Notes under the pieces: generated by a model
What the model was told of the DNA's origin: nothing
Seen by the model: only the letters and a program-made list of their open reading frames with translations
Databases searched by the model: none
Shown here: positions 1 to 64,000 of the stretch, in pieces
Layout of the letters: each line of letters opens with the position of its first letter
How positions within the stretch are numbered: position 1 is the first letter of the stretch
Program-made: the position numbers and the translations under genes
DNA from: Fusobacterium varium
Lineage (GTDB): Bacteria; Fusobacteriota; Fusobacteriia; Fusobacteriales; Fusobacteriaceae
Direction of reading: 5' to 3'
Length of the DNA: 64,000 nucleotides
Assembly: GCA_002356455.1 (NCBI GenBank)
Contig: AP017968.1
Span: forward strand, 3,286,001 to 3,350,000

Positions 1-776
1 TTTTTTAACTCTATATCATCTCTCTCAAAAATTTTTTCTTTTACATATTCAGCAATTTCTTCATTTTCAAATCCTATCTTTACAATCTTTTGATTTATGT
101 ATTTTCCTAAACTATCAATAGTTCCCTGAGCTGCTATATTTCCATTTTTTAATATACATATATAATCACTTAATTCCTGAGCTTCTTCAAGGTAATGTGT
201 CGTTAAAAAAATAGTTGCACCATATTTTTCTTTTATTTTTCTCATCATTTTCCATATAGATTTTCTTGAATGTATATCTATTCCCACTGTTGGTTCATCT
301 AAAAATAATATTTTAGGATATGATATCATATTCACAGCAATATCCAATCTTCTTTTTACCCCTCCTGAATATGTAGAAACTGGATATTCTCTATATTCTT
401 CCAAGTCAAATTCATGTATGAATATTTCTGCTCTTTTTTTAAGTTCATTTTTTGCTATTCCATACAATTCCCCTTGAAAAATTAAATTTTCCTCTAAAGA
501 AAGATGTTCATCAATAGATATATTTTGTGCTACACAAGCTATTTCTTTTCTTATTTCCTGACTCTCTTTTCTTAAATCTTTTCCTGATATTTTCACTTCA
601 CCACCATTATAATTTAAATAAGTGGTCAATATATTTATCAAAGTTGATTTCCCAGCTCCATTAGGTCCTAAAAGTGAAAAAATTTCTCCCTGTTTAATTA
701 TAAGTTTTTCTATATCTAATACTTTCTCTCTATTTTTATAATTTTTTATAAGATTATTTATCTGAATTATTTCCAT
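1..776 (-). CDS. ABC transporter ATP-binding protein (3'-truncated by window edge)
   Basis: The ORF reads from an ATG at 776 with an upstream AAGGAG and stays open to base 1, so the C-terminus lies outside the window. The translation starts MEIIQINNLIKNYKNREKVL. It has a Walker A (GPNGAGKST, about residues 38-46), a signature-like YSGGVKRR, a Walker B with LFLDEPTVGID, and a switch His in TTHYLEEA. The LDEPTVGID and YLEEA pattern is typical of the DrrA/ABC-2 class, which powers small drug or polysaccharide exporters together with a separate permease. The permease would be expected just upstream of base 1 and is not visible. The AraC regulator gene follows upstream on the same strand. The family call is firm; the substrate is unknown. 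Confidence 0.88.
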   Translation of the reverse strand, partial: MEIIQINNLIKNYKNREKVLDIEKLIIKQGEIFSLLGPNGAGKSTLINILTTYLNYNGGEVKISGKDLRKESQEIRKEIACVAQNISIDEHLSLEENLIFQGELYGIAKNELKKRAEIFIHEFDLEEYREYPVSTYSGGVKRRLDIAVNMISYPKILFLDEPTVGIDIHSRKSIWKMMRKIKEKYGATIFLTTHYLEEAQELSDYICILKNGNIAAQGTIDSLGKYINQKIVKIGFENEEIAEYVKEKIFERDDIELK

Positions 777-869
777 AGATTGCTCCTTTAACTAATTTCT
801 ATTGATAGTAAATAAAGTTTAGCATAATATAAATTATAATTCCTCTCAATCTCTGCACAAAAATGGCAT

Positions 870-920
870 AAAAAAATATACCTCAATCTGCTATTCACAT
901 TCAACAGATAAGGTATATTC
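870..920 (-). terminator. Intrinsic terminator of the AraC gene
   Basis: The arms 875-890 and 905-919 pair as a roughly 15-bp stem with one bulge (AATATACC...GGTATATT). On the minus strand the stem is followed by a T-run. It sits directly after the stop of the regulator at 933. Confidence 0.7.
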
Positions 921-932
921 AATAAAAATTAT

Positions 933-1859
933 TTATTTGTCATCTAATAAAAAAATCTTGTTTTTTATATCTAAATTTAACTTATTTTTTCTGTATTCTC
1001 TTGGAGTCATTCCCAGCATTCTACAAAATATTTTTGAAAAGTAGCTTGGACTATTAAATCCAGCCTGCAAGCATATCTCTGTTACTGGAAGTTCACTTTT
1101 TCTAAGGAGTTCTGCTGCTGTATATATCCGATATTTCTGTAGATATTCTATTGGTGATGTTCCTATTGTTCTTGCAAAACATCTCAATGCTTCCCTTTCT
1201 CCTATAAATGCTTCCTTTGCTATATCTCCAAGACTTATATCTTCAGAGTAATTTTTATGTATAAAAGTCAGCATATACTTCATTCGTTCTCTGTCTGTAT
1301 TATTACTCCCATTGGATTTTTCTAAAAGCTCCTGATTTTCTCTCACTATATTCAATAGTATTTCACTTAGTACATTTCTTATTACTATTTCATAGCCTAA
1401 TATTTCATCAGCATGGGAAAAATATCCTTGTATGAGTTTCTGAGAATCCTCTTCTGTTAGCTCCAATGCTGAAAGCTCCTTACAGTTAATAAGAGGTATT
1501 ATGTATTTCTGATCTATCTTACTCCCCTTTTCTCCACATATCAGCACTTTATCAAATACAAAAGATATTATTCTACATTCCTCTCTTGCATCCATTCTCA
1601 TAAAATGCATCTCTTCTGAATTTATAAAAAGACTTTCTCCCTTTTTAAGAGTAAACTTTTTATTTTCTATCTCAATATAGAGTGTCCCTTTGTATATAGT
1701 TATTATCTCTATTTCTTTATGCCAGTGCCATGCTATCTCTCCAGCTGTATATTTAGATACATCTGAAAAATACACAGCACAGGGAAATTCATAATTTCCA
1801 TGTACAGCAAGTTCTTCATTATTTTTATCAGTTAGTATCTTAGTACACTGCATTTTCAC
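933..1859 (-). CDS. AraC-family transcriptional regulator
   Basis: This 308-residue protein has an N-terminal cupin-like sensor (about residues 30-115, with HWHKEIEI and GESLFINSEEMH) and a C-terminal double helix-turn-helix (about 200-300). The C-terminus ends with the family hallmark AGFNSPSYFSKIFCRMLGMTPREYRK. Such proteins usually bind a small molecule, often a sugar, through the cupin and activate neighbouring genes. It lies between a truncated ABC ATPase gene and mglBAC, all on the same strand, so either could be its target. It has its own consensus promoter at 1927-1955 and its own terminator, which argues that it is an independent unit. Effector not identifiable. Confidence 0.9.
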   Translation of the reverse strand: MKMQCTKILTDKNNEELAVHGNYEFPCAVYFSDVSKYTAGEIAWHWHKEIEIITIYKGTLYIEIENKKFTLKKGESLFINSEEMHFMRMDAREECRIISFVFDKVLICGEKGSKIDQKYIIPLINCKELSALELTEEDSQKLIQGYFSHADEILGYEIVIRNVLSEILLNIVRENQELLEKSNGSNNTDRERMKYMLTFIHKNYSEDISLGDIAKEAFIGEREALRCFARTIGTSPIEYLQKYRIYTAAELLRKSELPVTEICLQAGFNSPSYFSKIFCRMLGMTPREYRKNKLNLDIKNKIFLLDDK

Positions 1860-1926
1860 TCCTTAGTCGTTATAGTTATATTATTAGTCTATATACTTGT
1901 TGATTATATGCTTTTATGTCTATATA

Positions 1927-1955
1927 ATTATATTGTAGATTCGACATTTTGTCAA
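1927..1955 (-). promoter_or_regulatory. Sigma-70 promoter of the AraC gene
   Basis: On the minus strand TTGACA (1955-1950) and TATAAT (1932-1927) are separated by exactly 17 bp. The -35 lies in a small dyad (TGACAAAATGTCG) that could serve as an operator. Confidence 0.8.
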
Positions 1956-1977
1956 TGTGAGGATGGAAGATATCTGT

Positions 1978-2010
1978 AAAAAAAGCCTGACTTCTACAAG
2001 CCAGGCTCAA
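1978..2010 (-). terminator. Intrinsic terminator of the mgl operon
   Basis: The arms 1984-1993 and 1998-2007 form a 10-bp GC-containing stem with one mismatch (AGCCTGACTT / AAGCCAGGCT). On the minus strand it is followed by seven T residues. It lies just downstream of the mglC stop. Confidence 0.85.
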
Positions 2011-2043
2011 AATTTATTTTCTCTGTATGTTATAATGTTTCAA

Positions 2044-3063
2044 CTATTTTTTCTTAGAGTATTTGATAGCATCAAATGCCACAGCAGCTACAATTATCAT
2101 ACCTTTTATGATATATTGCCAGTATGGACTTACTCCTACATAAGTCAAACCATAGTTGATAACAGTAAGGATGATAACTCCTGTTATTACCCCAGATATC
2201 TTTCCAACTCCTCCATAAAATGAAACTCCACCAATAACACAGGCTGCAATGGCATCCATTTCATACATATTTCCTAAGTTGTTTGTTGCTGATCCAATAC
2301 GTCCAGCCTCAAGCAATCCACCAAAAGCATAATACATTCCTGATAGGGCATATATTTTTACAAGTGTCCAAGCTACATTTACTCCAGATACTTTTGCTGC
2401 TTCTGGATTTCCACCAACAGCAAAAACATTTTTTCCAAATTTTGTTTTATTCCACAATATCCACATTATTACAGTAGCAATTGCAGCATATATAATAAGA
2501 TAAGACATATTAAAACTTGGAGTTCCTATATAACCCTGTGCAAATGAACTGTAACTTTTACTGAATCCTGATATTGGAGAAGCACCAACATAGTCATAAT
2601 ATAATGAATTGATTCCATAAACAATAGTCATCATTCCCAAAGTTGCAATAAAGGGATGAACATTAAGTTTTGCAACTATAAGACCATTTATTGATCCAAT
2701 TACCATACCTACAACCATTACAATTAGAATTGCTCCTATTACTGGAAACTCATCTAAGTTAGGAAATACTTTATTTACATTTGTAGTTGCCTGCAGCAAT
2801 GTTGCAGAGATAACAGCTGAAAATCCTACCTGTCTTCCTACTGAAAGGTCAGTTCCTTGAGTTACAATTAATCCAGCAACTCCAAGAGCTATAATTGCTC
2901 TTACAGATGATTGAGTAAGAATATTTTTAAAGTTTCTTATACTTAAAAATGAAGGTTCTTTAGCTATTATTAAAATTAACATCAAGAAAAGTACAAGATA
3001 AAGTCCACTTTGTATAAACAATTTTTTTAAATCAATTTTTCCATCTTTTGTATGTATATTCAT
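2044..3063 (-). CDS. mglC: Galactose/methyl-galactoside ABC transporter permease MglC
   Basis: This 339-residue integral membrane protein of the BPD_transp_2 (ribose/galactose permease) family forms the inner-membrane channel of a sugar importer. Visible family features are the motif VTQGTDLSVGRQVG near residue 65, the loop AVGGNPEAAKVSGV (about 217-230), and glycine-rich helices near AACVIGGVSFYGG. The length matches E. coli MglC (336). It starts 17 bp after mglA and is last in the mglB-mglA-mglC operon, before a strong terminator. A ribose-type system is the main alternative, but MglA and MglB both favour galactose/glucose. Confidence 0.93.
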   Translation of the reverse strand: MNIHTKDGKIDLKKLFIQSGLYLVLFLMLILIIAKEPSFLSIRNFKNILTQSSVRAIIALGVAGLIVTQGTDLSVGRQVGFSAVISATLLQATTNVNKVFPNLDEFPVIGAILIVMVVGMVIGSINGLIVAKLNVHPFIATLGMMTIVYGINSLYYDYVGASPISGFSKSYSSFAQGYIGTPSFNMSYLIIYAAIATVIMWILWNKTKFGKNVFAVGGNPEAAKVSGVNVAWTLVKIYALSGMYYAFGGLLEAGRIGSATNNLGNMYEMDAIAACVIGGVSFYGGVGKISGVITGVIILTVINYGLTYVGVSPYWQYIIKGMIIVAAVAFDAIKYSKKK

Positions 3064-3079
3064 TTTTTTCTCCCTTTTT

Positions 3080-4582
3080 CTATAGATATTTTGCTGATAA
3101 AGTCATTATTTCTTCCTGAGTTGTTTCAGATGTTTTTACTATTCCGGCAACTCTTCCATTGCTCATAACAAGTATCCTATCTGTTACTCCCAGGAGTTCT
3201 GGCATTTCAGAAGAAATCATAATAATTCCTTTATCTTTTTTAGCAAGTTCTATCATAAGCTGATAAATTTCAAATTTTGCTAAAACATCTATTCCTCTTG
3301 TAGGTTCATCCAGCATAAGTACATCTGGCTCTGTTAAAAGCCATCTTCCTAATATTACTTTCTGCTGATTTCCTCCAGACAAAGAACCTATACTTGTTGA
3401 TTGAGAAGGTGTTTTTACTCTCATACTGTCAATTACCCATTGAGTATCTTTTTTAATCCCCTTATCACTTAATAAACGAAATTTACTTAAATATCTATCA
3501 AGATTTGAAATAGTTGAGTTGAAACCTACATTCAGCATACTGTATATACCTGTAGCTCTACGTTCCTCTGTTACTAAAGCAAATCCATTTTCTATTGCTT
3601 CATTAGGAGTCTTATTTTTAACTTCCTTTCCATTTAAAAATATATTTCCTGCTGCTTTTTCTCTTATACCAAATATTGTTTCTACAATATCTGTTCTCTT
3701 GGCTCCAACCAGTCCAGCTACTCCCAATATTTCACCTTTATGAAGTTCAAAGCTGATATTATTAATAGATGGCTGTTTTGCAGCTGTAAGTCCTTCAACC
3801 TTTAAAATACACTCTTTTACCACATTATCTTTTGGAGGAAAACGATTAGTCAAATCTCTTCCTACCATCATATTTATTATTTGGTCAGTTGAAAGATCTG
3901 CAACTGATTCTGTAGCTATCCATTTACCATCTCTAAGTATAGTTATATCATCAGATATAGCTTTTATCTCTTCCATTTTATGAGAAATATATACAATTCC
4001 GCATCCTCTATCTCTTAATTTATTAATTATTTTAAACAGATGTTCTACCTCTTTTTCAGTAAGTGAAGAAGTTGGTTCGTCCATCACGATTATTTTCGAA
4101 TTATATGATACTGCTTTTGCTATTTCTATCATTTGTCTTTCTGAAACAGCTAGGTCTGCTACTTTTGAACGTGGATCTACATCTATCTCAAGTTCTTCAA
4201 ATATTTTTTTAGTGTCATTATACATTTTTTTCTCATCTATAAAAAATCCTTTTTGTGGGTATCTTCCAAGCCAGATATTATCAAGCACATTTCTTTGAAG
4301 TACTTGATTAAGTTCTTGATGAACCATTGATACTCCATTATCTAGAGCTTCCTTTGCAGAAGTAAAGTTTATTTCTTTCCCTTCAAAAAGTATCTTTCCA
4401 CTATCTTTCTCATAGATTCCAAATAAACATTTCATCAGAGTTGATTTTCCAGCACCATTTTCACCCATAAGCGCATGAACAGAATGAGGTCTAACTTTTA
4501 AATTAGCTCCATCCAATGCTTTTACCCCCGGAAACTCTTTAGAAATATTATCCATTTCTAGTATATATTCTAAATTATTCAT
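3080..4582 (-). CDS. mglA: Galactose/methyl-galactoside ABC transporter ATPase MglA
   Basis: This 500-residue double-ABC protein energises sugar import at the inner face of the membrane. The first cassette has Walker [10 protein letters not shown] (about residues 40-48), signature LAVSERQM and Walker [12 protein letters not shown]. The second cassette has the degenerate Walker [10 protein letters not shown], signature [10 protein letters not shown] and Walker [13 protein letters not shown]. An intact first and degraded second P-loop is the normal state in the MglA/RbsA/XylG class. It is preceded by mglB and a hairpin-bearing 120-bp gap, and is followed closely by mglC. Confidence 0.95.
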
Positions 4583-4627
4583 ATTGTCTCCTCACTATAA
4601 CTGACTTTTCTTTACTCTTTACTCTTT

Positions 4628-4680
4628 TTTGGAAAAAGGGAGATGTGTCTATAAAACAATCCCCCCTTCTCTTCCTAAAA
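4628..4680 (-). promoter_or_regulatory. mglB-mglA intergenic hairpin
   Basis: In the mglB-to-mglA spacer the mRNA can pair GGAAGAGAAGGGGGGAT with ATCTCCCTTTTTCC as an imperfect stem. No U-run follows, so it does not look like an intrinsic terminator. Hairpins after the binding-protein cistron commonly protect its mRNA or reduce downstream expression. That role is inferred here. Confidence 0.4.
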
Positions 4681-4704
4681 GTACTTTATTTATATAATTT
4701 TATC

Positions 4705-5742
4705 TTATTTGAAGTCTGCAACATTATCTTTATCGATTCCGATACTAGGTATTAAAATTTCTTTCTCATCTAATTTCCACTCAGTTCCTTCAGTTGGAGC
4801 TTTTCCTTCTGCTAGATTAACTACCATATCCCAAGTAGCTCTTCCTTGCCCTTTAGCATCATTAAGAACAGTTCCAGCCATTTCTCCTGCTTCAATCTTA
4901 ACAATTGCTTCTGGTAAAGCATCTACTCCAAATACTGGAAGTTTTTTTCCAACAGCTTTCATTGATTCAATAGCTCCCAGAGCCATTCCATCATTATTAC
5001 AGATAACAACTTCAATCTTATCTCCATTAGGTCCTGATAACCATGCGTCCATTTTATCTTTTGCTTGTGCTGTATCCCACATTGCAGCATCTAGGTGTAA
5101 TTCTTCAGTTTCTATTCCATTGTCATTTAAAGTCTTGATTGAATAAATAGTTCTTGCTTCAGCATCTGGATGCCCAGGTTCTCCCTTAATCATTACATAT
5201 TGAATTTTTCCATCTTTATTTAAGTCTAAATCCGGATTAGCTTTCCAAGCTTTCATAATAAGTTCTCCTTGAGCTATTCCTTGAGCATTAGGGTCAATTC
5301 CTACATAATAAGCTTTATCATAAGCTGCTAAAACTTCTTTTGCAGGTTTTTTATTATAGAATACAACTGGAACATTTTCAGCTTTAATTTTTTCCATTAC
5401 TGTTTGTCCAGCTGCTGGGTCAACTAAATTAACTGCTAATGCGTCTGTTCCTTTAGAAAGCATTACATCAATTTGGTCATTTTGAGTTTGTTGACTGTTT
5501 TGAGAATCAACCATTGTTAAATCCACTTTATCTTCTATCTTCTTAGCTTCATCTAATACAACTTTTCTGTATAAAGCAATAAAGTTATCATCAAATTTAT
5601 AAGCTGTAAAACCTATTCTTAATTTTTTCTCTGCTTTTGGTGCTGATGCTGTATCTGCTGGAGCAGCTTCTTTTTTATCACCACATCCAGTTAATCCTGC
5701 TGCTAATAATAGTGCCCCTAGTATTAAACTTGTTTTTTTCAT
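4705..5742 (-). CDS. mglB: Galactose/glucose-binding lipoprotein MglB
   Basis: This 345-residue periplasmic-binding-protein-like I family member is the solute receptor of the Mgl importer. The N-terminus is a lipoprotein signal (basic MKK, hydrophobic stretch, lipobox LTGC with Cys20), followed by an Ala/Pro/Lys-rich linker. The mature part keeps GGBP features such as [31 protein letters not shown] and [13 protein letters not shown]. coli MglB is soluble and periplasmic, while this one is membrane-anchored. It is the first gene of the operon and has a consensus promoter 100 bp upstream. Confidence 0.95.
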
Positions 5743-5768
5743 AGCTAAAATACCTCCTAAGTTTTTAC

Positions 5769-5797
5769 AAAGTTCTTTTGTACTATTATAGAACTTT
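5769..5797 (-). promoter_or_regulatory. Inverted repeat in the mglB leader (possible operator)
   Basis: A perfect 8-bp inverted repeat, AAAGTTCT (5769-5776) and AGAACTTT (5790-5797), lies between the mglB promoter and its start codon. It also contains a TATAAT (minus strand, 5790-5785), which could be a second -10 with a weak TTCATA 17 bp upstream. It could be an operator or an mRNA hairpin. Confidence 0.4.
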
Positions 5798-5845
5798 ATA
5801 ATTTATTTATGAAACTAAGATTTTAAAACTATACTTTCACTAATT

Positions 5846-5874
5846 AATATAATCTTTTATTCAAGCTTTGTCAA
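5846..5874 (-). promoter_or_regulatory. Sigma-70 promoter of mglBAC
   Basis: On the minus strand TTGACA (5874-5869) and TATATT (5851-5846) are separated by 17 bp, about 104 bp before the mglB start codon. Confidence 0.8.
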
Positions 5875-5961
5875 TATCTTTACATAAAAATTCTAAAAAC
5901 TTTATAAACTAGGAAGAAATAATTCATATTAAAAAAATGTTTTTATAAATTTATATTATTT

Positions 5962-6909
5962 TTATGAAAAAAGTCCAACTGCTCCTTTAATTCCTGCCTC
6001 ATTTCCAAGTACTCCCTGAACAATTTTTAAACCTTCTAATGTAACTGGAAGAGCATACTTTTCTAATTTTTTTCTAAGAGGTTCTAATAATATATCTCCT
6101 GCTAAAGCAACACCTCCTCCTAGAACTATAGTTTCTGGATTTATTATATTTAAAATATTAGCTATTCCCATAGCTAGATACTCTGCTTCATAATCTACAA
6201 GATCCAATGAGAAAATATCTCCTTCCTTTGCAGCATCAAATATATCCTTTGCTTCAAGTCCTGTAATATTACCTTCTATCATAGTATAAAGAAGATTCTG
6301 TTTATTCACAGTAAGTCTTGATACTGCCTCTCTTATCAAACCAGTTGCAGATGCATATGCTTCAAAACATCCCTTCTGTCCACATCCACATAATCTTCCA
6401 TCTTTTACTATTTTCATGTGTCCTACTTCTCCACCAGCGCCTTTAAATCCAGATATAAGCATACCATTTACATATATCCCTCCTCCTATACCTGTTCCAA
6501 GAGCCACTGTTACACTGCTTTTACTTCCTTTAGCAGCTCCATATTTAGCTTCTCCTAATGCTATAATATTAGCATCATTATCTAATTTTGTTTCTATCCC
6601 TGTTATTTTTTCAAGTTTCTCCTTTATATTTACATTAGTTCCCCAAGGAAAGTTTGCAAAAAAAGCTACTACACTTTGCTCTTCAACAGGTCCAGGAATT
6701 CCCATTCCTATTCCCTTTATATTTTTTACACTTATATCTGCCTCTTTTGCAAGTTCTTGTATCACTATCCATATTCTTTCCATAGTCTTATCTACACCTT
6801 CTGATGAAAGTGTCTTTATTATGGAGCTTTTTAATATATCTCCCTCTATATTCAATAATCCTATTTTAGTGTTTGTTCCCCCTAAGTCTATTCCCACATA
6901 ATAATCCAT
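5962..6909 (-). CDS. ROK-family sugar kinase (glucokinase-like)
   Basis: This 315-residue ROK protein is predicted to phosphorylate a hexose in the cytoplasm with ATP. It has the N-terminal phosphate loop GIDLGGTNTKIG, the sugar-binding region DNDANIIALGEAKYGAAKG, the second Gly-rich loop ALGTGIGGGIYVNG, and the ROK zinc motif GRLCGCGQKGCFEAYAS (about residues 172-188). It lies directly upstream of mglBAC on the same strand, and mglB keeps its own promoter. Glucokinase acting on sugar brought in by Mgl is the simplest reading. A minus-strand TATAAT at 6961-6956 is the likely -10. Exact sugar specificity is not determinable. Confidence 0.88.
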   Translation of the reverse strand: MDYYVGIDLGGTNTKIGLLNIEGDILKSSIIKTLSSEGVDKTMERIWIVIQELAKEADISVKNIKGIGMGIPGPVEEQSVVAFFANFPWGTNVNIKEKLEKITGIETKLDNDANIIALGEAKYGAAKGSKSSVTVALGTGIGGGIYVNGMLISGFKGAGGEVGHMKIVKDGRLCGCGQKGCFEAYASATGLIREAVSRLTVNKQNLLYTMIEGNITGLEAKDIFDAAKEGDIFSLDLVDYEAEYLAMGIANILNIINPETIVLGGGVALAGDILLEPLRKKLEKYALPVTLEGLKIVQGVLGNEAGIKGAVGLFS

Positions 6910-6995
6910 ATTATCCCTCCAAAATTTTCTTTCTTTTTTCCTGTCTGACCACTTTATTATACTACATTACTTCTTTTTTAAAAAGAGCTGGATTA

Positions 6996-7024
6996 TTGAA
7001 TTTTTTTTATATATGTGATACTAT
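6996..7024 (+). promoter_or_regulatory. Sigma-70 promoter of trpS
   Basis: TTGAAT (6996-7001) and TACTAT (7019-7024) are separated by 17 bp. The predicted transcript begins only about 25 nt before the ATG at 7057, so there is no room for a T-box leader. Confidence 0.75.
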
Positions 7025-7056
7025 GTAGAATATATTTAGTTTTAGGAGGAATTTCT

Positions 7057-8043
7057 ATGAAAAGAAGTTTATCTGGTATTCAACCTAGTGGGATCCTTCA
7101 TCTGGGAAACTACTTTGGTGCAATCAGCCAGTTTGTAAAAAATCAAAACAGTGGTGAATTTGAAGGATTTTATTTTATCGCTGATTATCATTCTCTTACT
7201 TCTCTTACTGATCCAAAATCTTTAAAAGAAAATACATATAACATTGTACTGGATTATCTTGCTCTTGGATTAGATCCTGAGAAATCTACTATATTTCTTC
7301 AATCTGATATACCAGAACATGTTGAACTTTCTTGGCTTCTTTCAAATGTCACTCCTGTAGGACTATTAGAAAGAGGACATTCATATAAAGATAAAGTCGC
7401 TAAAGGCTTTACTCCAAATGCAGGTCTTTTAACTTATCCTGTTCTTATGGCTGCTGATATTCTTATTTATGATACTGATATTGTTCCGGTAGGAAAAGAT
7501 CAAAAACAGCATCTTGAAATGACAAGGGACATAGCTATGAAGTTTAATCAACAGTATGGTATCGAACTTTTCAAACTTCCTGATCCTCTTATAATGGATG
7601 ATCTTGCAGTTATTCCAGGAACAGATGGACAAAAAATGAGTAAATCTTATGGTAATACAATAAATATGTTTGCTTCTAAAAAGGAATTAAAAAAACAGGT
7701 TATGAGTATAGTTACTGACTCTACCCCTTTAGAGGAGCCAAAAGATCCAAATAATAATATAGCTAAACTCTATGCTCTTTTTGCTTCTATTGAAAAGCAA
7801 AATGAACTTAAAGAAAAGTTCCTTGCTGGAAACTTTGGTTATGGTCATGCCAAAACTGAACTTTTAAATGCTATTCTTGAGTATTTTGGAGAAGCAAGAG
7901 AAAAAAGAGAACATTTAGTAGAAAATAGTGATTATGTACAAGAAGTTCTTTATGAAGGAGCTAAAAAAGCCAGAACCATTGCAAGAGAAAAAATAATGAG
8001 AGCAAAAGAAGCTGTAGGCCTTATTGGAAATGCTTATAAATAG
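7057..8043 (+). CDS. trpS: Tryptophanyl-tRNA synthetase
   Basis: This 328-residue class I aminoacyl-tRNA synthetase charges tRNA-Trp. The HIGH-type motif is PSGILHLGNY (about residues 9-18) and the KMSKS motif is DGQKMSKSYGN (about 191-201). The length equals typical bacterial TrpS. An in-frame upstream ATG at 7015 lies inside the promoter. I chose 7057 because it has TAGGAGGA at the right distance and begins MKRSLSGIQPSG. It is monocistronic, between the divergent ROK kinase gene and the convergent murI gene. Confidence 0.96.
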   Translation: MKRSLSGIQPSGILHLGNYFGAISQFVKNQNSGEFEGFYFIADYHSLTSLTDPKSLKENTYNIVLDYLALGLDPEKSTIFLQSDIPEHVELSWLLSNVTPVGLLERGHSYKDKVAKGFTPNAGLLTYPVLMAADILIYDTDIVPVGKDQKQHLEMTRDIAMKFNQQYGIELFKLPDPLIMDDLAVIPGTDGQKMSKSYGNTINMFASKKELKKQVMSIVTDSTPLEEPKDPNNNIAKLYALFASIEKQNELKEKFLAGNFGYGHAKTELLNAILEYFGEAREKREHLVENSDYVQEVLYEGAKKARTIAREKIMRAKEAVGLIGNAYK

Positions 8044-8223
8044 GATTTGAAAAGAGTAAGAATGATTTTTTATTTAAAGATATTCCTTTTTCAGAAAAAT
8101 GGATTAGCATATCTGAAATAAAAAAATAACCAAATTATAAAAAATATTAAATTAAAATTAATGGCAGCAAAAATATTCTGCTATATACCATTTTATGAAA
8201 ATAAAAAAATGATATGCAACTAA

Positions 8224-8258
8224 AAAAGAAGTACCTTTAAAAAGATACTTCTTTTATT
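8224..8258. terminator. Bidirectional terminator between trpS and murI
   Basis: A 15-bp near-perfect stem (8224-8238 / 8241-8255, one mismatch) has A-runs on its left and T-runs on its right, so it can terminate transcription from both sides. The stretch 8044-8223 before it contains no convincing gene. Confidence 0.8.
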
Positions 8259-8262
8259 TTAA

Positions 8263-9054
8263 TTACTTTTCTATCTGGTAAAGTTTTTTAACTTCAAATC
8301 CTAAAAACTTTTCTGCTGTTTTTTTGAACTGTTCTTTATTTCCACTGACAAAGAATTCTATTTTTCCTTTCTCTTTAGAATTATTTAATAAATCATCATC
8401 TCTCAATGTATCAATAAGTTCAGCAACAGTTTCCTTTGCTGGATCAACTATTTTTCCAGAAAAATATTTTTTTATATCTTCTTTTATAATAGGATAATGG
8501 GTGCATCCCAATACCAGTGTATCTGCTGATCCTGGAAATTTTGATATATGCCCATCTAAAATATCTCCTCTATTTTCAAAAGTCTCCCATCCCTCTTCTA
8601 TCATAGTACATAGTTCAGAACATCCCTCTTGATATACAGAAGCTTTTTTATCAAATTTCTTTATTTCCTCTCCATAAGCATTTGAGTTTGCAGTAAAAGG
8701 AGTTGCCAATACAGCAATATGACCATTTTTACTTGTATTTGCAGCTGCTCTTGAACCTGGAGTTATTACTCCTATTACAGGTATATCATATCTTTCCTTT
8801 ATTGCAGTTAAAGCAGCAGCTGTAGCTGTATTACAAGCTATAACAACAGCTTTGCATCTATTCTTCAAAAAAAAATCCATTATATTAAAACATAAACTTT
8901 GTAATTCCTCTGTTGTTTTCTTTCCATATGGAGCATTCCCACTATCAGCATAATATATCATATTTTCATGGGGTAATATTTCTGCCATTATCTTTAGTAC
9001 AGTTGTGCCACCAACTCCAGAGTCAAATACTCCAATACTGTAATCTTTCTTCAT
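8263..9054 (-). CDS. murI: Glutamate racemase
   Basis: This 263-residue cytosolic enzyme converts L- to D-glutamate for peptidoglycan. Both catalytic cysteines are visible: the first in VIACNTATA (about residue 73) and the second in LVLGCTHYPI (about residue 184). The N-terminal GVFDSGVGGTTVLK is the substrate-binding signature. It is the last gene of the group Sua5 - unknown 145-aa protein - murI, with a short gap to the upstream gene and a terminator downstream. Confidence 0.96.
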   Translation of the reverse strand: MKKDYSIGVFDSGVGGTTVLKIMAEILPHENMIYYADSGNAPYGKKTTEELQSLCFNIMDFFLKNRCKAVVIACNTATAAALTAIKERYDIPVIGVITPGSRAAANTSKNGHIAVLATPFTANSNAYGEEIKKFDKKASVYQEGCSELCTMIEEGWETFENRGDILDGHISKFPGSADTLVLGCTHYPIIKEDIKKYFSGKIVDPAKETVAELIDTLRDDDLLNNSKEKGKIEFFVSGNKEQFKKTAEKFLGFEVKKLYQIEK

Positions 9055-9078
9055 TACTCCCCCTTCACAAACATAATT

Positions 9079-9516
9079 CTATTTTAATTTTGTCAGAAGT
9101 TCTCTATATTGCTTTACCATCATCTTTATCATACCTTTTTTAATAAGTTGATACCATTTGAATTCCATTCCTTCCATTCCTTTAATTGAATCAATTACCA
9201 TTTTTTTAAGGAATTCATATTCTTCAAAGCTTACTTTAAGTTCCATTTGATTTTTATCTTCACACATCTTCTTTACATAATCAAAAAAATCACTGACTCC
9301 TTGTCCTTGTGCTCCTAGTGGTGAAGAAGCAAATTGCTTTTTTACTTCATCTATAAATTTGGCTAAGAATTTTTTATTATTTTTGTCCAGCATAATAGAG
9401 TATTTTCTTTTTCCTTTACCTATTTTTTGAATGCTGTTCATCATTCCCATCATAGATGACATATTGTTCATCTGCATAGGATTCATTGCATTTGGATTTA
9501 CTCTTTGTGTTTTCAT
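9079..9516 (-). CDS. Conserved-looking protein of unknown function, Met-rich N-terminus
   Basis: I do not recognise this 145-residue protein. Residues 1-30 are unusually rich in Met and Asn (MNPMQMNNMSSMMGMMNS). The rest is a charged helical domain (KKFLAKFIDEVKKQF, EEYEFLKKMVIDSIKG) ending in a Lys/Met-rich amphipathic helix. There is no signal peptide or membrane segment. Its ATG overlaps the stop of the Sua5/TsaC gene by one base, so the two are translationally coupled, and murI follows. No function can be assigned. Confidence 0.75.
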   Translation of the reverse strand: MKTQRVNPNAMNPMQMNNMSSMMGMMNSIQKIGKGKRKYSIMLDKNNKKFLAKFIDEVKKQFASSPLGAQGQGVSDFFDYVKKMCEDKNQMELKVSFEEYEFLKKMVIDSIKGMEGMEFKWYQLIKKGMIKMMVKQYRELLTKLK

Positions 9517-10166
9517 TAATTTATTTCCTCCCCATTTAATTTTCCAATAATTTTTTCTATATCTTCAACAGATATGGCCCCTGCTCTAAGTATTTTAGGT
9601 TTATCACTCATATCTATTATAGTTGAGGCAGTTCCTACTGGGCATTTTCCACCATCAACTAATATCTCCACTCTTTCTTTAAAAGCTTCTGAAAGCTCAT
9701 TATAGCTTCTTGGTGTGGCCTCACCAGATATATTCGCACTTGTGGTAGGCAATAATCCTCCTGCTGCTTCTATTATTTTTAAAGCAGTATCAAGATCAGG
9801 CATTCTAACTCCTACAGTTTTCCCCCCTGATACCATTATATCAGGAACATTATTTTTTTTGTTTAATATTATGGTAAGTCCTCCAGGCCAGAATTCTTTT
9901 ATTAATTTCTCTATTTTTTCTCTATTTTTTTCTTCAATATATGCTATTTCTTCTATTTTAGCTACATCACTTACTAAAACAATAAGAGGTGATTTAAAAC
10001 TTCTCTCTTTAGCCTTATAAATTTTAGTAATGGCTTCATCAGAATCTATTATTCCTCCTACACCATATACTGTATCTGTAGGATAAATTATCAAATTTCC
10101 ATCTTTTAAAAATTCTCCTATTTTATTATAATCTGCATTTAAAGAAGTATATTCAGTTTTGTTCAT
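9516..10166 (-). CDS. L-threonylcarbamoyladenylate synthase (Sua5/YrdC/TsaC family)
   Basis: This 216-residue enzyme makes threonylcarbamoyl-AMP from Thr, bicarbonate and ATP, the first step of t6A37 tRNA modification. It has the YrdC fold with IYPTDTVYGVGG, the basic KERSFKSPLIVLV region, FWPGGLTIIL, VGVRMPD and TTSANISGE. It has the short TsaC-like length, without the C-terminal Sua5 domain. I chose ATG 10166 because AGGTG lies six bases upstream. A GTG at 10175 would overlap that site. Confidence 0.93.
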   Translation of the reverse strand: MNKTEYTSLNADYNKIGEFLKDGNLIIYPTDTVYGVGGIIDSDEAITKIYKAKERSFKSPLIVLVSDVAKIEEIAYIEEKNREKIEKLIKEFWPGGLTIILNKKNNVPDIMVSGGKTVGVRMPDLDTALKIIEAAGGLLPTTSANISGEATPRSYNELSEAFKERVEILVDGGKCPVGTASTIIDMSDKPKILRAGAISVEDIEKIIGKLNGEEIN

Positions 10167-10227
10167 TCTATACACCTAACCTAATATATCATTATTAAAA
10201 TATTCATAATTTTATCATATATACAAA

Positions 10228-10258
10228 TAAAAAGCTAGTAAAACTACTAGCTTTTATT
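10228..10258 (-). terminator. Intrinsic terminator of glmU-prs
   Basis: A perfect 11-bp stem (10230-10240 / 10245-10255, AAAGCTAGTA arms) is followed on the minus strand by a T-run, downstream of prs. Confidence 0.8.
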
Positions 10259-10291
10259 AGAAAAAATTATTTTTTTGCCTTTATGACTGGA

Positions 10292-11269
10292 TTATTTAAC
10301 ATTTCTTTTTGTTTCAGCTTTTTCAAATAATTCAGAAACTGACTGATTATTTACAATTCTATTAATAGCTTCTGAGAAAATTTCATCAACCGAAAGAACT
10401 GTTACTTTATCTAATTTTTTTCTTTCTGGCAGAGCAATAGAATCAGTTACTATAACTTCTTTTAAAGGAGATGCAGCTAATCTTTCAATAGCAGGATCAG
10501 AGAATACTGCATGTGTACAACAAGCATACGCTTCTTTTGCTCCTCTGTCAATTATAGCAGCAGCACCATTTGTAATAGTTCCAGCTGTATCAATCATATC
10601 ATCTATAAATATAGCAGTTTTTCCTTGAACTTCTCCTATAAGGTTCATAACTTCTGACATATTTGGTTTTGGTCTTCTTTTATCAATAATGGCTATTTTA
10701 CAATCTAACCATTCTGCTAATTTTCTAGCTCTTTTTACTCCACCAATATCTGGAGAAACTACTACTACATCATCTCCATAAAGTCCTTTTTTCATGAAAT
10801 ATTTTACCATTAGTGGTAAAGCTTGCATATGATCTACTGGGATATCAAAAAATCCTTGTATTTGATCAGCATGTAGGTCCATGGCAACAATTCTGTTAGC
10901 CCCTGATTTTGTTAATAAATTTGCTACTAATTTAGAAGTAATTGGTTCTCTAGGACTAGATTTTCTATCTTGTCTTGCATATCCATAATAAGGAATAATG
11001 ACATTGATACTTTTTGCAGATGCTCTTTTTAATGCATCAATAAAAATTAGAAGTTCCATTAAGTTTTCATTAACAGGTTCAGAAGTTGATTGTACTACAA
11101 AAACATCTCTACCTCTAACTGTTTCATCAATTTTAACAAAAACCTCACCATCTTTAAATCTAACTACTTCTGCTTCTCCTAGTGGCAGACCATACCTCTC
11201 AGCAATTTTTGCAGCTAAAGCCACATTTGATGTTCCAGCAAAAATCTTAACATTTTCAGATTTAACCAT
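10292..11269 (-). CDS. prs: Ribose-phosphate pyrophosphokinase (PRPP synthetase)
   Basis: This 325-residue class I PRPP synthetase transfers pyrophosphate from ATP to ribose-5-phosphate, feeding nucleotide, His and Trp synthesis. It has the ATP-binding [12 protein letters not shown], the metal-binding [12 protein letters not shown], the flexible loop [17 protein letters not shown], and the PRPP loop [13 protein letters not shown]. The C-terminal tail is about ten residues longer than usual. It begins 3 bp after glmU, the common bacterial glmU-prs pair, and both are served by the promoter at 12684-12712. Confidence 0.96.
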
Positions 11270-11272
11270 TTT

Positions 11273-12622
11273 TTATTTCCTCCAATCATTTTTAATAATT
11301 TGTTTACTTCTTGATACAGCCAACGAGTTATCAGGAACATCTTTAGTTATTACTGATCCTGCTCCTATCAGAGCATTTTCTCCAATGATTACTGGTGCTA
11401 CTAGCATAGAATCACTTCCAATAAAAGAATTTTTTCCTATAACAGTTTTAAACTTGTTTTTACCATCATAATTACAAGTTATAGTTCCAGCACCAACATT
11501 TGTGTCCTCACCAATCTGTGCATCTCCTAAATAAGTCAGATGACCAGCTTTTACTCCTTTTTCCAAAGTAGATTTCTTTACTTCTACAAAGTTTCCTATA
11601 TGTACTTTTTCTTTCAAGTGGCTCTTTGGTCTCAAATGTGCAAAAGGTCCCATAGTCACTCCATTTTCTAATATACTCTCTTCTATTACAGAACTTTCAA
11701 TTTTAATATCATTCCCTAAAGTGCTGTCAATTATTCTAGTAGTTCCTAAAATTTGACAATTTTCTCCTATTACCGTTTTTCCCTGTAAAACTGCTCCTGG
11801 ATAAATAACAGTATCTCTTCCTATCTCTACATCTTCTTCTATATATACAGCAGCTGGATCTATAAGGATAGCACCCTTTTCCATAAGCTCTATATTTTTT
11901 CTACCTCTTAATACTTTAGAAGCCTCTGCAAGTTCAACTTTTGAATTTACACCAAGTATTTCTATATTGTCATTCAATATATAACTCTGTACCTTTTTTC
12001 CTTCTTTTACTTGTATTCCTATTACATCAGTTAAATAGTATTCACCTTTTTCATTATTGTTAGTTATTTTTGAAAGAGCTTCAAAAAGTTCTCTTCCTTT
12101 AAAACAATATACACCAGCATTAACTTCTTTTATTTTTTTAGTTTTATCATCTGCTTCTTTTTCTTCAACTATTGCTTTAACCAAGTCATTTTCTTTTACT
12201 ATTCTTCCATAACCAAATGGATTATCATAAATAGAAGTTAATATAGTTGTTACTGAATCAGTTTCTTTATGAAATTTATAAAGTTCTTTTAGAGTTTCTT
12301 CTCTTAACAAAGGAGTATCTCCACAAAGTACCATTACATCTCCATCATAGTCTTTTAATTTATTTTTAGCCTGCAGCACTGCATGTCCTGTTCCAAGTTG
12401 TTCAGTTTGTACTACATAGTCTGCATTTTCTCCCACTACTTTCAAAACTTCTTCTTTTTTGTGACCTAAAATAAGTATGTTCTCCTCAGGCTTCAAAACT
12501 TCTAAAACTTTGATTATTTTAGAAATCATTGGAATCCCATTTACTTCATGGATAACTTTGGGAAGCTCTGACTTCATTCTAGTACCTTTTCCAGCAGCAA
12601 GAATCAATGTTTTTAATTTCAT
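11273..12622 (-). CDS. glmU: Bifunctional GlcNAc-1-P uridyltransferase / GlcN-1-P acetyltransferase
   Basis: This 449-residue enzyme makes UDP-GlcNAc for peptidoglycan and lipid A. The N-terminal pyrophosphorylase domain has the signature [11 protein letters not shown] with KVIHEV. The C-terminal left-handed beta-helix (from about residue 250) shows hexapeptide repeats and the acetyltransferase regions [19 protein letters not shown], and [13 protein letters not shown]. The length is close to E. coli GlmU (456). It is the first gene of the glmU-prs operon. Confidence 0.96.
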
Positions 12623-12683
12623 TCTTTTCTCCTTTTATCTGTTAAGAATAAGTTAAATTTTTTACTAAACTTAAGCCCATATA

Positions 12684-12712
12684 ATTATAGCATAGCTTAT
12701 AAATCATTTCAA
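12684..12712 (-). promoter_or_regulatory. Sigma-70 promoter of glmU-prs
   Basis: On the minus strand TTGAAA (12712-12707) and TATAAT (12689-12684) are separated by 17 bp. It begins immediately after the stop codon of the upstream J-domain gene. Confidence 0.8.
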
Positions 12713-12713
12713 G

Positions 12714-13259
12714 CTAAGAAAAATCTTTTGATAATTTATCATAAGCTTCATTTATCTCTTTTATTCTATTTTCATGATATGTCTTATCTGCTTCACTTGC
12801 ATTGGCAAACTTATCAGGATGATGCTGTTTTACAAGTTCCCTATATGCCTTTTTTATCTCTTCTTTTGTTGCATTAGAGTTAACACCTAGAATTTTATAA
12901 TACCTAGTTTTATCCTCAGCATAACCAAACGGATTCCCATTATTTCCTCCATAAGAATAACCTCCATTCTGCTGCCCAGCCTGACGAAAAAACTCATCAA
13001 AATCTTCTGTTCTTTCAAATTTATAGTAATAGGTTCTTTTTTTAGTACTCTTAGGTTGATTTTGATTTTTAATATAATTTATCAGCATTACAAGAAGTAT
13101 AAGCCAGAAAAAATTTATTGCAAACCACCCAAGAAATGCAACAAGCAAAAAGATGATAAATAAAACTGGAATAAAAGCTACTGCTTTATTAAATCCGAAT
13201 GTCATCCCTATAAATAAAAATATTATTAGTATAAATACTAATGAAACACTATATATCAT
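12714..13259 (-). CDS. Membrane-anchored J-domain (DnaJ-like) protein
   Basis: This 181-residue protein has two or three hydrophobic segments in residues 1-62, a Lys-rich stretch, a Gly/Asn/Tyr-rich linker, and a C-terminal J domain (about 115-181). The J domain carries the essential HPD tripeptide in [13 protein letters not shown] domains stimulate DnaK ATPase, so this may recruit DnaK to the inner membrane. The class resembles DjlA in having a membrane anchor but is much shorter. Client unknown. It has an AAGGAGA Shine-Dalgarno site and no visible coupling to its neighbours. Confidence 0.88.
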
Positions 13260-13337
13260 TTCTTCTCCTTTAAAAAATTAAATATTAAAAAGTAAAAATA
13301 GAAAGAAAAGAAACACTTTTCCTTCTATTAGAAATTT

Positions 13338-13916
13338 TTAATATTTCTTAGATCCAATATCTGCCTTTAGTTCATTTATTTTATTTATAATACTCTTTTC
13401 TCTAGGGTCTATTTCATAAGCTATAATATATTCTTTTAAAGCTCTTTGTTTCTGCCCTATTGCCTCATATTTTTTTGCAAAATCTAAATGTGCAGTATAA
13501 ATATCTAAATCCAAAAATATAGCAAAATCATAACTATTGATGGCTTCCTTTATTAGCCCAGCCCTAGAATAAGCATTTCCAAGAAGAAAATGAACAAAAG
13601 AATTATCAGGTGCTATTTCTAATGATTTATTAAAATAATCAATAGCATTTTCATAATTTTCATTTTCATAATAAAGATATCCTAAAAAAGCTGCATAATC
13701 TGCATTTTTAGAATTTGCTTTCACTATCTTTTCATATAATTTGATTGCTCCATTGTAATCTCTTTTATAATATAATATTGCTGCTAAACTTTTTAAGTTT
13801 TCTATGTTTTGAGGATTTTCCAAAAGTGAAAATCTTATTTCTTCTTCCTCTTTAACCAGATCTTTATCACTATAATCCCTGAATATCTCAGTTTTTAATA
13901 ACTCTGTTTTTAACAA
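13338..13916 (-). CDS. Tetratricopeptide-repeat protein
   Basis: This 192-residue soluble protein has four or five TPR units, for example NLKSLAAILYYKRDYNGAIKLYEKIV, YAAFLGYLYYENENYENAIDYFNKSL, and VHFLLGNAYSRAGLIKEAINSY. TPR scaffolds mediate protein-protein contacts, and no enzymatic domain is present. The ORF starts with TTG at 13916, with GGAGG 11 bp upstream; the nearby ATG is in another frame. It lies downstream of the gltX terminator. Partner unknown. Confidence 0.82.
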   Translation of the reverse strand: MLKTELLKTEIFRDYSDKDLVKEEEEIRFSLLENPQNIENLKSLAAILYYKRDYNGAIKLYEKIVKANSKNADYAAFLGYLYYENENYENAIDYFNKSLEIAPDNSFVHFLLGNAYSRAGLIKEAINSYDFAIFLDLDIYTAHLDFAKKYEAIGQKQRALKEYIIAYEIDPREKSIINKINELKADIGSKKY

Positions 13917-14016
13917 CTTGTGATCATCCTCCTATTAAAAAGATTTACTCTTAAAATATTATAACATAAATTCTCTTCATGTAAAAACAATTTCTGCTTT
14001 TATATAAATATTACAA

Positions 14017-14048
14017 AAAAAGGAAAGAGTAAAAACTCTTTCCCTTTA
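14017..14048 (-). terminator. Intrinsic terminator of gltX
   Basis: A stem AAGGAAAGAGT / ACTCTTTCCCTT (about 14019-14030 / 14035-14046) has an A-run on the plus strand that reads as a long T-run on the minus strand. Confidence 0.8.
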
Positions 14049-14058
14049 TTCTTTGTGA

Positions 14059-15573
14059 TTAGAGAACATTGTATTTAGCTATCATAGCCTTCATTCTTTT
14101 TAATGTTCTTTCTTTTCCTATTATATAAAGAACATTAAAAAGATCAGCACCCCTAGCTTGACCTGTAATTACTGCTCTCAATGGCATAAATACCTTTGCT
14201 GGTCCTTCTCCAATTTCATCCATTGTATGATGTAATAAATCTTTTGCCTCTTCTACTGTAAATTCATCTTTTTCCCATTTTTCAAGTTTTTCCATAAATA
14301 ATTTTATAGAATCTTTTCCAACTGGATCTTCTATAGATGAACATAATTTTTCTACACTTTTTCTTTCTTTTTTATTCATTTCTTCTGTTACTTCTGGAAG
14401 CTCAAATTCATCCTGATAGTAAGCTGTTGCTTCTACAGCAATTTCTTTCAATGTTTGTGCGCTCTCTCTGAGTATTCCAACTATTTTTACAATAGCTTCA
14501 TACTCTTTTTCAGAAACATTTTTTCCTACATGTCCTTGCTGTTGGAAGAAAGGAACAGCTAATTTAGAAAGTTCATCAAGATCCTTCATTCTCATGTGTT
14601 GATTATTTACCCAACCAAGTTTTACAAGATCAAATACAGGTCCTCCAAGAGATACTTTATCTATATTAAAGTTATCTTTAAACTCTTCCAATGTAAATAT
14701 TTCTTTATTTTCTCCAAACGAATATCCCATAAGTCCTAAGAAGTTTACTATACCTTCTTTAAGATATCCTTCATCTCTATACCAATTTAAAGATACAGGA
14801 TTTTTTCTTTTAGATATTTTAGTTCTGTCTGCATTTCTCAATAAAGGCATATGAATAAATTCTGGTGCATCCCATCCAAAAGCTTTATATAATTGAATAT
14901 GTTTAGGTGTTGATGCTATCCATTCCTCTGCTCTTATTACATGAGTAACTTCCATTAAATGGTCATCTACTACATTTGCAAGATGATAAGTTGGAAACCC
15001 ATCTGCTTTTAAAAGTACTTGATCATCTATCTTATTATTTTCAAATACAATATCTCCTCTTAGTCTGTCTTTTATTATAGTTTCACCTTCATAAGGCATT
15101 TTTAATCTTATTACATATGGTTCTCCTGCTGCTAATTTAGCTTGAATTTCTTCTGGAGTCAATGATCTGCAGTGACCATCATATCCTGGAGCTTTTCCCA
15201 TAGCTTTTTGTCTTTCTCTTAATTTTTCCAATCTTTCTTGTGTACAAAAGCAGTAATATGCTCCACCTTTTTCCACTAACTGTTTTGCATATTCACCATA
15301 AAGTTCAAATCTTTCTGATTGTCTATATGGACCATAAGGTCCTCCAACATCTGGACCTTCTGCATAAGTTAGATCAAGCCATTTTAATGCATCAAAAATC
15401 ATCTGTTCTGAACCAGCAGTATATCTATTTTGATCAGTATCCTCTATTCTTAAAATAAAGTCTCCGTTATTAATATGTGCAAATGCCAAGTTGAAAAGCG
15501 CTATATACGCAGTCCCTACATGAGGATCTCCAGTAGGTGATGGTGCTATTCTAGTTCTTACTCTCTTTTCCAT
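14059..15573 (-). CDS. gltX: Glutamyl-tRNA synthetase
   Basis: This 504-residue class I synthetase charges tRNA-Glu. It has the HIGH-type motif APSPTGDPHVGTAY, the KMSKS-type motif KISKRKNP, the zinc-like region YCFCTQERLEKLRER, and a C-terminal anticodon-binding helical domain. I chose ATG 15573, eight bases after GAGGGG. An in-frame GTG at 15582 sits on top of that site. A possible promoter TTTAAA-17-TAAAAT lies in the prfB-gltX gap. Whether it is discriminating or also charges tRNA-Gln cannot be told from sequence alone. Confidence 0.95.
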   Translation of the reverse strand: MEKRVRTRIAPSPTGDPHVGTAYIALFNLAFAHINNGDFILRIEDTDQNRYTAGSEQMIFDALKWLDLTYAEGPDVGGPYGPYRQSERFELYGEYAKQLVEKGGAYYCFCTQERLEKLRERQKAMGKAPGYDGHCRSLTPEEIQAKLAAGEPYVIRLKMPYEGETIIKDRLRGDIVFENNKIDDQVLLKADGFPTYHLANVVDDHLMEVTHVIRAEEWIASTPKHIQLYKAFGWDAPEFIHMPLLRNADRTKISKRKNPVSLNWYRDEGYLKEGIVNFLGLMGYSFGENKEIFTLEEFKDNFNIDKVSLGGPVFDLVKLGWVNNQHMRMKDLDELSKLAVPFFQQQGHVGKNVSEKEYEAIVKIVGILRESAQTLKEIAVEATAYYQDEFELPEVTEEMNKKERKSVEKLCSSIEDPVGKDSIKLFMEKLEKWEKDEFTVEEAKDLLHHTMDEIGEGPAKVFMPLRAVITGQARGADLFNVLYIIGKERTLKRMKAMIAKYNVL

Positions 15574-15642
15574 TTTTTCCACCCCTCTTAGTTTTAATAA
15601 TTTAATACAAATTTTACCACAATTTTAATCTTTTTTAAAGGA

Positions 15643-16744
15643 TTATTTTGTTTTATTCCATCTTAGATATGTATTTATAAAAATATCTATATCTCCATCC
15701 ATAACAGCTTTAATATTTCCAGATTCAGCTGATGTTCTATGATCTTTTACTAAAGTGTAAGGCTGAAATACATATGATCTTATTTGATTTCCCCAGCCTA
15801 TTTCACTTTGTTCACCTTGTATTTTCTTCAATTCTTCCTCTTTTTTCTTCATTTCAAGTTCAATTAATTTAGATTTCAACATCTTCATAGCTGTTTCTCT
15901 ATTATTCAATTGTGATCTTTCCCTTTGGCATGTGACCACTATCCCAGTTGGAATATGTGTTATCCTTACTGCAGAATCAGTCATATTTACATGCTGTCCC
16001 CCAGCTCCACTGGCTCTGTATGTATCTATTCTTAAATCACCAGCATCTATATTAACTTCTACACTGTCATCTACTTCTGGCATAACTTCTACTGAAGCAA
16101 AAGATGTATGTCTTTTTTTATTAGCATCAAAAGGAGATATTCTTACAAGTCTATGAACTCCTTTCTCACTTTTCATATATCCATAAGCATTATTTCCCTC
16201 TACAAGAAAAGTTATAGATTTTATTCCCACACTATCTCCAGGCATAAAATCCATTTCACTTATTTTATATTTTTTTTCGTTACACCATCTTGAATACATT
16301 CTATAAAGCATATCCGCCCAGTCACAGGCTTCTGTACCTCCAGCACCTGAATGAATGGTAACAATAGCATTATTAGAATCAAATTCTCCATCTAAGAGAA
16401 GTCTTGTATCAAAATGATCTATATCTTTTCCAAGTATAATATGTTTTTCTTCAAGTTCAGTTTGAAAATCTGTTTCTCCCATTTCAACAAAATCTATTAA
16501 TACTTCCTCTTCTCCTAGTTCTGATTCCAATTTCTTAAACTCAGCTACAATTTCTTTTTCTCCATTCATTTCCTTTATGACTGCAGAACTGCTTCTCTTA
16601 TCATTCCAGAAATTTTCTTCCATAGTCATTTTTTCAAGCTCAGATATTTTTTTCTCTCTCTTTTCTAAGTCAAAGAGACCCCCTTATATCAACTATTTTT
16701 TGCTTGTATTCAGCAAATTCTCTCTTTATATCCAGTATATCCAA
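15643..16744 (-). CDS. prfB: Peptide chain release factor 2, with programmed +1 frameshift
   Basis: The complete 366-residue RF2 needs a +1 frameshift. Frame 0 starts at TTG 16744 behind AAGGAGG and reads 24 codons (MDILDIKREFAEYKQKIVDI, then RGSL) to an in-frame TGA at 16672-16670. Skipping one T gives GAC and continues DLEKREKKISELEK into the long frame that ends at 15643. Family features are the GGQ loop (ASGAGGQHVNMTDSAVRITH), the SPF anticodon-like tripeptide in VRISPFDANKK, and a final length matching RF2. Without the shift the gene would look truncated by 38 residues. It lies between a NuoE-like gene and gltX. Confidence 0.96.
16668..16687 (-). promoter_or_regulatory. RF2 autoregulatory frameshift site
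   Basis: The minus strand reads AGGGGGTCTCTTTGAC. It has an internal Shine-Dalgarno-like AGGGGG, a three-base spacer, the slippery CTT, the TGA stop and a following C. This is the classic RF2 arrangement, in which low RF2 lets ribosomes slip +1 past the stop. Confidence 0.95.
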
Positions 16745-16765
16745 ATTTTTCCTCCTTAAATTATA

Positions 16766-17230
16766 TTATTTTAATCCCAGTCTATTTTTTAATTCTGGCA
16801 TAGTCATCATACTATATATTTCTCCATCAATAGAGACATTTGGTCCCTTGCTACATCTTCCAAAGCATCTTTTTGTTGTTAAAAGCACATTTCCATCTTT
16901 TGATATTCCATTTTCATCTATTTCAAGTATTTCAGCAAGTTCTTCATAAAATCCTTTTCCATATACTCCACAAGTCATCCCTACACATATAGAAACTTCT
17001 TTTATTTTTTTTCCACTAACTTTATTTCTAAATTTAGGATAAAAATTAATTGTATTTTCTATTGATATTTCAAGCAGACCTGTTTTTTCCGCTATAAATT
17101 TTTGTACTTCTACTGGAATAGTATCCAACTTTTCCAACACAAAATTAAGAATTTTTACATCATTTTTTTTGTCTTTTAATTCATTGATAAATTCTTCAAG
17201 TTCAATATAAAATTCTTTATTTACTTCCAT
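16766..17230 (-). CDS. NuoE-like thioredoxin-fold [2Fe-2S] protein
   Basis: This 154-residue protein has a helical N-terminus (about residues 1-75) and a C-terminal thioredoxin-like ferredoxin domain. The four ligand cysteines are CVGMTC (C-x4-C) and CFGRC (C-x3-C), about 40 residues apart, as in NuoE/HydC subunits of NADH- or hydrogenase-type complexes. No NuoF or hydrogenase partner lies nearby, so it is an orphan electron carrier here. I chose ATG 17230, eight bases after AAGGAG; the longer GTG at 17239 is too close to that site. It sits between acpS and prfB. Confidence 0.85.
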   Translation of the reverse strand: MEVNKEFYIELEEFINELKDKKNDVKILNFVLEKLDTIPVEVQKFIAEKTGLLEISIENTINFYPKFRNKVSGKKIKEVSICVGMTCGVYGKGFYEELAEILEIDENGISKDGNVLLTTKRCFGRCSKGPNVSIDGEIYSMMTMPELKNRLGLK

Positions 17231-17232
17231 CT

Positions 17233-17601
17233 TCAGCACTCCTTTTTAAACATAACTGCTACTGCTGTTGCATATTCCTTAGAATGAGAAATAGAAATTT
17301 CTATTCTCATATCCACCATTCTGCCCTTCAATTCATTTTTCAAAACAACATATGGCTTTCCTAGTTCATCATTCAATATTTCTATATCAGTCAGATTAAA
17401 ATCTCTTACCCCTGTTCCTAATGCTTTAGATATTGCCTCTTTTGCTGAAAATCTTCCAGCATAACTTGCTGCTTTACTTCCTTTTTTTTCTATAATTTCT
17501 ATTTCTTTTTCAGTATATACTCTCTTTATAAATTTCTCATTGGATATAGCTTTTTCTATTCTTTCTATTTCTACAATATCATTTCCTATCCCTAAAATCA
17601 T
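17233..17601 (-). CDS. acpS: Holo-[acyl-carrier-protein] synthase
   Basis: This 122-residue enzyme transfers 4'-phosphopantetheine from CoA to ACP. It has the magnesium-binding GIGNDIVEIERIEKA at the N-terminus and the second motif GRFSAKEAISKALGTG (about residues 50-65). I chose ATG 17601, which has AAGGAG eight bases upstream. Its start lies 19 bp past the stop of the methyltransferase gene, and the following NuoE-like gene starts 2 bp after its stop. Confidence 0.95.
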   Translation of the reverse strand: MILGIGNDIVEIERIEKAISNEKFIKRVYTEKEIEIIEKKGSKAASYAGRFSAKEAISKALGTGVRDFNLTDIEILNDELGKPYVVLKNELKGRMVDMRIEISISHSKEYATAVAVMFKKEC

Positions 17602-17620
17602 AATTTGTTCTCCTTGAGGA

Positions 17621-18442
17621 CTATTCTTTTTCAAAAATATCTATATTTACATCAATGGTTATTTCTAACTCCTGCAGTGCAAATAGTCTGTCCACACCAT
17701 CCTTTGGGCTTCTCCATTTATATGGAGTCATATCAAAAAGATTTCTTATACTTTCATTTTCTTTTATAAAAGATTTTCCTGTACAATTTACTGTTTTTAT
17801 ATGTTTAAATATTTTCAAATCCTCTATTGGAGAATAAAATTCTGTCCTTACCTGTTCATATACAATTTTTTTTAATTCCAGCAAATGATTTTCTCCAGTA
17901 GAAACTATTATTAATTTTCCACCTTTTTTTAGTGTCCTCATTTTTTCTTCTGGTATTATCTTAGCAAACATACAAACAATATAATCCAGTGATTCATCTT
18001 CTAAGGGAATATTAGTAGCACTAGCTACTATCCATTTTATACTTTTATATGTTTTTGCAGCACACACTACCGCTTCTTTAGAAATATCTATGCCTATTAT
18101 ATTAGACTTTATTCCTTTTTCATCAAGAAATTTTTTTAATCTTCCAGTATAATATCCTTCTCCACATCCTATGTCTAATAATTCTATATTATTGGATGAA
18201 CTATTACTCAAAATCAAATCATTAACTGTTTCTGATATTAGCTTATAATAATCTTTTTCTAAAAACCCTTTTCTGCTAAGTACCATTTCCTTGTCATCTC
18301 CAGGAGTTTTACTATGTTTTTGATTTGAAAGGAGAAGATTTAAATATCCCTGTTTTCCCTCATCAAAACAATGGTTATTTTCACACTTATATGTTTTTTC
18401 TTTTTTATTCAAAATTTTTTTACAAACAGGACAAGTTATCAT
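17621..18442 (-). CDS. RlmA-like 23S rRNA (guanine-N1) methyltransferase
   Basis: This 273-residue SAM-dependent methylase has an N-terminal zinc finger (CPVCKKIL...CENNHCFD), then the family stretch QGYLNLLLSNQKHSKTPGDDKEMVLSRKGFL, and a class I SAM motif LLDIGCGEGYYTGRL. This order is that of RlmA(I)/RlmA(II), which methylate G745 or G748 of 23S rRNA; RlmA(II) affects tylosin resistance. Which guanine is modified cannot be told. The start at 18442 uses GAGGGG; the longer ATG at 18454 has no ribosome site. It is in the tatD-acpS operon. Confidence 0.88.
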   Translation of the reverse strand: MITCPVCKKILNKKEKTYKCENNHCFDEGKQGYLNLLLSNQKHSKTPGDDKEMVLSRKGFLEKDYYKLISETVNDLILSNSSSNNIELLDIGCGEGYYTGRLKKFLDEKGIKSNIIGIDISKEAVVCAAKTYKSIKWIVASATNIPLEDESLDYIVCMFAKIIPEEKMRTLKKGGKLIIVSTGENHLLELKKIVYEQVRTEFYSPIEDLKIFKHIKTVNCTGKSFIKENESIRNLFDMTPYKWRSPKDGVDRLFALQELEITIDVNIDIFEKE

Positions 18443-18456
18443 TTTTCCCCTCATTT

Positions 18457-19215
18457 CTATATCATATTATATGCTTTTCTTGTATTTAAATTTGTAGATT
18501 CTGCAACTTCTTCATATGTCAGTCCTTTTAATTCTGCTATTTTTTTAGCTACATATTCTACATATACAGGTTCATTTCTCTTTCCTCTAAAAGGATCAGG
18601 AGCCATATATGGACAGTCAGTTTCAAGAATTAATTTTTCTAAAGGTATATTTTTTACTACTTCAATCAGTTTTTTTGCATTTTTAAAAGTAAGTACTCCT
18701 CCTATTCCAAAATAATAGTTATCCATTACTTGAAGAGCTGTTTCTACTGATCCAGGATAACAATGGAATATTCCCTTTACTAGAGGAAATTCTTTTAATA
18801 TTCTTACTGTATCCTCTATAGCATCTCTTGAATGTATTACTACTGGTTTTCCAACTCTTTCTGCCATTTTCATCTGTCTTCTGAATATTTCCTGCTGCTT
18901 CTCTTTTGGATGAGTCATCCAGTGATAGTCCAATCCTATTTCACCTATAGCCAATACTTTTTCATTTTTTGCCAGTTTTTCTAACTCTTCTTCAATTCTA
19001 TCATCGTATCCTTCTATATCATCTGGATGTATTCCTACAGCAGCATATATAAAATCATATTTTTTACTGTATTCAACACCTTGTTTGCTGCTTTCTATAT
19101 CATAACCTATATTGACTATAAAATCCATTTTATCTTTTATTCTTTGAAATACCTCTGCTCTATCTGGATCAAATTGGTTTGAATCCATATGAGCATGAGA
19201 ATCTATAAGTTTCAT
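18457..19215 (-). CDS. tatD: TatD-family metal-dependent hydrolase / DNase
   Basis: This 252-residue TIM-barrel hydrolase carries all metal-ligand motifs: SHAHMD at the N-terminus, AIGEIGLDYHW, VIHSRDA, IFHCYPGS and LETDCPYMAP. TatD proteins act as 3'-5' exonucleases or D-aminoacyl-tRNA deacylase-like hydrolases. It abuts hslO with no gap and is followed 14 bp later by the RlmA-like gene. Confidence 0.93.
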   Translation of the reverse strand: MKLIDSHAHMDSNQFDPDRAEVFQRIKDKMDFIVNIGYDIESSKQGVEYSKKYDFIYAAVGIHPDDIEGYDDRIEEELEKLAKNEKVLAIGEIGLDYHWMTHPKEKQQEIFRRQMKMAERVGKPVVIHSRDAIEDTVRILKEFPLVKGIFHCYPGSVETALQVMDNYYFGIGGVLTFKNAKKLIEVVKNIPLEKLILETDCPYMAPDPFRGKRNEPVYVEYVAKKIAELKGLTYEEVAESTNLNTRKAYNMI

Positions 19216-20109
19216 TTACTTCACCTCTAAAATATCTTTAAAATCTTCCTTGGTAAATTTATATTTTTTTCCACAAAAATGGCATTCAGTTTCTAAAAAC
19301 TCCTGTGTTTCAAATATCTCGTTTAATTCTTTTTTACCAAGAGTAATAAGACCTCTGTAGAACTTATCCTTATCACAATTACATTTATAGTTCACTTCTT
19401 TTTCCTCAAGTATTTCATATTCTTCAATCAATTTTTCATTATTCTCACTGCTCATATCTTCATATAAAAGTTTTAATATTCTCTTAAGATCCATTCCACC
19501 CATCATAAGTTCAGTCATGGGTCTTATTGCCTGAACTTTTTCCTCTAGAGCTTCTATGAAACACTCTTCTGCACCTGGAAGAAGCTGTATCATATATCCC
19601 CCAGCACAAGCTACAGTTCTTTCATCTTTTAAATTCACTCCCAATGCTATTACAGTTGGTGTCTGATCTGAATTAAAAAAATAGTAAGCCAAGTCTTGAG
19701 CTATCTCTCCTGAATCTATTGGAGACATTCCAACATATGGTTCTTTCAATCCCATATCTTTTATTATTCTCAGCATTCCTTTTCCAACTAAAGCTCCTAC
19801 ATTTGATCTTCCATTATCTTTTAGTGCCACATCAGCTGAAGGGTTAGAAACATATCCCTTTACCCCTCCTTCAGAATCTGCTGTAACTACCATATTATTC
19901 AGCAGTCCATCAGTATCTGTTCTCAAAGTCAGTAAATCTTTTCCTTTTAAAGTGCTTCCCATCATTACTCCCGCTGTAAGAAGTCTTCCAAAAGCATCTA
20001 TTGCAGTGGGGCTGCATTTATGTATATCCAATGCTTTCTGCACTATATCTGTTGAATCTACCAGAAAAAATCTAGCGTTTTTACTTACTCCTCTTATTAT
20101 TTTTCCCAT
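19216..20109 (-). CDS. hslO: Redox-regulated chaperone Hsp33
   Basis: This 297-residue holdase is activated by oxidation and unfolding. The C-terminal zinc switch is visible as KCNCD (C-x-C) and ECHFCG (C-x2-C), about 30 residues apart. The N-terminal region with FGRLLTAGVMMGSTLKG is characteristic. The length matches E. coli Hsp33 (292). It lies 11 bp after the ComEA-like gene in a tight operon. In an anaerobe this chaperone would serve defence against oxygen or hypochlorous stress. Confidence 0.95.
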   Translation of the reverse strand: MGKIIRGVSKNARFFLVDSTDIVQKALDIHKCSPTAIDAFGRLLTAGVMMGSTLKGKDLLTLRTDTDGLLNNMVVTADSEGGVKGYVSNPSADVALKDNGRSNVGALVGKGMLRIIKDMGLKEPYVGMSPIDSGEIAQDLAYYFFNSDQTPTVIALGVNLKDERTVACAGGYMIQLLPGAEECFIEALEEKVQAIRPMTELMMGGMDLKRILKLLYEDMSSENNEKLIEEYEILEEKEVNYKCNCDKDKFYRGLITLGKKELNEIFETQEFLETECHFCGKKYKFTKEDFKDILEVK

Positions 20110-20120
20110 TTATATCACCT

Positions 20121-20645
20121 CTAAAATTTATCATATTTAACTATTTCTTTATATTTTTCATATCTTTTTTTTGAAAGTATTTCCATTAATTGAAGATTAT
20201 TATCTATTCTATCATTCTTATTAAGATATTCTCTTATTTTTTTAATCTCTTTTTTCTCAAAACCAAAATATTTTAAAAGTTCATCATCAGCCTCATTTAT
20301 GTAGATAGGATTTTTTTCAACTTCACTCTCTATTTTAAATTTATTAGAAAGTTTTTCATAAGTTGCGTCTCCGATTCCTTTTATCCTCTTCATCTCTTCC
20401 AGTTTTTCAAAACCACCTGTTTTTTTCCTATAATTTAAAATTTTATTAGCATATCCTATTCCTATTCCTTGTGACACCATTTCTTCTTTAGAAACAATGT
20501 TTATATCCATAAGATTATCTTTTTTTTCAAGCATATTTTCGCTCATTATTAGTTTAAAAGATTTTGATACATCCTCTTCTCCAAAACTAAAATTACTGAT
20601 AATTATAAGCATAATGACAATAAGCAATCCTTTACAGCTTCTCAT
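20121..20645 (-). CDS. ComEA-like helix-hairpin-helix protein
   Basis: This 174-residue protein has an N-terminal signal-like hydrophobic segment (MRSCKGLLIVIMLIIISNFSF). It carries the ComEA-type HhH pair (VSQGIGIGYANKILNYRKKT and MKRIKGIGDATYEKL), followed by a second weaker helix-hairpin unit (YINEADDELLKYFG). ComEA binds incoming DNA outside the inner membrane during transformation. It overlaps the start of hemZ's stop region by 14 bp. Its proximity to a PilT-like ATPase gene in the same operon is suggestive, though ComEA domains also occur in proteins of unknown role. Confidence 0.8.
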   Translation of the reverse strand: MRSCKGLLIVIMLIIISNFSFGEEDVSKSFKLIMSENMLEKKDNLMDINIVSKEEMVSQGIGIGYANKILNYRKKTGGFEKLEEMKRIKGIGDATYEKLSNKFKIESEVEKNPIYINEADDELLKYFGFEKKEIKKIREYLNKNDRIDNNLQLMEILSKKRYEKYKEIVKYDKF

Positions 20646-22050
20646 CTATATTTCTCCTTTTTTTAAATAATTTATATTTACTCTCCATTCTTTCTTTCAT
20701 TTCCTTTATATATAATGCTGGATCTTTTGGATTAATTATTCTTTCAATATAATCTCTAAACTCTGTTTCCTCTATTACTCTTTTAGTGATAGCTCCCCCT
20801 CCTAATCCCATAGTCGATTGATTTTCCTCTATCATCTCTATATTAAATACAGATTCTTTTCCTTCTTTTGCATATCCAACATTCTCTCCCCATTCCATAA
20901 TATTTTTCTGTCTATACATATAGTATGGTTTCAACTGTTTTTTCTCAGTAAGTTCTTTTATTTTATTTTCTATTATATCCCTATTCAATTCTTTTCTATT
21001 TTTATTCTCTTTAAAAAGTTTAGATGCCCTTTTAAATGCCAAAGAATGTATAGTTAGATTTTCTATATTATATTTTTCCAGCTCACTTAAAGTATAAAGT
21101 ACATCTTCTGTTGTTTCATCTGGAAGCCCTATTATCAAATCCATATTTATTATAAATCCCATATTTTGAGCAATTCTAAAATATTTATCAAAATTTTTTC
21201 TATCAAATTTTCTATTTACCTTTTTTAAAGTTTCTTCATTAAAAGTTTGAGGATTTAAACTTATTCTATCAACACCATATTTTTTTACAAGCTCTAATTT
21301 TTTTTGGGTAAGTGAATCTTCTCTTCCTGCTTCAAAAGTAAACTCTTTTAAATGAAGCATATCTATATTCTCATTTATTTTCTTCAAAACTTTTTCTAAA
21401 TCACTTTCTGTAAGTGTACTTGGAGTTCCGCCTCCTATATATATAGATTCTATCTTGTATCCTTCATCTTTTAAAAATTTCCCAGCCATTTCTATCTCTT
21501 CTAACAAAGTTTCAACAAATCCTTTGTAATATCTTCCTACTCCTCCATTTATTTCATAAGAAGCAAATGAACAGTATTTACATTTAGTTGGACAAAAAGG
21601 TATTCCTATATATAAATTTATATATTCTCTATTTAAAAATTCCAGTTCTTTCTTTACAGTATTTACAAGGAGTTTTATTTTTTCATCACTGACAATATAA
21701 AAATTTCTTAACATATCTTCTGCTTGTTCATATGAATATCCCAAAGATAACAGCCTTCTTAATACTTTTGTAGGTCTGACTCCCATAAGTCCACCCCAAG
21801 AATACTTTTTATTATATACTTTTAATAAAAGAATTTTTACCATAGTCTGTTTTTGCTCATCTATTCTGCCTTCCTGATTTGCATAAGAAAAATTTCCTTT
21901 TTTTCCATCTATATCCATATTTACTTCTATATTATCAAAAGTTTCTTTTATAAAAAGATTCATCGTTTTATCAAGTGCTTCTGGCACCATCACTCTTGCA
22001 AATTCTTCTATACTTCTGATATTTATTTCAAAATTTGAATTAATTAACAC
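20632..22050 (-). CDS. hemZ: HemZ-type radical-SAM coproporphyrinogen dehydrogenase-like protein
   Basis: This 472-residue radical SAM protein has an N-terminal domain of about 150 residues, then the cluster motif CPTKCKYC (CxxxCxxC) and the SAM-binding YIGGGTPSTL. The C-terminal HemN-like part has GLPDETTEDV and MYRQKNIMEWGENVGY. The N-terminal extension distinguishes HemZ from HemN and HemW. HemN-class enzymes oxidise coproporphyrinogen III anaerobically, but HemZ activity is poorly defined and no other haem genes are nearby. The gene overlaps both neighbours. Confidence 0.85.
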   Translation of the reverse strand: MLINSNFEINIRSIEEFARVMVPEALDKTMNLFIKETFDNIEVNMDIDGKKGNFSYANQEGRIDEQKQTMVKILLLKVYNKKYSWGGLMGVRPTKVLRRLLSLGYSYEQAEDMLRNFYIVSDEKIKLLVNTVKKELEFLNREYINLYIGIPFCPTKCKYCSFASYEINGGVGRYYKGFVETLLEEIEMAGKFLKDEGYKIESIYIGGGTPSTLTESDLEKVLKKINENIDMLHLKEFTFEAGREDSLTQKKLELVKKYGVDRISLNPQTFNEETLKKVNRKFDRKNFDKYFRIAQNMGFIINMDLIIGLPDETTEDVLYTLSELEKYNIENLTIHSLAFKRASKLFKENKNRKELNRDIIENKIKELTEKKQLKPYYMYRQKNIMEWGENVGYAKEGKESVFNIEMIEENQSTMGLGGGAITKRVIEETEFRDYIERIINPKDPALYIKEMKERMESKYKLFKKRRNIDEKL

Positions 22051-22646
22051 TTTTCCTCCAAATTAAATTTTTCCATCATCTTATCTTTTTCATAAATCTT
22101 TCTTAATACTCTGCATGGATTTCCTGCTGCCACAACATTTTCAGGGATATCTTTTACAACTACACTCCCTGACCCAATTACACTATTCCTTCCAATAGTT
22201 ACTCCATTATTTATTGTGACTGCTCCTCCTATCCATACACCATCTTCTATTGTTATATGGGTTCCATATTCATATCCACTTTCTCTTTCAGTTGAAAATA
22301 GTGGATGGCTTACTGCCAAAAAAGATACTCTAGGACCTATTAATACATTATTTCCTATTTTTATTTTTCCAATATCAAGAAATATGCAGTCATGATTTAT
22401 AAAAGTATTCTTCCCAATTAAAATATTATATCCATAGTCACACATAATTGGTGTCATAACTACAGTATTTTCCCCTACCTCTTCAAAAAGTTCTTTTATA
22501 TTTTTCAATATTTCACTAAAATTTTCAAAAGAAAGAGAATTTATTTCAAAACATTTTTTCTTTGCTTTCATTCTTTCTGCAATCATTTCTTCTGCATTTC
22601 CCTGGTAAAGTTTTCCTAGTAACATTCTTTCTTTTTCTTTATTCAT
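22044..22646 (-). CDS. Maltose/galactoside O-acetyltransferase family enzyme
   Basis: This 200-residue acetyl-CoA-dependent transferase has the Mac domain at the N-terminus (ERMLLGKLYQGNAEEM). A left-handed beta-helix of hexapeptide repeats follows, with the catalytic His region SFLAVSHPLF and then GVWIGGAVTINNGVTIG and VAAGNPCRVLRKI. It resembles Maa and LacA, which acetylate the 6-OH of sugars for detoxification. It overlaps hemZ by 7 bp and shares one base with the PilT-like gene. Physiological substrate unknown. Confidence 0.88.
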   Translation of the reverse strand: MNKEKERMLLGKLYQGNAEEMIAERMKAKKKCFEINSLSFENFSEILKNIKELFEEVGENTVVMTPIMCDYGYNILIGKNTFINHDCIFLDIGKIKIGNNVLIGPRVSFLAVSHPLFSTERESGYEYGTHITIEDGVWIGGAVTINNGVTIGRNSVIGSGSVVVKDIPENVVAAGNPCRVLRKIYEKDKMMEKFNLEEKC

Positions 22647-23674
22647 TATTGACCTCTTTTTCTGCCATATTCCTCTTTATTTATAATTCCACTTTTATAC
22701 ATATTAGAAAGATATTCCTTCATAGATATCATTCCATACTTTTGTCCAGTTTCTATAGCAGTAAATATTTGACTTATTTTTCCAACTGCTATCTGATTAG
22801 ATACAGCAGTAGTCACAAAAAGTATTTCAAAAGCTGGAATAATTTCATTTTTTTTATCCAATAATAATTGTTGACTCACAACCCCTCTTAATGCTGAACT
22901 AAGTTGTGTTTTTATCTGTCCTTGCTTTTCTTCTGAAAAAATATCTATAAGACGATTAATTGTTTCCACTGCTCCGTTAGTATGAAGTGTTCCGAATACA
23001 AGATGTCCTGTTTCTGCTGATGTAAGAGCTGCTTCTATACTCTCTGCATCTCTCAATTCTCCTACCATTATTATGTCTGGATCCTGCCTAAGTACACTTT
23101 TTAAAGCATTTCTAAAGGACAAGGTATCTGTTCCTATTTCTCTTTGTCTTATAAAACTTTTTTTATTTTCAAAAATATACTCAATAGGATCTTCAATAGT
23201 CATTATACTCAAAGCTTTTCTTTGATTTATTTCTTCTATCATAGCTGCTAAAGTTGTACTCTTTCCACTTCCTGTGGCTCCTGTCACAAGCACTAATCCA
23301 TTTTTATATTTTATCATATTTTTTAATACTTCTGGAAGGTTCAACTTTTCAAAACTTTGTATCTTTTTGGTTAAAATTCTTATAGAAAATGCAGGTGAAC
23401 CTTTTTCATTATATAAATTTATCCTGTATCTTCTTTTTTTTATATCTTCAAAAGCTATATCTATTTCCTTAATTTTTTCAAATATTTCTTTTTGTTTTTC
23501 TGTTAATGTTTCTTTTATACAATCTATTAAAAAACTTTTCGAAACTTTCTCATTCTCCTCATCTCTTATCAGTTCTCCATTTATTCTATAAATTACTTTC
23601 TCTTCATTTACAAGATGAATATCTGATGCCCTTTTCTCCTGACCCTTCTCTAAGATATCTAATAAAATCATCAT
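22646..23674 (-). CDS. pilT: PilT-like type IV pilus retraction / secretion ATPase
   Basis: This 342-residue hexameric AAA-like ATPase has the N-terminal PAS-like subdomain with KGQEKRASDIHLV. It also has Walker A ATGSGKSTT (about residues 131-139), Asp box IMTIEDPIEYIF, Walker B PDIIMVGELRDAESIEAALTSA and His box VFGTLHTNGA. The length and the C-terminal half match PilT rather than PilB. The AIRNLIRE-type retraction motif of PilT is not obvious. No pilin or PilB is in the window. It heads the operon; an extended -10 (TGCTATAAT) lies just upstream. Confidence 0.85.
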   Translation of the reverse strand: MMILLDILEKGQEKRASDIHLVNEEKVIYRINGELIRDEENEKVSKSFLIDCIKETLTEKQKEIFEKIKEIDIAFEDIKKRRYRINLYNEKGSPAFSIRILTKKIQSFEKLNLPEVLKNMIKYKNGLVLVTGATGSGKSTTLAAMIEEINQRKALSIMTIEDPIEYIFENKKSFIRQREIGTDTLSFRNALKSVLRQDPDIIMVGELRDAESIEAALTSAETGHLVFGTLHTNGAVETINRLIDIFSEEKQGQIKTQLSSALRGVVSQQLLLDKKNEIIPAFEILFVTTAVSNQIAVGKISQIFTAIETGQKYGMISMKEYLSNMYKSGIINKEEYGRKRGQ

Positions 23675-23851
23675 ACCTTCCCTTAAATAAATTTTACTTA
23701 ATATTATAGCATACTTTATAGCATTTGTCTTCTTCTGCCTTTTTTTAAACTGTTTTTTCTAGGTAATTATATCATGATTTTTCACTCAGGTCTAACTATT
23801 GAGAATAATACAATATATTTTTATTTTTCTTCATATACATATATGTTTTTC

Positions 23852-23880
23852 TTGATAATTTTTTTAAAATATTGTATACT
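23852..23880 (+). promoter_or_regulatory. Sigma-70 promoter of the MATE gene leader
   Basis: TTGATA (23852-23857) and TATACT (23875-23880) are separated by 17 bp. The predicted start near 23887 gives a leader of about 104 nt before the ATG at 23991. Confidence 0.8.
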
Positions 23881-23886
23881 TAAGTC

Positions 23887-23966
23887 GTTCATCGGAGGGT
23901 ATATAAAAAATTTATATGCTGGATAAGATGGTTGGATAAAGCCAACTGTTTTATCCAGCATTTTTT
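23887..23966 (+). ncRNA. Candidate riboswitch leader (guanidine-IV/mepA-like) with terminator
   Basis: The leader of the MATE gene begins with a conserved-looking purine segment (CATCGGAGGGTAT), then an AU hairpin (GTATATAA / TTTATATGC, about 23899-23919). A strong intrinsic terminator follows: an 11-bp stem 23916-23926 / 23951-23961, an inner GTTGG/CCAAC stem and six Ts. The 5' part of the terminator stem overlaps the first hairpin (shared ATGC), so the two can compete. Guanidine-IV (mepA-motif) riboswitches are known in front of MATE genes in Clostridia and Fusobacteria. Class assignment is from memory of that motif and is unverified. The terminator itself is plain. Confidence 0.6.
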
Positions 23967-23990
23967 AATTTACAGGAGGATTTTTTATTT

Positions 23991-25343
23991 ATGGAACAAA
24001 AAAATTTACTAATTGAAGGAAGTATCTTCAAAGGATTAATGAGATTTTCATTTCCTTTTCTTCTGGCAAGTCTTCTCCAAGCATTTTATGGAGCAGCAGA
24101 TCTCTTCGTAGTTGGACAATATGCAGACTCTGCTGCAGTATCTGCTGTAGCTATTGGAAGTCAAGTAATGCAGACAATTACTGGGGTTATTTTAGGAATA
24201 ACCACTGGGGGAACTATTCTTATTGGACAATATCTTGGGGCAAGAAGAGAAAAAGATATGGCAAAAACCATTGGAACTATTATATATGTTTTTGGATTTA
24301 TATCTATAATACTTACTATTTTTATGATATTATCTACTAACTATATCACTAACATAATGCATACTCCTAATGAAGCAATAACATTTACTCAGCAATATAT
24401 TTTTATATGTTCATGTGGTATTCCCTTTATTATAGGTTATAATGCTGTAAGTGGTATTTTAAGAGGAATGGGCGATTCTAAAACTCCTCTATATTTTATA
24501 ACCGTTGCTTGTTTTATAAACATAACTGTTGACATCATATTGGTTGATTTCTTCAAAATGGGAGCTGCTGGTGCGGCTATTGCCACCATTGGTGCACAAG
24601 GAATCAGTTTTTTGCTTGCTGTCTTATTTTTATGGAAAAAAGGATTTTCTTTTGAATTTGGTAAAAAATATATTTGGTTCTTTCCTAAAAAGGCTAAGAT
24701 TATATTTCATCTTGGACTTCCAATTGCATTGCAGGATGGACTTATAAATATATCTTTTTTGCTTATTACAACTATCATAAATACTATGGGACTTACTGCT
24801 TCTGCTGCTGTGGGAGTAGTTGAAAAAATTATTGTATTTGCCATGCTTCCACCAACAGCTTTCGCTTCTGCCATAGCTGTAATGACTGCACAAAATATGG
24901 GAGCTGGAAAAATAGACAGAGCTCAAAAATCTCTTTATTCTGGAATAGGGTGTTCTTTAATTTTAGGCATTGTTTTTTATATATATTCACAAATTTTTCC
25001 TGAAAAAATTACTTCGCTTTTTTCTAATGATAAAGAAGTTATTTATACAGCTGCAATGTATTTAAGATCATACAGTATTGATTGTATTCTTGTTTGTTTT
25101 ATCTTTTGTATGAATTCTTTTTTCAGTGGATGTGGACATCCTATATTCCCAATGATACACAGCCTTATAGCCACATTTTTAATAAGAATTCCTGTTTCCT
25201 TTGTTCTAAGTAAAATAGAAGGAATAACTCTTTATGAAATAGGTTTTGGAGCCCCTTTAGCTACATTTGTATCTTTAATAATGTGTATAATTTATATGAA
25301 ATATGGAAACTGGAAAAAAAATACTATGCTGAAAAGCAAATGA
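23991..25343 (+). CDS. MATE-family cation-coupled efflux transporter (MepA-like)
   Basis: This 450-residue protein has about 12 membrane segments in two homologous halves. Its N-terminus is SIFKGLMRFSFPFLLASLLQAFYGAADLFVVG, the MATE pattern, with SGILRGMGDSKTP at the end of the N-terminal half. The C-terminal half begins IFHLGLPIALQDGLINISFLL. These antiporters expel cationic drugs or metabolites using Na+ or H+. It is monocistronic, under a structured leader with a terminator, and closed by a perfect hairpin. If the leader is a guanidine sensor, guanidinium export would be the natural role. Confidence 0.92.
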   Translation: MEQKNLLIEGSIFKGLMRFSFPFLLASLLQAFYGAADLFVVGQYADSAAVSAVAIGSQVMQTITGVILGITTGGTILIGQYLGARREKDMAKTIGTIIYVFGFISIILTIFMILSTNYITNIMHTPNEAITFTQQYIFICSCGIPFIIGYNAVSGILRGMGDSKTPLYFITVACFINITVDIILVDFFKMGAAGAAIATIGAQGISFLLAVLFLWKKGFSFEFGKKYIWFFPKKAKIIFHLGLPIALQDGLINISFLLITTIINTMGLTASAAVGVVEKIIVFAMLPPTAFASAIAVMTAQNMGAGKIDRAQKSLYSGIGCSLILGIVFYIYSQIFPEKITSLFSNDKEVIYTAAMYLRSYSIDCILVCFIFCMNSFFSGCGHPIFPMIHSLIATFLIRIPVSFVLSKIEGITLYEIGFGAPLATFVSLIMCIIYMKYGNWKKNTMLKSK

Positions 25344-25350
25344 TTAAATA

Positions 25351-25386
25351 TAGAAAAAAGCGGTAAAAAACCGCTTTTTTCTATAT
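25351..25386. terminator. Bidirectional terminator between the MATE gene and the small gene after fadA
   Basis: A perfect 14-bp stem (25351-25364 / 25370-25383, AAAAAAGCGGT / ACCGCTTTTTT core) with T-runs on both strands separates two convergent genes. Confidence 0.9.
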
Positions 25387-25392
25387 TATTAT

Positions 25393-25599
25393 TTAATTCA
25401 TTTCTTGGCTATAGATTTTAAATAATTCCATTAAAATTTTACTATTAGTTTGATACTTTCTTCTTAATTTATTCAAGCTTTTATTGATAAATGTATATTC
25501 TTCTCTAGTAAATCTGCAACCTAAAATTCTATATTTTTTTATACCACTTCCTAGCGGTCTTCCTCTTGTTGGTTTAGCTTTTTCTTTTTCTCCCTTCAT
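25393..25599 (-). CDS. Small basic protein, possible ribbon-helix-helix DNA binder
   Basis: This 68-residue protein has a Lys/Arg-rich N-terminus with an AT-hook-like GRPLGSG. It is followed by a short strand-like segment (YRILGCRFT) and two predicted helices (REEYTFINKSLNKLRRKY, NSKILMELFKIYSQ). That strand-helix-helix order fits ribbon-helix-helix regulators, but I do not recognise the family. It has an AAGGGG ribosome site and starts 18 bp after the fadA-like gene, so it is in the same transcript. It may be an autoregulator of the adhesin; this is inferred from position. Confidence 0.6.
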   Translation of the reverse strand: MKGEKEKAKPTRGRPLGSGIKKYRILGCRFTREEYTFINKSLNKLRRKYQTNSKILMELFKIYSQEMN

Positions 25600-25617
25600 A
25601 AATCTTTCCCCTTTCCC

Positions 25618-25983
25618 CTATTTAATCATTTCAAATAAATTAATTATTTCTTCTTGTTTTCTCATATCTTCTTCCAATATTTTCTTAGCATCAGAATATT
25701 TTTTAGCAAGCTGATTATATTGATCTTTATAGTATCTATTTCCTTTCACATCAGCTATACGCTTTTCTTGTGTAATTATTTGTTGATACATCTCTCTTTG
25801 TTGTGTAAGAGTTCTTTGAGCTTCTTCAGCTTCTGATTTTCTTTGCTCATACATGGCTTTTTCTTCAGCTTCAAGCTGTTGAAAATTAAGTTCTAACTGT
25901 TCTAATGTGGATAAAACATTAGATTCAGCAAATGTTGTTATTGATGCTGCAAACAGAAAACATCCCAGTAGTATTTTTTTCAT
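25618..25983 (-). CDS. fadA: FadA-family adhesin
   Basis: This 121-residue protein has a cleavable signal peptide (MKKILLGCFLFAASITTFAES, cleavage near TFA) and an all-helical coiled-coil body. The C-terminal region NRYYKDQYNQLAKKYSDAKK, then LEEDMRKQEEIINLFEMIK, lines up with the F. nucleatum FadA pattern (TRFYKSQYQDLASKYEDALKKLESEM). In F. nucleatum FadA binds cadherins and forms filaments as pre- and mature forms. Mature length is slightly shorter than FadA (129 total). It is first in a two-gene unit with the small basic protein. The fadA symbol denotes family only; binding properties of this paralogue are unknown. Confidence 0.85.
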   Translation of the reverse strand: MKKILLGCFLFAASITTFAESNVLSTLEQLELNFQQLEAEEKAMYEQRKSEAEEAQRTLTQQREMYQQIITQEKRIADVKGNRYYKDQYNQLAKKYSDAKKILEEDMRKQEEIINLFEMIK

Positions 25984-26472
25984 TTTTCCCCCTTATGTCT
26001 TTTAGTAAAACTTATCAAACTTTTGACTAACAAAATATTTTTTATTTATCTGAATCATAATTTTTATTACACACTATAATTCAGTATTATATTGCTATTT
26101 TCCTAAAAAAAATGTTCTGTTTTTTTCTCAAAAGTTTCATTTCTATTATATTATATCACATTTTTATTTTTAAAAAACAGAAAGTTCTTTTATTGAACTC
26201 TATCTTTTCTTAAAACCAAAGTTTTAACTATACATTTTTTTTATTACTTCCTTAACATATATTTGTTTCATTAATTTCTTGATTTCATCAGTTTTGTTTT
26301 ATTTTTTTATATAATATTTTAAAATGGTTTTATAATACATTCTTTTTATAAAAGATATTCAACTTTATTTATCTTTTTTTATTATTAAATATAAAATTAT
26401 AATGTTAAAAAGGATTTTTGAATTAATTTAGAAGAGTATATTATCTTAGACTTTATTCAAGGAGGAAGAGAG
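25984..26472. other. AT-rich intergenic region between divergent fadA-like and efflux operons
   Basis: No ORF or RNA gene is supported in these 489 bases. For the adhesin, a minus-strand extended -10 (TGATATAAT, 26158-26150) is the best promoter candidate, giving a leader of roughly 160 nt. For the efflux operon, TTGAAT at 26418 is followed by TATATT/TATTAT at poor spacing, so its promoter is not resolved. A small dyad AGTTC-N7-GAACT lies at 26183-26199. Confidence 0.5.
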
Positions 26473-27894
26473 ATGAATAAAAAAATTATTTTAGCACTTA
26501 TATTATCAACCTTTTTAGGTTGTTCATCAATACCCAAAATTAATAAAAATGAAATGATTACCCCTAATAATATCTCTACTGATATTTTCGAGAATCAAAA
26601 ACTGGTATTTTCAAATGTGAATTGGTGGAAAATATACAATGACTCTGCTCTTAACCAATTAATAGATTTTGCTTTAAAAGAAAATAATGATTTAAAAATA
26701 GCTAAACTTAATATTGCAAAAGCTAATGAGGCAGTAAATCTTACAAAAGCTGAATCTGGAATTACAATAAATTTAACAGGAGATTTAAAAAGGGAAAAAC
26801 TTGGAAAAAATGGAACTACTCCTCCACCATTTGGAGGAAAAATAATTAATATTGGAAGTGTTGGACTTCAGGCTGATTATAATATTGATTTATTCAATAA
26901 AGTTGCTTCATTAACATCAGAGCAAAAGTATAAGTCTGAAGCAATGAAATTAAATTCAAAATGGGTAGAGCTCGATATATCTAACAGAGTAGCTAAGCTT
27001 TATGTTTACTGGAAATATTTATACCAAGAAAATACTATTCTTACTGAACAAAAAAATATTCTTACTGAAATAGAAAAACTACAAACTCAAAATTTAAAAA
27101 TTGGAAATGGTATAGAAGATGATATCTGGACAGTTCAAGAAGAAATAAGAACAATTAATATGCTTCTTAAAGAAAATGAATTAAATAAACAGCTTACAAT
27201 AAATAACTTAAATATTCTTACTGGCAATAAGTATAGTAGTGAAATATCTTCTCTCTTAGAAAAAAATTCTAAAAATTTAAATAATTTATTTAAAGAAAAA
27301 GTAAATATTCCTTCATCTATATCCTCTGATATAATTGTAAACAGACCTGATGTAGAGTATTATCTCATGCTGATAAAAGGGCAGGAAAAACACTTAGAAG
27401 CTGCTAAAGCAGATTTTTATCCACAATTTTCTATCACAGGTCAATATGGTTTTGAAGGTATCAATTTCAATAAAATATTGAGAAAAGATTCTCTTTTGGG
27501 TTTTATAGGTCCTAGTATTTATCTTCCTATATTTCATTCAGGGGCTATCAAAAGTACATATAAAATAGCTGGAACTGATATGAACATATTTATAGAAGAA
27601 TATAATAAAGCAGTCATTAATGCATATAATGATGTAGACAATGAACTTTACAAAACCAAAACTTTATGGAGCACTTTAAATAGTTCTGAAGAAAATTTTA
27701 AAGTAGAAACAGATTTACTTTCTAGAGATAAAAAAAGATTCCAGATAGGAACTATCTCTAAACATGATTATCTTTCTCAAAAATATAACTGGTATAACAG
27801 TAAACTGGATAATGAACAACATCATTTTAATTTATACACCCAACAATTACAACTTATAAATTCCCTTGGAGGAGTGTATAAACTTGACAAATAA
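26473..27894 (+). CDS. TolC/NodT-family outer-membrane efflux lipoprotein
   Basis: This 473-residue outer-membrane factor has a lipoprotein signal (lipobox FLGC, Cys16) followed by the OEP repeats. Motifs include NWWKIYNDSALNQLIDFALKENNDLKIAKLNI near the start and SSDIIVNRPDVEYYLMLIKGQEKHLEAAKADFYPQFSITGQYG (about 280-325). The second is the conserved RPDV...A...FYP signature of the family. It would form the trimeric exit duct for the adaptor and MFS pump encoded next. First gene of a three-gene operon, with AAGGAGGAAGAG before the ATG. Confidence 0.93.
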   Translation: MNKKIILALILSTFLGCSSIPKINKNEMITPNNISTDIFENQKLVFSNVNWWKIYNDSALNQLIDFALKENNDLKIAKLNIAKANEAVNLTKAESGITINLTGDLKREKLGKNGTTPPPFGGKIINIGSVGLQADYNIDLFNKVASLTSEQKYKSEAMKLNSKWVELDISNRVAKLYVYWKYLYQENTILTEQKNILTEIEKLQTQNLKIGNGIEDDIWTVQEEIRTINMLLKENELNKQLTINNLNILTGNKYSSEISSLLEKNSKNLNNLFKEKVNIPSSISSDIIVNRPDVEYYLMLIKGQEKHLEAAKADFYPQFSITGQYGFEGINFNKILRKDSLLGFIGPSIYLPIFHSGAIKSTYKIAGTDMNIFIEEYNKAVINAYNDVDNELYKTKTLWSTLNSSEENFKVETDLLSRDKKRFQIGTISKHDYLSQKYNWYNSKLDNEQHHFNLYTQQLQLINSLGGVYKLDK

Positions 27895-27908
27895 GTGTGG
27901 AGGACAGT

Positions 27909-29129
27909 ATGGAAAATAAAACATTGACTAAAGAAAATATTGAAGAAACAGAAAAAAATAAAAATGATAACTCTTCCAAAGTTATAGAAAATAATCTTAA
28001 TAATCAAAATATAAAAAAAGAAAAAGCAAAGAAAAAAATTTTTATATTTCTTGCTATACTTGTAACAATAGGAATAATTTATGGAATCTACTGGGTTTTA
28101 TATGGAAAAAATTTTATAGAAACTGATGATGCTTATGTAAATGGAAATCAAAATATAATAACTTCTCAAGTAGGAGGAACTGTTACAGAAATATTTATTG
28201 AAGATACTCAATTTGTTGAAAAAGGTCAACTTCTTGCAGTTTTAGATGATATTGACTATAAAATAGCTTTAGAAAATGCTGCTGCCAATCTTGGAAAGGC
28301 TATACGTGCCTATTCAAATCTTTCATCAGATGTTGGACAATCAGAAGATAATGTAAAAGTCAAAGAAAGTCAGTTAAAAAAAGCTGAAACCGATTTTACT
28401 ATGGATAGAGCTTCATATAATGCTGGCTTAATAAGTAAACATCAATATGAAACAAGTAAAAATAATTTAAATATTGCTATTTCATCTTTAGAGCAAAGTA
28501 AAAAAGCTTTGAAAAATGCAAAAATACAAGCAGAAAGCAATTCTATTTATGATCATCCAGATGTACAGCAGGCAATAGCTGCATATAAAAATGCTTATGT
28601 TAATCTTATAAGAACAAAAATATTTGCTCCTGAGTCTGGAAATATAGCTAAAAAAGCTGTTTTTCTAGGACAAAAAATAGCTGCATCTCAAGAACTTATG
28701 ACTATTATTGATTTGAATAATGTTTGGGTAGATGCTAATTTAAAGGAAACACAAATGAAAGATGTCAAAACAGGTGATGAAGTTGAGCTTATAAGTGATA
28801 TTAATGGTAAAAAATATACTGGCTATGTTCAAGGACTGTCAGCAGGTACAGGAAGTTCACTTTCTCTGCTGCCAGCACAAAATGCAACTGGAAATTGGAT
28901 AAAAATTGTGCAAAGAGTTCCAGTACGTATAATTATTGATAAAGACAGTCTTAAAAAAAATGGAATGATTCCTATAGGAAGCTCAATGAAAGCTATTGTA
29001 AATATTAAAAAAGAAACTAAAAATATACTTCCTTATACAGAAAAATCATCTACTCTCTATTCAATAGATGAAGATGCAATGAATAAAGGAATTGAACAAA
29101 TAATAAAAGTAAATTTAGGTAAAAATTAA
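27909..29129 (+). CDS. HlyD/EmrA-family membrane-fusion protein
   Basis: This 406-residue adaptor has a long hydrophilic Asn/Lys-rich N-terminus, one membrane anchor (IFIFLAILVTIGIIYGIYWVL, about residues 45-65) and a biotinyl-lipoyl-like domain starting ETDDAYVNGNQNIITSQVGG. It continues with a helical hairpin and a beta-barrel domain with IDLNNVWVDANLKETQ. This is the EmrA arrangement, linking an inner-membrane MFS pump to a TolC-type channel. I chose ATG 27909 with GGAGG five bases upstream; the GTG at 27897 overlaps that site. Confidence 0.93.
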   Translation: MENKTLTKENIEETEKNKNDNSSKVIENNLNNQNIKKEKAKKKIFIFLAILVTIGIIYGIYWVLYGKNFIETDDAYVNGNQNIITSQVGGTVTEIFIEDTQFVEKGQLLAVLDDIDYKIALENAAANLGKAIRAYSNLSSDVGQSEDNVKVKESQLKKAETDFTMDRASYNAGLISKHQYETSKNNLNIAISSLEQSKKALKNAKIQAESNSIYDHPDVQQAIAAYKNAYVNLIRTKIFAPESGNIAKKAVFLGQKIAASQELMTIIDLNNVWVDANLKETQMKDVKTGDEVELISDINGKKYTGYVQGLSAGTGSSLSLLPAQNATGNWIKIVQRVPVRIIIDKDSLKKNGMIPIGSSMKAIVNIKKETKNILPYTEKSSTLYSIDEDAMNKGIEQIIKVNLGKN

Positions 29130-29139
29130 GGAGGCAATT

Positions 29140-30633
29140 ATGGGAATATCATTTGAACTTATATTAGCCACCTTAGCCTTGGCAATAGGTTCATTTATGA
29201 ATGTATTAGACAGTACAATTGTAAATGTATCTCTTACACATATAGCAGGAGATTTTGCTGTAGCTCCAACTCAAGGAACATGGGTAATTACATCTTATGC
29301 TGTTTCAGAAGCAATTTTTCTTCCATTGATAGGATGGCTGACTAAAAGATTTGGAATAGTAAGGCAATATACAGTTGCTACTCTTTTATTTACAGCTGCA
29401 AGTATGCTTTGCGGAATAAGTTTTTCATTTGGATTCCTGTTATTTGCAAGAGTTCTTCAAGGAATCGTTGGAGCTAGTATGATACCACTTTCTCAAACTT
29501 TGATGTTAAGCTTTTATCCAAAAGAAAAAAAAGCTATGGCTTTAGGTATATGGTCTATGACTGTTGTTCTTGCTCCTGTATTAGGACCTGTAATTGGTGG
29601 TTGGATAACCGATTCTTTTTCTTGGAGATGGTGTTTTTATATAAATCTTCCATTTGGTATAATTTCTACATTTATAGTTCATTCTATTTTTAAGAAAAAA
29701 GGATACAAAGATAAAACAGAAAAAGTTCCTGTTGATAAATGGGGACTCATATTTCTTGCATTAGGAATATCTTCTCTGCAGATAATGCTGGATAAAGGGA
29801 ATGATTTAGACTGGTTTTCAAGTCCTTTCATTATACTTCTCGCTCTTTTGGCATTTATTTTTCTTACTATACTTATTATTTGGGAATGGCATCAAGATAA
29901 TCCTGTGGTTAATGTAAGGTTATTTCTCAACAGAAATTTTGCTATTGGAGCTATAAGCCTTACAATTTCATCAGTTGCATTTTTCTCTTCTGTAGTAGTA
30001 ATTCCTCTATGGCTTCAAAATTACATGGGATATACTGCTCTCCAAAGTGGTATGACTACTTCTACTCTTGGGCTCTCCATATTATTTATTGCACCAATAT
30101 TAGGAAGTGTATTGAATAAACTTGATGCAAGAAAAGTTGTTGTTGCTGGATTTATTCTTTTCTCAATAACAGCTGTACTCACAGGAAATTATACTCCAGA
30201 TGTCACCTCAACTTATATTTCAATCTCCAGATTTTTAACTGGTATTGGACTTGGAATGTTTTTTATTCCTTTAAATACTATTACTTTATCTAATATTCAG
30301 CCTGAAGATATGGCTGGAGCTTCAGGACTGTATAATTTTACTAGAAATATTGGAAATAGTTTTGGAACTTCTCTTGCTATAAATTTTTGGGATCATAGAA
30401 TATCAATGCATCACCAGGATTTAGTTTCTGCAATCAATAATGGAAATCCAAATTTTTTAAATTACATTCATCAAACAGAGGGCCCTATAAAGATAAAACT
30501 TGCTCTAATCAATCAAATGATAACAGAACAATCTGCTCTCATGGGAGTAAATGATATAATTATTGGAAGCGGTTTAATGATACTTTTTCTTATACCTTTA
30601 GTATTCATGGCTAGAAAATCTATTGTAAAATAA
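29140..30633 (+). CDS. EmrB-type DHA2 (14-TMS) MFS drug exporter
   Basis: This 497-residue major-facilitator transporter has about 14 hydrophobic segments. It shows motif D1-like LDSTIVNVSLTHIAGDF near the N-terminus, motif A GWLTKRFGIVRQY, and motif C-like SMTVVLAPVLGPVIGGWITDSFSWRWCFYINLPFG, the hallmark of DHA2 drug/H+ antiporters. With the preceding TolC- and EmrA-like proteins it forms a complete tripartite pump. Substrates are not predictable. No local MarR or TetR gene is adjacent. Confidence 0.94.
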   Translation: MGISFELILATLALAIGSFMNVLDSTIVNVSLTHIAGDFAVAPTQGTWVITSYAVSEAIFLPLIGWLTKRFGIVRQYTVATLLFTAASMLCGISFSFGFLLFARVLQGIVGASMIPLSQTLMLSFYPKEKKAMALGIWSMTVVLAPVLGPVIGGWITDSFSWRWCFYINLPFGIISTFIVHSIFKKKGYKDKTEKVPVDKWGLIFLALGISSLQIMLDKGNDLDWFSSPFIILLALLAFIFLTILIIWEWHQDNPVVNVRLFLNRNFAIGAISLTISSVAFFSSVVVIPLWLQNYMGYTALQSGMTTSTLGLSILFIAPILGSVLNKLDARKVVVAGFILFSITAVLTGNYTPDVTSTYISISRFLTGIGLGMFFIPLNTITLSNIQPEDMAGASGLYNFTRNIGNSFGTSLAINFWDHRISMHHQDLVSAINNGNPNFLNYIHQTEGPIKIKLALINQMITEQSALMGVNDIIIGSGLMILFLIPLVFMARKSIVK

Positions 30634-30680
30634 TCTTCATATTGCTATAATTATAAGAAAACTTTTTATGGAGGATTATT

Positions 30681-31493
30681 GTGAATTATAAAATGATAGT
30701 TACAGATTTAGATGATACACTTTTGAATTCTGAGAAAAAAATATCTTCTATTGATAAAGAAGCTATAATGAAAGCTCAAAAAGCTGGTATAAAATTTATT
30801 CTTGCTTCTGGAAGGCCTACTTTTGCCATGAAAGAACTTGCTGAAGAATTAAATCTTGCTGATTATGGGAGCTATATATTATCTTTTAATGGTTCTATTA
30901 TTACGAATTGCAGTACAGGAAAAAATATATTAGAAGAATCGCTAACTAAAAAAGATCTTCATTTAATGTACGATTTTAGCCAAAAATATAAAACTCATAT
31001 CCTCACATATATAAATGATGAAATAATTTCTGAAACTGACAGTAAATATATAGATGTAGAAGTAAATCTTACTAAAATGAATCATAAAAAAGTGAAAAGT
31101 TTTAAAGATGCTGTAAATAAAGATGCTGTTAAATGTATGCTTTTAGAAGAACCATCATATTTAAAAAAAATTGAAGCAGAACTAAAAAAAGAATATGGAA
31201 ATAAATATAGTATAGCAATATCAAAACCTTTTTTTCTTGAAGTAACAAAATTAGGTATAGATAAAGGAACTGCTATAAAAAAATTAGCTGATTTATTGAA
31301 CATAAAAAAAGAAGAAATAATTGCAGCTGGAGATTCTTTTAATGATATCTCAATGTTAAAAACTGCTGGAACATCTGTTGCTGTTGCAAATGCTCAACCT
31401 GAAATAAAAGAAATTACAGATTATATTGTTTCATCTAATGATGAAGGTGGAATAGCTGAACTTATAAACAAATTTATTTTTACTAAAATTTAA
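30681..31493 (+). CDS. Cof-type HAD-superfamily phosphatase
   Basis: This 270-residue protein has the HAD motif I DLDDTLLN (residues 9-16), motif II around LASGRPT, a C2 cap (about 80-190), motif III Lys near KGTAIKKL, and motif IV AAGDSFNDISML. Cof/YidA enzymes dephosphorylate sugar phosphates, flavin mononucleotide or pyridoxal phosphate. It starts with GTG at 30681 behind GGAGG, 47 bp after the emrB-like gene. Substrate unknown. Confidence 0.92.
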   Translation: MNYKMIVTDLDDTLLNSEKKISSIDKEAIMKAQKAGIKFILASGRPTFAMKELAEELNLADYGSYILSFNGSIITNCSTGKNILEESLTKKDLHLMYDFSQKYKTHILTYINDEIISETDSKYIDVEVNLTKMNHKKVKSFKDAVNKDAVKCMLLEEPSYLKKIEAELKKEYGNKYSIAISKPFFLEVTKLGIDKGTAIKKLADLLNIKKEEIIAAGDSFNDISMLKTAGTSVAVANAQPEIKEITDYIVSSNDEGGIAELINKFIFTKI

Positions 31494-31543
31494 CTTTATT
31501 ATGAGATACTTCCCTATATAAATATTTTTATTTTGGAGGAAGT

Positions 31544-33016
31544 ATGGAAAAACAATCCTATAAAAAACAATACATATTCATTATTTTTATTTATCTTATT
31601 ATTTTTGTTCCTTTAGCATTTTTTAGATATCCAGATGCCAGAAATGAATTAAAATATTTTATAGTAACTGATGATATGATAAATGCAAAAAATTATCTCA
31701 TCTTAAAATATTTCTCAGAGCTTTATCCTGATAAACCACCATTATACTTTTTTATATTAATATTTTTTAAGACGTATTTTAAAACTTTATTTTTTCCTTT
31801 GTCCCTTTTATTTGGAAGCTTGCTTCCATCTTTTGGAATATCAATTTTATCTTTTAAACTTTTTACAAAACTAAAAGATGAAAAAACAGGATTTTTTATT
31901 GCTATGATCTTAATTTCTATCCCATATTTTTTAGGTGTATCTCTATTTCTAAGAATGGATATACTTATGAGCTTTTTTATACTGCTGTCTATGTATCTAT
32001 TTTTTACAATGTACCAGAAAAAAAATGAAATAACTATTACAAAACTTATATTTCTTTATTTAAGTATTAGTATTGCAATTCTTATAAAAGGCGGAGCAGG
32101 ATTTGCTGTTCCTATTTTAATTATACTAACATTTCTTATTCTTGAAAAAAAATTATCTTTTCTTAAAGAGATACATTTTTTCAAAGGAATATTATTAATT
32201 ATAATGATAATTGGAATATGGTTTTATGGAATATATCTCCAACCGCAAGGTAAAGAGTATATATCTCTCCTTTTAGGGCAGGAAACATTTGGAAGAATGA
32301 TAAAAGCTAAGACACATTCAAGACCATTTTACTTTTATCTTACTAAACTTCCGCTTATACTTTATCCATATGGAATCATCTATTTAGGATCTTTAGTGTA
32401 TTATATAAAAAATATAAGAAAATATTTTTCTTGGACATTATTAGAAAAAATAGGATTTTCGTGGAGTGTAGTACCATTGATATTCTTCTCTTTTATGAGT
32501 GGAAAACTAGAAATATATCTTCTTCCATTATATACAGGTTTTATAATTTTAAGTTTAGCTTTTATTGAAAGAATAAAATTTAAAAATTCTGGAAATATTT
32601 TTATAAAAATCACAGAAGGACTTTTAGTAGTTCCTTTATTTATTGATATTTTTTTCAACAAAGAAAAAAATAAAGAAAAAAGCATAAAATTCATTTTTAG
32701 CAGTACTATTATTTTGTATCTTATTTTTCCATTTTTACTTGTAAAATATAATGAAGAGTTTAGCTTAAAAAATATAGCTTCTATTCTGAAAAAAAGCAAT
32801 AATAATATAATAGCCTATAAATTTCCTGATCTTTTAAATCTTTCTTATGAAATTAATAAAGATATTAGGGAAATAGAAAATAAAGAAAACCTCTCTGATA
32901 TTAAAGAACAAAAAGTATTTTTAGTAAGCAGAGAAAAATATAAAGATGATATTGATGAAACTGAAAATTTTAAACTTATTTATAATAATAAAAGTTATTA
33001 TCTATATAGCAACTAA
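31544..33016 (+). CDS. ArnT/PMT-like membrane glycosyltransferase
   Basis: This 490-residue integral membrane protein has about 10-12 hydrophobic segments. A first periplasmic loop carries DARNELKYFIVTDDMINAKNY and YPDKPPLYF, the DE-type acidic loop and KPPL motif typical of ArnT and related GT-C transferases that use undecaprenyl-phosphate sugars. A soluble C-terminal part follows. ArnT adds aminoarabinose to lipid A, but other GT39/GT83 members modify other glycans. It lies downstream of the HAD gene and ends about 110 bp before the first IS. Acceptor and sugar are unknown. Confidence 0.82.
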   Translation: MEKQSYKKQYIFIIFIYLIIFVPLAFFRYPDARNELKYFIVTDDMINAKNYLILKYFSELYPDKPPLYFFILIFFKTYFKTLFFPLSLLFGSLLPSFGISILSFKLFTKLKDEKTGFFIAMILISIPYFLGVSLFLRMDILMSFFILLSMYLFFTMYQKKNEITITKLIFLYLSISIAILIKGGAGFAVPILIILTFLILEKKLSFLKEIHFFKGILLIIMIIGIWFYGIYLQPQGKEYISLLLGQETFGRMIKAKTHSRPFYFYLTKLPLILYPYGIIYLGSLVYYIKNIRKYFSWTLLEKIGFSWSVVPLIFFSFMSGKLEIYLLPLYTGFIILSLAFIERIKFKNSGNIFIKITEGLLVVPLFIDIFFNKEKNKEKSIKFIFSSTIILYLIFPFLLVKYNEEFSLKNIASILKKSNNNIIAYKFPDLLNLSYEINKDIREIENKENLSDIKEQKVFLVSREKYKDDIDETENFKLIYNNKSYYLYSN

Positions 33017-33284
33017 ATATCATTAAAAAATAACTTTAAATAAAAATTTTACTATTAATTATAAAAGCATATTTATATAAGTTATAAAGAAGATGACATT
33101 CTCCCATGGTTGCTTTAAGAATGGTAAAAGGGGCTGTTGCAAATTAGTGATTGATAAACTAATTTGTGCAGCCTCTCTTATTTTTCATAAAAAAATAGAA
33201 ATCTATTTTATAGATTTCTGCTAATTTATATTTTTATATTTATTTTTAAGTATCAAAAAAAGAAGTAGATGATTTTTTATTTAT

Positions 33285-34763
33285 CTAAGCTACTTTTAAT
33301 GAGTGAAGTGTTGTTCCTAAGCGATTATTTATATTTCTGCTTAGATATCTGTTGAAGTTGTAAGCGATACAAAACAAACATATTTCTCTTAAAACACTTT
33401 TTTTACTTCGAACTTTTAATTTTCGCAATTTCATATCTTCTTTCAAAACTGCAAAAGCACCTTCTACTTGAATACTTCTGTTCATTCTTAATTGTTTTCC
33501 ATAATTGCTTGATACATTCTCTTTTGATTTATTTGATAAAATTCTAAATCTCGCATTGTACTTAATTTTTTTGTTAGTTTCAGGATTCCAAAAATATTGA
33601 ACTGTATTATTTTTGTTAGAGTATAGAAATTCTAATTCTAATCCATCTTTTCTAAATAGCTTATTTTCAGAATGATTATATATTAAATTTTCTACTCTGT
33701 TTAAATCATTTTTAAACTTTCTGATTTTAGATTTTTCAAAATATATTGGTTTTATGTATGAAGTATAGTCCATTTTTTCCAAATATTCATAATTTGAAAT
33801 ACTTTCATATCCTGCATCAGCTACAATATTTTTAATTTCTAAATTTTGAGATGAAATTTTCTCTAAAAATGGAATCAAAGTTTTAGAATCAGAAGGGTTA
33901 GAAAAAATTTCATATGAAGAAATATATTCACTAATCACTCCTATTTGTAGATTATATCCAGGTTTTAATTGACCATTTCTCATATGGTCATCTTTCATTC
34001 TCATAAAAGTAGCATCTATATCAGTTTTTGAATAGCTATTTCTACCATTAAGATTTTTAAAATGATTAGAATATTTTTGATACTTTTCTAAGTATTCTGC
34101 GCATAATTCTAAATACTTTTGCTCTTTAGATTTTCTCTTTCCTCTACCTTTGACTATTTGAAAATTCAAATTAGAAAGATATGAATATATTTCAAGGAAG
34201 TTGTCATATTGTAAGTTGAAATCATCATTAAAATTTGAAATTAATTCAAGAATTTTTTCATCTAATCTAGTTCTATATTTCTCAATAGATTTTTTCCAAA
34301 CAAATGTATATTTATTAGCATATGCTTCAATTTTAGTGCCATCAATATATATTGTTTCAGTGGAAATATTTTCCATTTCAAAAATTTTTTCAACGAATTG
34401 TTCAAATAGATCTGGAAGAATATCTTCAGTTTTTACTAAGAATCTAGAAATAGTAGAGTGATCAGGAATTTTAGAATCTTGTAAAAGAAACCTAAATTTA
34501 ATATTTTCATGGCAAGCCATTTCTATATCTCTAGTAGAAGTTAAATTGCGCGAATAGGCATAAACAATGATAGAAAACATTCTGATAGGATATACCTTTG
34601 TTTTGTAAGAAAATACTTGCATTAAACTACTAAAATCTAATCCCTCCAATATTGAGCTAAGTTTTCTTACAGGATCATTATCAGAAATTTCATATTGTAA
34701 AAAGTTAAAAAGTTTAGGTTGATTTAATTGAAAAAAAAATGTTATTATTAGTTGGTTTTTGCA
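33285..34763 (-). pseudogene. IS1182-family transposase, frameshifted at a nine-T run
   Basis: The gene should start at the ATG at 34763 (MQKPTNNNIFF...), as in copy 2. Here the run after AACA has nine Ts instead of eight (34731-34739 read as A on the plus strand). This shifts the frame so that it stops after about 16 codons. The remainder is open from a TTG at 34649 for 454 residues, with the DDE-type body intact (YIDGTKIEAYANKYTFVWKK, VADAGYESISNYEYLE, QVEGAFAVLKEDM). A few substitutions distinguish it from copy 2. Translation of a full enzyme would need polymerase slippage on the homopolymer. Confidence 0.85.
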
Positions 34764-34797
34764 TAGGTATATTATATTAGAAATTTGAAAAAATTTT

Positions 34798-34864
34798 TAG
34801 TATTTTATACCTTTTTTTATTTTAAAAGAAAAAGCTGACAAGAAGAAAACTTCAAGTCAGCTTT
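34798..34864. terminator. Hairpin inside IS copy 1 end
   Basis: The stem AAAGCTGAC...GAAG / CTTC...GTCAGCTTT lies at about 34829-34864 and has A/T-runs outside on both sides. It probably blocks read-through transcription into the element. The same hairpin is at 57109-57145 in copy 2. Confidence 0.7.
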
Positions 34865-34908
34865 TTGGGTAATTGGGCTATTTTGAATTTGCAACAGCCT
34901 CTTTTTTA

Positions 34909-36522
34909 TTATAACTTATATTTTTTTATAATCTTATTCTTATAAATTTCTGCCTGAGTTCCATATATTATTTGAATCCCTTTCCCTGCTCTTATTACTC
35001 CCTGGGATTTTAAGCTTTTCCAAGTATCATCATCATCAACTTTTGTTTCATCCTTTACTGTTACTCTCAGTCTTGTAATACAGGCATCTATCCCTTCAAT
35101 ATTATCTACTCCGCCTAAAGCTTTTACTATTTCATCTATAAAATCATCACTATCTGCTTTACCTTGATAATCTTTTCTTGTATAAAGCTTATTTTCTCCT
35201 TCTTTTCTTCCAGGAGTCATATAATTAAATTTTTCTATCATAAATTTAAAAATGAAATAATATACTATTGAATATATTGGTCCTAATATTAATATCCATT
35301 GATATGAAGTTTTAGCCATTCCTTGAAGCAAACCAAAGAAAGTAAAATCTATTATTCCTCTTGAAAAAGTTATTCCTACTGCAACATTAAGAAAATGCAT
35401 AAGACCATAAGATATTCCTTCCAGCAATGCATGTATTGCATATAGAGGAGGAGCAACAAATAAAAATGTAAATTCTATTGGTTCTGTTATTCCTGTAAGA
35501 AATGATGTTAATGCAGCTGAAACAAGTATTCCCTTTATTTTTGCTTTATTATCTGCATCTGCACATCTGTACATTGCAAGAGCAGCAGCTGGAAGCCCAA
35601 ACATCATTGGTAAAAATCCACCTGTCATAGTTCTTGTAGCATCAGCTGAGTAATGAATCGTTGCTGGGTCTGCTAACTGAGCAAAAAATATTTTTTGTCC
35701 TCCTGCTACCATTTGTCCTGCTACTTCCATAGTTCCACCCAGCTCAGTATACCAAAATAATGGATAAACTGCATGATGAAGACCAAATACATTTAAAAGT
35801 CTTCCTGTCATTCCATATAGAAAAGTTCCTATTGGTCCCATGGCAGTAAATGCTTCCCCTGCTTTTACTACGGCTCCAAAGATTGTAGGCCAGATAAATG
35901 GAACTATCACTCCTAATGGAATAAAAAATATCATTGTTAATACTGGCACAAGTCTATTCCCGCTAAAAAATGCAAGATAATCAGGTAAAGTTCTATTTGA
36001 AAATCTATTTGTTATAAAGGCTGAAAAACATCCACAAATTATTCCACCCAAAACTCCTGTCTGAAGTGTAAATATCCCTAATTCTTTTGTATATAAAGAT
36101 GATTTTCCAATTGCATCTCCATAAGTCATTCCTTTTTCCATAAGTGCCTGAACTGTTGTGGTATCTGGTGTCTGTCCCATAAATCCCAAAACTGTTCCTA
36201 TTACTGTATGGAAAAGAAGAAATCCTAAAAGTGCTGAAAGTGCAGCTGTTTCTTTATTTTGATGTGCAAGACCTATTGCTACTCCTACAGCAAATATAAC
36301 TGAAAGATTGGCAAAGATAAAAGAACCTGCATTTAAAAACAATATCAAAATATGATTAAGCAATGTTCCAGGGGCCAAAAAAGTTAAATTATATGTATCA
36401 ACTATAGCGCTGCTTGTAAAAGCACCTCCTACTCCCAACAGTATTCCTGCCATAGGGAGAACCGCAATGGGCAGCATAAATGCCCTTCCTACTCTTTGTA
36501 AAAGAGAAAATCCTTTTTTCAT
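34909..36522 (-). CDS. PTS glucose/maltose-family EIICB permease
   Basis: This 537-residue protein imports and phosphorylates a sugar through the membrane. The EIIC part (about residues 1-420) begins with the family start GFSLLQRVGRAFMLPIAVLPMAGILLGVGGAF and includes FGLHHAVYPLFWYTELGG and the substrate region GITEPIEFTFLFVAPPLYAIHALLEG. The EIIB domain (about 455-537) has the phosphorylated Cys in GIDACITRLRVTVKD. No EIIA domain is fused, so EIIA comes from elsewhere. Glucose and maltose are both plausible; F. mortiferum MalB is of this type. It has a consensus promoter at 36577-36605 and is divergent from a MarR regulator. Confidence 0.9.
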   Translation of the reverse strand: MKKGFSLLQRVGRAFMLPIAVLPMAGILLGVGGAFTSSAIVDTYNLTFLAPGTLLNHILILFLNAGSFIFANLSVIFAVGVAIGLAHQNKETAALSALLGFLLFHTVIGTVLGFMGQTPDTTTVQALMEKGMTYGDAIGKSSLYTKELGIFTLQTGVLGGIICGCFSAFITNRFSNRTLPDYLAFFSGNRLVPVLTMIFFIPLGVIVPFIWPTIFGAVVKAGEAFTAMGPIGTFLYGMTGRLLNVFGLHHAVYPLFWYTELGGTMEVAGQMVAGGQKIFFAQLADPATIHYSADATRTMTGGFLPMMFGLPAAALAMYRCADADNKAKIKGILVSAALTSFLTGITEPIEFTFLFVAPPLYAIHALLEGISYGLMHFLNVAVGITFSRGIIDFTFFGLLQGMAKTSYQWILILGPIYSIVYYFIFKFMIEKFNYMTPGRKEGENKLYTRKDYQGKADSDDFIDEIVKALGGVDNIEGIDACITRLRVTVKDETKVDDDDTWKSLKSQGVIRAGKGIQIIYGTQAEIYKNKIIKKYKL

Positions 36523-36576
36523 AATTATACTCCCTCCTAAAAATTAAAAATAATTTCAAGATATTTTATTATTTTC

Positions 36577-36605
36577 AGTATACTTTACAGTGAAAATCGT
36601 GTCAA
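36577..36605 (-). promoter_or_regulatory. Sigma-70 promoter of the PTS gene
   Basis: On the minus strand TTGACA (36605-36600) and TATACT (36582-36577) are separated by 17 bp. Upstream, CAGTTCT (36610-36616) and AGAACTG (36636-36642) form an inverted repeat that might bind a regulator. Confidence 0.8.
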
Positions 36606-36651
36606 TATACAGTTCTTGAATTTATTTTCCTTATCAGAACTGATTTTTTTT

Positions 36652-36665
36652 GTTTCATAAGAAAC
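36652..36665. promoter_or_regulatory. Candidate MarR operator 1 (GTTTC-N4-GAAAC)
   Basis: The palindrome GTTTCATAAGAAAC lies between the divergent PTS and marR promoters. It has the same GTTTC-N4-GAAAC form as the site at 36737-36750. Confidence 0.5.
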
Positions 36666-36707
36666 ATTTCCATTTTCAATCAGTCTAATTTTTTTTCTTT
36701 AGTTTCC

Positions 36708-36736
36708 TTGTAAAATAAGGTTTTAAATTGTATAAT
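36708..36736 (+). promoter_or_regulatory. Sigma-70 promoter of the MarR gene
   Basis: TTGTAA (36708-36713) and TATAAT (36731-36736) are separated by 17 bp. A 10-bp inverted repeat, AGTTTCCTTG (36701-36710) and CAAGGAAACT (36742-36751), brackets the promoter, which suggests autoregulation. Confidence 0.8.
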
Positions 36737-36750
36737 GTTTCCAAGGAAAC
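36737..36750. promoter_or_regulatory. Candidate MarR operator 2 (GTTTC-N4-GAAAC)
   Basis: The perfect palindrome GTTTCCAAGGAAAC begins directly after the -10 of the MarR promoter, where bound repressor would block initiation. Confidence 0.6.
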
Positions 36751-36768
36751 TATCTTTTTTCGGAAAGG

Positions 36769-37323
36769 GTGATTAAAATATCTAATAAAGTTGTAAAAAA
36801 ATTTTTTAATTTAATAGAGGACAGTCGAGAATTTTATAAAGATTTTCTTTCAAGAGAGCCTAAAAATAAACTCATTCCAGAAATATATTTAAGTATGAAG
36901 GAATTTCAATATCTGACTGAAAAAGAAGATGAATCTTTAGATGTAAATACAGTACTTGATCTCAGTATAGCTGACTATAACTTTATTTACTATATTGGTT
37001 CTAATGAAAAAATAAATATTACACAGTTATCAAAAAAAATGAAAATTAGTAAAGGATATGCCAGTAAAGCTATAAAAAAACTTCATTCTTATGAACTTAT
37101 AGAAATTTTTCAAATACCTCCTAATAAAAAAGAATTATTTCTTTCATTAACAAAATCAGGAACAAAAATATATTTAAATATATATAAACAATTTCTAAAG
37201 AAAGAAAATGAAATAGAAATATTTCTTGAGGATAATTTTAATGACAATGAACTTAAAATAATTTTTGATTTTTTCATAAAAATAAATAAATTTAAAAATG
37301 AACAACTTTTAAAAAATAAATAA
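36769..37323 (+). CDS. MarR-family transcriptional regulator
   Basis: This 184-residue protein has a winged-helix core of MarR type: a recognition region NITQLSKKMKISKGYASKAIKKLHSYELIE (about residues 84-113), then a wing (IPPNKKELFLSLTKSGTKIY) and C-terminal dimerisation helices. The N-terminal 80 residues are longer than in typical MarR. The start is uncertain: the GTG at 36769 is the first in-frame codon but overlaps the AAAGGG ribosome site, and there is no ATG for about 40 residues. Its promoter is bracketed by palindromes. It is divergent from the PTS gene, its likely co-target. Confidence 0.82.
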   Translation: MIKISNKVVKKFFNLIEDSREFYKDFLSREPKNKLIPEIYLSMKEFQYLTEKEDESLDVNTVLDLSIADYNFIYYIGSNEKINITQLSKKMKISKGYASKAIKKLHSYELIEIFQIPPNKKELFLSLTKSGTKIYLNIYKQFLKKENEIEIFLEDNFNDNELKIIFDFFIKINKFKNEQLLKNK

Positions 37324-37362
37324 AAAAGGACTATCTAAATCCTTTAGATAATCCTTTTTTTA
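37322..37362. terminator. Bidirectional terminator between marR and minE
   Basis: A long stem (AAAAAAGGA...ATCTAAA at 37322-37339 and TTTAGAT...TCCTTTTTT at 37343-37360) separates convergent genes. Confidence 0.85.
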
Positions 37363-37632
37363 TCATTCTCCATCTTTTTTTATTATTAATGGTATATTGG
37401 CTATTAAAGTTGTCCTTCTTTTATTTTCAGGACTTTGAGCCACTTCTATATTTAGACTGTCTTTATCAATATCTACATATTTAGATATTACAGCTATTAT
37501 ATCATCTTTCATATCTTCAAGTACACCAGAAGGAAGCATTGCTCTATCATGGATCAGAACTAATTTAAGTCTGTCTTTGGCAATATTCTTAGATTGAGTA
37601 TCATTTTTTTTAAAAAAATCAAAAATTCCCAT
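37363..37632 (-). CDS. minE: Cell-division topological specificity factor MinE
   Basis: This 89-residue protein starts with the membrane-targeting amphipathic segment MGIFDFFKK. It is followed by the MinD-interacting helix region with [16 protein letters not shown] and the C-terminal dimerisation domain. MinE drives MinD off the membrane and sets the oscillation that keeps the division site central. I chose ATG 37632 (AGGTG upstream); the longer frame start at 37650 lies inside minD. Last gene of minCDE. Confidence 0.95.
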
Positions 37633-37639
37633 AACACAC

Positions 37640-38431
37640 CTACTTTCCAAAAACCATTTTTAATTTATCAAAAAATCCATGTTTCACATCTAAATTAAGA
37701 AAAGGGACATCTTTTCCTGTCATCCTTAATACAACATTTCTGTATGCTTCTGCTGCTAAGGATTCTCCTTTATATACTAAAGGTTCTCCTTTATTTGTTG
37801 ATATAACTATATTTTCATCATCTGGAATAACCCCAAGCAGAGGTATTGCAAGAATATCCAAAATATCTTCTACTCCAAGCATATTTCCAGCTCTTACCAT
37901 ATCCATTTTTATTCGATTTATTATAAGTTTTGGACTTCTTATATCATTAGCCTCTAATAACCCAATTATTCTATCTGCATCTCTTGTAGCAGATATTTCA
38001 GGGGTTGTAACTACAATAGCTTCATCTGCTGCTGCTATTGCATTTCTAAATCCCTGCTCAATACCAGCAGGACAATCTATTATTATATAATCAAAATCTT
38101 TTCTTAAAGCTTCTATCAGAGTTTTCATCTGATCGCCGTTTATATCATTTTTATCTCTGATCTGTGCAGCTGGCAGAAGACATAGATTAGAACACCTCTT
38201 ATCTTTGATAAGAGCTTGTGCTATTCTGCATCTACCTTCTATTACATCAACTAAATCATAAACTATTCTATTTTCAAGTCCTATTACAACATCAAGATTT
38301 CTCAGCCCAATATCAGTATCTATTAAGAGTACTTTATTGCCTTTAAGAGCTAAACCAGCTCCAAGATTAGCAGTAGTAGTAGTTTTTCCTACTCCTCCTT
38401 TTCCTGATGTGACTACAAACACCTTTGCCAT
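37640..38431 (-). CDS. minD: Septum-site-determining ATPase MinD
   Basis: This 263-residue ParA/MinD ATPase has the deviant Walker [15 protein letters not shown] at residues 10-16, the switch region [14 protein letters not shown] and Walker B-like [13 protein letters not shown]. The C-terminal membrane-binding amphipathic helix is [14 protein letters not shown]. Membrane-bound MinD recruits MinC to inhibit FtsZ. It is in the minC-minD-minE operon, about 30 bp after minC. Confidence 0.97.
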
Positions 38432-38460
38432 CTTAATCCACTCCCAACATAAATTTTTGG

Positions 38461-39123
38461 TTATTCACAAAATGAACGTGTACTAAAATCTTCGATAAAT
38501 ATTTCATTATTTTTGATATAAGCTATTTTGAATCCACCTTTTCTATCTATCTTGTTGGTATCAAGAATTTCTTTTTGCATAGGCTTTGCAATAACTGCAC
38601 CAATTACCATTTGAATAGGATTCATAAAATTAGCTCCTATAAAAGCATCTGAATCTTCATCTAGACCAGCATAAACAGTACCATTCAAATATCCGAGAAC
38701 TATTACATTCCCTCTGGCTCTAACTAATGCCCCTGGATTCACGTCCCCTAAAATTACTATGTTTCCATCATATTCCAGCTTGCTCCCAGATCTTAAGGTA
38801 CCTTTAAAAAATTTTGTAGGTCCTTCTTCTGTTACAGCTTTAAAAAACTTTATTTTGTCTTTTTTTTCAGGTCCGCTTTCAGAAAATACATAAGTGATAT
38901 TAATATCACTATTTAACTTTATTAGATCAATTAGTACATTTTCCTCTAATTCTGATAATATTCTATTGCTGAATTCAATAGCCAACTGAACATTTCCAAT
39001 AAAATTCCTAGCTTCTCTTACTTTTTCGACTAAGCTGTCTCTAAGAGTCAAAAAATCTACTTCTGAATTTAAATGTATCACTAATCTGTCTTTTTTTCCT
39101 TTTAAAATAACATAATTATTCAT
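38461..39123 (-). CDS. minC: Septum-site-determining protein MinC
   Basis: This 220-residue FtsZ inhibitor has an N-terminal domain (residues 1-100) and the C-terminal right-handed beta-helix domain with YDGNIVILGDVNPGALVRARGNVIVLGYLNGTVYAG. I chose ATG 39123, which has AAAGGTG six bases upstream; the GTG at 39141 has no ribosome site. Promoter TTGCTT-17-TATACT lies at 39158-39186. Confidence 0.95.
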   Translation of the reverse strand: MNNYVILKGKKDRLVIHLNSEVDFLTLRDSLVEKVREARNFIGNVQLAIEFSNRILSELEENVLIDLIKLNSDINITYVFSESGPEKKDKIKFFKAVTEEGPTKFFKGTLRSGSKLEYDGNIVILGDVNPGALVRARGNVIVLGYLNGTVYAGLDEDSDAFIGANFMNPIQMVIGAVIAKPMQKEILDTNKIDRKGGFKIAYIKNNEIFIEDFSTRSFCE

Positions 39124-39157
39124 AAGTTTCACCTTTTTCACTCAACTTTATAATCTT

Positions 39158-39186
39158 AGTATATCATATGGTTTTTTTATAAGCAA
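39158..39186 (-). promoter_or_regulatory. Sigma-70 promoter of minCDE
   Basis: On the minus strand TTGCTT (39186-39181) and TATACT (39163-39158) are separated by 17 bp. Confidence 0.7.
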
Positions 39187-39207
39187 CAATAATCCTTATT
39201 TTATTAT

Positions 39208-39236
39208 TTGTAGCAATTGAGAAAAAATGTTATAAT
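39208..39236 (+). promoter_or_regulatory. Sigma-70 promoter of the flavin reductase gene
   Basis: TTGTAG (39208-39213) and TATAAT (39231-39236) are separated by 17 bp, divergent from and close to the minC promoter. Confidence 0.75.
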
Positions 39237-39272
39237 TTTCTAAAAATGAAACAAACAAAGAAAGGATATATT

Positions 39273-39926
39273 ATGAAAAAAAACCTATTTAAGGGCAGCG
39301 TTGTACTTAATCCTGTTCCTGTAGTTCTTATTACAAGCAAAAATTTAGAAGGTAAAGAAAATGTTTTCACTGTAGCATGGACTGGAACTATTTGTACAAA
39401 GCCTCCTATGCTGTCTATATCAATCAGACCAGAAAGACTTTCATATGAATATATAAAAGAAACTATGGAATTTACTGTGAATCTTCCTACCAGAAAACTC
39501 ACTAGAGAAACTGATTATTGTGGGGTTCGTTCTGGAAGAACTAATAATAAAATAGAAGAAATGAAATTTACTATGATAGAAGGTACAGAAGTAAAAAGTT
39601 CATATATTGACGAATGTCCTGTAAATATAGAATGCAGAGTAAAAGATATAATTCCGTTAGGTACTCATGATCTCTTTCTTGCTGAAGTACTTTGTTCACA
39701 TATAGATTCAAAACTTCTTGATGAAAATGAAAAAATCCACTTTGAATGGGCAAATCTTATAAGTTATTCTCATGGAGAATACTTTCCAATGCCTAAAGAA
39801 GCTATTGGAAGTTTTGGATATTCTGTTGCTAAAAAGAAAACTATTGAAAAAAAATCTACAGTAAAAAAGACTGGTGTTATCTCAGCAAAAAATAAAAAAA
39901 CATTAAAAAAGAAGGTGAAAAAATAA
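39273..39926 (+). CDS. Flavin reductase-like FMN-binding split-barrel protein
   Basis: This 217-residue protein matches the flavin reductase-like family: VVLNPVPVVLITSK, VAWTGTICTKPPMLSISIRPERLSYEYIKE, and FTVNLPTRKL, then CPVNIECRVKD. These proteins bind FMN and use NAD(P)H or other donors. The last 35 residues are a Lys/Thr/Val-rich basic tail (KKKTIEKKSTVKKTG...LKKKVKK) unusual for the family and likely unstructured. I chose ATG 39273 with AAAGGA six bases upstream. A small unknown gene starts directly at its stop. Confidence 0.88.
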   Translation: MKKNLFKGSVVLNPVPVVLITSKNLEGKENVFTVAWTGTICTKPPMLSISIRPERLSYEYIKETMEFTVNLPTRKLTRETDYCGVRSGRTNNKIEEMKFTMIEGTEVKSSYIDECPVNIECRVKDIIPLGTHDLFLAEVLCSHIDSKLLDENEKIHFEWANLISYSHGEYFPMPKEAIGSFGYSVAKKKTIEKKSTVKKTGVISAKNKKTLKKKVKK

Positions 39927-40238
39927 ATGTTAGATAGAATAAACGCCCTTGGACAATTTCTTGTTAACCAAACAGGAAAAACTTTCAATTTTAAACAAAT
40001 AAAAAATGATCATATGTATCCTGGGATACTTTTTTCTTATTCTGGTGAAGATTATCTTGTAACTCCTGATAAAGCTGAACTTGATCTTACTATTGCACTC
40101 ATGGCATCTAGAACTTTTGAAGATTATCCTCCAAAGCATGCCAGAAAGTATACTCATAGAAAATTTGAAAAAATAAATAAAAAAGTTCAAGAAAATATTA
40201 CCTACAAAGGTAAAAAATATGTTATCATTAAATTATAA
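39927..40238 (+). CDS. Small protein of unknown function coupled to the flavin reductase
   Basis: I do not recognise this 103-residue protein. It is soluble, with an N-terminal helix (MLDRINALGQFLVNQTGK), a mixed middle with SYSGEDYLVTPDKAELDLTIALMASR, and a basic C-terminus (HARKYTHRKFEKINKKVQ...YKGKKYVIIKL). The ATG follows the flavin-reductase stop directly (TAAATG), so translation is coupled. The pairing suggests a shared redox-related role, but this is inference only. Confidence 0.7.
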   Translation: MLDRINALGQFLVNQTGKTFNFKQIKNDHMYPGILFSYSGEDYLVTPDKAELDLTIALMASRTFEDYPPKHARKYTHRKFEKINKKVQENITYKGKKYVIIKL

Positions 40239-40312
40239 AGGATAAATATAATTTTTTTGTATATCTCTTAATGAGAAGAATAACTTATTTCATTACAAAA
40301 GGAGGGATAAAA

Positions 40313-40507
40313 ATGAAAAAAACTTTTTTAATAGCAGCTGTGTTAGCAATTGTATTTGCAGGATGTACTCGTACTGAAAAACATATAGCTACTGGTGCTG
40401 CAGTTGGTGCTGTAGCAGGACATATAATTGGTGGTAATACTGGTACTATAGTCGGTGCTGGTGTTGGTGCTGCATCTGGAGCGATTATATCTGAAAAAAC
40501 TAAATAA
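40313..40507 (+). CDS. Small glycine-zipper lipoprotein
   Basis: This 64-residue lipoprotein has a short signal (MKKTFLIAAVLAIVFAGC, Cys18). The remainder is a glycine-zipper repeat (TGAAVGAVAGHIIGGNTGTIVGAGVGAASGAII). Such osmotically-inducible-lipoprotein-like peptides insert in or lie along the outer membrane. I chose ATG 40313, behind AAGGAGGGATAAAA; a longer frame start at 40271 has no ribosome site. A clear terminator follows. Confidence 0.85.
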   Translation: MKKTFLIAAVLAIVFAGCTRTEKHIATGAAVGAVAGHIIGGNTGTIVGAGVGAASGAIISEKTK

Positions 40508-40512
40508 AATGT

Positions 40513-40552
40513 TTGAGGCTGTTTTTTTAACCAGCCTCACTTTATTTTTAAT
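40513..40552 (+). terminator. Intrinsic terminator after the glycine-zipper lipoprotein
   Basis: A stem GAGGCTG (40515-40521) / CAGCCTC (40532-40538) is followed by a T-rich tract. Confidence 0.75.
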
Positions 40553-40579
40553 AACAATAATATTTTTAAATTTTCATTT

Positions 40580-41251
40580 TCAATATAATCCACAAGCTTT
40601 ATTAACTTCTTGAACAAAGATAACTCCTCTTCCAGGTTCATCTATATTGATATCTTTTCTTATTGAAGAAACAATTTTTTCAGTTAAAGAGCTTTGGGAA
40701 ATAATCATAACAATTTCTTTTTCTGGTTCTATAACCATAGCAAAAAGTTTACTCGTTTCATGAATACCAGAACCTCTTCCATTAATAATGGTAGCTCCTC
40801 TTGATCCAGCTTTATTTGCAGCTTCAACAACATGTTCTCCATTACCTTTTTCAACAACAACAACTATAAGATTATACATAGATTTTTCTACACCTCTACT
40901 TTCTTCTGGATTATAATTAATTTCTTTCAGTCCTCTAGCACCTATCGCCTCCTTAATAGAAACAGTAAATGCTACTCCTTTATTAGGTTTATTAAAAGAA
41001 AACTTTTTATCTAATTCTTCCATTGTGGAATAAATTACACTTCTTTCTCCAGCCATTAATATAATTTCTTTTCTGGATTCATTAATTGCAAGAAATTCCA
41101 AGAAAGAATTCCTTATTGTTCCTTTACCTAAACAAACTGTACTTCCTATAATTCCAAATTTTTTTGCATATTTTATTATTTTACTTCCCAGTCCGTAATC
41201 AACTATTATATACATCAATTCAAGTTCTAGCTCCATAAAATTACTCTTCAT
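40580..41251 (-). CDS. Tandem PII-like signalling protein
   Basis: This 223-residue protein is made of two PII-like domains. Domain 1 (about residues 10-112) has YIIVDYGLGSKIIKYAKKFGI and GIIGSTVCLGKGTI. Domain 2 (about 123-220) has LIVVVVEKGNGEHVVEAANKAGSRGATIINGRGSGIHE. Each ends in the ferredoxin-like strand GVAFTVSIKEAIGARGL or GVIFVQEVNKACGLY. PII proteins sense nucleotides and 2-oxoglutarate and gate transporters. It overlaps the 3' end of the DUF1538 gene by 11 bp, so the pair is coupled and the membrane protein is the probable target. The ligand is unknown. Confidence 0.85.
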   Translation of the reverse strand: MKSNFMELELELMYIIVDYGLGSKIIKYAKKFGIIGSTVCLGKGTIRNSFLEFLAINESRKEIILMAGERSVIYSTMEELDKKFSFNKPNKGVAFTVSIKEAIGARGLKEINYNPEESRGVEKSMYNLIVVVVEKGNGEHVVEAANKAGSRGATIINGRGSGIHETSKLFAMVIEPEKEIVMIISQSSLTEKIVSSIRKDINIDEPGRGVIFVQEVNKACGLY

Positions 41252-42734
41252 TTTTTTGTTCTCCTTTCTTTTTCAATTTCATTCCAAAAATAAGTCCTAG
41301 TATTTGAAGTGTTATAATTGGCGTCATAGCTACTGTAGCAATCATTCCAAATCCATCAGTCAATATATTTGCTCCTTCTACTGCTTCAGCTGCTCCTTGA
41401 GTAAACGCTAAAATAAAAGTTGTAGTCATTGGACCTGTAGCTACACCTCCAGCATCAAAGGCAATTCCAACAAACAATTTAGGAATAAAATAACTCATAA
41501 GTATACTTATAATATATCCAGGAAGTAGATAATGCCACAATTGAAGCCCTGGTATAATAATTCTTATCATTGATAATGCAACAGCAATTCCAACCCCAAT
41601 TGCAAGTGCTACCAAAATAGCCCTTCGCCTTACATATCCGCTTGTTACATTTTCAATTTGATGAGTAAGTACATAAACTGCAGGTTCTGCTAAAATAGTT
41701 ACAAATCCAAGAATAAAAGCTATAATAATAACATATGTTTTATTATCATAAGAAGCTAAAGTGTACCCAATAATAGCCCCTATATCCATAAATCCTGTAT
41801 TAACTCCAACTAGAAATAAAAATAGCCCAATAAATGCATAAATAAATCCTTTTATCATTTTCATCATACTTTTTTTATTCATTTTGAAATAAAATTTTTG
41901 GAAAAAGAAAAAAATAATAAGCAAAGGTAAAATAGTAAAAAAACCTTCTTTAAATAAAATTGGAATATTTTCTATAAAAGGCTCAATTATAGATTTAGAC
42001 TCTGTAATATTAAATTCAAGTTTTGCTGAGAAATCTCTTGTCCCAGAAAAAATGCTTAATAACATAACTGACATTATTGCTCCTACTGATGCAATAGCAA
42101 CTAGTCCAAAACTATCTCTTTCAGATGCTTTACTATCTTTTTTCATTGAAGATATACCTACTGCCAAAGCTAAAATAAAAGGTACAGCTAAAATTCCAGT
42201 AGTTGCTCCAGAAGCATCAAAAGCAATTGTCAAGAATTCTACTGGTGTAAATAAAGCAAGAATAAATACAACTCCATAGAGAACTGTCAGCATTTTATGT
42301 AAAGATATATTAAATAAAATTCTGACAAATCCTGCCGCCAACATAATTGCCAACCCAATAGATACAATTCCAAGAATACTTATACTGGATATTTGTCCAG
42401 AAGTAACAATACCAACTTGATCAGCCAAAATAATTAAACCTGGTTCAGCTATTGAAATAAAAAAACCTACAATTAATCCTCCAATAATAACAATCCATAT
42501 TTTATTTGATTTTGCAAAAGTGGCACCAACCTGGCTCCCTAATGGAGTTATTGCAATGTCTACTCCTAGCAAAAAAATAGACAAGCCAACGATTATTAAA
42601 AAAGCCCCTATTATAAACCTAATTATTAATGGTATTTCAAGAGGAGTTAATGTAAAATTAAGTACCATTACAATAGCAGTAATTGGAAATATAGAAAATA
42701 AAGCTTCTTTAAATTTTTGTGTATAAATATTCAT
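41241..42734 (-). CDS. DUF1538 family membrane protein (putative transporter)
   Basis: This 497-residue membrane protein has about 12-14 segments and an internal duplication. Each half has the pattern GVDIAITPLGSQVGA or GVNTGFMDIGAIIGY, then ISIAEPGLIILADQV or TILAEPAVYVLTHQIENVTSG, and later AFDASGATTGILAVPFILALAVG or AFDAGGVATGPMTTTFILAFTQG. These are features of DUF1538, a family often adjacent to PII genes; its substrate is not established. I chose ATG 42734 because the upstream 32 codons are basic and lack similarity to the second half. It is coupled to the tandem PII gene. Confidence 0.85.
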   Translation of the reverse strand: MNIYTQKFKEALFSIFPITAIVMVLNFTLTPLEIPLIIRFIIGAFLIIVGLSIFLLGVDIAITPLGSQVGATFAKSNKIWIVIIGGLIVGFFISIAEPGLIILADQVGIVTSGQISSISILGIVSIGLAIMLAAGFVRILFNISLHKMLTVLYGVVFILALFTPVEFLTIAFDASGATTGILAVPFILALAVGISSMKKDSKASERDSFGLVAIASVGAIMSVMLLSIFSGTRDFSAKLEFNITESKSIIEPFIENIPILFKEGFFTILPLLIIFFFFQKFYFKMNKKSMMKMIKGFIYAFIGLFLFLVGVNTGFMDIGAIIGYTLASYDNKTYVIIIAFILGFVTILAEPAVYVLTHQIENVTSGYVRRRAILVALAIGVGIAVALSMIRIIIPGLQLWHYLLPGYIISILMSYFIPKLFVGIAFDAGGVATGPMTTTFILAFTQGAAEAVEGANILTDGFGMIATVAMTPIITLQILGLIFGMKLKKKGEQKNEE

Positions 42735-42925
42735 AGTTACCAGTTTCCTTTCCTCATAATAATCTTTATTAATTAATAATTTAGTTAAATATCTTTTATC
42801 TTTTTTAAATATTTTAATTATCTTCACCATATTTAATAGCTTTATTTTAACATATTTTTATAATTCACCCTAAGAAAATAAAAGAATTAATTTAATTATA
42901 TAAAATATTATATTTATAACATAAT

Positions 42926-42974
42926 AAAAAAACAGCTTTCTTAGAATTTAATCTAATAAAAAGCTGTTTTATAT
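42926..42974 (-). terminator. Intrinsic terminator of the BKACE-dehydrogenase-AtoE operon
   Basis: A stem AAAACAGCTTT...TTAGA / TCTAA...AAAGCTGTTTT (about 42929-42970) is followed by a T-run on the minus strand. Confidence 0.8.
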
Positions 42975-42992
42975 TCTTTTACATTTAATTAT

Positions 42993-44363
42993 TTATACAA
43001 ACATAGGTATTACATAAAGCCCAATTGTTGTAATTACTAACCAAAATACCCAGATAAAAGCCATAAATCCCCATACATCTTTAAGCTTCATTCCCACAAC
43101 TGACAGTGCTGGAATAACATACAAAGGCTGCAGTAAATTTGTTGCCTCATCTCCATATACAAAAGCATTTATTACATATAACATATTGGCATCTACCTGT
43201 TTAGCTGCATCTACCAGCAATGGTCCTTGAACTATCCATTGACCACCTTGAGAAGGAATAAATAAATTTGTTACAGATGCAGATATATATGACCAAACTG
43301 GCATAGTAGATGCATTTGCAACATTTATGATTGCTGCAACTACAACAGCTCCAAATCCAGAATCCATCATCATTCCTGCTATTCCTCCATAAAATGGAAA
43401 CTGAATTATTATCTCAGTAGTTAAAAACATATTTTCTTTATATGCTTCAACAAATTTTCTTGGAGTATTATACAAAAAACAATTTAATGTAATAAACAAA
43501 AATATAATAAAGTTTACACTTAAAGCTCCTAAAAACCCTTTTGTTATAAATGTATTTCCTAAAACTAAGATTCCAGATATTCCTATGAGATACATTATTA
43601 TTCTGCTGCCATTTAATTTATCAGCAACTGTTTCATTTTCTTCTATTTCTTCATTAATTTCTTCATCATCTAAAGCAGTTTTAAATTCTACAATCTCTTC
43701 TTTTGGTGGTATGGTAAAAATACTTAGCAATACAGTAAAAACTGCCATGACTATAAATAAAATTACATTTACATTATTATATACAGTATCTGCTTGTGTC
43801 AATATTCCTATTTCTTTTTCAAGAAAATGTCCTTTTGTTGCAACAAGAGCATAAACAGATGCACTTGGTCCCAAACATTGTCCCAAAATCATAGTCGAAT
43901 ATCCTGCTGCAATCATCATTGGAAAATGTAATCCTTTTATCTGTTTTGAAAGCTGCATTGCCAGAATAGGAGTGACTACTGTACAGAAAGCCCAGTTTAC
44001 AAAACTAGAAACATATCCAAAGCCCATCAAAAGTATCATAGCTCCCATTGGTGTTTTTGGTATACCTGCAATCCATCTCAGCACTTTCTTTATTTGTCTT
44101 GATTTTGCACACACAGCACATGTGACTACCATAAATGCCATCTGAAATGCAAAAGTCATTTGAGTCCATAATCCATTATACCAGTGTATCACCATTTTTA
44201 CAGGACTGGTTTTTGTAAAAATTATTCCTAACACAAAAACTATAAAGGTAAGTATCAAACAAAATACAAATGAATCAGGAATCAATTTATCTGCTGCAAA
44301 CTGAAATTTTTTGCTTAATCTCCATAAAAATGTTCCTTTATTTATTGATTTAGAATTTTCCAT
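42993..44363 (-). CDS. atoE: AtoE-family short-chain fatty acid transporter
   Basis: This 456-residue membrane protein has about 12 segments and begins FLWRLSKKFQFAADKLIPDSFVFCLILT, the AtoE N-terminal signature. Conserved internal regions include GFGYVSSFVNWAFCTVVTPILA, LGQCLGPSASVYALVATKGH and PSQGGQWIVQGP near the C-terminus. AtoE proteins move acetoacetate or short-chain acids such as butyrate across the inner membrane. It is the third gene of a sigma-54 operon with a BKACE enzyme and a dehydrogenase, so it may export the acid product or import the hydroxy-acid substrate. Confidence 0.9.
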   Translation of the reverse strand: MENSKSINKGTFLWRLSKKFQFAADKLIPDSFVFCLILTFIVFVLGIIFTKTSPVKMVIHWYNGLWTQMTFAFQMAFMVVTCAVCAKSRQIKKVLRWIAGIPKTPMGAMILLMGFGYVSSFVNWAFCTVVTPILAMQLSKQIKGLHFPMMIAAGYSTMILGQCLGPSASVYALVATKGHFLEKEIGILTQADTVYNNVNVILFIVMAVFTVLLSIFTIPPKEEIVEFKTALDDEEINEEIEENETVADKLNGSRIIMYLIGISGILVLGNTFITKGFLGALSVNFIIFLFITLNCFLYNTPRKFVEAYKENMFLTTEIIIQFPFYGGIAGMMMDSGFGAVVVAAIINVANASTMPVWSYISASVTNLFIPSQGGQWIVQGPLLVDAAKQVDANMLYVINAFVYGDEATNLLQPLYVIPALSVVGMKLKDVWGFMAFIWVFWLVITTIGLYVIPMFV

Positions 44364-44380
44364 ATCTTATCCCCCTAATT

Positions 44381-45328
44381 TTATTCTATATAGTTTTTTG
44401 ATGTCTTTAACTGTATAATTAATTTTTTATTGAATTTATTTTTAATCTCATTTATTTTTTCTTTTGGATATTTAAAAAATCCTTCTCCTGATTTCATTCC
44501 TAATTTACTTTCAAGTACTTTTCTTCTCAATAAAGGATTTGCTTCTTTTCTATTATCCATAACACTCAATAAATTATCTCCTACAGTACACCAAATATCT
44601 AACCCTCCTATATCAGCAATTTCTAATTGACCTGATGTTGCATATCGAAATGCTGGCCCAAATTTTAATGCTTTATCTATATCTTCAGGTTCTGCAACTT
44701 CCATTTCTATCAATGAAAATACCTCTCTTGCTATTGCCTGTTGTATACGATTAGCAACTAACCCAGGTATATCCTTTAAAATCTTTACAGTCTGCTTTCC
44801 AGAATCAGAATAGAGTTTCTCCACCTCTCCATATATTTCTTCAGGCATATTTCCAAAAAAAGATAATTCTGCAATAGGCATTAAATGAGCTGGGTTATAC
44901 CAATGACATACCATTATTCTTTTTTTTCTGTCTTTGCTTATGTCTCTGCCCATTTCATCTAATTTTAAACTTGATGTATTGCTTGCAAAAATTGTTTCTT
45001 TTTTGCAATATTCATCCAGTTCTTTAAATAATTTTTGTTTCAGTTCAACCTTTTCTGGAATTGCCTCTATTACATAATCTGCATCTTTTACAGCATCTTT
45101 TAAGTCTGAAAACATTTTAATATTCTTTAATGTTTTTTGAATATCTTCCTTTTTTATAAAATCATTCTCTAATAAAAATAATAACTCCTCTTCTATAACT
45201 TTCTTTGCATTTTCTCTTATTTCTGTATTAATTTCATATAAACTGACATTATACCCATGCAACGCAAAAACTTCGGCTATTCCATGTCCCATTGTTCCTG
45301 CACCTATAACTGAAATATTTTCTATCAT
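44381..45328 (-). CDS. 3-hydroxyacyl-CoA dehydrogenase-family oxidoreductase
   Basis: This 315-residue NAD-dependent enzyme has the Rossmann motif VIGAGTMGHGIAEVFA (residues 7-22), the central region ASNTSSLKLDEMG, the catalytic His-containing MVCHWYNPAHLMP, and DIPGLVANRIQQAIAREVFSL. The tryptophan in HWYNP differs from the HFFNP usual in 3-hydroxybutyryl-CoA dehydrogenase and resembles relatives acting on free 3-hydroxy acids, such as carnitine or L-gulonate dehydrogenase. Its start overlaps the BKACE stop by a few bases. It would oxidise a 3-hydroxy acid to the 3-keto acid that BKACE cleaves. Exact substrate unknown. Confidence 0.85.
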   Translation of the reverse strand: MIENISVIGAGTMGHGIAEVFALHGYNVSLYEINTEIRENAKKVIEEELLFLLENDFIKKEDIQKTLKNIKMFSDLKDAVKDADYVIEAIPEKVELKQKLFKELDEYCKKETIFASNTSSLKLDEMGRDISKDRKKRIMVCHWYNPAHLMPIAELSFFGNMPEEIYGEVEKLYSDSGKQTVKILKDIPGLVANRIQQAIAREVFSLIEMEVAEPEDIDKALKFGPAFRYATSGQLEIADIGGLDIWCTVGDNLLSVMDNRKEANPLLRRKVLESKLGMKSGEGFFKYPKEKINEIKNKFNKKLIIQLKTSKNYIE

Positions 45329-46161
45329 AATTCTTCAACTCCATTTTTCAATCCCAAAATCTCTCTAGCTTCAGCAGGAGTTGCTATTTCATTCATAGAA
45401 CTTTCAATCAATTTAGCTGCCCTCTCTACAAGCTGAGCATTTGAAACTGCTAATTCTCCTGGTCCATAATATACATTGTCTTCCATCCCTACGCGTACAT
45501 GTCCCCCCATAGCAATAGCTGTCATCAAAATAGGTATGTGTCCTTTTCCTATTCCTAATGCTGACCATGTACTTCCTTCTGGAATTAAACTTTTCAAGTA
45601 CACTAGATTTTCTACAGTTGCAGCTGTTCCTCCAGCAGCCCCTAATACAAATTGATAATGTACTGGTTCTTTAAGAACTCCTTTTTTTATATAATATAAT
45701 GAATTATATATCATTCCTGCATCAAAGATTTCAATTTCTGGTTTTACATTATTTTCCTGCATTGTATATCCTAATTCCTCTAAAAATTTTGGATGATTAA
45801 TAAATAAGCTATTATGCATCCAGTTCATAGATCCACAATCATAAGAAGCAAGATCTGGTTTTATTAATTTTAAATGTGCCTGTCTAGTTTCATCAGTAGC
45901 ATTTAGATCGCCAGAAGTCGTTAAATTAATAACTATATCACATTTTTCTTTTATAAGTTTAACTGTCTTTTCAAATTTTTGGATATTCATAGTTCCTTTT
46001 CCCATATCATCTCTCATATGAAGATGAGCTACTGAAGCTCCTGCTTTGTAACATTCATATACATCATTTGCAATTTCTTCTGGTGTTAATGGTATATTAG
46101 GGTTATCTTTTTTAGATGGCCAAGCTCCTGTTGGAGCTACTGTTATTATTATTTTACTCAT
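45325..46161 (-). CDS. Beta-keto acid cleavage enzyme (BKACE, Kce/DUF849 family)
   Basis: This 278-residue TIM-barrel enzyme condenses a beta-keto acid with acetyl-CoA and cleaves it to acetoacetate and a new acyl-CoA. It has the zinc-ligand motif VAHLHMRDD (about residues 45-53), the N-terminal ITVAPTGAW, LTTSGD (about 80), and GMEDNVYYGPG near the C-terminus. The lysine-fermentation enzyme Kce is the known Fusobacterium member, but the rest of the lysine cluster is absent here. It is the first gene of a sigma-54 operon with a dehydrogenase and AtoE. Substrate not assignable from sequence. Confidence 0.9.
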   Translation of the reverse strand: MSKIIITVAPTGAWPSKKDNPNIPLTPEEIANDVYECYKAGASVAHLHMRDDMGKGTMNIQKFEKTVKLIKEKCDIVINLTTSGDLNATDETRQAHLKLIKPDLASYDCGSMNWMHNSLFINHPKFLEELGYTMQENNVKPEIEIFDAGMIYNSLYYIKKGVLKEPVHYQFVLGAAGGTAATVENLVYLKSLIPEGSTWSALGIGKGHIPILMTAIAMGGHVRVGMEDNVYYGPGELAVSNAQLVERAAKLIESSMNEIATPAEAREILGLKNGVEEL

Positions 46162-46209
46162 ATTAATTCATCTCCCATTTTTTATTTTATTAATGTTATA
46201 AATTAATAA

Positions 46210-46225
46210 AGCAAAATTTATGCCA
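46210..46225 (-). promoter_or_regulatory. Sigma-54 (-24/-12) promoter of the BKACE operon
   Basis: The minus strand reads TGGCAT-AAATT-TTGCT (46225-46210), matching the sigma-54 consensus TGGCAC-N5-TTGCW with one deviation. It lies about 50 bp before the BKACE start and downstream of an enhancer-binding-protein gene. Confidence 0.85.
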
Positions 46226-46289
46226 TTTTTCTAGAAATGAAAAATTCAGATTTATTCACTAATAACAGAAAAAACTATCTTTATATACA

Positions 46290-46305
46290 GATGATTTTTT
46301 TCATC
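46290..46305. promoter_or_regulatory. Enhancer (UAS) site 1 for the sigma-54 activator
   Basis: The palindrome GATGATTTTTTTCATC is 65-80 bp upstream of the -24 element. An identical 16-mer occurs at 46367-46382. Confidence 0.75.
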
Positions 46306-46366
46306 ATTTAATTAAAAAAAACAATATTTTTTTAAATTATTCTCTTAAAATAAAATGAATAGGCTT

Positions 46367-46382
46367 GATGATTTTTTTCATC
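46367..46382. promoter_or_regulatory. Enhancer (UAS) site 2 for the sigma-54 activator
   Basis: This is the second exact copy of GATGATTTTTTTCATC, 77 bp from the first and 142-157 bp upstream of the -24 element. Such pairs are typical of Fis-type activator sites. Confidence 0.75.
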
Positions 46383-46401
46383 TTACCTATTCTAAATTTC
46401 A

Positions 46402-47916
46402 TCACTCATATTCTTTTAATTTAAGAATATCTATTTCTAAAGCCTTACATTTCTTTACTACTGTTGATTGCTCTATTCCTAAATACTTAGCAGCTTTTCT
46501 TGTTGAACCAAAATTTTTTAAAGCCTTAGTTATTATCCTTTTTTCCAAATATGATACTGCTTTTTTTATATCATAATCACTTACTTCTATAAAAAAATCA
46601 TTACTGTCTATCATTGGAGCTATTTCTCTTGATGTAATTGTTCCAGTTGTATTTATTACCACTATTCTTTCAAGAAAATTTTCTAGTTCTCTAATATTTC
46701 CAGGCCACTGATATTTCACAAGAATTTCTACAGCTTCTCTGTCTATACTGGTATTTTTATTATATTTTTTATTAAAAATACTTAAAAATTCAAATATTAA
46801 TTCTGGTATGTCTTCTATTCTCTTTCTCAAGGGCTCTATATCTATAGGAACTACATTCAGCCTATAAAATAAATCTTCTCTAAATTTTCCGTTTTTTATT
46901 TGTTCCTTAAGATTTTGATTAGTTGAGGCTATAATTCTTATATCTAATTTTATAGACTTTGTTCCTCCAAGTCTCATAATTTCTTTTTGTTGTAATACTC
47001 TTAAAAGTTTAGTTTGCAATTTTATTGGCATATCTCCTATTTCATCTAATAAAATAGTTCCTTCATTAGCCAATTCAAACATACCTATTTTTCCATTTTT
47101 TTTAGAATCTGTAAAAGCTCCTCCTTCATATCCGAATAATTCTGCTTCTAATAACTCATTTGGTATAGCAGCACAATTTACTTTGATAAAGGGTTTATCC
47201 TTTCTAAGACTTTTATAAAAAATTTCATCAGCTATCAATTCTTTTCCTGTTCCTGATTCTCCAGTTATTAATACTGTTACATCTGTCGGAGCTATTGTAT
47301 TTATCAGAGTAAAAATAGAATTCATTTTTTCACTTTTATATACAAGCTTTTTATTGGATACTTGCTTACTTCTTAAAAATTTTATCTCTTCATCTACTTT
47401 TAAAGAAGTTTTCTTTAATTTTTCAATCTTATTTTCCAATTCTTTTAATTCACTGATATCACGATTATTTATAACAACAAGTTCTACTTTTCCATTTGTA
47501 TCAAATATTGGACTTCCAGTTACTAAAACATCCTTATTTAATTTTATTATCTTTCCAATATTATTTATTCTCTTTTTTTCTTTTATTACATCTAAAGTTA
47601 CAGCTCCTTTATAAATATCACCTTTAGCAAGAATATCTTTTACATTTTTTCCAATTATCTCTTCCTTTGTTATTCCAGTTATTCTTGTATAGGCTTCATT
47701 TATAAAAAGCGTTTTTCCTTCACCATCAGATATATAGATACCATCAAAAAGATTATCTGCTATCTCTTTAAAATCAAAATAATTGCTGAGAAATTCATGA
47801 TATTCTTTTTGGATAAGTTCATATTTTTCTTTTATCTTCTTATCTTTTTCTATAGCTTCTAAAAATATTCTGTCAATATCTTTCCATAATTTTTTCAAAA
47901 TATCACTATCTCTCAT
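46402..47916 (-). CDS. PAS-containing sigma-54-dependent transcriptional activator
   Basis: This 504-residue enhancer-binding protein has a PAS sensor (about residues 55-155: NLFDGIYISDGEGKTLFINEAYTRITG), a coiled-coil linker, and an AAA+ domain. The AAA+ domain carries Walker A GESGTGKE (about 220), Walker B LLDEIGDMP, the R-finger region FREDLFYRLNVVPI and WPGNIRELENFLER. A Fis-type helix-turn-helix (STRKAAKYLGIEQSTVVKK) lies at the C-terminus. The sigma-54 contact loop reads GAFTDS where GAFTGA is canonical. Upstream genes on the strand encode a D-2-hydroxyacid dehydrogenase, and the downstream operon carries a -24/-12 promoter and duplicated palindromes, its presumed target. Confidence 0.93.
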   Translation of the reverse strand: MRDSDILKKLWKDIDRIFLEAIEKDKKIKEKYELIQKEYHEFLSNYFDFKEIADNLFDGIYISDGEGKTLFINEAYTRITGITKEEIIGKNVKDILAKGDIYKGAVTLDVIKEKKRINNIGKIIKLNKDVLVTGSPIFDTNGKVELVVINNRDISELKELENKIEKLKKTSLKVDEEIKFLRSKQVSNKKLVYKSEKMNSIFTLINTIAPTDVTVLITGESGTGKELIADEIFYKSLRKDKPFIKVNCAAIPNELLEAELFGYEGGAFTDSKKNGKIGMFELANEGTILLDEIGDMPIKLQTKLLRVLQQKEIMRLGGTKSIKLDIRIIASTNQNLKEQIKNGKFREDLFYRLNVVPIDIEPLRKRIEDIPELIFEFLSIFNKKYNKNTSIDREAVEILVKYQWPGNIRELENFLERIVVINTTGTITSREIAPMIDSNDFFIEVSDYDIKKAVSYLEKRIITKALKNFGSTRKAAKYLGIEQSTVVKKCKALEIDILKLKEYE

Positions 47917-47940
47917 ATTAAATTTTCCCCCCTAAATCTT

Positions 47941-48924
47941 TTATGCTATTTCACATCTATATGTTCCATTTTTCTTAAATTCTACCAATCCTTCTACTCC
48001 ACATCTTACCATACTTTCTGTAGCAGAATCGGTATAAAAAGCCATATGTTGTGTTAATACTACATTTGGAAATTGACGTAGATATGCCATATCTCTATTT
48101 TGGATAATATCTGATTTTCTATCCATATGATATATTCCGTTTTCATTTTCTATTACATCCAATCCTAAAGCTCCTATTTTCTGATTTTCTATTCCTTTTA
48201 TTAAAGCTTGAATATCCATCAATTCCCCTCTAGCTGCATTTATCAATATTACTCCATCTTTCATTTTATTTATAGATCCTTCGTTTATCATGTGATAAGA
48301 TTCATCTGTTAAAGGCAGATGAAGTGATATTATATCTGATTCCCTATACAAAGTTTCTATATCTACATATTGTGCATATTTTTTTATTTCATCACTTTCA
48401 TATTCACTATTTGCTAATATTTTACACTGAAATCCTGCTAAACTTTTTATTACTGTTCCACCTATTTTTCCAGTTCCTATTATTCCAACAGTAAGGTTTC
48501 TTAACTCCCTACCTATCAAACCATTAAGTGAATAATCATTTACATTTTGTCTCCACATAGCTGGCTTGTAATTTCTTATTGCTAAAAGCATAAGCATGAT
48601 AGTAAAATCTGCTACTCCATTTGGAGCATAATCTGCATTACATATTTTTAATCCTATCTTTTTAGCATAATCTATATCTATGTGGTTATATCCAATTATT
48701 CTGGTAGATATATACTTTATTCCACTCTCTTTTATCCTGTCCAACAAGTTTTTTTCTAATTTACTGTGTCCTAAAATACTTATTCCTTCACATCCTCCAG
48801 CTATATCAAAAGTTTCTTTTGTAAGTATTTTTTCTGTTTTTATAATTTCTACATCATATTCTTTTTCCAATCTTTTCAATATTTCTTCTTCATCTTTTCT
48901 TAATTCAAAAAATGCTATTTTCAT
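47941..48924 (-). CDS. D-lactate dehydrogenase-like D-2-hydroxyacid dehydrogenase
   Basis: This 327-residue NAD-dependent enzyme has the Rossmann motif VGIIGTGKIGGTVIKSLAGF (about residues 144-163), the catalytic Arg in INAARGELMD, the Glu in DVIENENG, and the His in LTQHMAFYT. The ISTRIIGYNHIDIDYAKKIGLKICNADY region fits the LdhA/VanH branch, reducing pyruvate or related 2-keto acids. It lies 24 bp upstream of the sigma-54 activator gene on the same strand, so the two may be cotranscribed. Alternatives are 2-hydroxyisocaproate-type dehydrogenases. Confidence 0.88.
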   Translation of the reverse strand: MKIAFFELRKDEEEILKRLEKEYDVEIIKTEKILTKETFDIAGGCEGISILGHSKLEKNLLDRIKESGIKYISTRIIGYNHIDIDYAKKIGLKICNADYAPNGVADFTIMLMLLAIRNYKPAMWRQNVNDYSLNGLIGRELRNLTVGIIGTGKIGGTVIKSLAGFQCKILANSEYESDEIKKYAQYVDIETLYRESDIISLHLPLTDESYHMINEGSINKMKDGVILINAARGELMDIQALIKGIENQKIGALGLDVIENENGIYHMDRKSDIIQNRDMAYLRQFPNVVLTQHMAFYTDSATESMVRCGVEGLVEFKKNGTYRCEIA

Positions 48925-49033
48925 ATTTCCACCCTATTTTTTTAATTTATTTCAATAATTTATGATATCATATTTATTTATTTTTTTTATATTTTTTATT
49001 TTGAAATTTTCTAAAAAAGACATAATTCTATGT

Positions 49034-49039
49034 TATAAT
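49034..49039 (+). promoter_or_regulatory. Extended -10 of the lipoprotein gene
   Basis: TGTTATAAT (49031-49039) is an extended -10 (TGnTATAAT) with no good -35. It is about 40 bp before the TTG start of the lipoprotein gene. Confidence 0.6.
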
Positions 49040-49078
49040 CTCCATAGAAAATATACATAATTTAAGGAGGATATTCTC

Positions 49079-49609
49079 TTGAAGTTAAATAAAGTTCCCA
49101 GGTTCTTATATATCATAATCTGTATTATTTTTTTTACTGGGTGCTCTTCTATCACAGAAAAAATGCTTATCTTTCATGTAGAAAGATCTCTAAATCCTGT
49201 TATAATACCATATAGGTCTACTGAAAAAGAGATGAAAGAGTTTTTTGGAAAACCTGATTTTGTTATTGCTAAAAAAAATAGATTTTATGGTATAACTTAT
49301 TACAATGGAAGTTACTACTTAAATAACACTGAAGAACACAAAGAAATATTAAAAAAACTTCTGCCTGAAAAAATATTAAAAAATGAAGAATCTCTTAAAG
49401 AAACTATTCTTACAATATACTTTGATCCTATTGACAGAGTTGTATCAAAATATGATATAAGAAAATATATGGCTCCTCCAGAATATGATCCCAATGCTCT
49501 TACACCAGAGGAAAAAGCTGAAATAGAAGCAAAGAAAAAAAAATTAAGAGATGAATTTCGGGACTTATCCCCTTTAGAAGTTTTAAACAAAATAATACTG
49601 GAAATATAA
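49079..49609 (+). CDS. Lipoprotein of unknown function
   Basis: This 176-residue protein has a lipoprotein signal (hydrophobic YIIICIIFFTGC, Cys22). The mature part carries the motif EMKEFFGKPDFVIAKKNRFYGITYYNGSYYL, like a small SmpA/OmlA-type outer-membrane assembly fold, but I cannot make that a firm call. The C-terminus is Lys/Glu-rich (LTPEEKAEIEAKKKKLRDEF). It starts with TTG at 49079 behind AAGGAGG, and no ATG is available. Monocistronic, with a terminator at its end. Confidence 0.75.
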   Translation: MKLNKVPRFLYIIICIIFFTGCSSITEKMLIFHVERSLNPVIIPYRSTEKEMKEFFGKPDFVIAKKNRFYGITYYNGSYYLNNTEEHKEILKKLLPEKILKNEESLKETILTIYFDPIDRVVSKYDIRKYMAPPEYDPNALTPEEKAEIEAKKKKLRDEFRDLSPLEVLNKIILEI

Positions 49610-49637
49610 AAAGGCTGTATTACAGCCCTTTTATATT
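49607..49637. terminator. Bidirectional terminator between the lipoprotein gene and the sugar-acid operon
   Basis: A stem AAAAGGCTGTA / TACAGCCCTTTT (49609-49632) has flanking A/T-runs and separates convergent genes. Confidence 0.8.
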
Positions 49638-49638
49638 T

Positions 49639-50799
49639 TTATGCATAATTACAAATACGCATAACTGAAGTTTCTATAAATCCAAGTATTTCTGCTTTTA
49701 CTAATTTTCCACTAGCCACTTCTATTACTTCTTTTAAAAGTTTTTCTCCTAGTTCTTCTAAGCTCTCAGGTCCATAAATAACATGACTTGCATCAACATC
49801 TATATTATCTTCCATATTTTCATAAGTTATTCTATTTCCTGTTATCTTTATAACAGGAGCTATTGGATTCCCTGTTGGAGTTCCTCTTCCAGAAGTAAAA
49901 AGAATTATTTGAGCCCCACCTGCTATCATTCCAGCTATTGATGAAGGATCATTTCCAGGAGTATCCATTATTATAAGCCCTTTTTCTTCAATTGATTTAG
50001 CATAATCTATAACATCTTGTATTATAGAAGTTCCTCCTTTATGAATACATCCCAAGGATTTCTCTTCTAATGTTGTTATTCCCCCAGCTTTATTTCCAGG
50101 TGAAGGATTTCCTGCCCTTACTTTCTCTCCAACAGATTCCAAATTTTTTTCATATCTATCTATTATTTCATAAATTCTTTCTTTTACTTTTTCATTTTTA
50201 GCTCTTTTAGCCAATATATGCTCAGCTCCAATAAATTCAGTCGTTTCACTCAATATAGAGGTTCCACCCATTTTAACTATTCTATCACTCAACTCTCCTA
50301 CTAATGGATTTGCTGCAAGCCCTGAAGTTGGATCAGAACCTCCACATTCTGTTCCTATTATCAATTCGCTTATAGGAAACATTTCTTTCTGTAATAAAGT
50401 AGCTTCCTGGACAAGTTCCATTGCATATCTGATGCCTTTTTCTACAGTTCTTATTGTTCCCCCTTCTTCTTGAATTATTAATGTTTTTATAGGTTTATTA
50501 GTTCTTTTAGCTATTTCATCAACTACTAAATCCATTTGACAATTTTCACATCCTAAAGAAATCACAACTGTAGCATAGATATTAGGATTTGCTGCATATC
50601 CTGCCATCATATCCATTGTATATTGTTGGTCTGAAGGAACTTGAGAACAACCATTTTGATTATTAAATGTAACTGTTCCTTTAACTTGGCTAGATATCAT
50701 TCTTGCTGCATCTGAAGCACATACACTTGTAGGTAAAATCAAGACATGATTACGTACTCCTACTTTTCCATCTGATCTTTTATATCCATAAAATTTCAT
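49639..50799 (-). CDS. UxaA-family sugar-acid dehydratase, large (C-terminal) subunit
   Basis: This 386-residue protein matches the catalytic part of altronate/galactarate dehydratases. It begins FYGYKRSDGKVGVRNHVLILPTSVCASDA and has the motif NQNGCSQVPSDQQ (metal-binding Cys), SLGCENCQMDLV, GTECGGSDPTSG, and FTSGRGTPTGNPIAPVIKITGN. UxaA is a single chain in E. coli; here the SAF domain is a separate gene just upstream, as also seen in SuyAB sulfolactate lyases. The surrounding KDPG aldolase and DgoK-type kinase favour a hexonate dehydratase giving 2-keto-3-deoxy-hexonate. Last gene of the operon. Confidence 0.88.
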   Translation of the reverse strand: MKFYGYKRSDGKVGVRNHVLILPTSVCASDAARMISSQVKGTVTFNNQNGCSQVPSDQQYTMDMMAGYAANPNIYATVVISLGCENCQMDLVVDEIAKRTNKPIKTLIIQEEGGTIRTVEKGIRYAMELVQEATLLQKEMFPISELIIGTECGGSDPTSGLAANPLVGELSDRIVKMGGTSILSETTEFIGAEHILAKRAKNEKVKERIYEIIDRYEKNLESVGEKVRAGNPSPGNKAGGITTLEEKSLGCIHKGGTSIIQDVIDYAKSIEEKGLIIMDTPGNDPSSIAGMIAGGAQIILFTSGRGTPTGNPIAPVIKITGNRITYENMEDNIDVDASHVIYGPESLEELGEKLLKEVIEVASGKLVKAEILGFIETSVMRICNYA

Positions 50800-50814
50800 A
50801 TTTCCCCCTAGAAT

Positions 50815-51090
50815 TTAATTTGTTTCACTTGTTGTGTTGTGTACATGCACGTGTGTTCCTTTTTTTATATTGGTCACAGCCTTGCCAATATGCTCTCCAT
50901 ATTTAATAACTACTTCATTTTGTTTTATATCTGAAGTTGCTATTTTATGGTATATTATTATATCTTCTAATACCTCTATTTCTTTTATATTATTTTTTTT
51001 ATCTTTATATTTTATAATCTCTCCCCTTGTTATTGGTTCTATTGCTACAATTACATTATCCATATCATTTATAGAAAGTGCTTTTATCAT
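50815..51090 (-). CDS. UxaA-family dehydratase, small SAF-domain subunit
   Basis: This 91-residue protein is an SAF domain (NVIVAIEPITRGEIIKYKDKK, then IIYHKIATSDIKQNEVVIKYGEHIGKAVTNIKKGTHVHVHN). It matches the N-terminal domain of altronate dehydratase and the SuyA subunit. The GTHVHVHN end is the typical metal-binding terminus. It begins 17 bp after dctM and is followed 15 bp later by the large subunit. Together they form one split enzyme. Confidence 0.88.
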   Translation of the reverse strand: MIKALSINDMDNVIVAIEPITRGEIIKYKDKKNNIKEIEVLEDIIIYHKIATSDIKQNEVVIKYGEHIGKAVTNIKKGTHVHVHNTTSETN

Positions 51091-51107
51091 AAGTTCTCTC
51101 CTTTATT

Positions 51108-52397
51108 TTAATATAACATATTTACCAGAGCTGTTGAAAATTGAGGTACAAAAGTTAGCAAACCTAATACTATAAGTAAAAGAATGTAAAAAGGAACTGC
51201 CTCTTTTATAAAGTTTTTAATCTTACATTTTGTAACTCCACAAGTAACAAACATCAATGTTCCCATAGGAGGGGATAATGTTCCTATTGAAACATTAAAA
51301 ATAAATATCATTGCAAAATGAATCGGATCAATATTAAGTTTTAATGCAATTGGAGCTAATAAAGGAACTAGAATAATAGTTATTGCATTTCCTTCTATAA
51401 ACATTCCTACTATTATTAAGAAAACATTTACAATAATAAGGAACATATACTTATTGCTGATAACTTCTACTATATAATCTGTTAGTTGCTGAGGAACTCT
51501 CTCCTTAGTTAAAACCCATGAAAGAGCTGAAGCTGCACCTACAATAAGCATTATAGCTGAGGTAGTTATAACTGTTTCTTTTATTCCATCTAAAAATTTT
51601 TTCATTGTAAGTTCTCTATATACAATTCCAAGTATCAACGAGTAAATAATTGCCACTGACCCTGCTTCTGTTGGAGTAAATATTCCAATACGTATTCCCC
51701 CTATAATGATAATAGGAAGACATAAAGGCAACACAGCACCTTTTAGAGCTTTTAAAAATTCATTCATTTTTATTCGCTCTTCATGCAATGGCTTATATCC
51801 TCTTTTTTTAGACATAAAATGTACAAGAATCATCAGAGCTATACAAAGCATTGCCCCTACACTTAACCCTGCTACAAATAATTTACCTATAGAGACATTA
51901 GCTATTGAGCCATACAATATCATTCCAATGCCAGGGGGAATTAATGGAGTTATCATTGCTGATGTTGCTGTTACAACTGAAGAAAATTCTTTAGAAAAAC
52001 CTTTTTTTTCCATTTCAGGAACAAGCATCTTTGCTTCCATTGCTGCATCTGCCAAATTTGATCCTGATAACCCTCCCATTAAAGTAGATAAAAGTATATT
52101 TACTTGAGCCAAACCTCCAGTCATACGTCCAGTTAGAACTCCACAAAATTCCATAATTCTTTGAGTGACTCCTGAATGATTCATAAAAACTCCAGCACAT
52201 ACAAAAAATGGAATTGCAAGAAGAGGTATACTTTCTACTCCCGCTACCAAACGCTGAGCTATAATTAGTTGAGGAACTCTTGGTGTAAGAATAAAATAAG
52301 TAACTGATCCTGCTAAAATAGAAATAAATACTGGAACTTTCAAAAATAAAAATACAAGCAGTACTATTCCTACTAATCCTACAATATTGATACTCAT
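51108..52397 (-). CDS. TRAP transporter large permease (DctM)
   Basis: This 429-residue protein has about 12 membrane segments and begins GIVLLVFLFLKVPVFISILAGSVTYFIL. It contains the DctM signatures AGSNLADAAMEAKMLVPEM-like GLSGSNLADAAMEAK and ATSAMITPLIPPGIGMILYGSIANVSIGKLF. It exchanges Na+ for the captured substrate. The start overlaps or abuts dctQ (1 bp apart). It serves the sugar-acid uptake step of the operon. Confidence 0.93.
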   Translation of the reverse strand: MSINIVGLVGIVLLVFLFLKVPVFISILAGSVTYFILTPRVPQLIIAQRLVAGVESIPLLAIPFFVCAGVFMNHSGVTQRIMEFCGVLTGRMTGGLAQVNILLSTLMGGLSGSNLADAAMEAKMLVPEMEKKGFSKEFSSVVTATSAMITPLIPPGIGMILYGSIANVSIGKLFVAGLSVGAMLCIALMILVHFMSKKRGYKPLHEERIKMNEFLKALKGAVLPLCLPIIIIGGIRIGIFTPTEAGSVAIIYSLILGIVYRELTMKKFLDGIKETVITTSAIMLIVGAASALSWVLTKERVPQQLTDYIVEVISNKYMFLIIVNVFLIIVGMFIEGNAITIILVPLLAPIALKLNIDPIHFAMIFIFNVSIGTLSPPMGTLMFVTCGVTKCKIKNFIKEAVPFYILLLIVLGLLTFVPQFSTALVNMLY

Positions 52398-52398
52398 T

Positions 52399-52896
52399 TT
52401 ACTCCTCCTCTCCTAAACCAATTAAATCTTTTCCAAATATAACTTTTATTTCTGCTATTATATAATTTACTATCATAAGAAAACATCCAACAGGTATAGC
52501 CAAATAAATATATTGAATAGGAATATGCAATATATTTGTACTTCTATTAGTTTTTATAAATTGAAGAACTAAGTTTTTTCCATTTATCAACATAAAAAAT
52601 AAAACACTTATAGTTACTACAGCTATTATCACTTCAATTATTCTTTGAATATTTTTAGGAAACATATCAACTATCATATCAATAGCTATATGATTTGAAT
52701 AACGAAATGCTGCACTTGCACCAAAAAATATTACCCATATTGCCAAACCAATTTGAACCTCTTCCTGCCATATTATAGGACTGTTCATGATATAACGCAT
52801 TAGAGATCCTAAAAATGTAAGAATTATAAGTATTATCAGGGCAAGCCCTGAAATTAGTAAATCTAAACTAAGAATTTTTTGAATTATATTTTTCAT
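52399..52896 (-). CDS. TRAP transporter small permease (DctQ)
   Basis: This 165-residue protein has four membrane segments. It carries the family pattern MRYIMNSPIIWQEEVQIGLAIWVIFFGASAAFRYSNHIAIDMIV (about residues 30-75), with conserved Trp-Glu-Glu and His-Ile. It forms the transport unit with the large subunit downstream and is preceded by dctP. Gene order P-Q-M is normal. Confidence 0.92.
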   Translation of the reverse strand: MKNIIQKILSLDLLISGLALIILIILTFLGSLMRYIMNSPIIWQEEVQIGLAIWVIFFGASAAFRYSNHIAIDMIVDMFPKNIQRIIEVIIAVVTISVLFFMLINGKNLVLQFIKTNRSTNILHIPIQYIYLAIPVGCFLMIVNYIIAEIKVIFGKDLIGLGEEE

Positions 52897-52959
52897 CTTT
52901 ATCTTCCCACTTTCTTTTTATGAGTATGGCACATATAAAATATGTGCCATACTCAAATT

Positions 52960-53970
52960 TTACTCTATAATAGAATTTATTTTTTCTGCTAAACCATTTG
53001 ACCATTTATTTAATAATGTCTTATCTTGATAGAAAGGCTCTGCTGCTTTTCTAAATTCATCAAAATTAACTTCTGTTACTGTTACCCCTTCTTTTTTTAA
53101 TTTCTCTAAACATTCTTCATCAGCTTTTGCAGCTAATTTATTTTGATATTCTCCAGCTTCTGTACAAGTCAATATTAATAAATCCTGTTCTTCTTTAGTT
53201 AAAGTATTAAAGAATTCATTTCCTATACATATAGATGATAAATCTCTTATATGTCCATCAAGCATAAGATATTTTGCAACCTCTTGATATTTTCCACTAT
53301 AAATTACAGATAACGGATTTTCTAAACCATCAATTGTTCCTTGTTGAAGAGATGTGTAAACTTCTGAAAGTGCCATTGGAGTAGGTGTTGCTCCTAATAC
53401 TTCAAATCCTTTTACATGAACTGTACTACTTTGAGTACGTATTTTCATTCCTTTTAAATCAGCTACATTTTTAACAGGTTTTGTAGTTATAGTATGTCTT
53501 ACTCCATATCTCCAGTTTTTTCCAACTATTTTTAGTCCATTTTTTTCTAATTCATTTTCTTTTTCTCTCCACCAGTCACTAGCTGTTAATTTATCAAGTT
53601 GTTCCCAATTTTCAAATAAGTATGGTGCCTGCATAATACCTAAATCAGGAACTCCTCTATCTGCATAGAATGGTCCATTTCCAATAGCTACTATTGCATC
53701 TCCAGCAAGCATTTGATCAATCAAATCACTTTTAGATCCTAACTGCCCTGAAGGAAATACCTCTAGTTTCATTTTCCCATTACTACGCTCAGAAAGTATT
53801 TTTGCCCAGTATAGTGCTGCCTCTTGAACTGGATCTCCTGGATTATTGTCATGCCCAAATTGTATTACTATTGGCTTCTCTGCTTTTGTTCCATCTTCTT
53901 TTTTATCCCCTGAACATCCTATTAATAATACTGATAAAACTACTATTACCATTGAAAATATTTTTTTCAT
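52960..53970 (-). CDS. TRAP transporter substrate-binding lipoprotein (DctP)
   Basis: This 336-residue protein has a lipoprotein signal (LSVLLIGC, Cys about 20). The DctP/TeaA-like mature domain has QFGHDNNPGDPVQEAALYWAKIL, the carboxylate-binding Arg region MKIRTQSSTVHVKGFEVLGATPTPM and GTIDGLENPLSVIYSGKYQEVAKYL. It captures an organic acid, and the context suggests a sugar acid. I chose ATG 53970 (AGGAGG seven bases upstream). Confidence 0.92.
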   Translation of the reverse strand: MKKIFSMVIVVLSVLLIGCSGDKKEDGTKAEKPIVIQFGHDNNPGDPVQEAALYWAKILSERSNGKMKLEVFPSGQLGSKSDLIDQMLAGDAIVAIGNGPFYADRGVPDLGIMQAPYLFENWEQLDKLTASDWWREKENELEKNGLKIVGKNWRYGVRHTITTKPVKNVADLKGMKIRTQSSTVHVKGFEVLGATPTPMALSEVYTSLQQGTIDGLENPLSVIYSGKYQEVAKYLMLDGHIRDLSSICIGNEFFNTLTKEEQDLLILTCTEAGEYQNKLAAKADEECLEKLKKEGVTVTEVNFDEFRKAAEPFYQDKTLLNKWSNGLAEKINSIIE

Positions 53971-53989
53971 CTTCACTCCTCCTAATTTC

Positions 53990-54736
53990 TTAATTTAAAA
54001 TTTCTGATATTTTTTTTGCTGTATCTTTTATTTTCTTCCCTCTTCTTTTTGTTTCCTCTCCATCTATCGTTGTGTATAGCCCTGCTAAACTTATTGCTCC
54101 AAATATTTTCCCTTCTTGGTATATTGGAGCTGCTACACAAGAAACCTCTATATCTCCTTCTCTATAATCTATAGAATATCCTCTCTTTTTTGTTTCCAAA
54201 ATATCTTTTTTTAGCTTATCTGAATCAATTATTGTATAGTCTGTCTTAGGTTCTAATTTTGTTCTAGAAATATACTCTTCTAAGTCTTTTTCAGAATAAG
54301 TTGATAAAATTGCTTTTCCAAGTCCTGTATAATATAATGATTTTCTGCTTCCTAATACTGCTGTAGTCCTCACAGTTTTTGAGCTTTCTATCTTTGAAAG
54401 ATATAATACATCATCTTCATCCTTCAATCCAAAAAATAATGTATCATTAAATTCATCAACTAATTCTCTTAAAAATGGTGTTACTATATCTAATATTTCC
54501 CTTTTTTCTCTCATTTTTAATGAAAGTTCAAATATTTTATTTCCAAGTTGATACAATTTTAAACTTTCATCACAACAATAAAGATAATTTTTAAAAACTA
54601 AAGCTTTTACTATATCATCCACAGAACTTCTTGGAATTTCCAATTCTTTTGAAAGCTGTGTTATTGTCATTCCATTTTTTGAGTTAGAAATTTTTTCAAG
54701 TATTTCCATTGTTTTTAAAGTCGACTTATTCAACAT
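53990..54736 (-). CDS. IclR-family transcriptional regulator
   Basis: This 248-residue protein has an N-terminal winged helix (NGMTITQLSKELEIPRSSVDDIVKAL, about residues 20-45) and a C-terminal effector domain with SLKMREKREILDIVTPFLRELVD, GSRKSLYYTGLGKAILSTY and VSCVAAPIYQEGKIFGAISLAG. IclR proteins such as KdgR respond to 2-keto-3-deoxy sugar acids. It is inside the operon it probably controls; two inverted 19-bp operators bracket the operon promoter at 56374-56515. Confidence 0.92.
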   Translation of the reverse strand: MLNKSTLKTMEILEKISNSKNGMTITQLSKELEIPRSSVDDIVKALVFKNYLYCCDESLKLYQLGNKIFELSLKMREKREILDIVTPFLRELVDEFNDTLFFGLKDEDDVLYLSKIESSKTVRTTAVLGSRKSLYYTGLGKAILSTYSEKDLEEYISRTKLEPKTDYTIIDSDKLKKDILETKKRGYSIDYREGDIEVSCVAAPIYQEGKIFGAISLAGLYTTIDGEETKRRGKKIKDTAKKISEILN

Positions 54737-54747
54737 AATATCCCACC

Positions 54748-55698
54748 TTATTTTTTACTTTGTTCCCAGATTTTCAATGCTCCTATTGTTGCTAATTCGC
54801 TAGATATTATCATTTGAATATCGTTATCTAACTTCATTTCTGATAATAATTCAAATAATCCTTTAGCAATTATATTTCCCCCAGCTATTATTAGTTTCTT
54901 ATATTTCTTTAAATAACCATTTTTTTCCAGAGAAGATATATCTTCACTTAAAACTAACCCTAAAAGATAGTTAGATTTTTCATTTATTGTAAGTTTTTCT
55001 GATAAATCCAAGCCTCGCAGCATAAATGAACCTTGGTTTATTCCATATTTTCTTCCAATTTTATTCCCCAACATTAAATATTTCTTTTCTATTTTATCTG
55101 CAAATTTTTCATCCACAGAAGTCTTTAATATAGTATATTTAGTCATCACATCATAGATTTCTCCACTCATAGTTGTAAGAAGATCCACTATGTTTCTGTT
55201 GTCTACTTCTATGAACTTATTATGTGATCCTGGAAGAATTACAAGTACTGGTTCATCTACTTTTATCTCCTCAAGTATCCCAAATACTTCTACTTCTTCT
55301 CCTCTTATCACATCTATACTTTTTAAATGTTCTTTTTTAAAATATTTTTTTTCTACTTTTATTCCTGTTATTAAATATATTTCAAATTCAAAAAATTTTA
55401 CTTTTACTATATTTTTAGAAAATTTTTCTAAAGAAACAGGTACATGCAAATGTTCTATTTCTTTTAGTCCTAAAGCTGATGTTATCATTCCAGAAGCAAT
55501 TATGCATTCAATATCTTCTTTTTCTATTTTATTCTCTTCTATACACTCTTGTAAAAGTTTATATAACTCACTTTCAAATTTTTCTTTTCCAATTTTTACT
55601 CCATAATTTTCTTTTCTTTCAAAAATTATTTTTTTTTCTTCTACAATTCTGATTCTTAAATTAGAAGTTCCTGCATCTATTGTTACAATTTTTTTCAT
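54748..55698 (-). CDS. dgoK: 2-dehydro-3-deoxygalactonokinase (DgoK) family kinase
   Basis: This 316-residue sugar-acid kinase of the DgoK family has the phosphate loop VTIDAGTSNLRIRIV, ASGMITSALGLKEIEHLHVP, VLPGSHNKFIEVDNRNI, TMSGEIYDVMTKYTIL and the C-terminal GLELSEKL-like GLDLSEKLTINEK region. It phosphorylates 2-keto-3-deoxy-galactonate with ATP to the 6-phosphate. I chose ATG 55698; the ATG at 55707 lies too close to the AAGGA. It is 17 bp after the aldolase gene. The pairing with a KDPG aldolase gives a complete kinase-aldolase step. Confidence 0.88.
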   Translation of the reverse strand: MKKIVTIDAGTSNLRIRIVEEKKIIFERKENYGVKIGKEKFESELYKLLQECIEENKIEKEDIECIIASGMITSALGLKEIEHLHVPVSLEKFSKNIVKVKFFEFEIYLITGIKVEKKYFKKEHLKSIDVIRGEEVEVFGILEEIKVDEPVLVILPGSHNKFIEVDNRNIVDLLTTMSGEIYDVMTKYTILKTSVDEKFADKIEKKYLMLGNKIGRKYGINQGSFMLRGLDLSEKLTINEKSNYLLGLVLSEDISSLEKNGYLKKYKKLIIAGGNIIAKGLFELLSEMKLDNDIQMIISSELATIGALKIWEQSKK

Positions 55699-55714
55699 TC
55701 TCACCATTTCCTTG

Positions 55715-56353
55715 CTAAAAACTTTCAGCAGCTTTTTTTATAGCAATTATATTTTCTCTTAATTCATTAAATCTTCCTGCTTTTATAAGTTTGTTATCCA
55801 CTAAGGAACTCCCTATTCCAAGACAGCTGAAACCAGCTTTTAAGAATTCAGAAATATTATTTGCATTAACTCCTCCTACTGCCATACATTCAAGATCGTT
55901 AATTGGCCCTTTAAGAGATTTTAAATAAGAAAATGGTACTTCTCCTGCTGGGAATAATTTTAAAATTTTACAACAGCTATATTTCTTAGCTTTCATAGCT
56001 TCAGAAGCTGTAAAAAATCCACATACACATAATATTCCAATCTTTTCTGCTTCTTTTAATATTTCTTCATCCATATTAGGTGTAAGTATAAATTTAGCTC
56101 CATTTTTTACAGCAAAATTTAATCCCTCTAATGTTACTACTGTCCCTGCTCCAATTATAAAATCTTTAGAATATTTCTCTTTAAGTATTTCAAACTGTTT
56201 TTCTACATTTTTACTATTTAATGTTATTTCAAGAATTTTAATTTCTTCTTCTTTTAAAATCTCCAATGTACTTTCAAATTTTTCTAAAGGAACATCTCTT
56301 AGTATTGCTACTATTTTTTCTTTTCTTAATATATTTAGTAATTCTTCATACAT
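55715..56353 (-). CDS. KDPG/KDPGal aldolase
   Basis: This 212-residue class I aldolase cleaves 2-keto-3-deoxy-6-phospho-(gluc/galact)onate to pyruvate and glyceraldehyde-3-phosphate. It shows the conserved Glu in ILEITLNS (residue about 43), FIIGAGTV, the Schiff-base Lys in ILKLFPAGE (about 131) and MAVGGVNANNISEF. It is the first gene of the eight-gene sugar-acid operon, with a good GGAGG before the ATG. Whether it prefers KDPG or KDPGal is not determinable. Confidence 0.92.
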   Translation of the reverse strand: MYEELLNILRKEKIVAILRDVPLEKFESTLEILKEEEIKILEITLNSKNVEKQFEILKEKYSKDFIIGAGTVVTLEGLNFAVKNGAKFILTPNMDEEILKEAEKIGILCVCGFFTASEAMKAKKYSCCKILKLFPAGEVPFSYLKSLKGPINDLECMAVGGVNANNISEFLKAGFSCLGIGSSLVDNKLIKAGRFNELRENIIAIKKAAESF

Positions 56354-56373
56354 ACTTTTTACACCTCCTAACT

Positions 56374-56392
56374 CATACCGTAAATACGTTTA
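56374..56392. promoter_or_regulatory. Operator 1 of the sugar-acid operon
   Basis: CATACCGTAAATACGTTTA on the plus strand contains the palindrome CGTA-AA-TACG. It is 24-43 bases past the predicted transcription start, where bound repressor would block elongation. Confidence 0.75.
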
Positions 56393-56423
56393 TTACATGT
56401 ATATACATTATATTGTTGATATA

Positions 56424-56452
56424 AATATATAACATTTTTTATTCTGTGTCAA
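56424..56452 (-). promoter_or_regulatory. Sigma-70 promoter of the sugar-acid operon
   Basis: On the minus strand TTGACA (56452-56447) and TATATT (56429-56424) are separated by 17 bp, between the two operators. Confidence 0.85.
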
Positions 56453-56496
56453 TAAAAAATACATAAAATTCTAAAAAAGTTTCTTTTGTATATTTT

Positions 56497-56515
56497 TAAA
56501 CGTATTTACGTTATG
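56497..56515. promoter_or_regulatory. Operator 2 of the sugar-acid operon (inverted copy)
   Basis: The minus strand reads CATAACGTAAATACGTTTA, identical to operator 1 at 18 of 19 positions but in opposite orientation. Centre-to-centre distance is about 123 bp. Confidence 0.75.
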
Positions 56516-56559
56516 AAAACCGAAATATTGTCATCTGATAGAACTTTTTTTACACAAAA

Positions 56560-56588
56560 AAAGACAGAGAATAAATCTCTGCCTCTAT
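56560..56588 (-). terminator. Intrinsic terminator of the PPOX-family gene
   Basis: A stem (about 56562-56570 / 56576-56584, ACAGAGA/TCTCTG) is followed by a long T-run on the minus strand. Confidence 0.7.
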
Positions 56589-56601
56589 TTTTAGGTATTA
56601 T

Positions 56602-56973
56602 TTAAATTGTTTGTCTTATATTTTTGGGAGTTATTTCCAATACTCTTGTTAAAAATGGAAATTTTTCTTTCATCATATCAAATTCTTTTCCTGAATCAAG
56701 AAATGCTGCTGTTCCTTCTATTACAAACCCTGTTCCCATTCCAATTTTGCCTTGAACATCTGGACTTCCTAATGTTAATATCACCTGATTATTATTTTTT
56801 ATATTTTTTTCAGTTTTATGAAGCCATGCAGCTGGAATTAATATCTTATCCTCATCTGCAATCTGCAAATATTTGTTCCATGTATTAGAAACATGAACAT
56901 TCCCCTCTGCCCAAGTTGTAATAGATACAACTCCATTGTGTGCTAAAACATTTTTAAAGATTTCATTGAACAT
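56602..56973 (-). CDS. Pyridoxamine 5'-phosphate oxidase-family FMN-binding protein
   Basis: This 123-residue split-barrel protein contains VLAHNGVVSITTWAEGNVHVSNTWNKYLQIADEDKILIPAAWLHKTEKNIKNNNQVILTLG in sections typical of small PPOX-like flavoproteins, and KIGMGTGFVIEGTAAF. These proteins bind FMN or F420 and may act as reductases; substrates are mostly unknown. It is monocistronic, with its own ribosome site (AGGAGG) and terminator, between the sugar-acid operon promoter and IS copy 2. Confidence 0.82.
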   Translation of the reverse strand: MFNEIFKNVLAHNGVVSITTWAEGNVHVSNTWNKYLQIADEDKILIPAAWLHKTEKNIKNNNQVILTLGSPDVQGKIGMGTGFVIEGTAAFLDSGKEFDMMKEKFPFLTRVLEITPKNIRQTI

Positions 56974-57067
56974 AATTTATTCCTCCTAATTTTATATTTT
57001 TATTGGTAGTAATATTATTTACAATTTTCCTTTTGCTATTCCTTTTTCTTATTTTGAATAAATCAAA

Positions 57068-58838
57068 GGGGCTGTTGCAAATTTAAAACAGCCCAATTAT
57101 CAAAAAAGCTGACTTGAAGTTTTCTTCTTGTCAGCTTTTTCTTTTTAAATAAAAAAAGGTATAAAATACTAAAAATTTTTTCAAATTTCTAATATAATAT
57201 ACCTATGCAAAAACCAACTAATAATAACATTTTTTTTCAATTAAATCAACCTAAACTTTTTAATTTTTTACAATATGAAATTTCTGATGATGATCCTGTA
57301 AGAAAACTTAGCTCAATATTGGAGGGATTAGATTTTAGTAGTTTAATGCAAGCATTTTCTTACAAAACAAAGGTACATCCTATCAGAATGTTTTCTATCA
57401 TTGTTTATGCCTATTCGCGCAATTTAACTTCTACTAGAGATATAGAAATGGCTTGCCATGAAAATATTAAATTTAGGTTTCTTTTACAAGATTCTAAAAT
57501 TCCTGATCACTCTACTATTTCTAGATTCTTAGTAAAAACTGAAGATATTCTTCCAGATCTATTTGAACAATTCGTTGAAAAAATTTTTGAAATGGAAAAT
57601 ATTTCCACTGAAACAATATATATTGATGGCACTAAAATTGAAGCATATGCTAATAAATATACATTTGTTTGGAAAAAATCTATTGAGAAATACAGAGATA
57701 GATTAGATAAAAAAATTCTTGAACTAATTTCAAATTTTAATGATGATTTCAACTTACAATATGACAACTTCCTTGAAATATATTCATATCTTTCTAATTT
57801 GAATTTTCAAATAGTCAAAGGTAGAGGAAAGAGAAAATCTAAAGAGCAAAAGTATTTAGAATTATGCGCAGAATACTTAGAAAAGTATCAAAAATATTCT
57901 AATCATTTTAAAAATCTTAATGGTAGAAATAGCTATTCAAAAACTGATATAGATGCTACTTTTATGAGAATGAAAGATGACCATATGAGAAATGGTCAAT
58001 TAAAACCTGGATATAATCTACAAATAGGAGTGATTAGTGAATATATTTCTTCATATGAAATTTTTTCTAACTCTTCTGATTCTAAAACTTTGATTCCATT
58101 TTTAGAGAAAATTTCATCTCAAAATTTAGAAATTAAAAATATTGTAGCTGATGCAGGATATGAAAGTATTTCAAATTATGAATATTTGGAAAAAATGGAC
58201 TATACTTCATATATAAAACCAATATATTTTGAAAAATCTAAAATCAGAAAGTTTAAAAATGATTTAAACGGAGTAGAAAATTTAATATATAATAATTCTG
58301 AAAATAAGCTATTTAGAAAAGATGGATTAGAATTAGAATTTCTATACTCTAACAAAAATAATACAGTTCAATATTTTTGGAATCCTGAAACTAACAAAAA
58401 AATTAAGTACAATGCGAGATTTAGAATTTTATCAAATAAATCAAAAGAGAATGTATCAAGCAATTATGGAAAACAATTAAGAATGAACAGAAGTATTCAA
58501 GTAGAAGGTGCTTTTGCAGTTTTGAAAGAAGATATGAAATTGCGAAAATTAAAAGTTCGAAGTAAAAAAAGTGTTTTAAGAGAAATATGTTTGTTTTGTA
58601 TCGCTTACAACTTCAACAGATATCTAAGCAGAAATATAAATAATCGCTTAGGAACAACACTTCACTCATTAAAAGTAGCTTAGATAAATAAAAAATCATC
58701 TACTTCTTTTTTTGATACTTAAAAATAAATATAAAAATATAAATTAGCAGAAATCTATAAAATAGATTTCTATTTTTTTATAAAAAATAAGAGAAGCTGC
58801 ACAAATTAGTTTATCAATCACTAATTTGCAACAGCCCC
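57068..58838 (+). mobile_element. IS1182-type insertion sequence, copy 2 (intact)
   Basis: A 1,771-bp element has perfect 16-bp terminal inverted repeats (GGGGCTGTTGCAAATT at 57068-57083, complement at 58823-58838). It is nearly identical to copy 1 at 33130-34901, in opposite orientation. A transcription-blocking hairpin lies at about 57109-57145, just inside the transposase-5' end, and another AT-rich hairpin follows the transposase stop. No clear target duplication is visible. Confidence 0.95.
57205..58683 (+). CDS. IS1182-family DDE transposase (intact copy)
   Basis: This 492-residue transposase has the N-terminal DUF772-like domain with IPDHSTISRFL (about residues 95-105), the DDE catalytic region starting TETIYIDGTKIEAYANKYTFVWKK (first Asp), IVADAGYESISNYEYLE (second Asp), and QVEGAFAVLKEDMKLRKLKVRS (Glu). 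The eight-T run after AACA keeps the frame here. No Shine-Dalgarno site precedes the ATG, and a TATAAT ends seven bases before it, so the mRNA may be leaderless. Confidence 0.93.
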   Translation: MQKPTNNNIFFQLNQPKLFNFLQYEISDDDPVRKLSSILEGLDFSSLMQAFSYKTKVHPIRMFSIIVYAYSRNLTSTRDIEMACHENIKFRFLLQDSKIPDHSTISRFLVKTEDILPDLFEQFVEKIFEMENISTETIYIDGTKIEAYANKYTFVWKKSIEKYRDRLDKKILELISNFNDDFNLQYDNFLEIYSYLSNLNFQIVKGRGKRKSKEQKYLELCAEYLEKYQKYSNHFKNLNGRNSYSKTDIDATFMRMKDDHMRNGQLKPGYNLQIGVISEYISSYEIFSNSSDSKTLIPFLEKISSQNLEIKNIVADAGYESISNYEYLEKMDYTSYIKPIYFEKSKIRKFKNDLNGVENLIYNNSENKLFRKDGLELEFLYSNKNNTVQYFWNPETNKKIKYNARFRILSNKSKENVSSNYGKQLRMNRSIQVEGAFAVLKEDMKLRKLKVRSKKSVLREICLFCIAYNFNRYLSRNINNRLGTTLHSLKVA

Positions 58839-58846
58839 TCTTTTAA

Positions 58847-60202
58847 TTATTTTATTAAATTTTTTATCCATTTTCCCGAACGAAGTCTTGGAATAGTAGC
58901 TGCGACTTTAAAGGGCTCTTCCAAACACACCATAAGATACACTAAAATTATTGGAAACTTAAAATATACAGCTCCTAAAAATGATAATGGAACTCCAATA
59001 CACCAAACAGCAACTAATTCAGTTACTATTGCATAGAGGACATCTCCACCCCCACGAAGTACACCTATAATCTGTACTATTCCAAAAAATCTCAATGGAA
59101 GAGCTGCTGCCATTATTCTTAATACAATTATTACATTATGATAAGTTTCTGGAGTTATTTTAAACAGCATTGCTATAAGAGGGGCTACTGCAAAAAATAC
59201 TATTCCTATTATTATACCAACCATGACTCCAAATACTGATATTTTCAGGGCATCTTTTTTAGCTTCTTCTTCAAGTCCTGCTCCTATCTTATTTCCAATC
59301 AATATAGCAGATGCTGAAGCTATACCTATTCCAAATATATTAAATACGTTATTTATTGTATTGGCTATCTGCATAGTAGCAGTAGCATTTGTTCCTAATT
59401 TTGAATAAGCTATGAAATATGCTGTTATTCCTCCTATCCACATTACATCATTAAATATAACTGGTGTAGCTGTTTTAAAAAACTTTATTACAAGAGAAAA
59501 ATTAAAATCTAAAAGTTGAGATATGTTCTCTGCTACAACATTCTTATTTTTATATATTATAAAAAGTATAAAGGAAAGTTCCATGCTTCTTGATACAGTA
59601 GTTCCTAAAGCAGCTCCAGCTACTCCCATAACAGGAGCTCCAAATTTACCAAATATAAACATATAATTTAAAATACCATTAAATACAAGTCCTACTAAAC
59701 TTCCATACATAGGTATCTTTGTCTGGCCTATACTTCTGAGAGAAGCAGCAAAAGCTAAGGATACAGTGGTAAATATATAACTCAAAGCTACCATTCTCAA
59801 ATAATCTCTTCCTAATGAGATTACACTTACTTCTCTAGTAAATATACTCATTATTTTTTCTGGAATAAAAAATGCTGCTGCTGCATAAAAAATGGTTGCT
59901 AACATTCCAAACACAAGAGATATTCCTAAAAATTTATGTATGCTGGATACATCCTTCTTTCCCCAAAACTGTGACATAAATATTCCAGCTCCTAAAGTTA
60001 TTCCCATTATAGAATAATAATAAACCATATAAAATTGATTTGATATCCCAACAGCGGCAATTTCATTCTCTCCTAAACTTCCTATCATCAAATTATCCAA
60101 AAGATTTAATGAAGCTGTTACAAGACTTTGTAATATTATTGGAACTGCTAGTACCAGCAGAGTTTTTATGAATCTTTTATCTAATCTCAATTTATCAAAC
60201 AT
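58847..60202 (-). CDS. MATE-family efflux transporter (NorM-like), second copy in window
   Basis: This 451-residue protein has 12 predicted membrane segments. It starts FIKTLLVLAVPIILQSLVTASLNLLDNLMIGSLGENEIAAVGIS, the NorM-type MATE N-terminus, with SLRSIGQTKIPMYGSLVGLVFNGILNYMFIFG ending the first half. It differs clearly from the MepA-like MATE at 23991. It is preceded by AGGAGG placed directly after a terminator-like hairpin in its leader. It ends only 9 bp from IS copy 2, whose insertion may have removed its original terminator. Confidence 0.92.
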   Translation of the reverse strand: MFDKLRLDKRFIKTLLVLAVPIILQSLVTASLNLLDNLMIGSLGENEIAAVGISNQFYMVYYYSIMGITLGAGIFMSQFWGKKDVSSIHKFLGISLVFGMLATIFYAAAAFFIPEKIMSIFTREVSVISLGRDYLRMVALSYIFTTVSLAFAASLRSIGQTKIPMYGSLVGLVFNGILNYMFIFGKFGAPVMGVAGAALGTTVSRSMELSFILFIIYKNKNVVAENISQLLDFNFSLVIKFFKTATPVIFNDVMWIGGITAYFIAYSKLGTNATATMQIANTINNVFNIFGIGIASASAILIGNKIGAGLEEEAKKDALKISVFGVMVGIIIGIVFFAVAPLIAMLFKITPETYHNVIIVLRIMAAALPLRFFGIVQIIGVLRGGGDVLYAIVTELVAVWCIGVPLSFLGAVYFKFPIILVYLMVCLEEPFKVAATIPRLRSGKWIKNLIK

Positions 60203-60215
60203 TTATTTCCTCCTA

Positions 60216-60272
60216 AAAAAATAAAAGCAGATGGGTTATCAGCCGCCCACCTGCTTTTTTCTTTATTTAACC
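60216..60272 (-). promoter_or_regulatory. Leader hairpin / candidate attenuator of the second MATE gene
   Basis: The predicted transcript starts near 60272 with GGUUA. Downstream, a 13-bp stem with one mismatch (60223-60235 / 60246-60258: AAAGCAG/CTGCTTT and GGG/CCC parts) has the loop CGGCTGATAA and is followed by seven Ts, then AGGAGG and the ATG. The 5' GGUUA is complementary to UAACC in the loop and stem top, so a pseudoknot or antiterminator can be drawn. The terminator lies immediately before the ribosome site, so expression must escape it. Confidence 0.55.
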
Positions 60273-60278
60273 TTGTAT

Positions 60279-60307
60279 ATTATACTATTTCAACTCTTAT
60301 ATGTCAA
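60279..60307 (-). promoter_or_regulatory. Sigma-70 promoter of the second MATE gene
   Basis: On the minus strand TTGACA (60307-60302) and TATAAT (60284-60279) are separated by 17 bp. Confidence 0.85.
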
Positions 60308-60322
60308 TTTTAAAAATAAAGC

Positions 60323-60518
60323 TATACATTTGATAAAAAATAGTGTATAATAATTTTTGTAGTGATAAAAGATTTATGAGTTTTGAGGTTTTAATATTTA
60401 AAGGTCTTTCAAGAAGTATCTTCCTAAGTATTAAGTTTATACCTGATAGTTTGTCATAACTATTGCCAAAATATCACAAGTTATATCATTAAAAAATTTA
60501 TATTTATGGAGGAAACAA
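60323..60518 (+). promoter_or_regulatory. Cold-shock gene promoter and long 5' leader
   Basis: TATACA (60323-60328) and TATAAT (60346-60351) are 17 bp apart. The transcript would carry a leader of about 160 nt before the ATG at 60519, preceded by GGAGG. Long structured leaders are usual for cold-shock mRNAs, where they act as temperature sensors. That role is inferred here. Confidence 0.6.
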
Positions 60519-60716
60519 ATGAAAGGTACAGTTAAATGGTTTAACCAAGAAAAAGGATTTGGATTTATTACTGGTGAGGATGGAAAAGATATATTCGCTC
60601 ACTTCTCTCAAATCCAAAAAGATGGATTCAAAACTTTAAATGAAAATGAAGAAGTTACTTATGATGTAATTGAAGGTCAAAAAGGACCTCAAGCAGCTAA
60701 CATCAAAACTAAATAA
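60519..60716 (+). CDS. Cold-shock domain RNA chaperone (CspA family)
   Basis: This 65-residue single-domain protein has both nucleic-acid-binding motifs: RNP1 KGFGFI (residues 13-18) and RNP2 DIFAHFS (about 25-31). It acts as an RNA chaperone, resolving structures at low temperature or in growth transitions. It is monocistronic, with a strong terminator after the stop. Length and start ([16 protein letters not shown]) are standard for the family. Confidence 0.96.
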
Positions 60717-60736
60717 TTGATTTGGTATTGAATTAA

Positions 60737-60768
60737 TCGGAACTAAGGAAACTTAGTTCCTTTTTTTA
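60737..60768 (+). terminator. Intrinsic terminator of the csp gene
   Basis: A perfect 9-bp stem GGAACTAAG (60739-60747) / CTTAGTTCC (60752-60760) with loop GAAA is followed by seven Ts. Confidence 0.9.
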
Positions 60769-60862
60769 TACACAAAAATTTTGATTATAAAAGTATTTTT
60801 TTCTTTCATTTTTTATGGTAAAATTATAGATGGAAAATATACATAAATATGTGGGAGGAATG

Positions 60863-62593
60863 ATGTTCAAAATTTTTAAACCTTTTATACCTAAATCTAT
60901 ATTAGCCTCGCTCTTTAAAATGGGAGAAGCATTCTGTGATCTATCTCTTCCCTTGATAATGGCTAAAATTATAGATATAGGTGTTTCTAATAAAGATTTA
61001 ACATATATTACTAAAATGGGTGGAATCATGGTAGCTATTGCATTGGTTGGATATATATGTTCTATCTTCTGCAATTATTTTTCTGTCCATTCAACTCAAA
61101 ATTTTGGTGCTTCTCTTAGAGATAAAGTGTTTACTAAAATACAAAGTTTCAACTTTGTACATCTTAATAAATTTACTCAAGCATCTCTTATTACAAGAAT
61201 AACTAAAGATGTAGATCAGATTATGAATATGTTTCTTATGTGTATAAGAATGGTGTTGAGAGGCCTTGTAACAGGTATAGGAGCTGTAATCATGGCTGTA
61301 TCCATCAATCCTGTTCTTGCTATACTTTTCATATTCATAGTCCCAGCTATTGTTGGAATTACTATGTATTACATGAAAAAATCTTTTGATATTTATGCTG
61401 AAGTACAAAAAAAACTTGATAATCTTACTCTTGTAATGAGAGAAAACCTTACAGGTATCAGAGTCATTCGTGCTCTTTCAAAAGAAAAAATTGAAGCTGA
61501 AAGATTTAAGGAAAAAAATGATGATCTTAAACTAAAAACAATTGAAGCTGACAATCTTATGGCGAGTAAACTCCCATTTATTACTCTTATAATGAATATT
61601 GGAGTTGTTGCTGTTCTATGGTTTGGAGGTATCAGAGTAAACTATGGAAAAATGCATTTAGGAGAAGTTGTAGCTTTTATAAATTATCTTAATATGCTTC
61701 TTTTTTCAATGAATGCTCTTTCATTTCTTTTTACTTTGTATAGCAGAACTGCTATATCATATAGAAGGGTTAAAGAAGTTCTCTCTGAAGATATAGCTAA
61801 TATGTCAGAAGAAGAATTTGAAAGAATATTCACAGATACAGTTATTGAATTTAAAGATGTTTCATTTTCATATGATAATACTGATAATTATATTCTTGAA
61901 AATATAAATTTAAAAATAAAAAAAGGCGAAAATATTGGAATAATTGGAGGTATAGGTTCTGGTAAAACTTCTCTTATATCCCTTATTCCTAAATTTTATG
62001 AAGTAACTAAAGGTGAAATTCTTATAGATGGCATAAATGTTAATAAATATAAAGAAAAAGAATTAAGAGATAAAATAGGAATAGTAATGCAGAAATCATT
62101 TCTTTTCTCTCAAAGTATAGAGCAGAATATTAAATGGGGGAAAGAACAAGCTTCTGATGAAGCTGTTAGAAATGTCATATCTATAGTTCAAGGAAAAGAT
62201 TTTGTTGAAAAGCTTCCTGACCAGTATAAAACTGAAGTGACTAAAGGTGGAACTAATTTTTCTGGTGGTCAGAAACAAAGACTTTCTATAGCTAGAACTC
62301 TTATCAAAGAACCTGAAATACTAATATTTGATGACAGTTTTAGTGCTTTAGATTTTATAACAGAATATAATCTTAAAAACAAACTTAAAACTTATCTTAA
62401 AAATACTACTATTCTTACTATTTCCCAAAGAGTTGCTTCTCTTATGAAAATGGACAGAATAATAGTAATGGATAATGGAAAAGTAGTAGGATTTGATTCC
62501 CATGCTGCTTTAACTAAAAATTGTGAAATCTATAGAGAAATATGTGAATCACAAGAAATTTGTATACCAGGGGGGAATCATTGTGAAGTATAA
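60863..62593 (+). CDS. ABC exporter half-transporter A (permease plus ATPase)
   Basis: This 576-residue type IV ABC half-transporter has a six-helix domain (about residues 1-310) and a nucleotide-binding domain with Walker A GGIGSGKTSLI (about 358), Q-loop IVMQKSFLFSQ, signature FSGGQKQRLS and Walker B ILIFDDSFSALD. The residue after the Walker B Asp is Asp, not the catalytic Glu, which marks a degenerate site as in heterodimeric exporters (TM287, BmrC type). I chose ATG 60863 behind GGGAGG. The partner gene starts 11 bp before this stop. Confidence 0.9.
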   Translation: MFKIFKPFIPKSILASLFKMGEAFCDLSLPLIMAKIIDIGVSNKDLTYITKMGGIMVAIALVGYICSIFCNYFSVHSTQNFGASLRDKVFTKIQSFNFVHLNKFTQASLITRITKDVDQIMNMFLMCIRMVLRGLVTGIGAVIMAVSINPVLAILFIFIVPAIVGITMYYMKKSFDIYAEVQKKLDNLTLVMRENLTGIRVIRALSKEKIEAERFKEKNDDLKLKTIEADNLMASKLPFITLIMNIGVVAVLWFGGIRVNYGKMHLGEVVAFINYLNMLLFSMNALSFLFTLYSRTAISYRRVKEVLSEDIANMSEEEFERIFTDTVIEFKDVSFSYDNTDNYILENINLKIKKGENIGIIGGIGSGKTSLISLIPKFYEVTKGEILIDGINVNKYKEKELRDKIGIVMQKSFLFSQSIEQNIKWGKEQASDEAVRNVISIVQGKDFVEKLPDQYKTEVTKGGTNFSGGQKQRLSIARTLIKEPEILIFDDSFSALDFITEYNLKNKLKTYLKNTTILTISQRVASLMKMDRIIVMDNGKVVGFDSHAALTKNCEIYREICESQEICIPGGNHCEV

Positions 62594-64000
62594 TTTATTT
62601 AAAAAACTACTCCCTTATTTAAAAAAATATAAACTTGAATTTATTTTTTTGATTTTTCTGGCAATAATAGGAAATCTTCTTACTTTAGTAGGACCCTATC
62701 TTGTAGGAAAAGGAATAAATCAAATACATTTTCAAATGAGTAAAAGTGACTTTATTCAGCTTGGAAAAATGTCCATATTACTTCTTTTCTCATATATAAC
62801 TGGAGCAGTCCTCACTTTAATACAAAACATAAAAATGAATATCATATCACAGGATATTGTAAATAAGATGAGAAAAGATGGAATAGAAAAAATCCATAAA
62901 TTTCCATTAAAATATTTTGATGGAATTTCACAAGGAAATATTATAAGTATAATGATAAATGATATTGATAATATAAGTGGTTCTCTTTCTCAAATAGGTA
63001 CAAGAGTAATAGTAAATATCCTCACTATATTTACCGCTTTAGGAATAATGTTATATATTAGTCCTTCTCTTACTCTAATACAGCTTTTCCTAGTTTCTTT
63101 TACTGGGGTATTTTTAAAAAAAATAACAGAAAAAAGCCGTGAAAAAAGAAGAGTACAGCAAAAATATCTTGGAAAACTCAGTGGATATATTGATGAAATA
63201 CTTACAGGACAAGCTGAAGTAAAATCTTTCTCATATGAGGAAAGAGCTATTGAAACTTTTAGAAATCTTAATTCCTCTTATAAAGAAAATGCAATAAAAT
63301 CAATTTTTCTTGCAGGATTTAATTTTCCTACACTTAACTTTATAGGAAATCTGGGATATTCACTAATTATACTGATTGGTGCCATATTTATGCTTCAAGG
63401 TAAAATAACCCTTGGAGGACTTTCAAGCTTTGTTATTTACTCTAAACTGTTTAATAGACCTATAGCAAGCATATCTGAAGCATATAGTATTATTCAAACT
63501 GTTTTAGTCAGTGCTGAAAGATTTTTTCAATTCATGGATCAAGATGAAGATTTAGACATAGGTAAAAAAGATATTGACTTTGATAATTTAAAAGGAAATA
63601 TAGAATTTAAAAATGTAGATTTTGCATATAATGAAAAAACTCCTGTACTCAAAAACCTTTCATTTAAAACTGAAAATGGGGAAGTTGTTGCTATAGTTGG
63701 CCCAACTGGTGGTGGGAAAACTACTATTGTAAATCTTCTAATGAGATTTTATGATATAACTTCTGGAGAAATACTTCTGGATGGAATAAATATAGAAGAA
63801 TATAAAAAAAGTGAAATAAGAAAACTTTTTGGTATGGTACTTCAGGACAGCTGGCTGTTCACAGGAACTATTAAAGACAATATAAGTTATGGAAACAGTG
63901 ATATTCCATTTGAAAAAGTTATAGAAAGTGCAAAACTTGCTTGTGCTCATGACTTTATAATGAAATTTCCTGATGGATATGATACTATGATCAGTGAAGA
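62583..64000 (+). CDS. ABC exporter half-transporter B (3'-truncated by window edge)
   Basis: A GTG at 62583 behind GGGGGG opens a frame that continues to the end of the window. The protein starts MKYNLFKKLLPYLKKYKLEF, has six hydrophobic segments, then an NBD beginning with FKNVDFAYNEKTPVLKNLSF and Walker A GPTGGGKTTIV (about residue 376). It is the second subunit of a heterodimeric exporter, and its 5' end overlaps the first by 11 bp, so translation is coupled. Signature and Walker B lie beyond base 64000, so I cannot check whether the consensus Glu is present. Confidence 0.9.
   Translation, partial: MKYNLFKKLLPYLKKYKLEFIFLIFLAIIGNLLTLVGPYLVGKGINQIHFQMSKSDFIQLGKMSILLLFSYITGAVLTLIQNIKMNIISQDIVNKMRKDGIEKIHKFPLKYFDGISQGNIISIMINDIDNISGSLSQIGTRVIVNILTIFTALGIMLYISPSLTLIQLFLVSFTGVFLKKITEKSREKRRVQQKYLGKLSGYIDEILTGQAEVKSFSYEERAIETFRNLNSSYKENAIKSIFLAGFNFPTLNFIGNLGYSLIILIGAIFMLQGKITLGGLSSFVIYSKLFNRPIASISEAYSIIQTVLVSAERFFQFMDQDEDLDIGKKDIDFDNLKGNIEFKNVDFAYNEKTPVLKNLSFKTENGEVVAIVGPTGGGKTTIVNLLMRFYDITSGEILLDGINIEEYKKSEIRKLFGMVLQDSWLFTGTIKDNISYGNSDIPFEKVIESAKLACAHDFIMKFPDGYDTMISE

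Follow-up and report, generated by a model that had tools for sequence, protein, structure and literature searches.

The closest described system is the phloroglucinol cluster of Clostridium scatologenes, which encodes PGR (phloroglucinol reductase), DPGC (dihydrophloroglucinol cyclohydrolase), TfD, and TAL (PMC10470551). CsTfD was assayed on 3-hydroxy-5-oxohexanoate, and CsTAL was shown to convert triacetate and acetyl-CoA to acetoacetate and acetoacetyl-CoA. In the related enzyme Kce, Glu14 binds the 5-amino group of the substrate, and this position is occupied by Trp16 in CsTAL. TfD, on the other side, does not possess Lys56 and Asn221, which contact the CoA moiety in the 3-hydroxyacyl-CoA dehydrogenase Hbd (PMC10470551).

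The window, a stretch of 64,000 nucleotides from Fusobacterium varium Fv113-g1 (PMC5720691), contains an operon that resembles the last two steps of this pathway for the breakdown of phloroglucinol, a ring of plant polyphenols. The operon is likely to be catabolic, under sigma-54 control, and to serve the lower part of the phloroglucinol pathway with a C6 acid that AtoE imports. AtoE would bring the acid into the cell, the dehydrogenase would oxidize (S)-3-hydroxy-5-oxohexanoate with NAD+ to 3,5-dioxohexanoate (triacetate), and the BKACE would convert 3,5-dioxohexanoate plus acetyl-CoA to acetoacetate plus acetoacetyl-CoA. The CoA-transferase and the butyrate enzymes of the cell would complete the breakdown. 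The genes, residues, phylogeny, promoter, and sites, as well as the lack of ring-opening genes across the genome, were established directly, and from these we infer the activities, the direction of transport, the origin of the acid, and the inducer.

The two clusters share a TAL-type BKACE in which Trp replaces Glu14, a free-acid dehydrogenase of the 3HCDH family, and a PAS/sigma-54 regulator of a related type. In contrast to the C. scatologenes cluster, PGR and DPGC are missing from the window cluster and from the genome, AtoE has been added, and the dehydrogenase belongs to another clade.

Layout and control of the operon

The three genes that the first-pass annotation had placed at positions 42993 to 46161 were confirmed as open reading frames with the respective Pfam matches, and they form a minus-strand operon in the order BKACE, dehydrogenase, AtoE. 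The regulator gene, the promoter, and the two activator sites (Table 1) were outside of that span and have to be added. The genes of the BKACE and the dehydrogenase overlap by 4 bases, followed by a gap of 17 bases between those of the dehydrogenase and AtoE. The same order exists in further members of the Fusobacteriaceae as well as in Clostridium and Sporomusa relatives, so that the cluster is not due to chance. In two same-genus relatives (G260 and G261), the operon is kept with identities of 95 to 96% for the BKACE, 91 to 93% for the dehydrogenase, and 97% for AtoE. A different genus of the Fusobacteriaceae has it as well, in the genomes G275 and G276, where a LysR gene replaces that of the sigma-54 regulator. 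No terminator was detected downstream of the operon on its own strand. The DUF1538/PII genes at positions 40580 to 42830 may be cotranscribed with it. The genome comprises 4.12 Mb.

Table 1. Features of the operon and its control region in the window
Feature	Position	Strand	Basis
BKACE-family enzyme, predicted triacetate (3,5-dioxohexanoate) acetoacetate-lyase (TAL)	45325..46161	-	PF05853, W14, identity to phloroglucinol-linked BKACEs
3HCDH-family protein, predicted NAD-dependent (S)-3-hydroxy-5-oxohexanoate dehydrogenase of the HWYNP clade	44381..45328	-	PF02737 and PF00725, residues, synteny
AtoE/short-chain fatty acid permease, predicted importer of a C6 hydroxy/keto acid	42993..44363	-	PF02667, locus counts
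PAS-domain activator of the sigma-54-dependent class, predicted to control the operon in response to an acid	46402..47916	-	Pfam PAS, Sigma54_activat, and HTH
Sigma-54 -24/-12 promoter TGGCATAAATTTTGC	46211..46225	-	49 bases between its end and the BKACE start
Activator site, palindrome GATGAAAAAAATCATC (GATGA-N6-TCATC)	46290..46305	-	upstream of the sigma-54 promoter
Second activator site, identical palindrome GATGAAAAAAATCATC	46367..46382	-	77 bases upstream of the first site

The sequence TGGCATAAATTTTGC was the only perfect match to a sigma-54 promoter within the 64-kb window. A sigma-54 promoter is located at the same position in G260, G261, and most orthologous operons, and G260 and G261 also keep the 77-base spacing of both palindromes. 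GATGA-N6-TCATC precedes the promoter in operons without DPGC from Fusobacteriaceae, Clostridium, Sporomusa, Bacillus, and Sporosarcina; the Clostridium phloroglucinol clusters do not contain the palindrome, which distinguishes these from the window operon and speaks against the proposed pathway. A scan of 20 genomes for the site followed by 40 to 70 bases and the promoter yielded nine matches, compared to zero in the reversed control. Eight of the nine were at this operon or its equivalents, and the ninth, in a Sporomusa genome, preceded a neighboring operon for acyl-CoA dehydrogenase, EtfBA, and crotonase. The pattern occurred once in F. varium, at this operon, so that a further regulon member was not found in this genome.

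The PAS domain of the regulator was 42 to 57% identical to those of the equivalent, DPGC-less, palindrome-bearing operons and 34 to 43% identical to those of most regulators in the Clostridium phloroglucinol clusters, but just 17 to 30% identical to those of the regulators of four other loci (L007, L008, L014, and L019). This gradient suggests that the regulator may respond to a ligand related to that of the similar regulators.

Assignment of the BKACE and the dehydrogenase

The BKACE, one of five loci in the F. varium genome matched by the PF05853 profile, scored 358 bits in this search. Its residue at the Kce Glu14 column is Trp (W14), the published mark of TAL. Phloroglucinol clusters were gathered by way of DPGC in 226 genomes of one clostridial order, and their neighborhoods were read. 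Trp was found at this column in 15/15 phloroglucinol-linked BKACEs of the set, and the window BKACE agreed with these proteins in all 113 columns that are invariant across them. It was 78% identical to the BKACE of the C. scatologenes-like cluster L066 and 80% identical to that of a complete phloroglucinol cluster (L096) in the Fusobacteriaceae genome G279. The genome containing L066 and L099 (G126) is that of C. scatologenes or a very close relative because its gene order is that implied by the published accessions and because the published residue positions, Trp16 of the BKACE and Ser122/His143/Asn194 of TfD, agree. In the tree, the window BKACE is positioned inside the W-type group, but the fork with the nearest phloroglucinol-linked BKACEs is weak (81/63), and the assignment therefore leans on residues and identity and not on the branching order. 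At the level of the enzymes, comparison makes a strong case for the predicted functions. The substrate is best assigned, as a prediction, to the known pair 3-hydroxy-5-oxohexanoate and 3,5-dioxohexanoate (triacetate). At the W14 column, Phe, Gln, or Val is present in some sister operons, and the substrate may therefore differ among family members.

A second operon of the same genome, L008, has the same layout with a sigma-54/PAS regulator, a dehydrogenase (60% identical), a BKACE, and AtoE. Its BKACE reached 418.6 bits with NF053538, the model for 3,5-dioxohexanoate:acetyl-CoA acetone transferase, just under the cutoff of 430, and the BKACE of a Sporomusaceae relative, adjacent to the same dehydrogenase, passed this cutoff with 432.6 bits. 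Therefore, two subgroups of BKACEs, both tied to 3,5-dioxohexanoate, partner with the HWYNP dehydrogenase family. The window BKACE would share its predicted substrate with the NF053538 type, which occurs in the paralogous operon where the window operon has the W14 type; in contrast, it scored only 231 of the required 430 bits, has no insert of about 23 residues, and belongs to the other subgroup.

The HWYNP motif of the dehydrogenase, already recognized in the first-pass annotation, is present as CHWYNPAH at H142. According to an alignment with TfD and Hbd, the protein keeps the catalytic Ser/His/Asn (H142, N193) and contains neither Lys56 nor Asn221, the CoA contacts of Hbd. An identity as Hbd was rejected since both residues are missing. 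Moreover, the dehydrogenase and TfD have an insert of three residues in common that includes an Arg (R228), whereas the CoA enzyme has no Arg there. In this fold, an acidic residue where the second Rossmann strand ends is the rule for NAD+, and E32 at this position suggests NAD+ as the probable cofactor.

The dehydrogenase is predicted to work like TfD but is not a TfD orthologue, being 35 to 39% identical to TfD and placed in a separate, supported clade of the tree. Orthologues of the window dehydrogenase fill the place of TfD in five phloroglucinol clusters, all with a reductase and DPGC. Three of them (L020 to L022) are in Lacrimispora, a Clostridium, and a clostridial metagenome-assembled genome, and two (L139 and L141) are in Sporomusales genomes. 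In the latter pair, the activator site, the regulator type, and the dehydrogenase occur together with DPGC (70 to 71%) and with an SDR that shares 41% identity with phloroglucinol reductase. A BKACE is encoded beside this dehydrogenase in 39/39 loci. The genome of F. varium contains a CoA-transferase gene pair (C1:606270-607528). In L013, L023, L136, L138, and L146, AtoDA, often together with a thiolase, adjoins the dehydrogenase/BKACE pair, and L138 additionally contains genes for crotonase, Hbd, EtfAB, and acyl-CoA dehydrogenase. These neighbors are consistent with a fermentation of acetoacetyl-CoA to butyrate.

The permease and the ring-opening genes

AtoE matched PF02667 with 326.5 bits, compared to a gathering score of 27. 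Neither of the ring-opening genes that accompany TAL in the phloroglucinol clusters was found beside the BKACE or elsewhere in the F. varium genome: the best match to DPGC was a partial one of 27.8 bits, and the SDRs were at most 30% identical to phloroglucinol reductase. Because both enzymes are missing, the C6 acid would come from outside and AtoE would be its importer, a direction and a substrate that we infer from this gene content. Among the loci examined, a permease of the AtoE/GntP type was present in 29/34 dehydrogenase loci without DPGC in the cluster versus 0/18 with DPGC, with a Fisher p value of 8e-10 that is overstated since the loci are related. Five loci deviate: L023, L146, and L152 are in genomes with DPGC elsewhere, L148 is cut by the end of the contig, and L143 is unexplained. 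Such a mutual exclusion would be expected of a pathway whose acid is imported and not made.

With an importer in place of the ring-opening enzymes, the bacterium probably lives on acid released by other microbes, for instance by phloroglucinol degraders, or on acid from another source. Confidence in this scavenging version of the pathway is moderate. A source of 3-hydroxy-5-oxohexanoate other than phloroglucinol degraders was not documented in our literature search, which also revealed no link between Fusobacterium and phloroglucinol BKACEs. A broader proposal, that Fusobacteriota, Negativicutes, Clostridia, and Bacilli have a common regulon for scavenging free 3-hydroxy-5-oxohexanoate or triacetate, is tentative and somewhat short of an even chance. 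If true, the ring-opening product of phloroglucinol, or an acid from another natural source, would be a metabolite traded in the gut and in sediments. The host of the operon is a gut Fusobacterium from an ulcerative colitis patient, and scavenging would mean that the breakdown of flavonoids and tannins in the gut is shared among organisms at a defined intermediate and that butyrate precursors are formed in Fusobacterium. An operon otherwise labeled as Kce, acyl-CoA dehydrogenase, and fatty acid transporter obtains a testable substrate, and a likely misannotation of a whole 3HCDH-family clade (39 loci examined) is corrected.

Other substrates and the reverse direction

The same chemistry could serve a different short and plain 3-hydroxy acid, for instance 3-hydroxyhexanoate or 3-hydroxyvalerate, yielding acetoacetate plus butyryl-CoA or propionyl-CoA, with AtoE importing the fatty acid. 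This reading is unlikely, although it is the best of the alternatives. The AtoE family comprises short-chain fatty acid permeases, position 14 is occupied by W, F, Q, or V among the sister operons, and the acyl-CoA dehydrogenase-EtfBA-crotonase operon governed by the activator site in the Sporomusa relatives could process butyryl-CoA. However, L138 includes Hbd, and such a module therefore equally converts acetoacetyl-CoA to butyryl-CoA. The Trp of the window BKACE is that of all 15 phloroglucinol-linked enzymes, with agreement in all invariant columns, and in L139 and L141 the regulator site and the dehydrogenase are accompanied by the cyclohydrolase.

The operon may alternatively run in reverse, so that acetoacetate and acetoacetyl-CoA are condensed to triacetate, which the dehydrogenase reduces to dispose of electrons, and the resulting 3-hydroxy-5-oxohexanoate leaves the cell through AtoE. 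The reactions of TAL and TfD are reversible in vitro (PMC10470551), and an exporter would likewise account for the absent ring-opening genes. This direction would, however, consume CoA esters able to yield ATP, and a dedicated activator of the PAS/sigma-54 type, together with AtoDA and thiolase as recurring neighbors, suits catabolism. The sister regulon of L139 and L141 also has the ring-opening cyclohydrolase upstream. Reverse operation is consequently assigned a very low probability.

For the predicted catabolic operon, the outline proposed in the first-pass annotation, with oxidation of a free 3-hydroxy acid, cleavage with acetyl-CoA, and transport of an acid by AtoE, remains probable, but not the carnitine-like or amino acid substrate that it had suggested. 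The dehydrogenase would in that case produce 3-dehydrocarnitine or a 3-keto-amino acid for cleavage by the BKACE. Carnitine dehydrogenase and a BKACE act one after the other in Pseudomonas (cited in PMC12482172), the folds are the same, and in that pair, too, a 3HCDH-family dehydrogenase for a non-CoA substrate is followed by a BKACE. Both proteins of that pair belong to other subfamilies, and both curated L-carnitine dehydrogenase models remained far under their cutoffs on the window dehydrogenase (NF005471, 96.5 versus 414 bits; NF005716, 130.2 versus 592 bits), which led to the rejection of this identity. The amine-binding Glu14 of Kce is a Trp in the window BKACE, the nearest BKACEs are in phloroglucinol clusters, AtoE is not from a carrier family for amines or betaines, and carnitine genes are not adjacent. 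This substrate class is even slightly less probable than the reverse direction.

A second Kce for lysine fermentation with an odd dehydrogenase, for which 46% identity to the Kce of this genome and Kce as the best NCBIfam model could be quoted, is hardly credible, since the window BKACE reached 322.3 bits with the Kce model NF052387 versus a cutoff of 382 and 461 bits for the true Kce, has lost Glu14, and is under separate sigma-54 control with a full lysine operon elsewhere. The earlier doubt that this BKACE acts as Kce was thus justified, and Kce was rejected as its identity. The window BKACE is of the same family and fold as Kce, presumably shares its mechanism, and keeps the metal-site histidines and the glutamate, but it has other partner genes. 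As had been noted before, the lysine fermentation genes are missing at this locus; the complete set, with the true Kce (L006), is located in a kal-kce-kdd-kamA-kamDE operon of the same genome.

Other BKACE loci of Fusobacterium varium

The paralogous operon L008 encodes a dehydrogenase 60% identical to the window dehydrogenase and is kept in G260 and G261, both relatives within the genus, and in G262; the palindromic activator site (GATGA-N6-TCATC) was absent from the L008-type operon in these three genomes. The BKACE of L007 is of the Trp14 type, with 57% identity to the window BKACE, and this locus represents another putative BKACE route. In Bacillus and Sporosarcina, a dehydrogenase of the window type occurs together with a related reductase and with a GntP permease. 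The gene set of L009 resembles a sugar-acid route.

Features of related loci and of the window
Position	Genome	Content
L008, C1:3451894-3456752	F. varium	Sigma-54/PAS regulator, dehydrogenase, NF053538-like BKACE, AtoE
L007, C1:1958863-1964058	F. varium	Sigma-54/PAS regulator, ketopantoate-reductase-like protein, GntP-like permease, BKACE, MaoC-like protein
L009, C1:490620-498612	F. varium	BKACE, TRAP transporter, DUF1537-like kinase, class II aldolase
Window 47941-54736	F. varium	D-2-hydroxyacid dehydrogenase, split dehydratase, TRAP transporter, IclR regulator
Window 40580-42830	F. varium	Double DUF1538 protein, then PII-like protein; immediately downstream of AtoE
L018:12620-13891	Bacillus sp. 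EB01	HMG-CoA-reductase-family protein within version of window operon
L014:9172-9738	Clostridium bovifaecis	BKACE reading frame seemingly disrupted
L135:8831-10217		No intact dehydrogenase ORF recovered
L139:1394-3200	Sporomusales	DPGC, SDR
L141:2016-3760	Sporomusales	DPGC, SDR

Genes flanking the window operon

Each half of the double DUF1538 protein resembles UmpA/UmpB antiporter subunits, and the pair with the PII-like protein occupies the same place in G260 and G261. The split dehydratase has two subunits, SAF (91 aa) and GD_AH_C (386 aa), and belongs to genes for a putative catabolism of a 2-hydroxy-acid or sulfo-acid.

DPGC loci in Sporomusales

DPGC identity was 70 to 71% at L139 and L141, which come from two genomes; the partnering SDR was only 41% identical to phloroglucinol reductase, so these loci may act on a different ring substrate.
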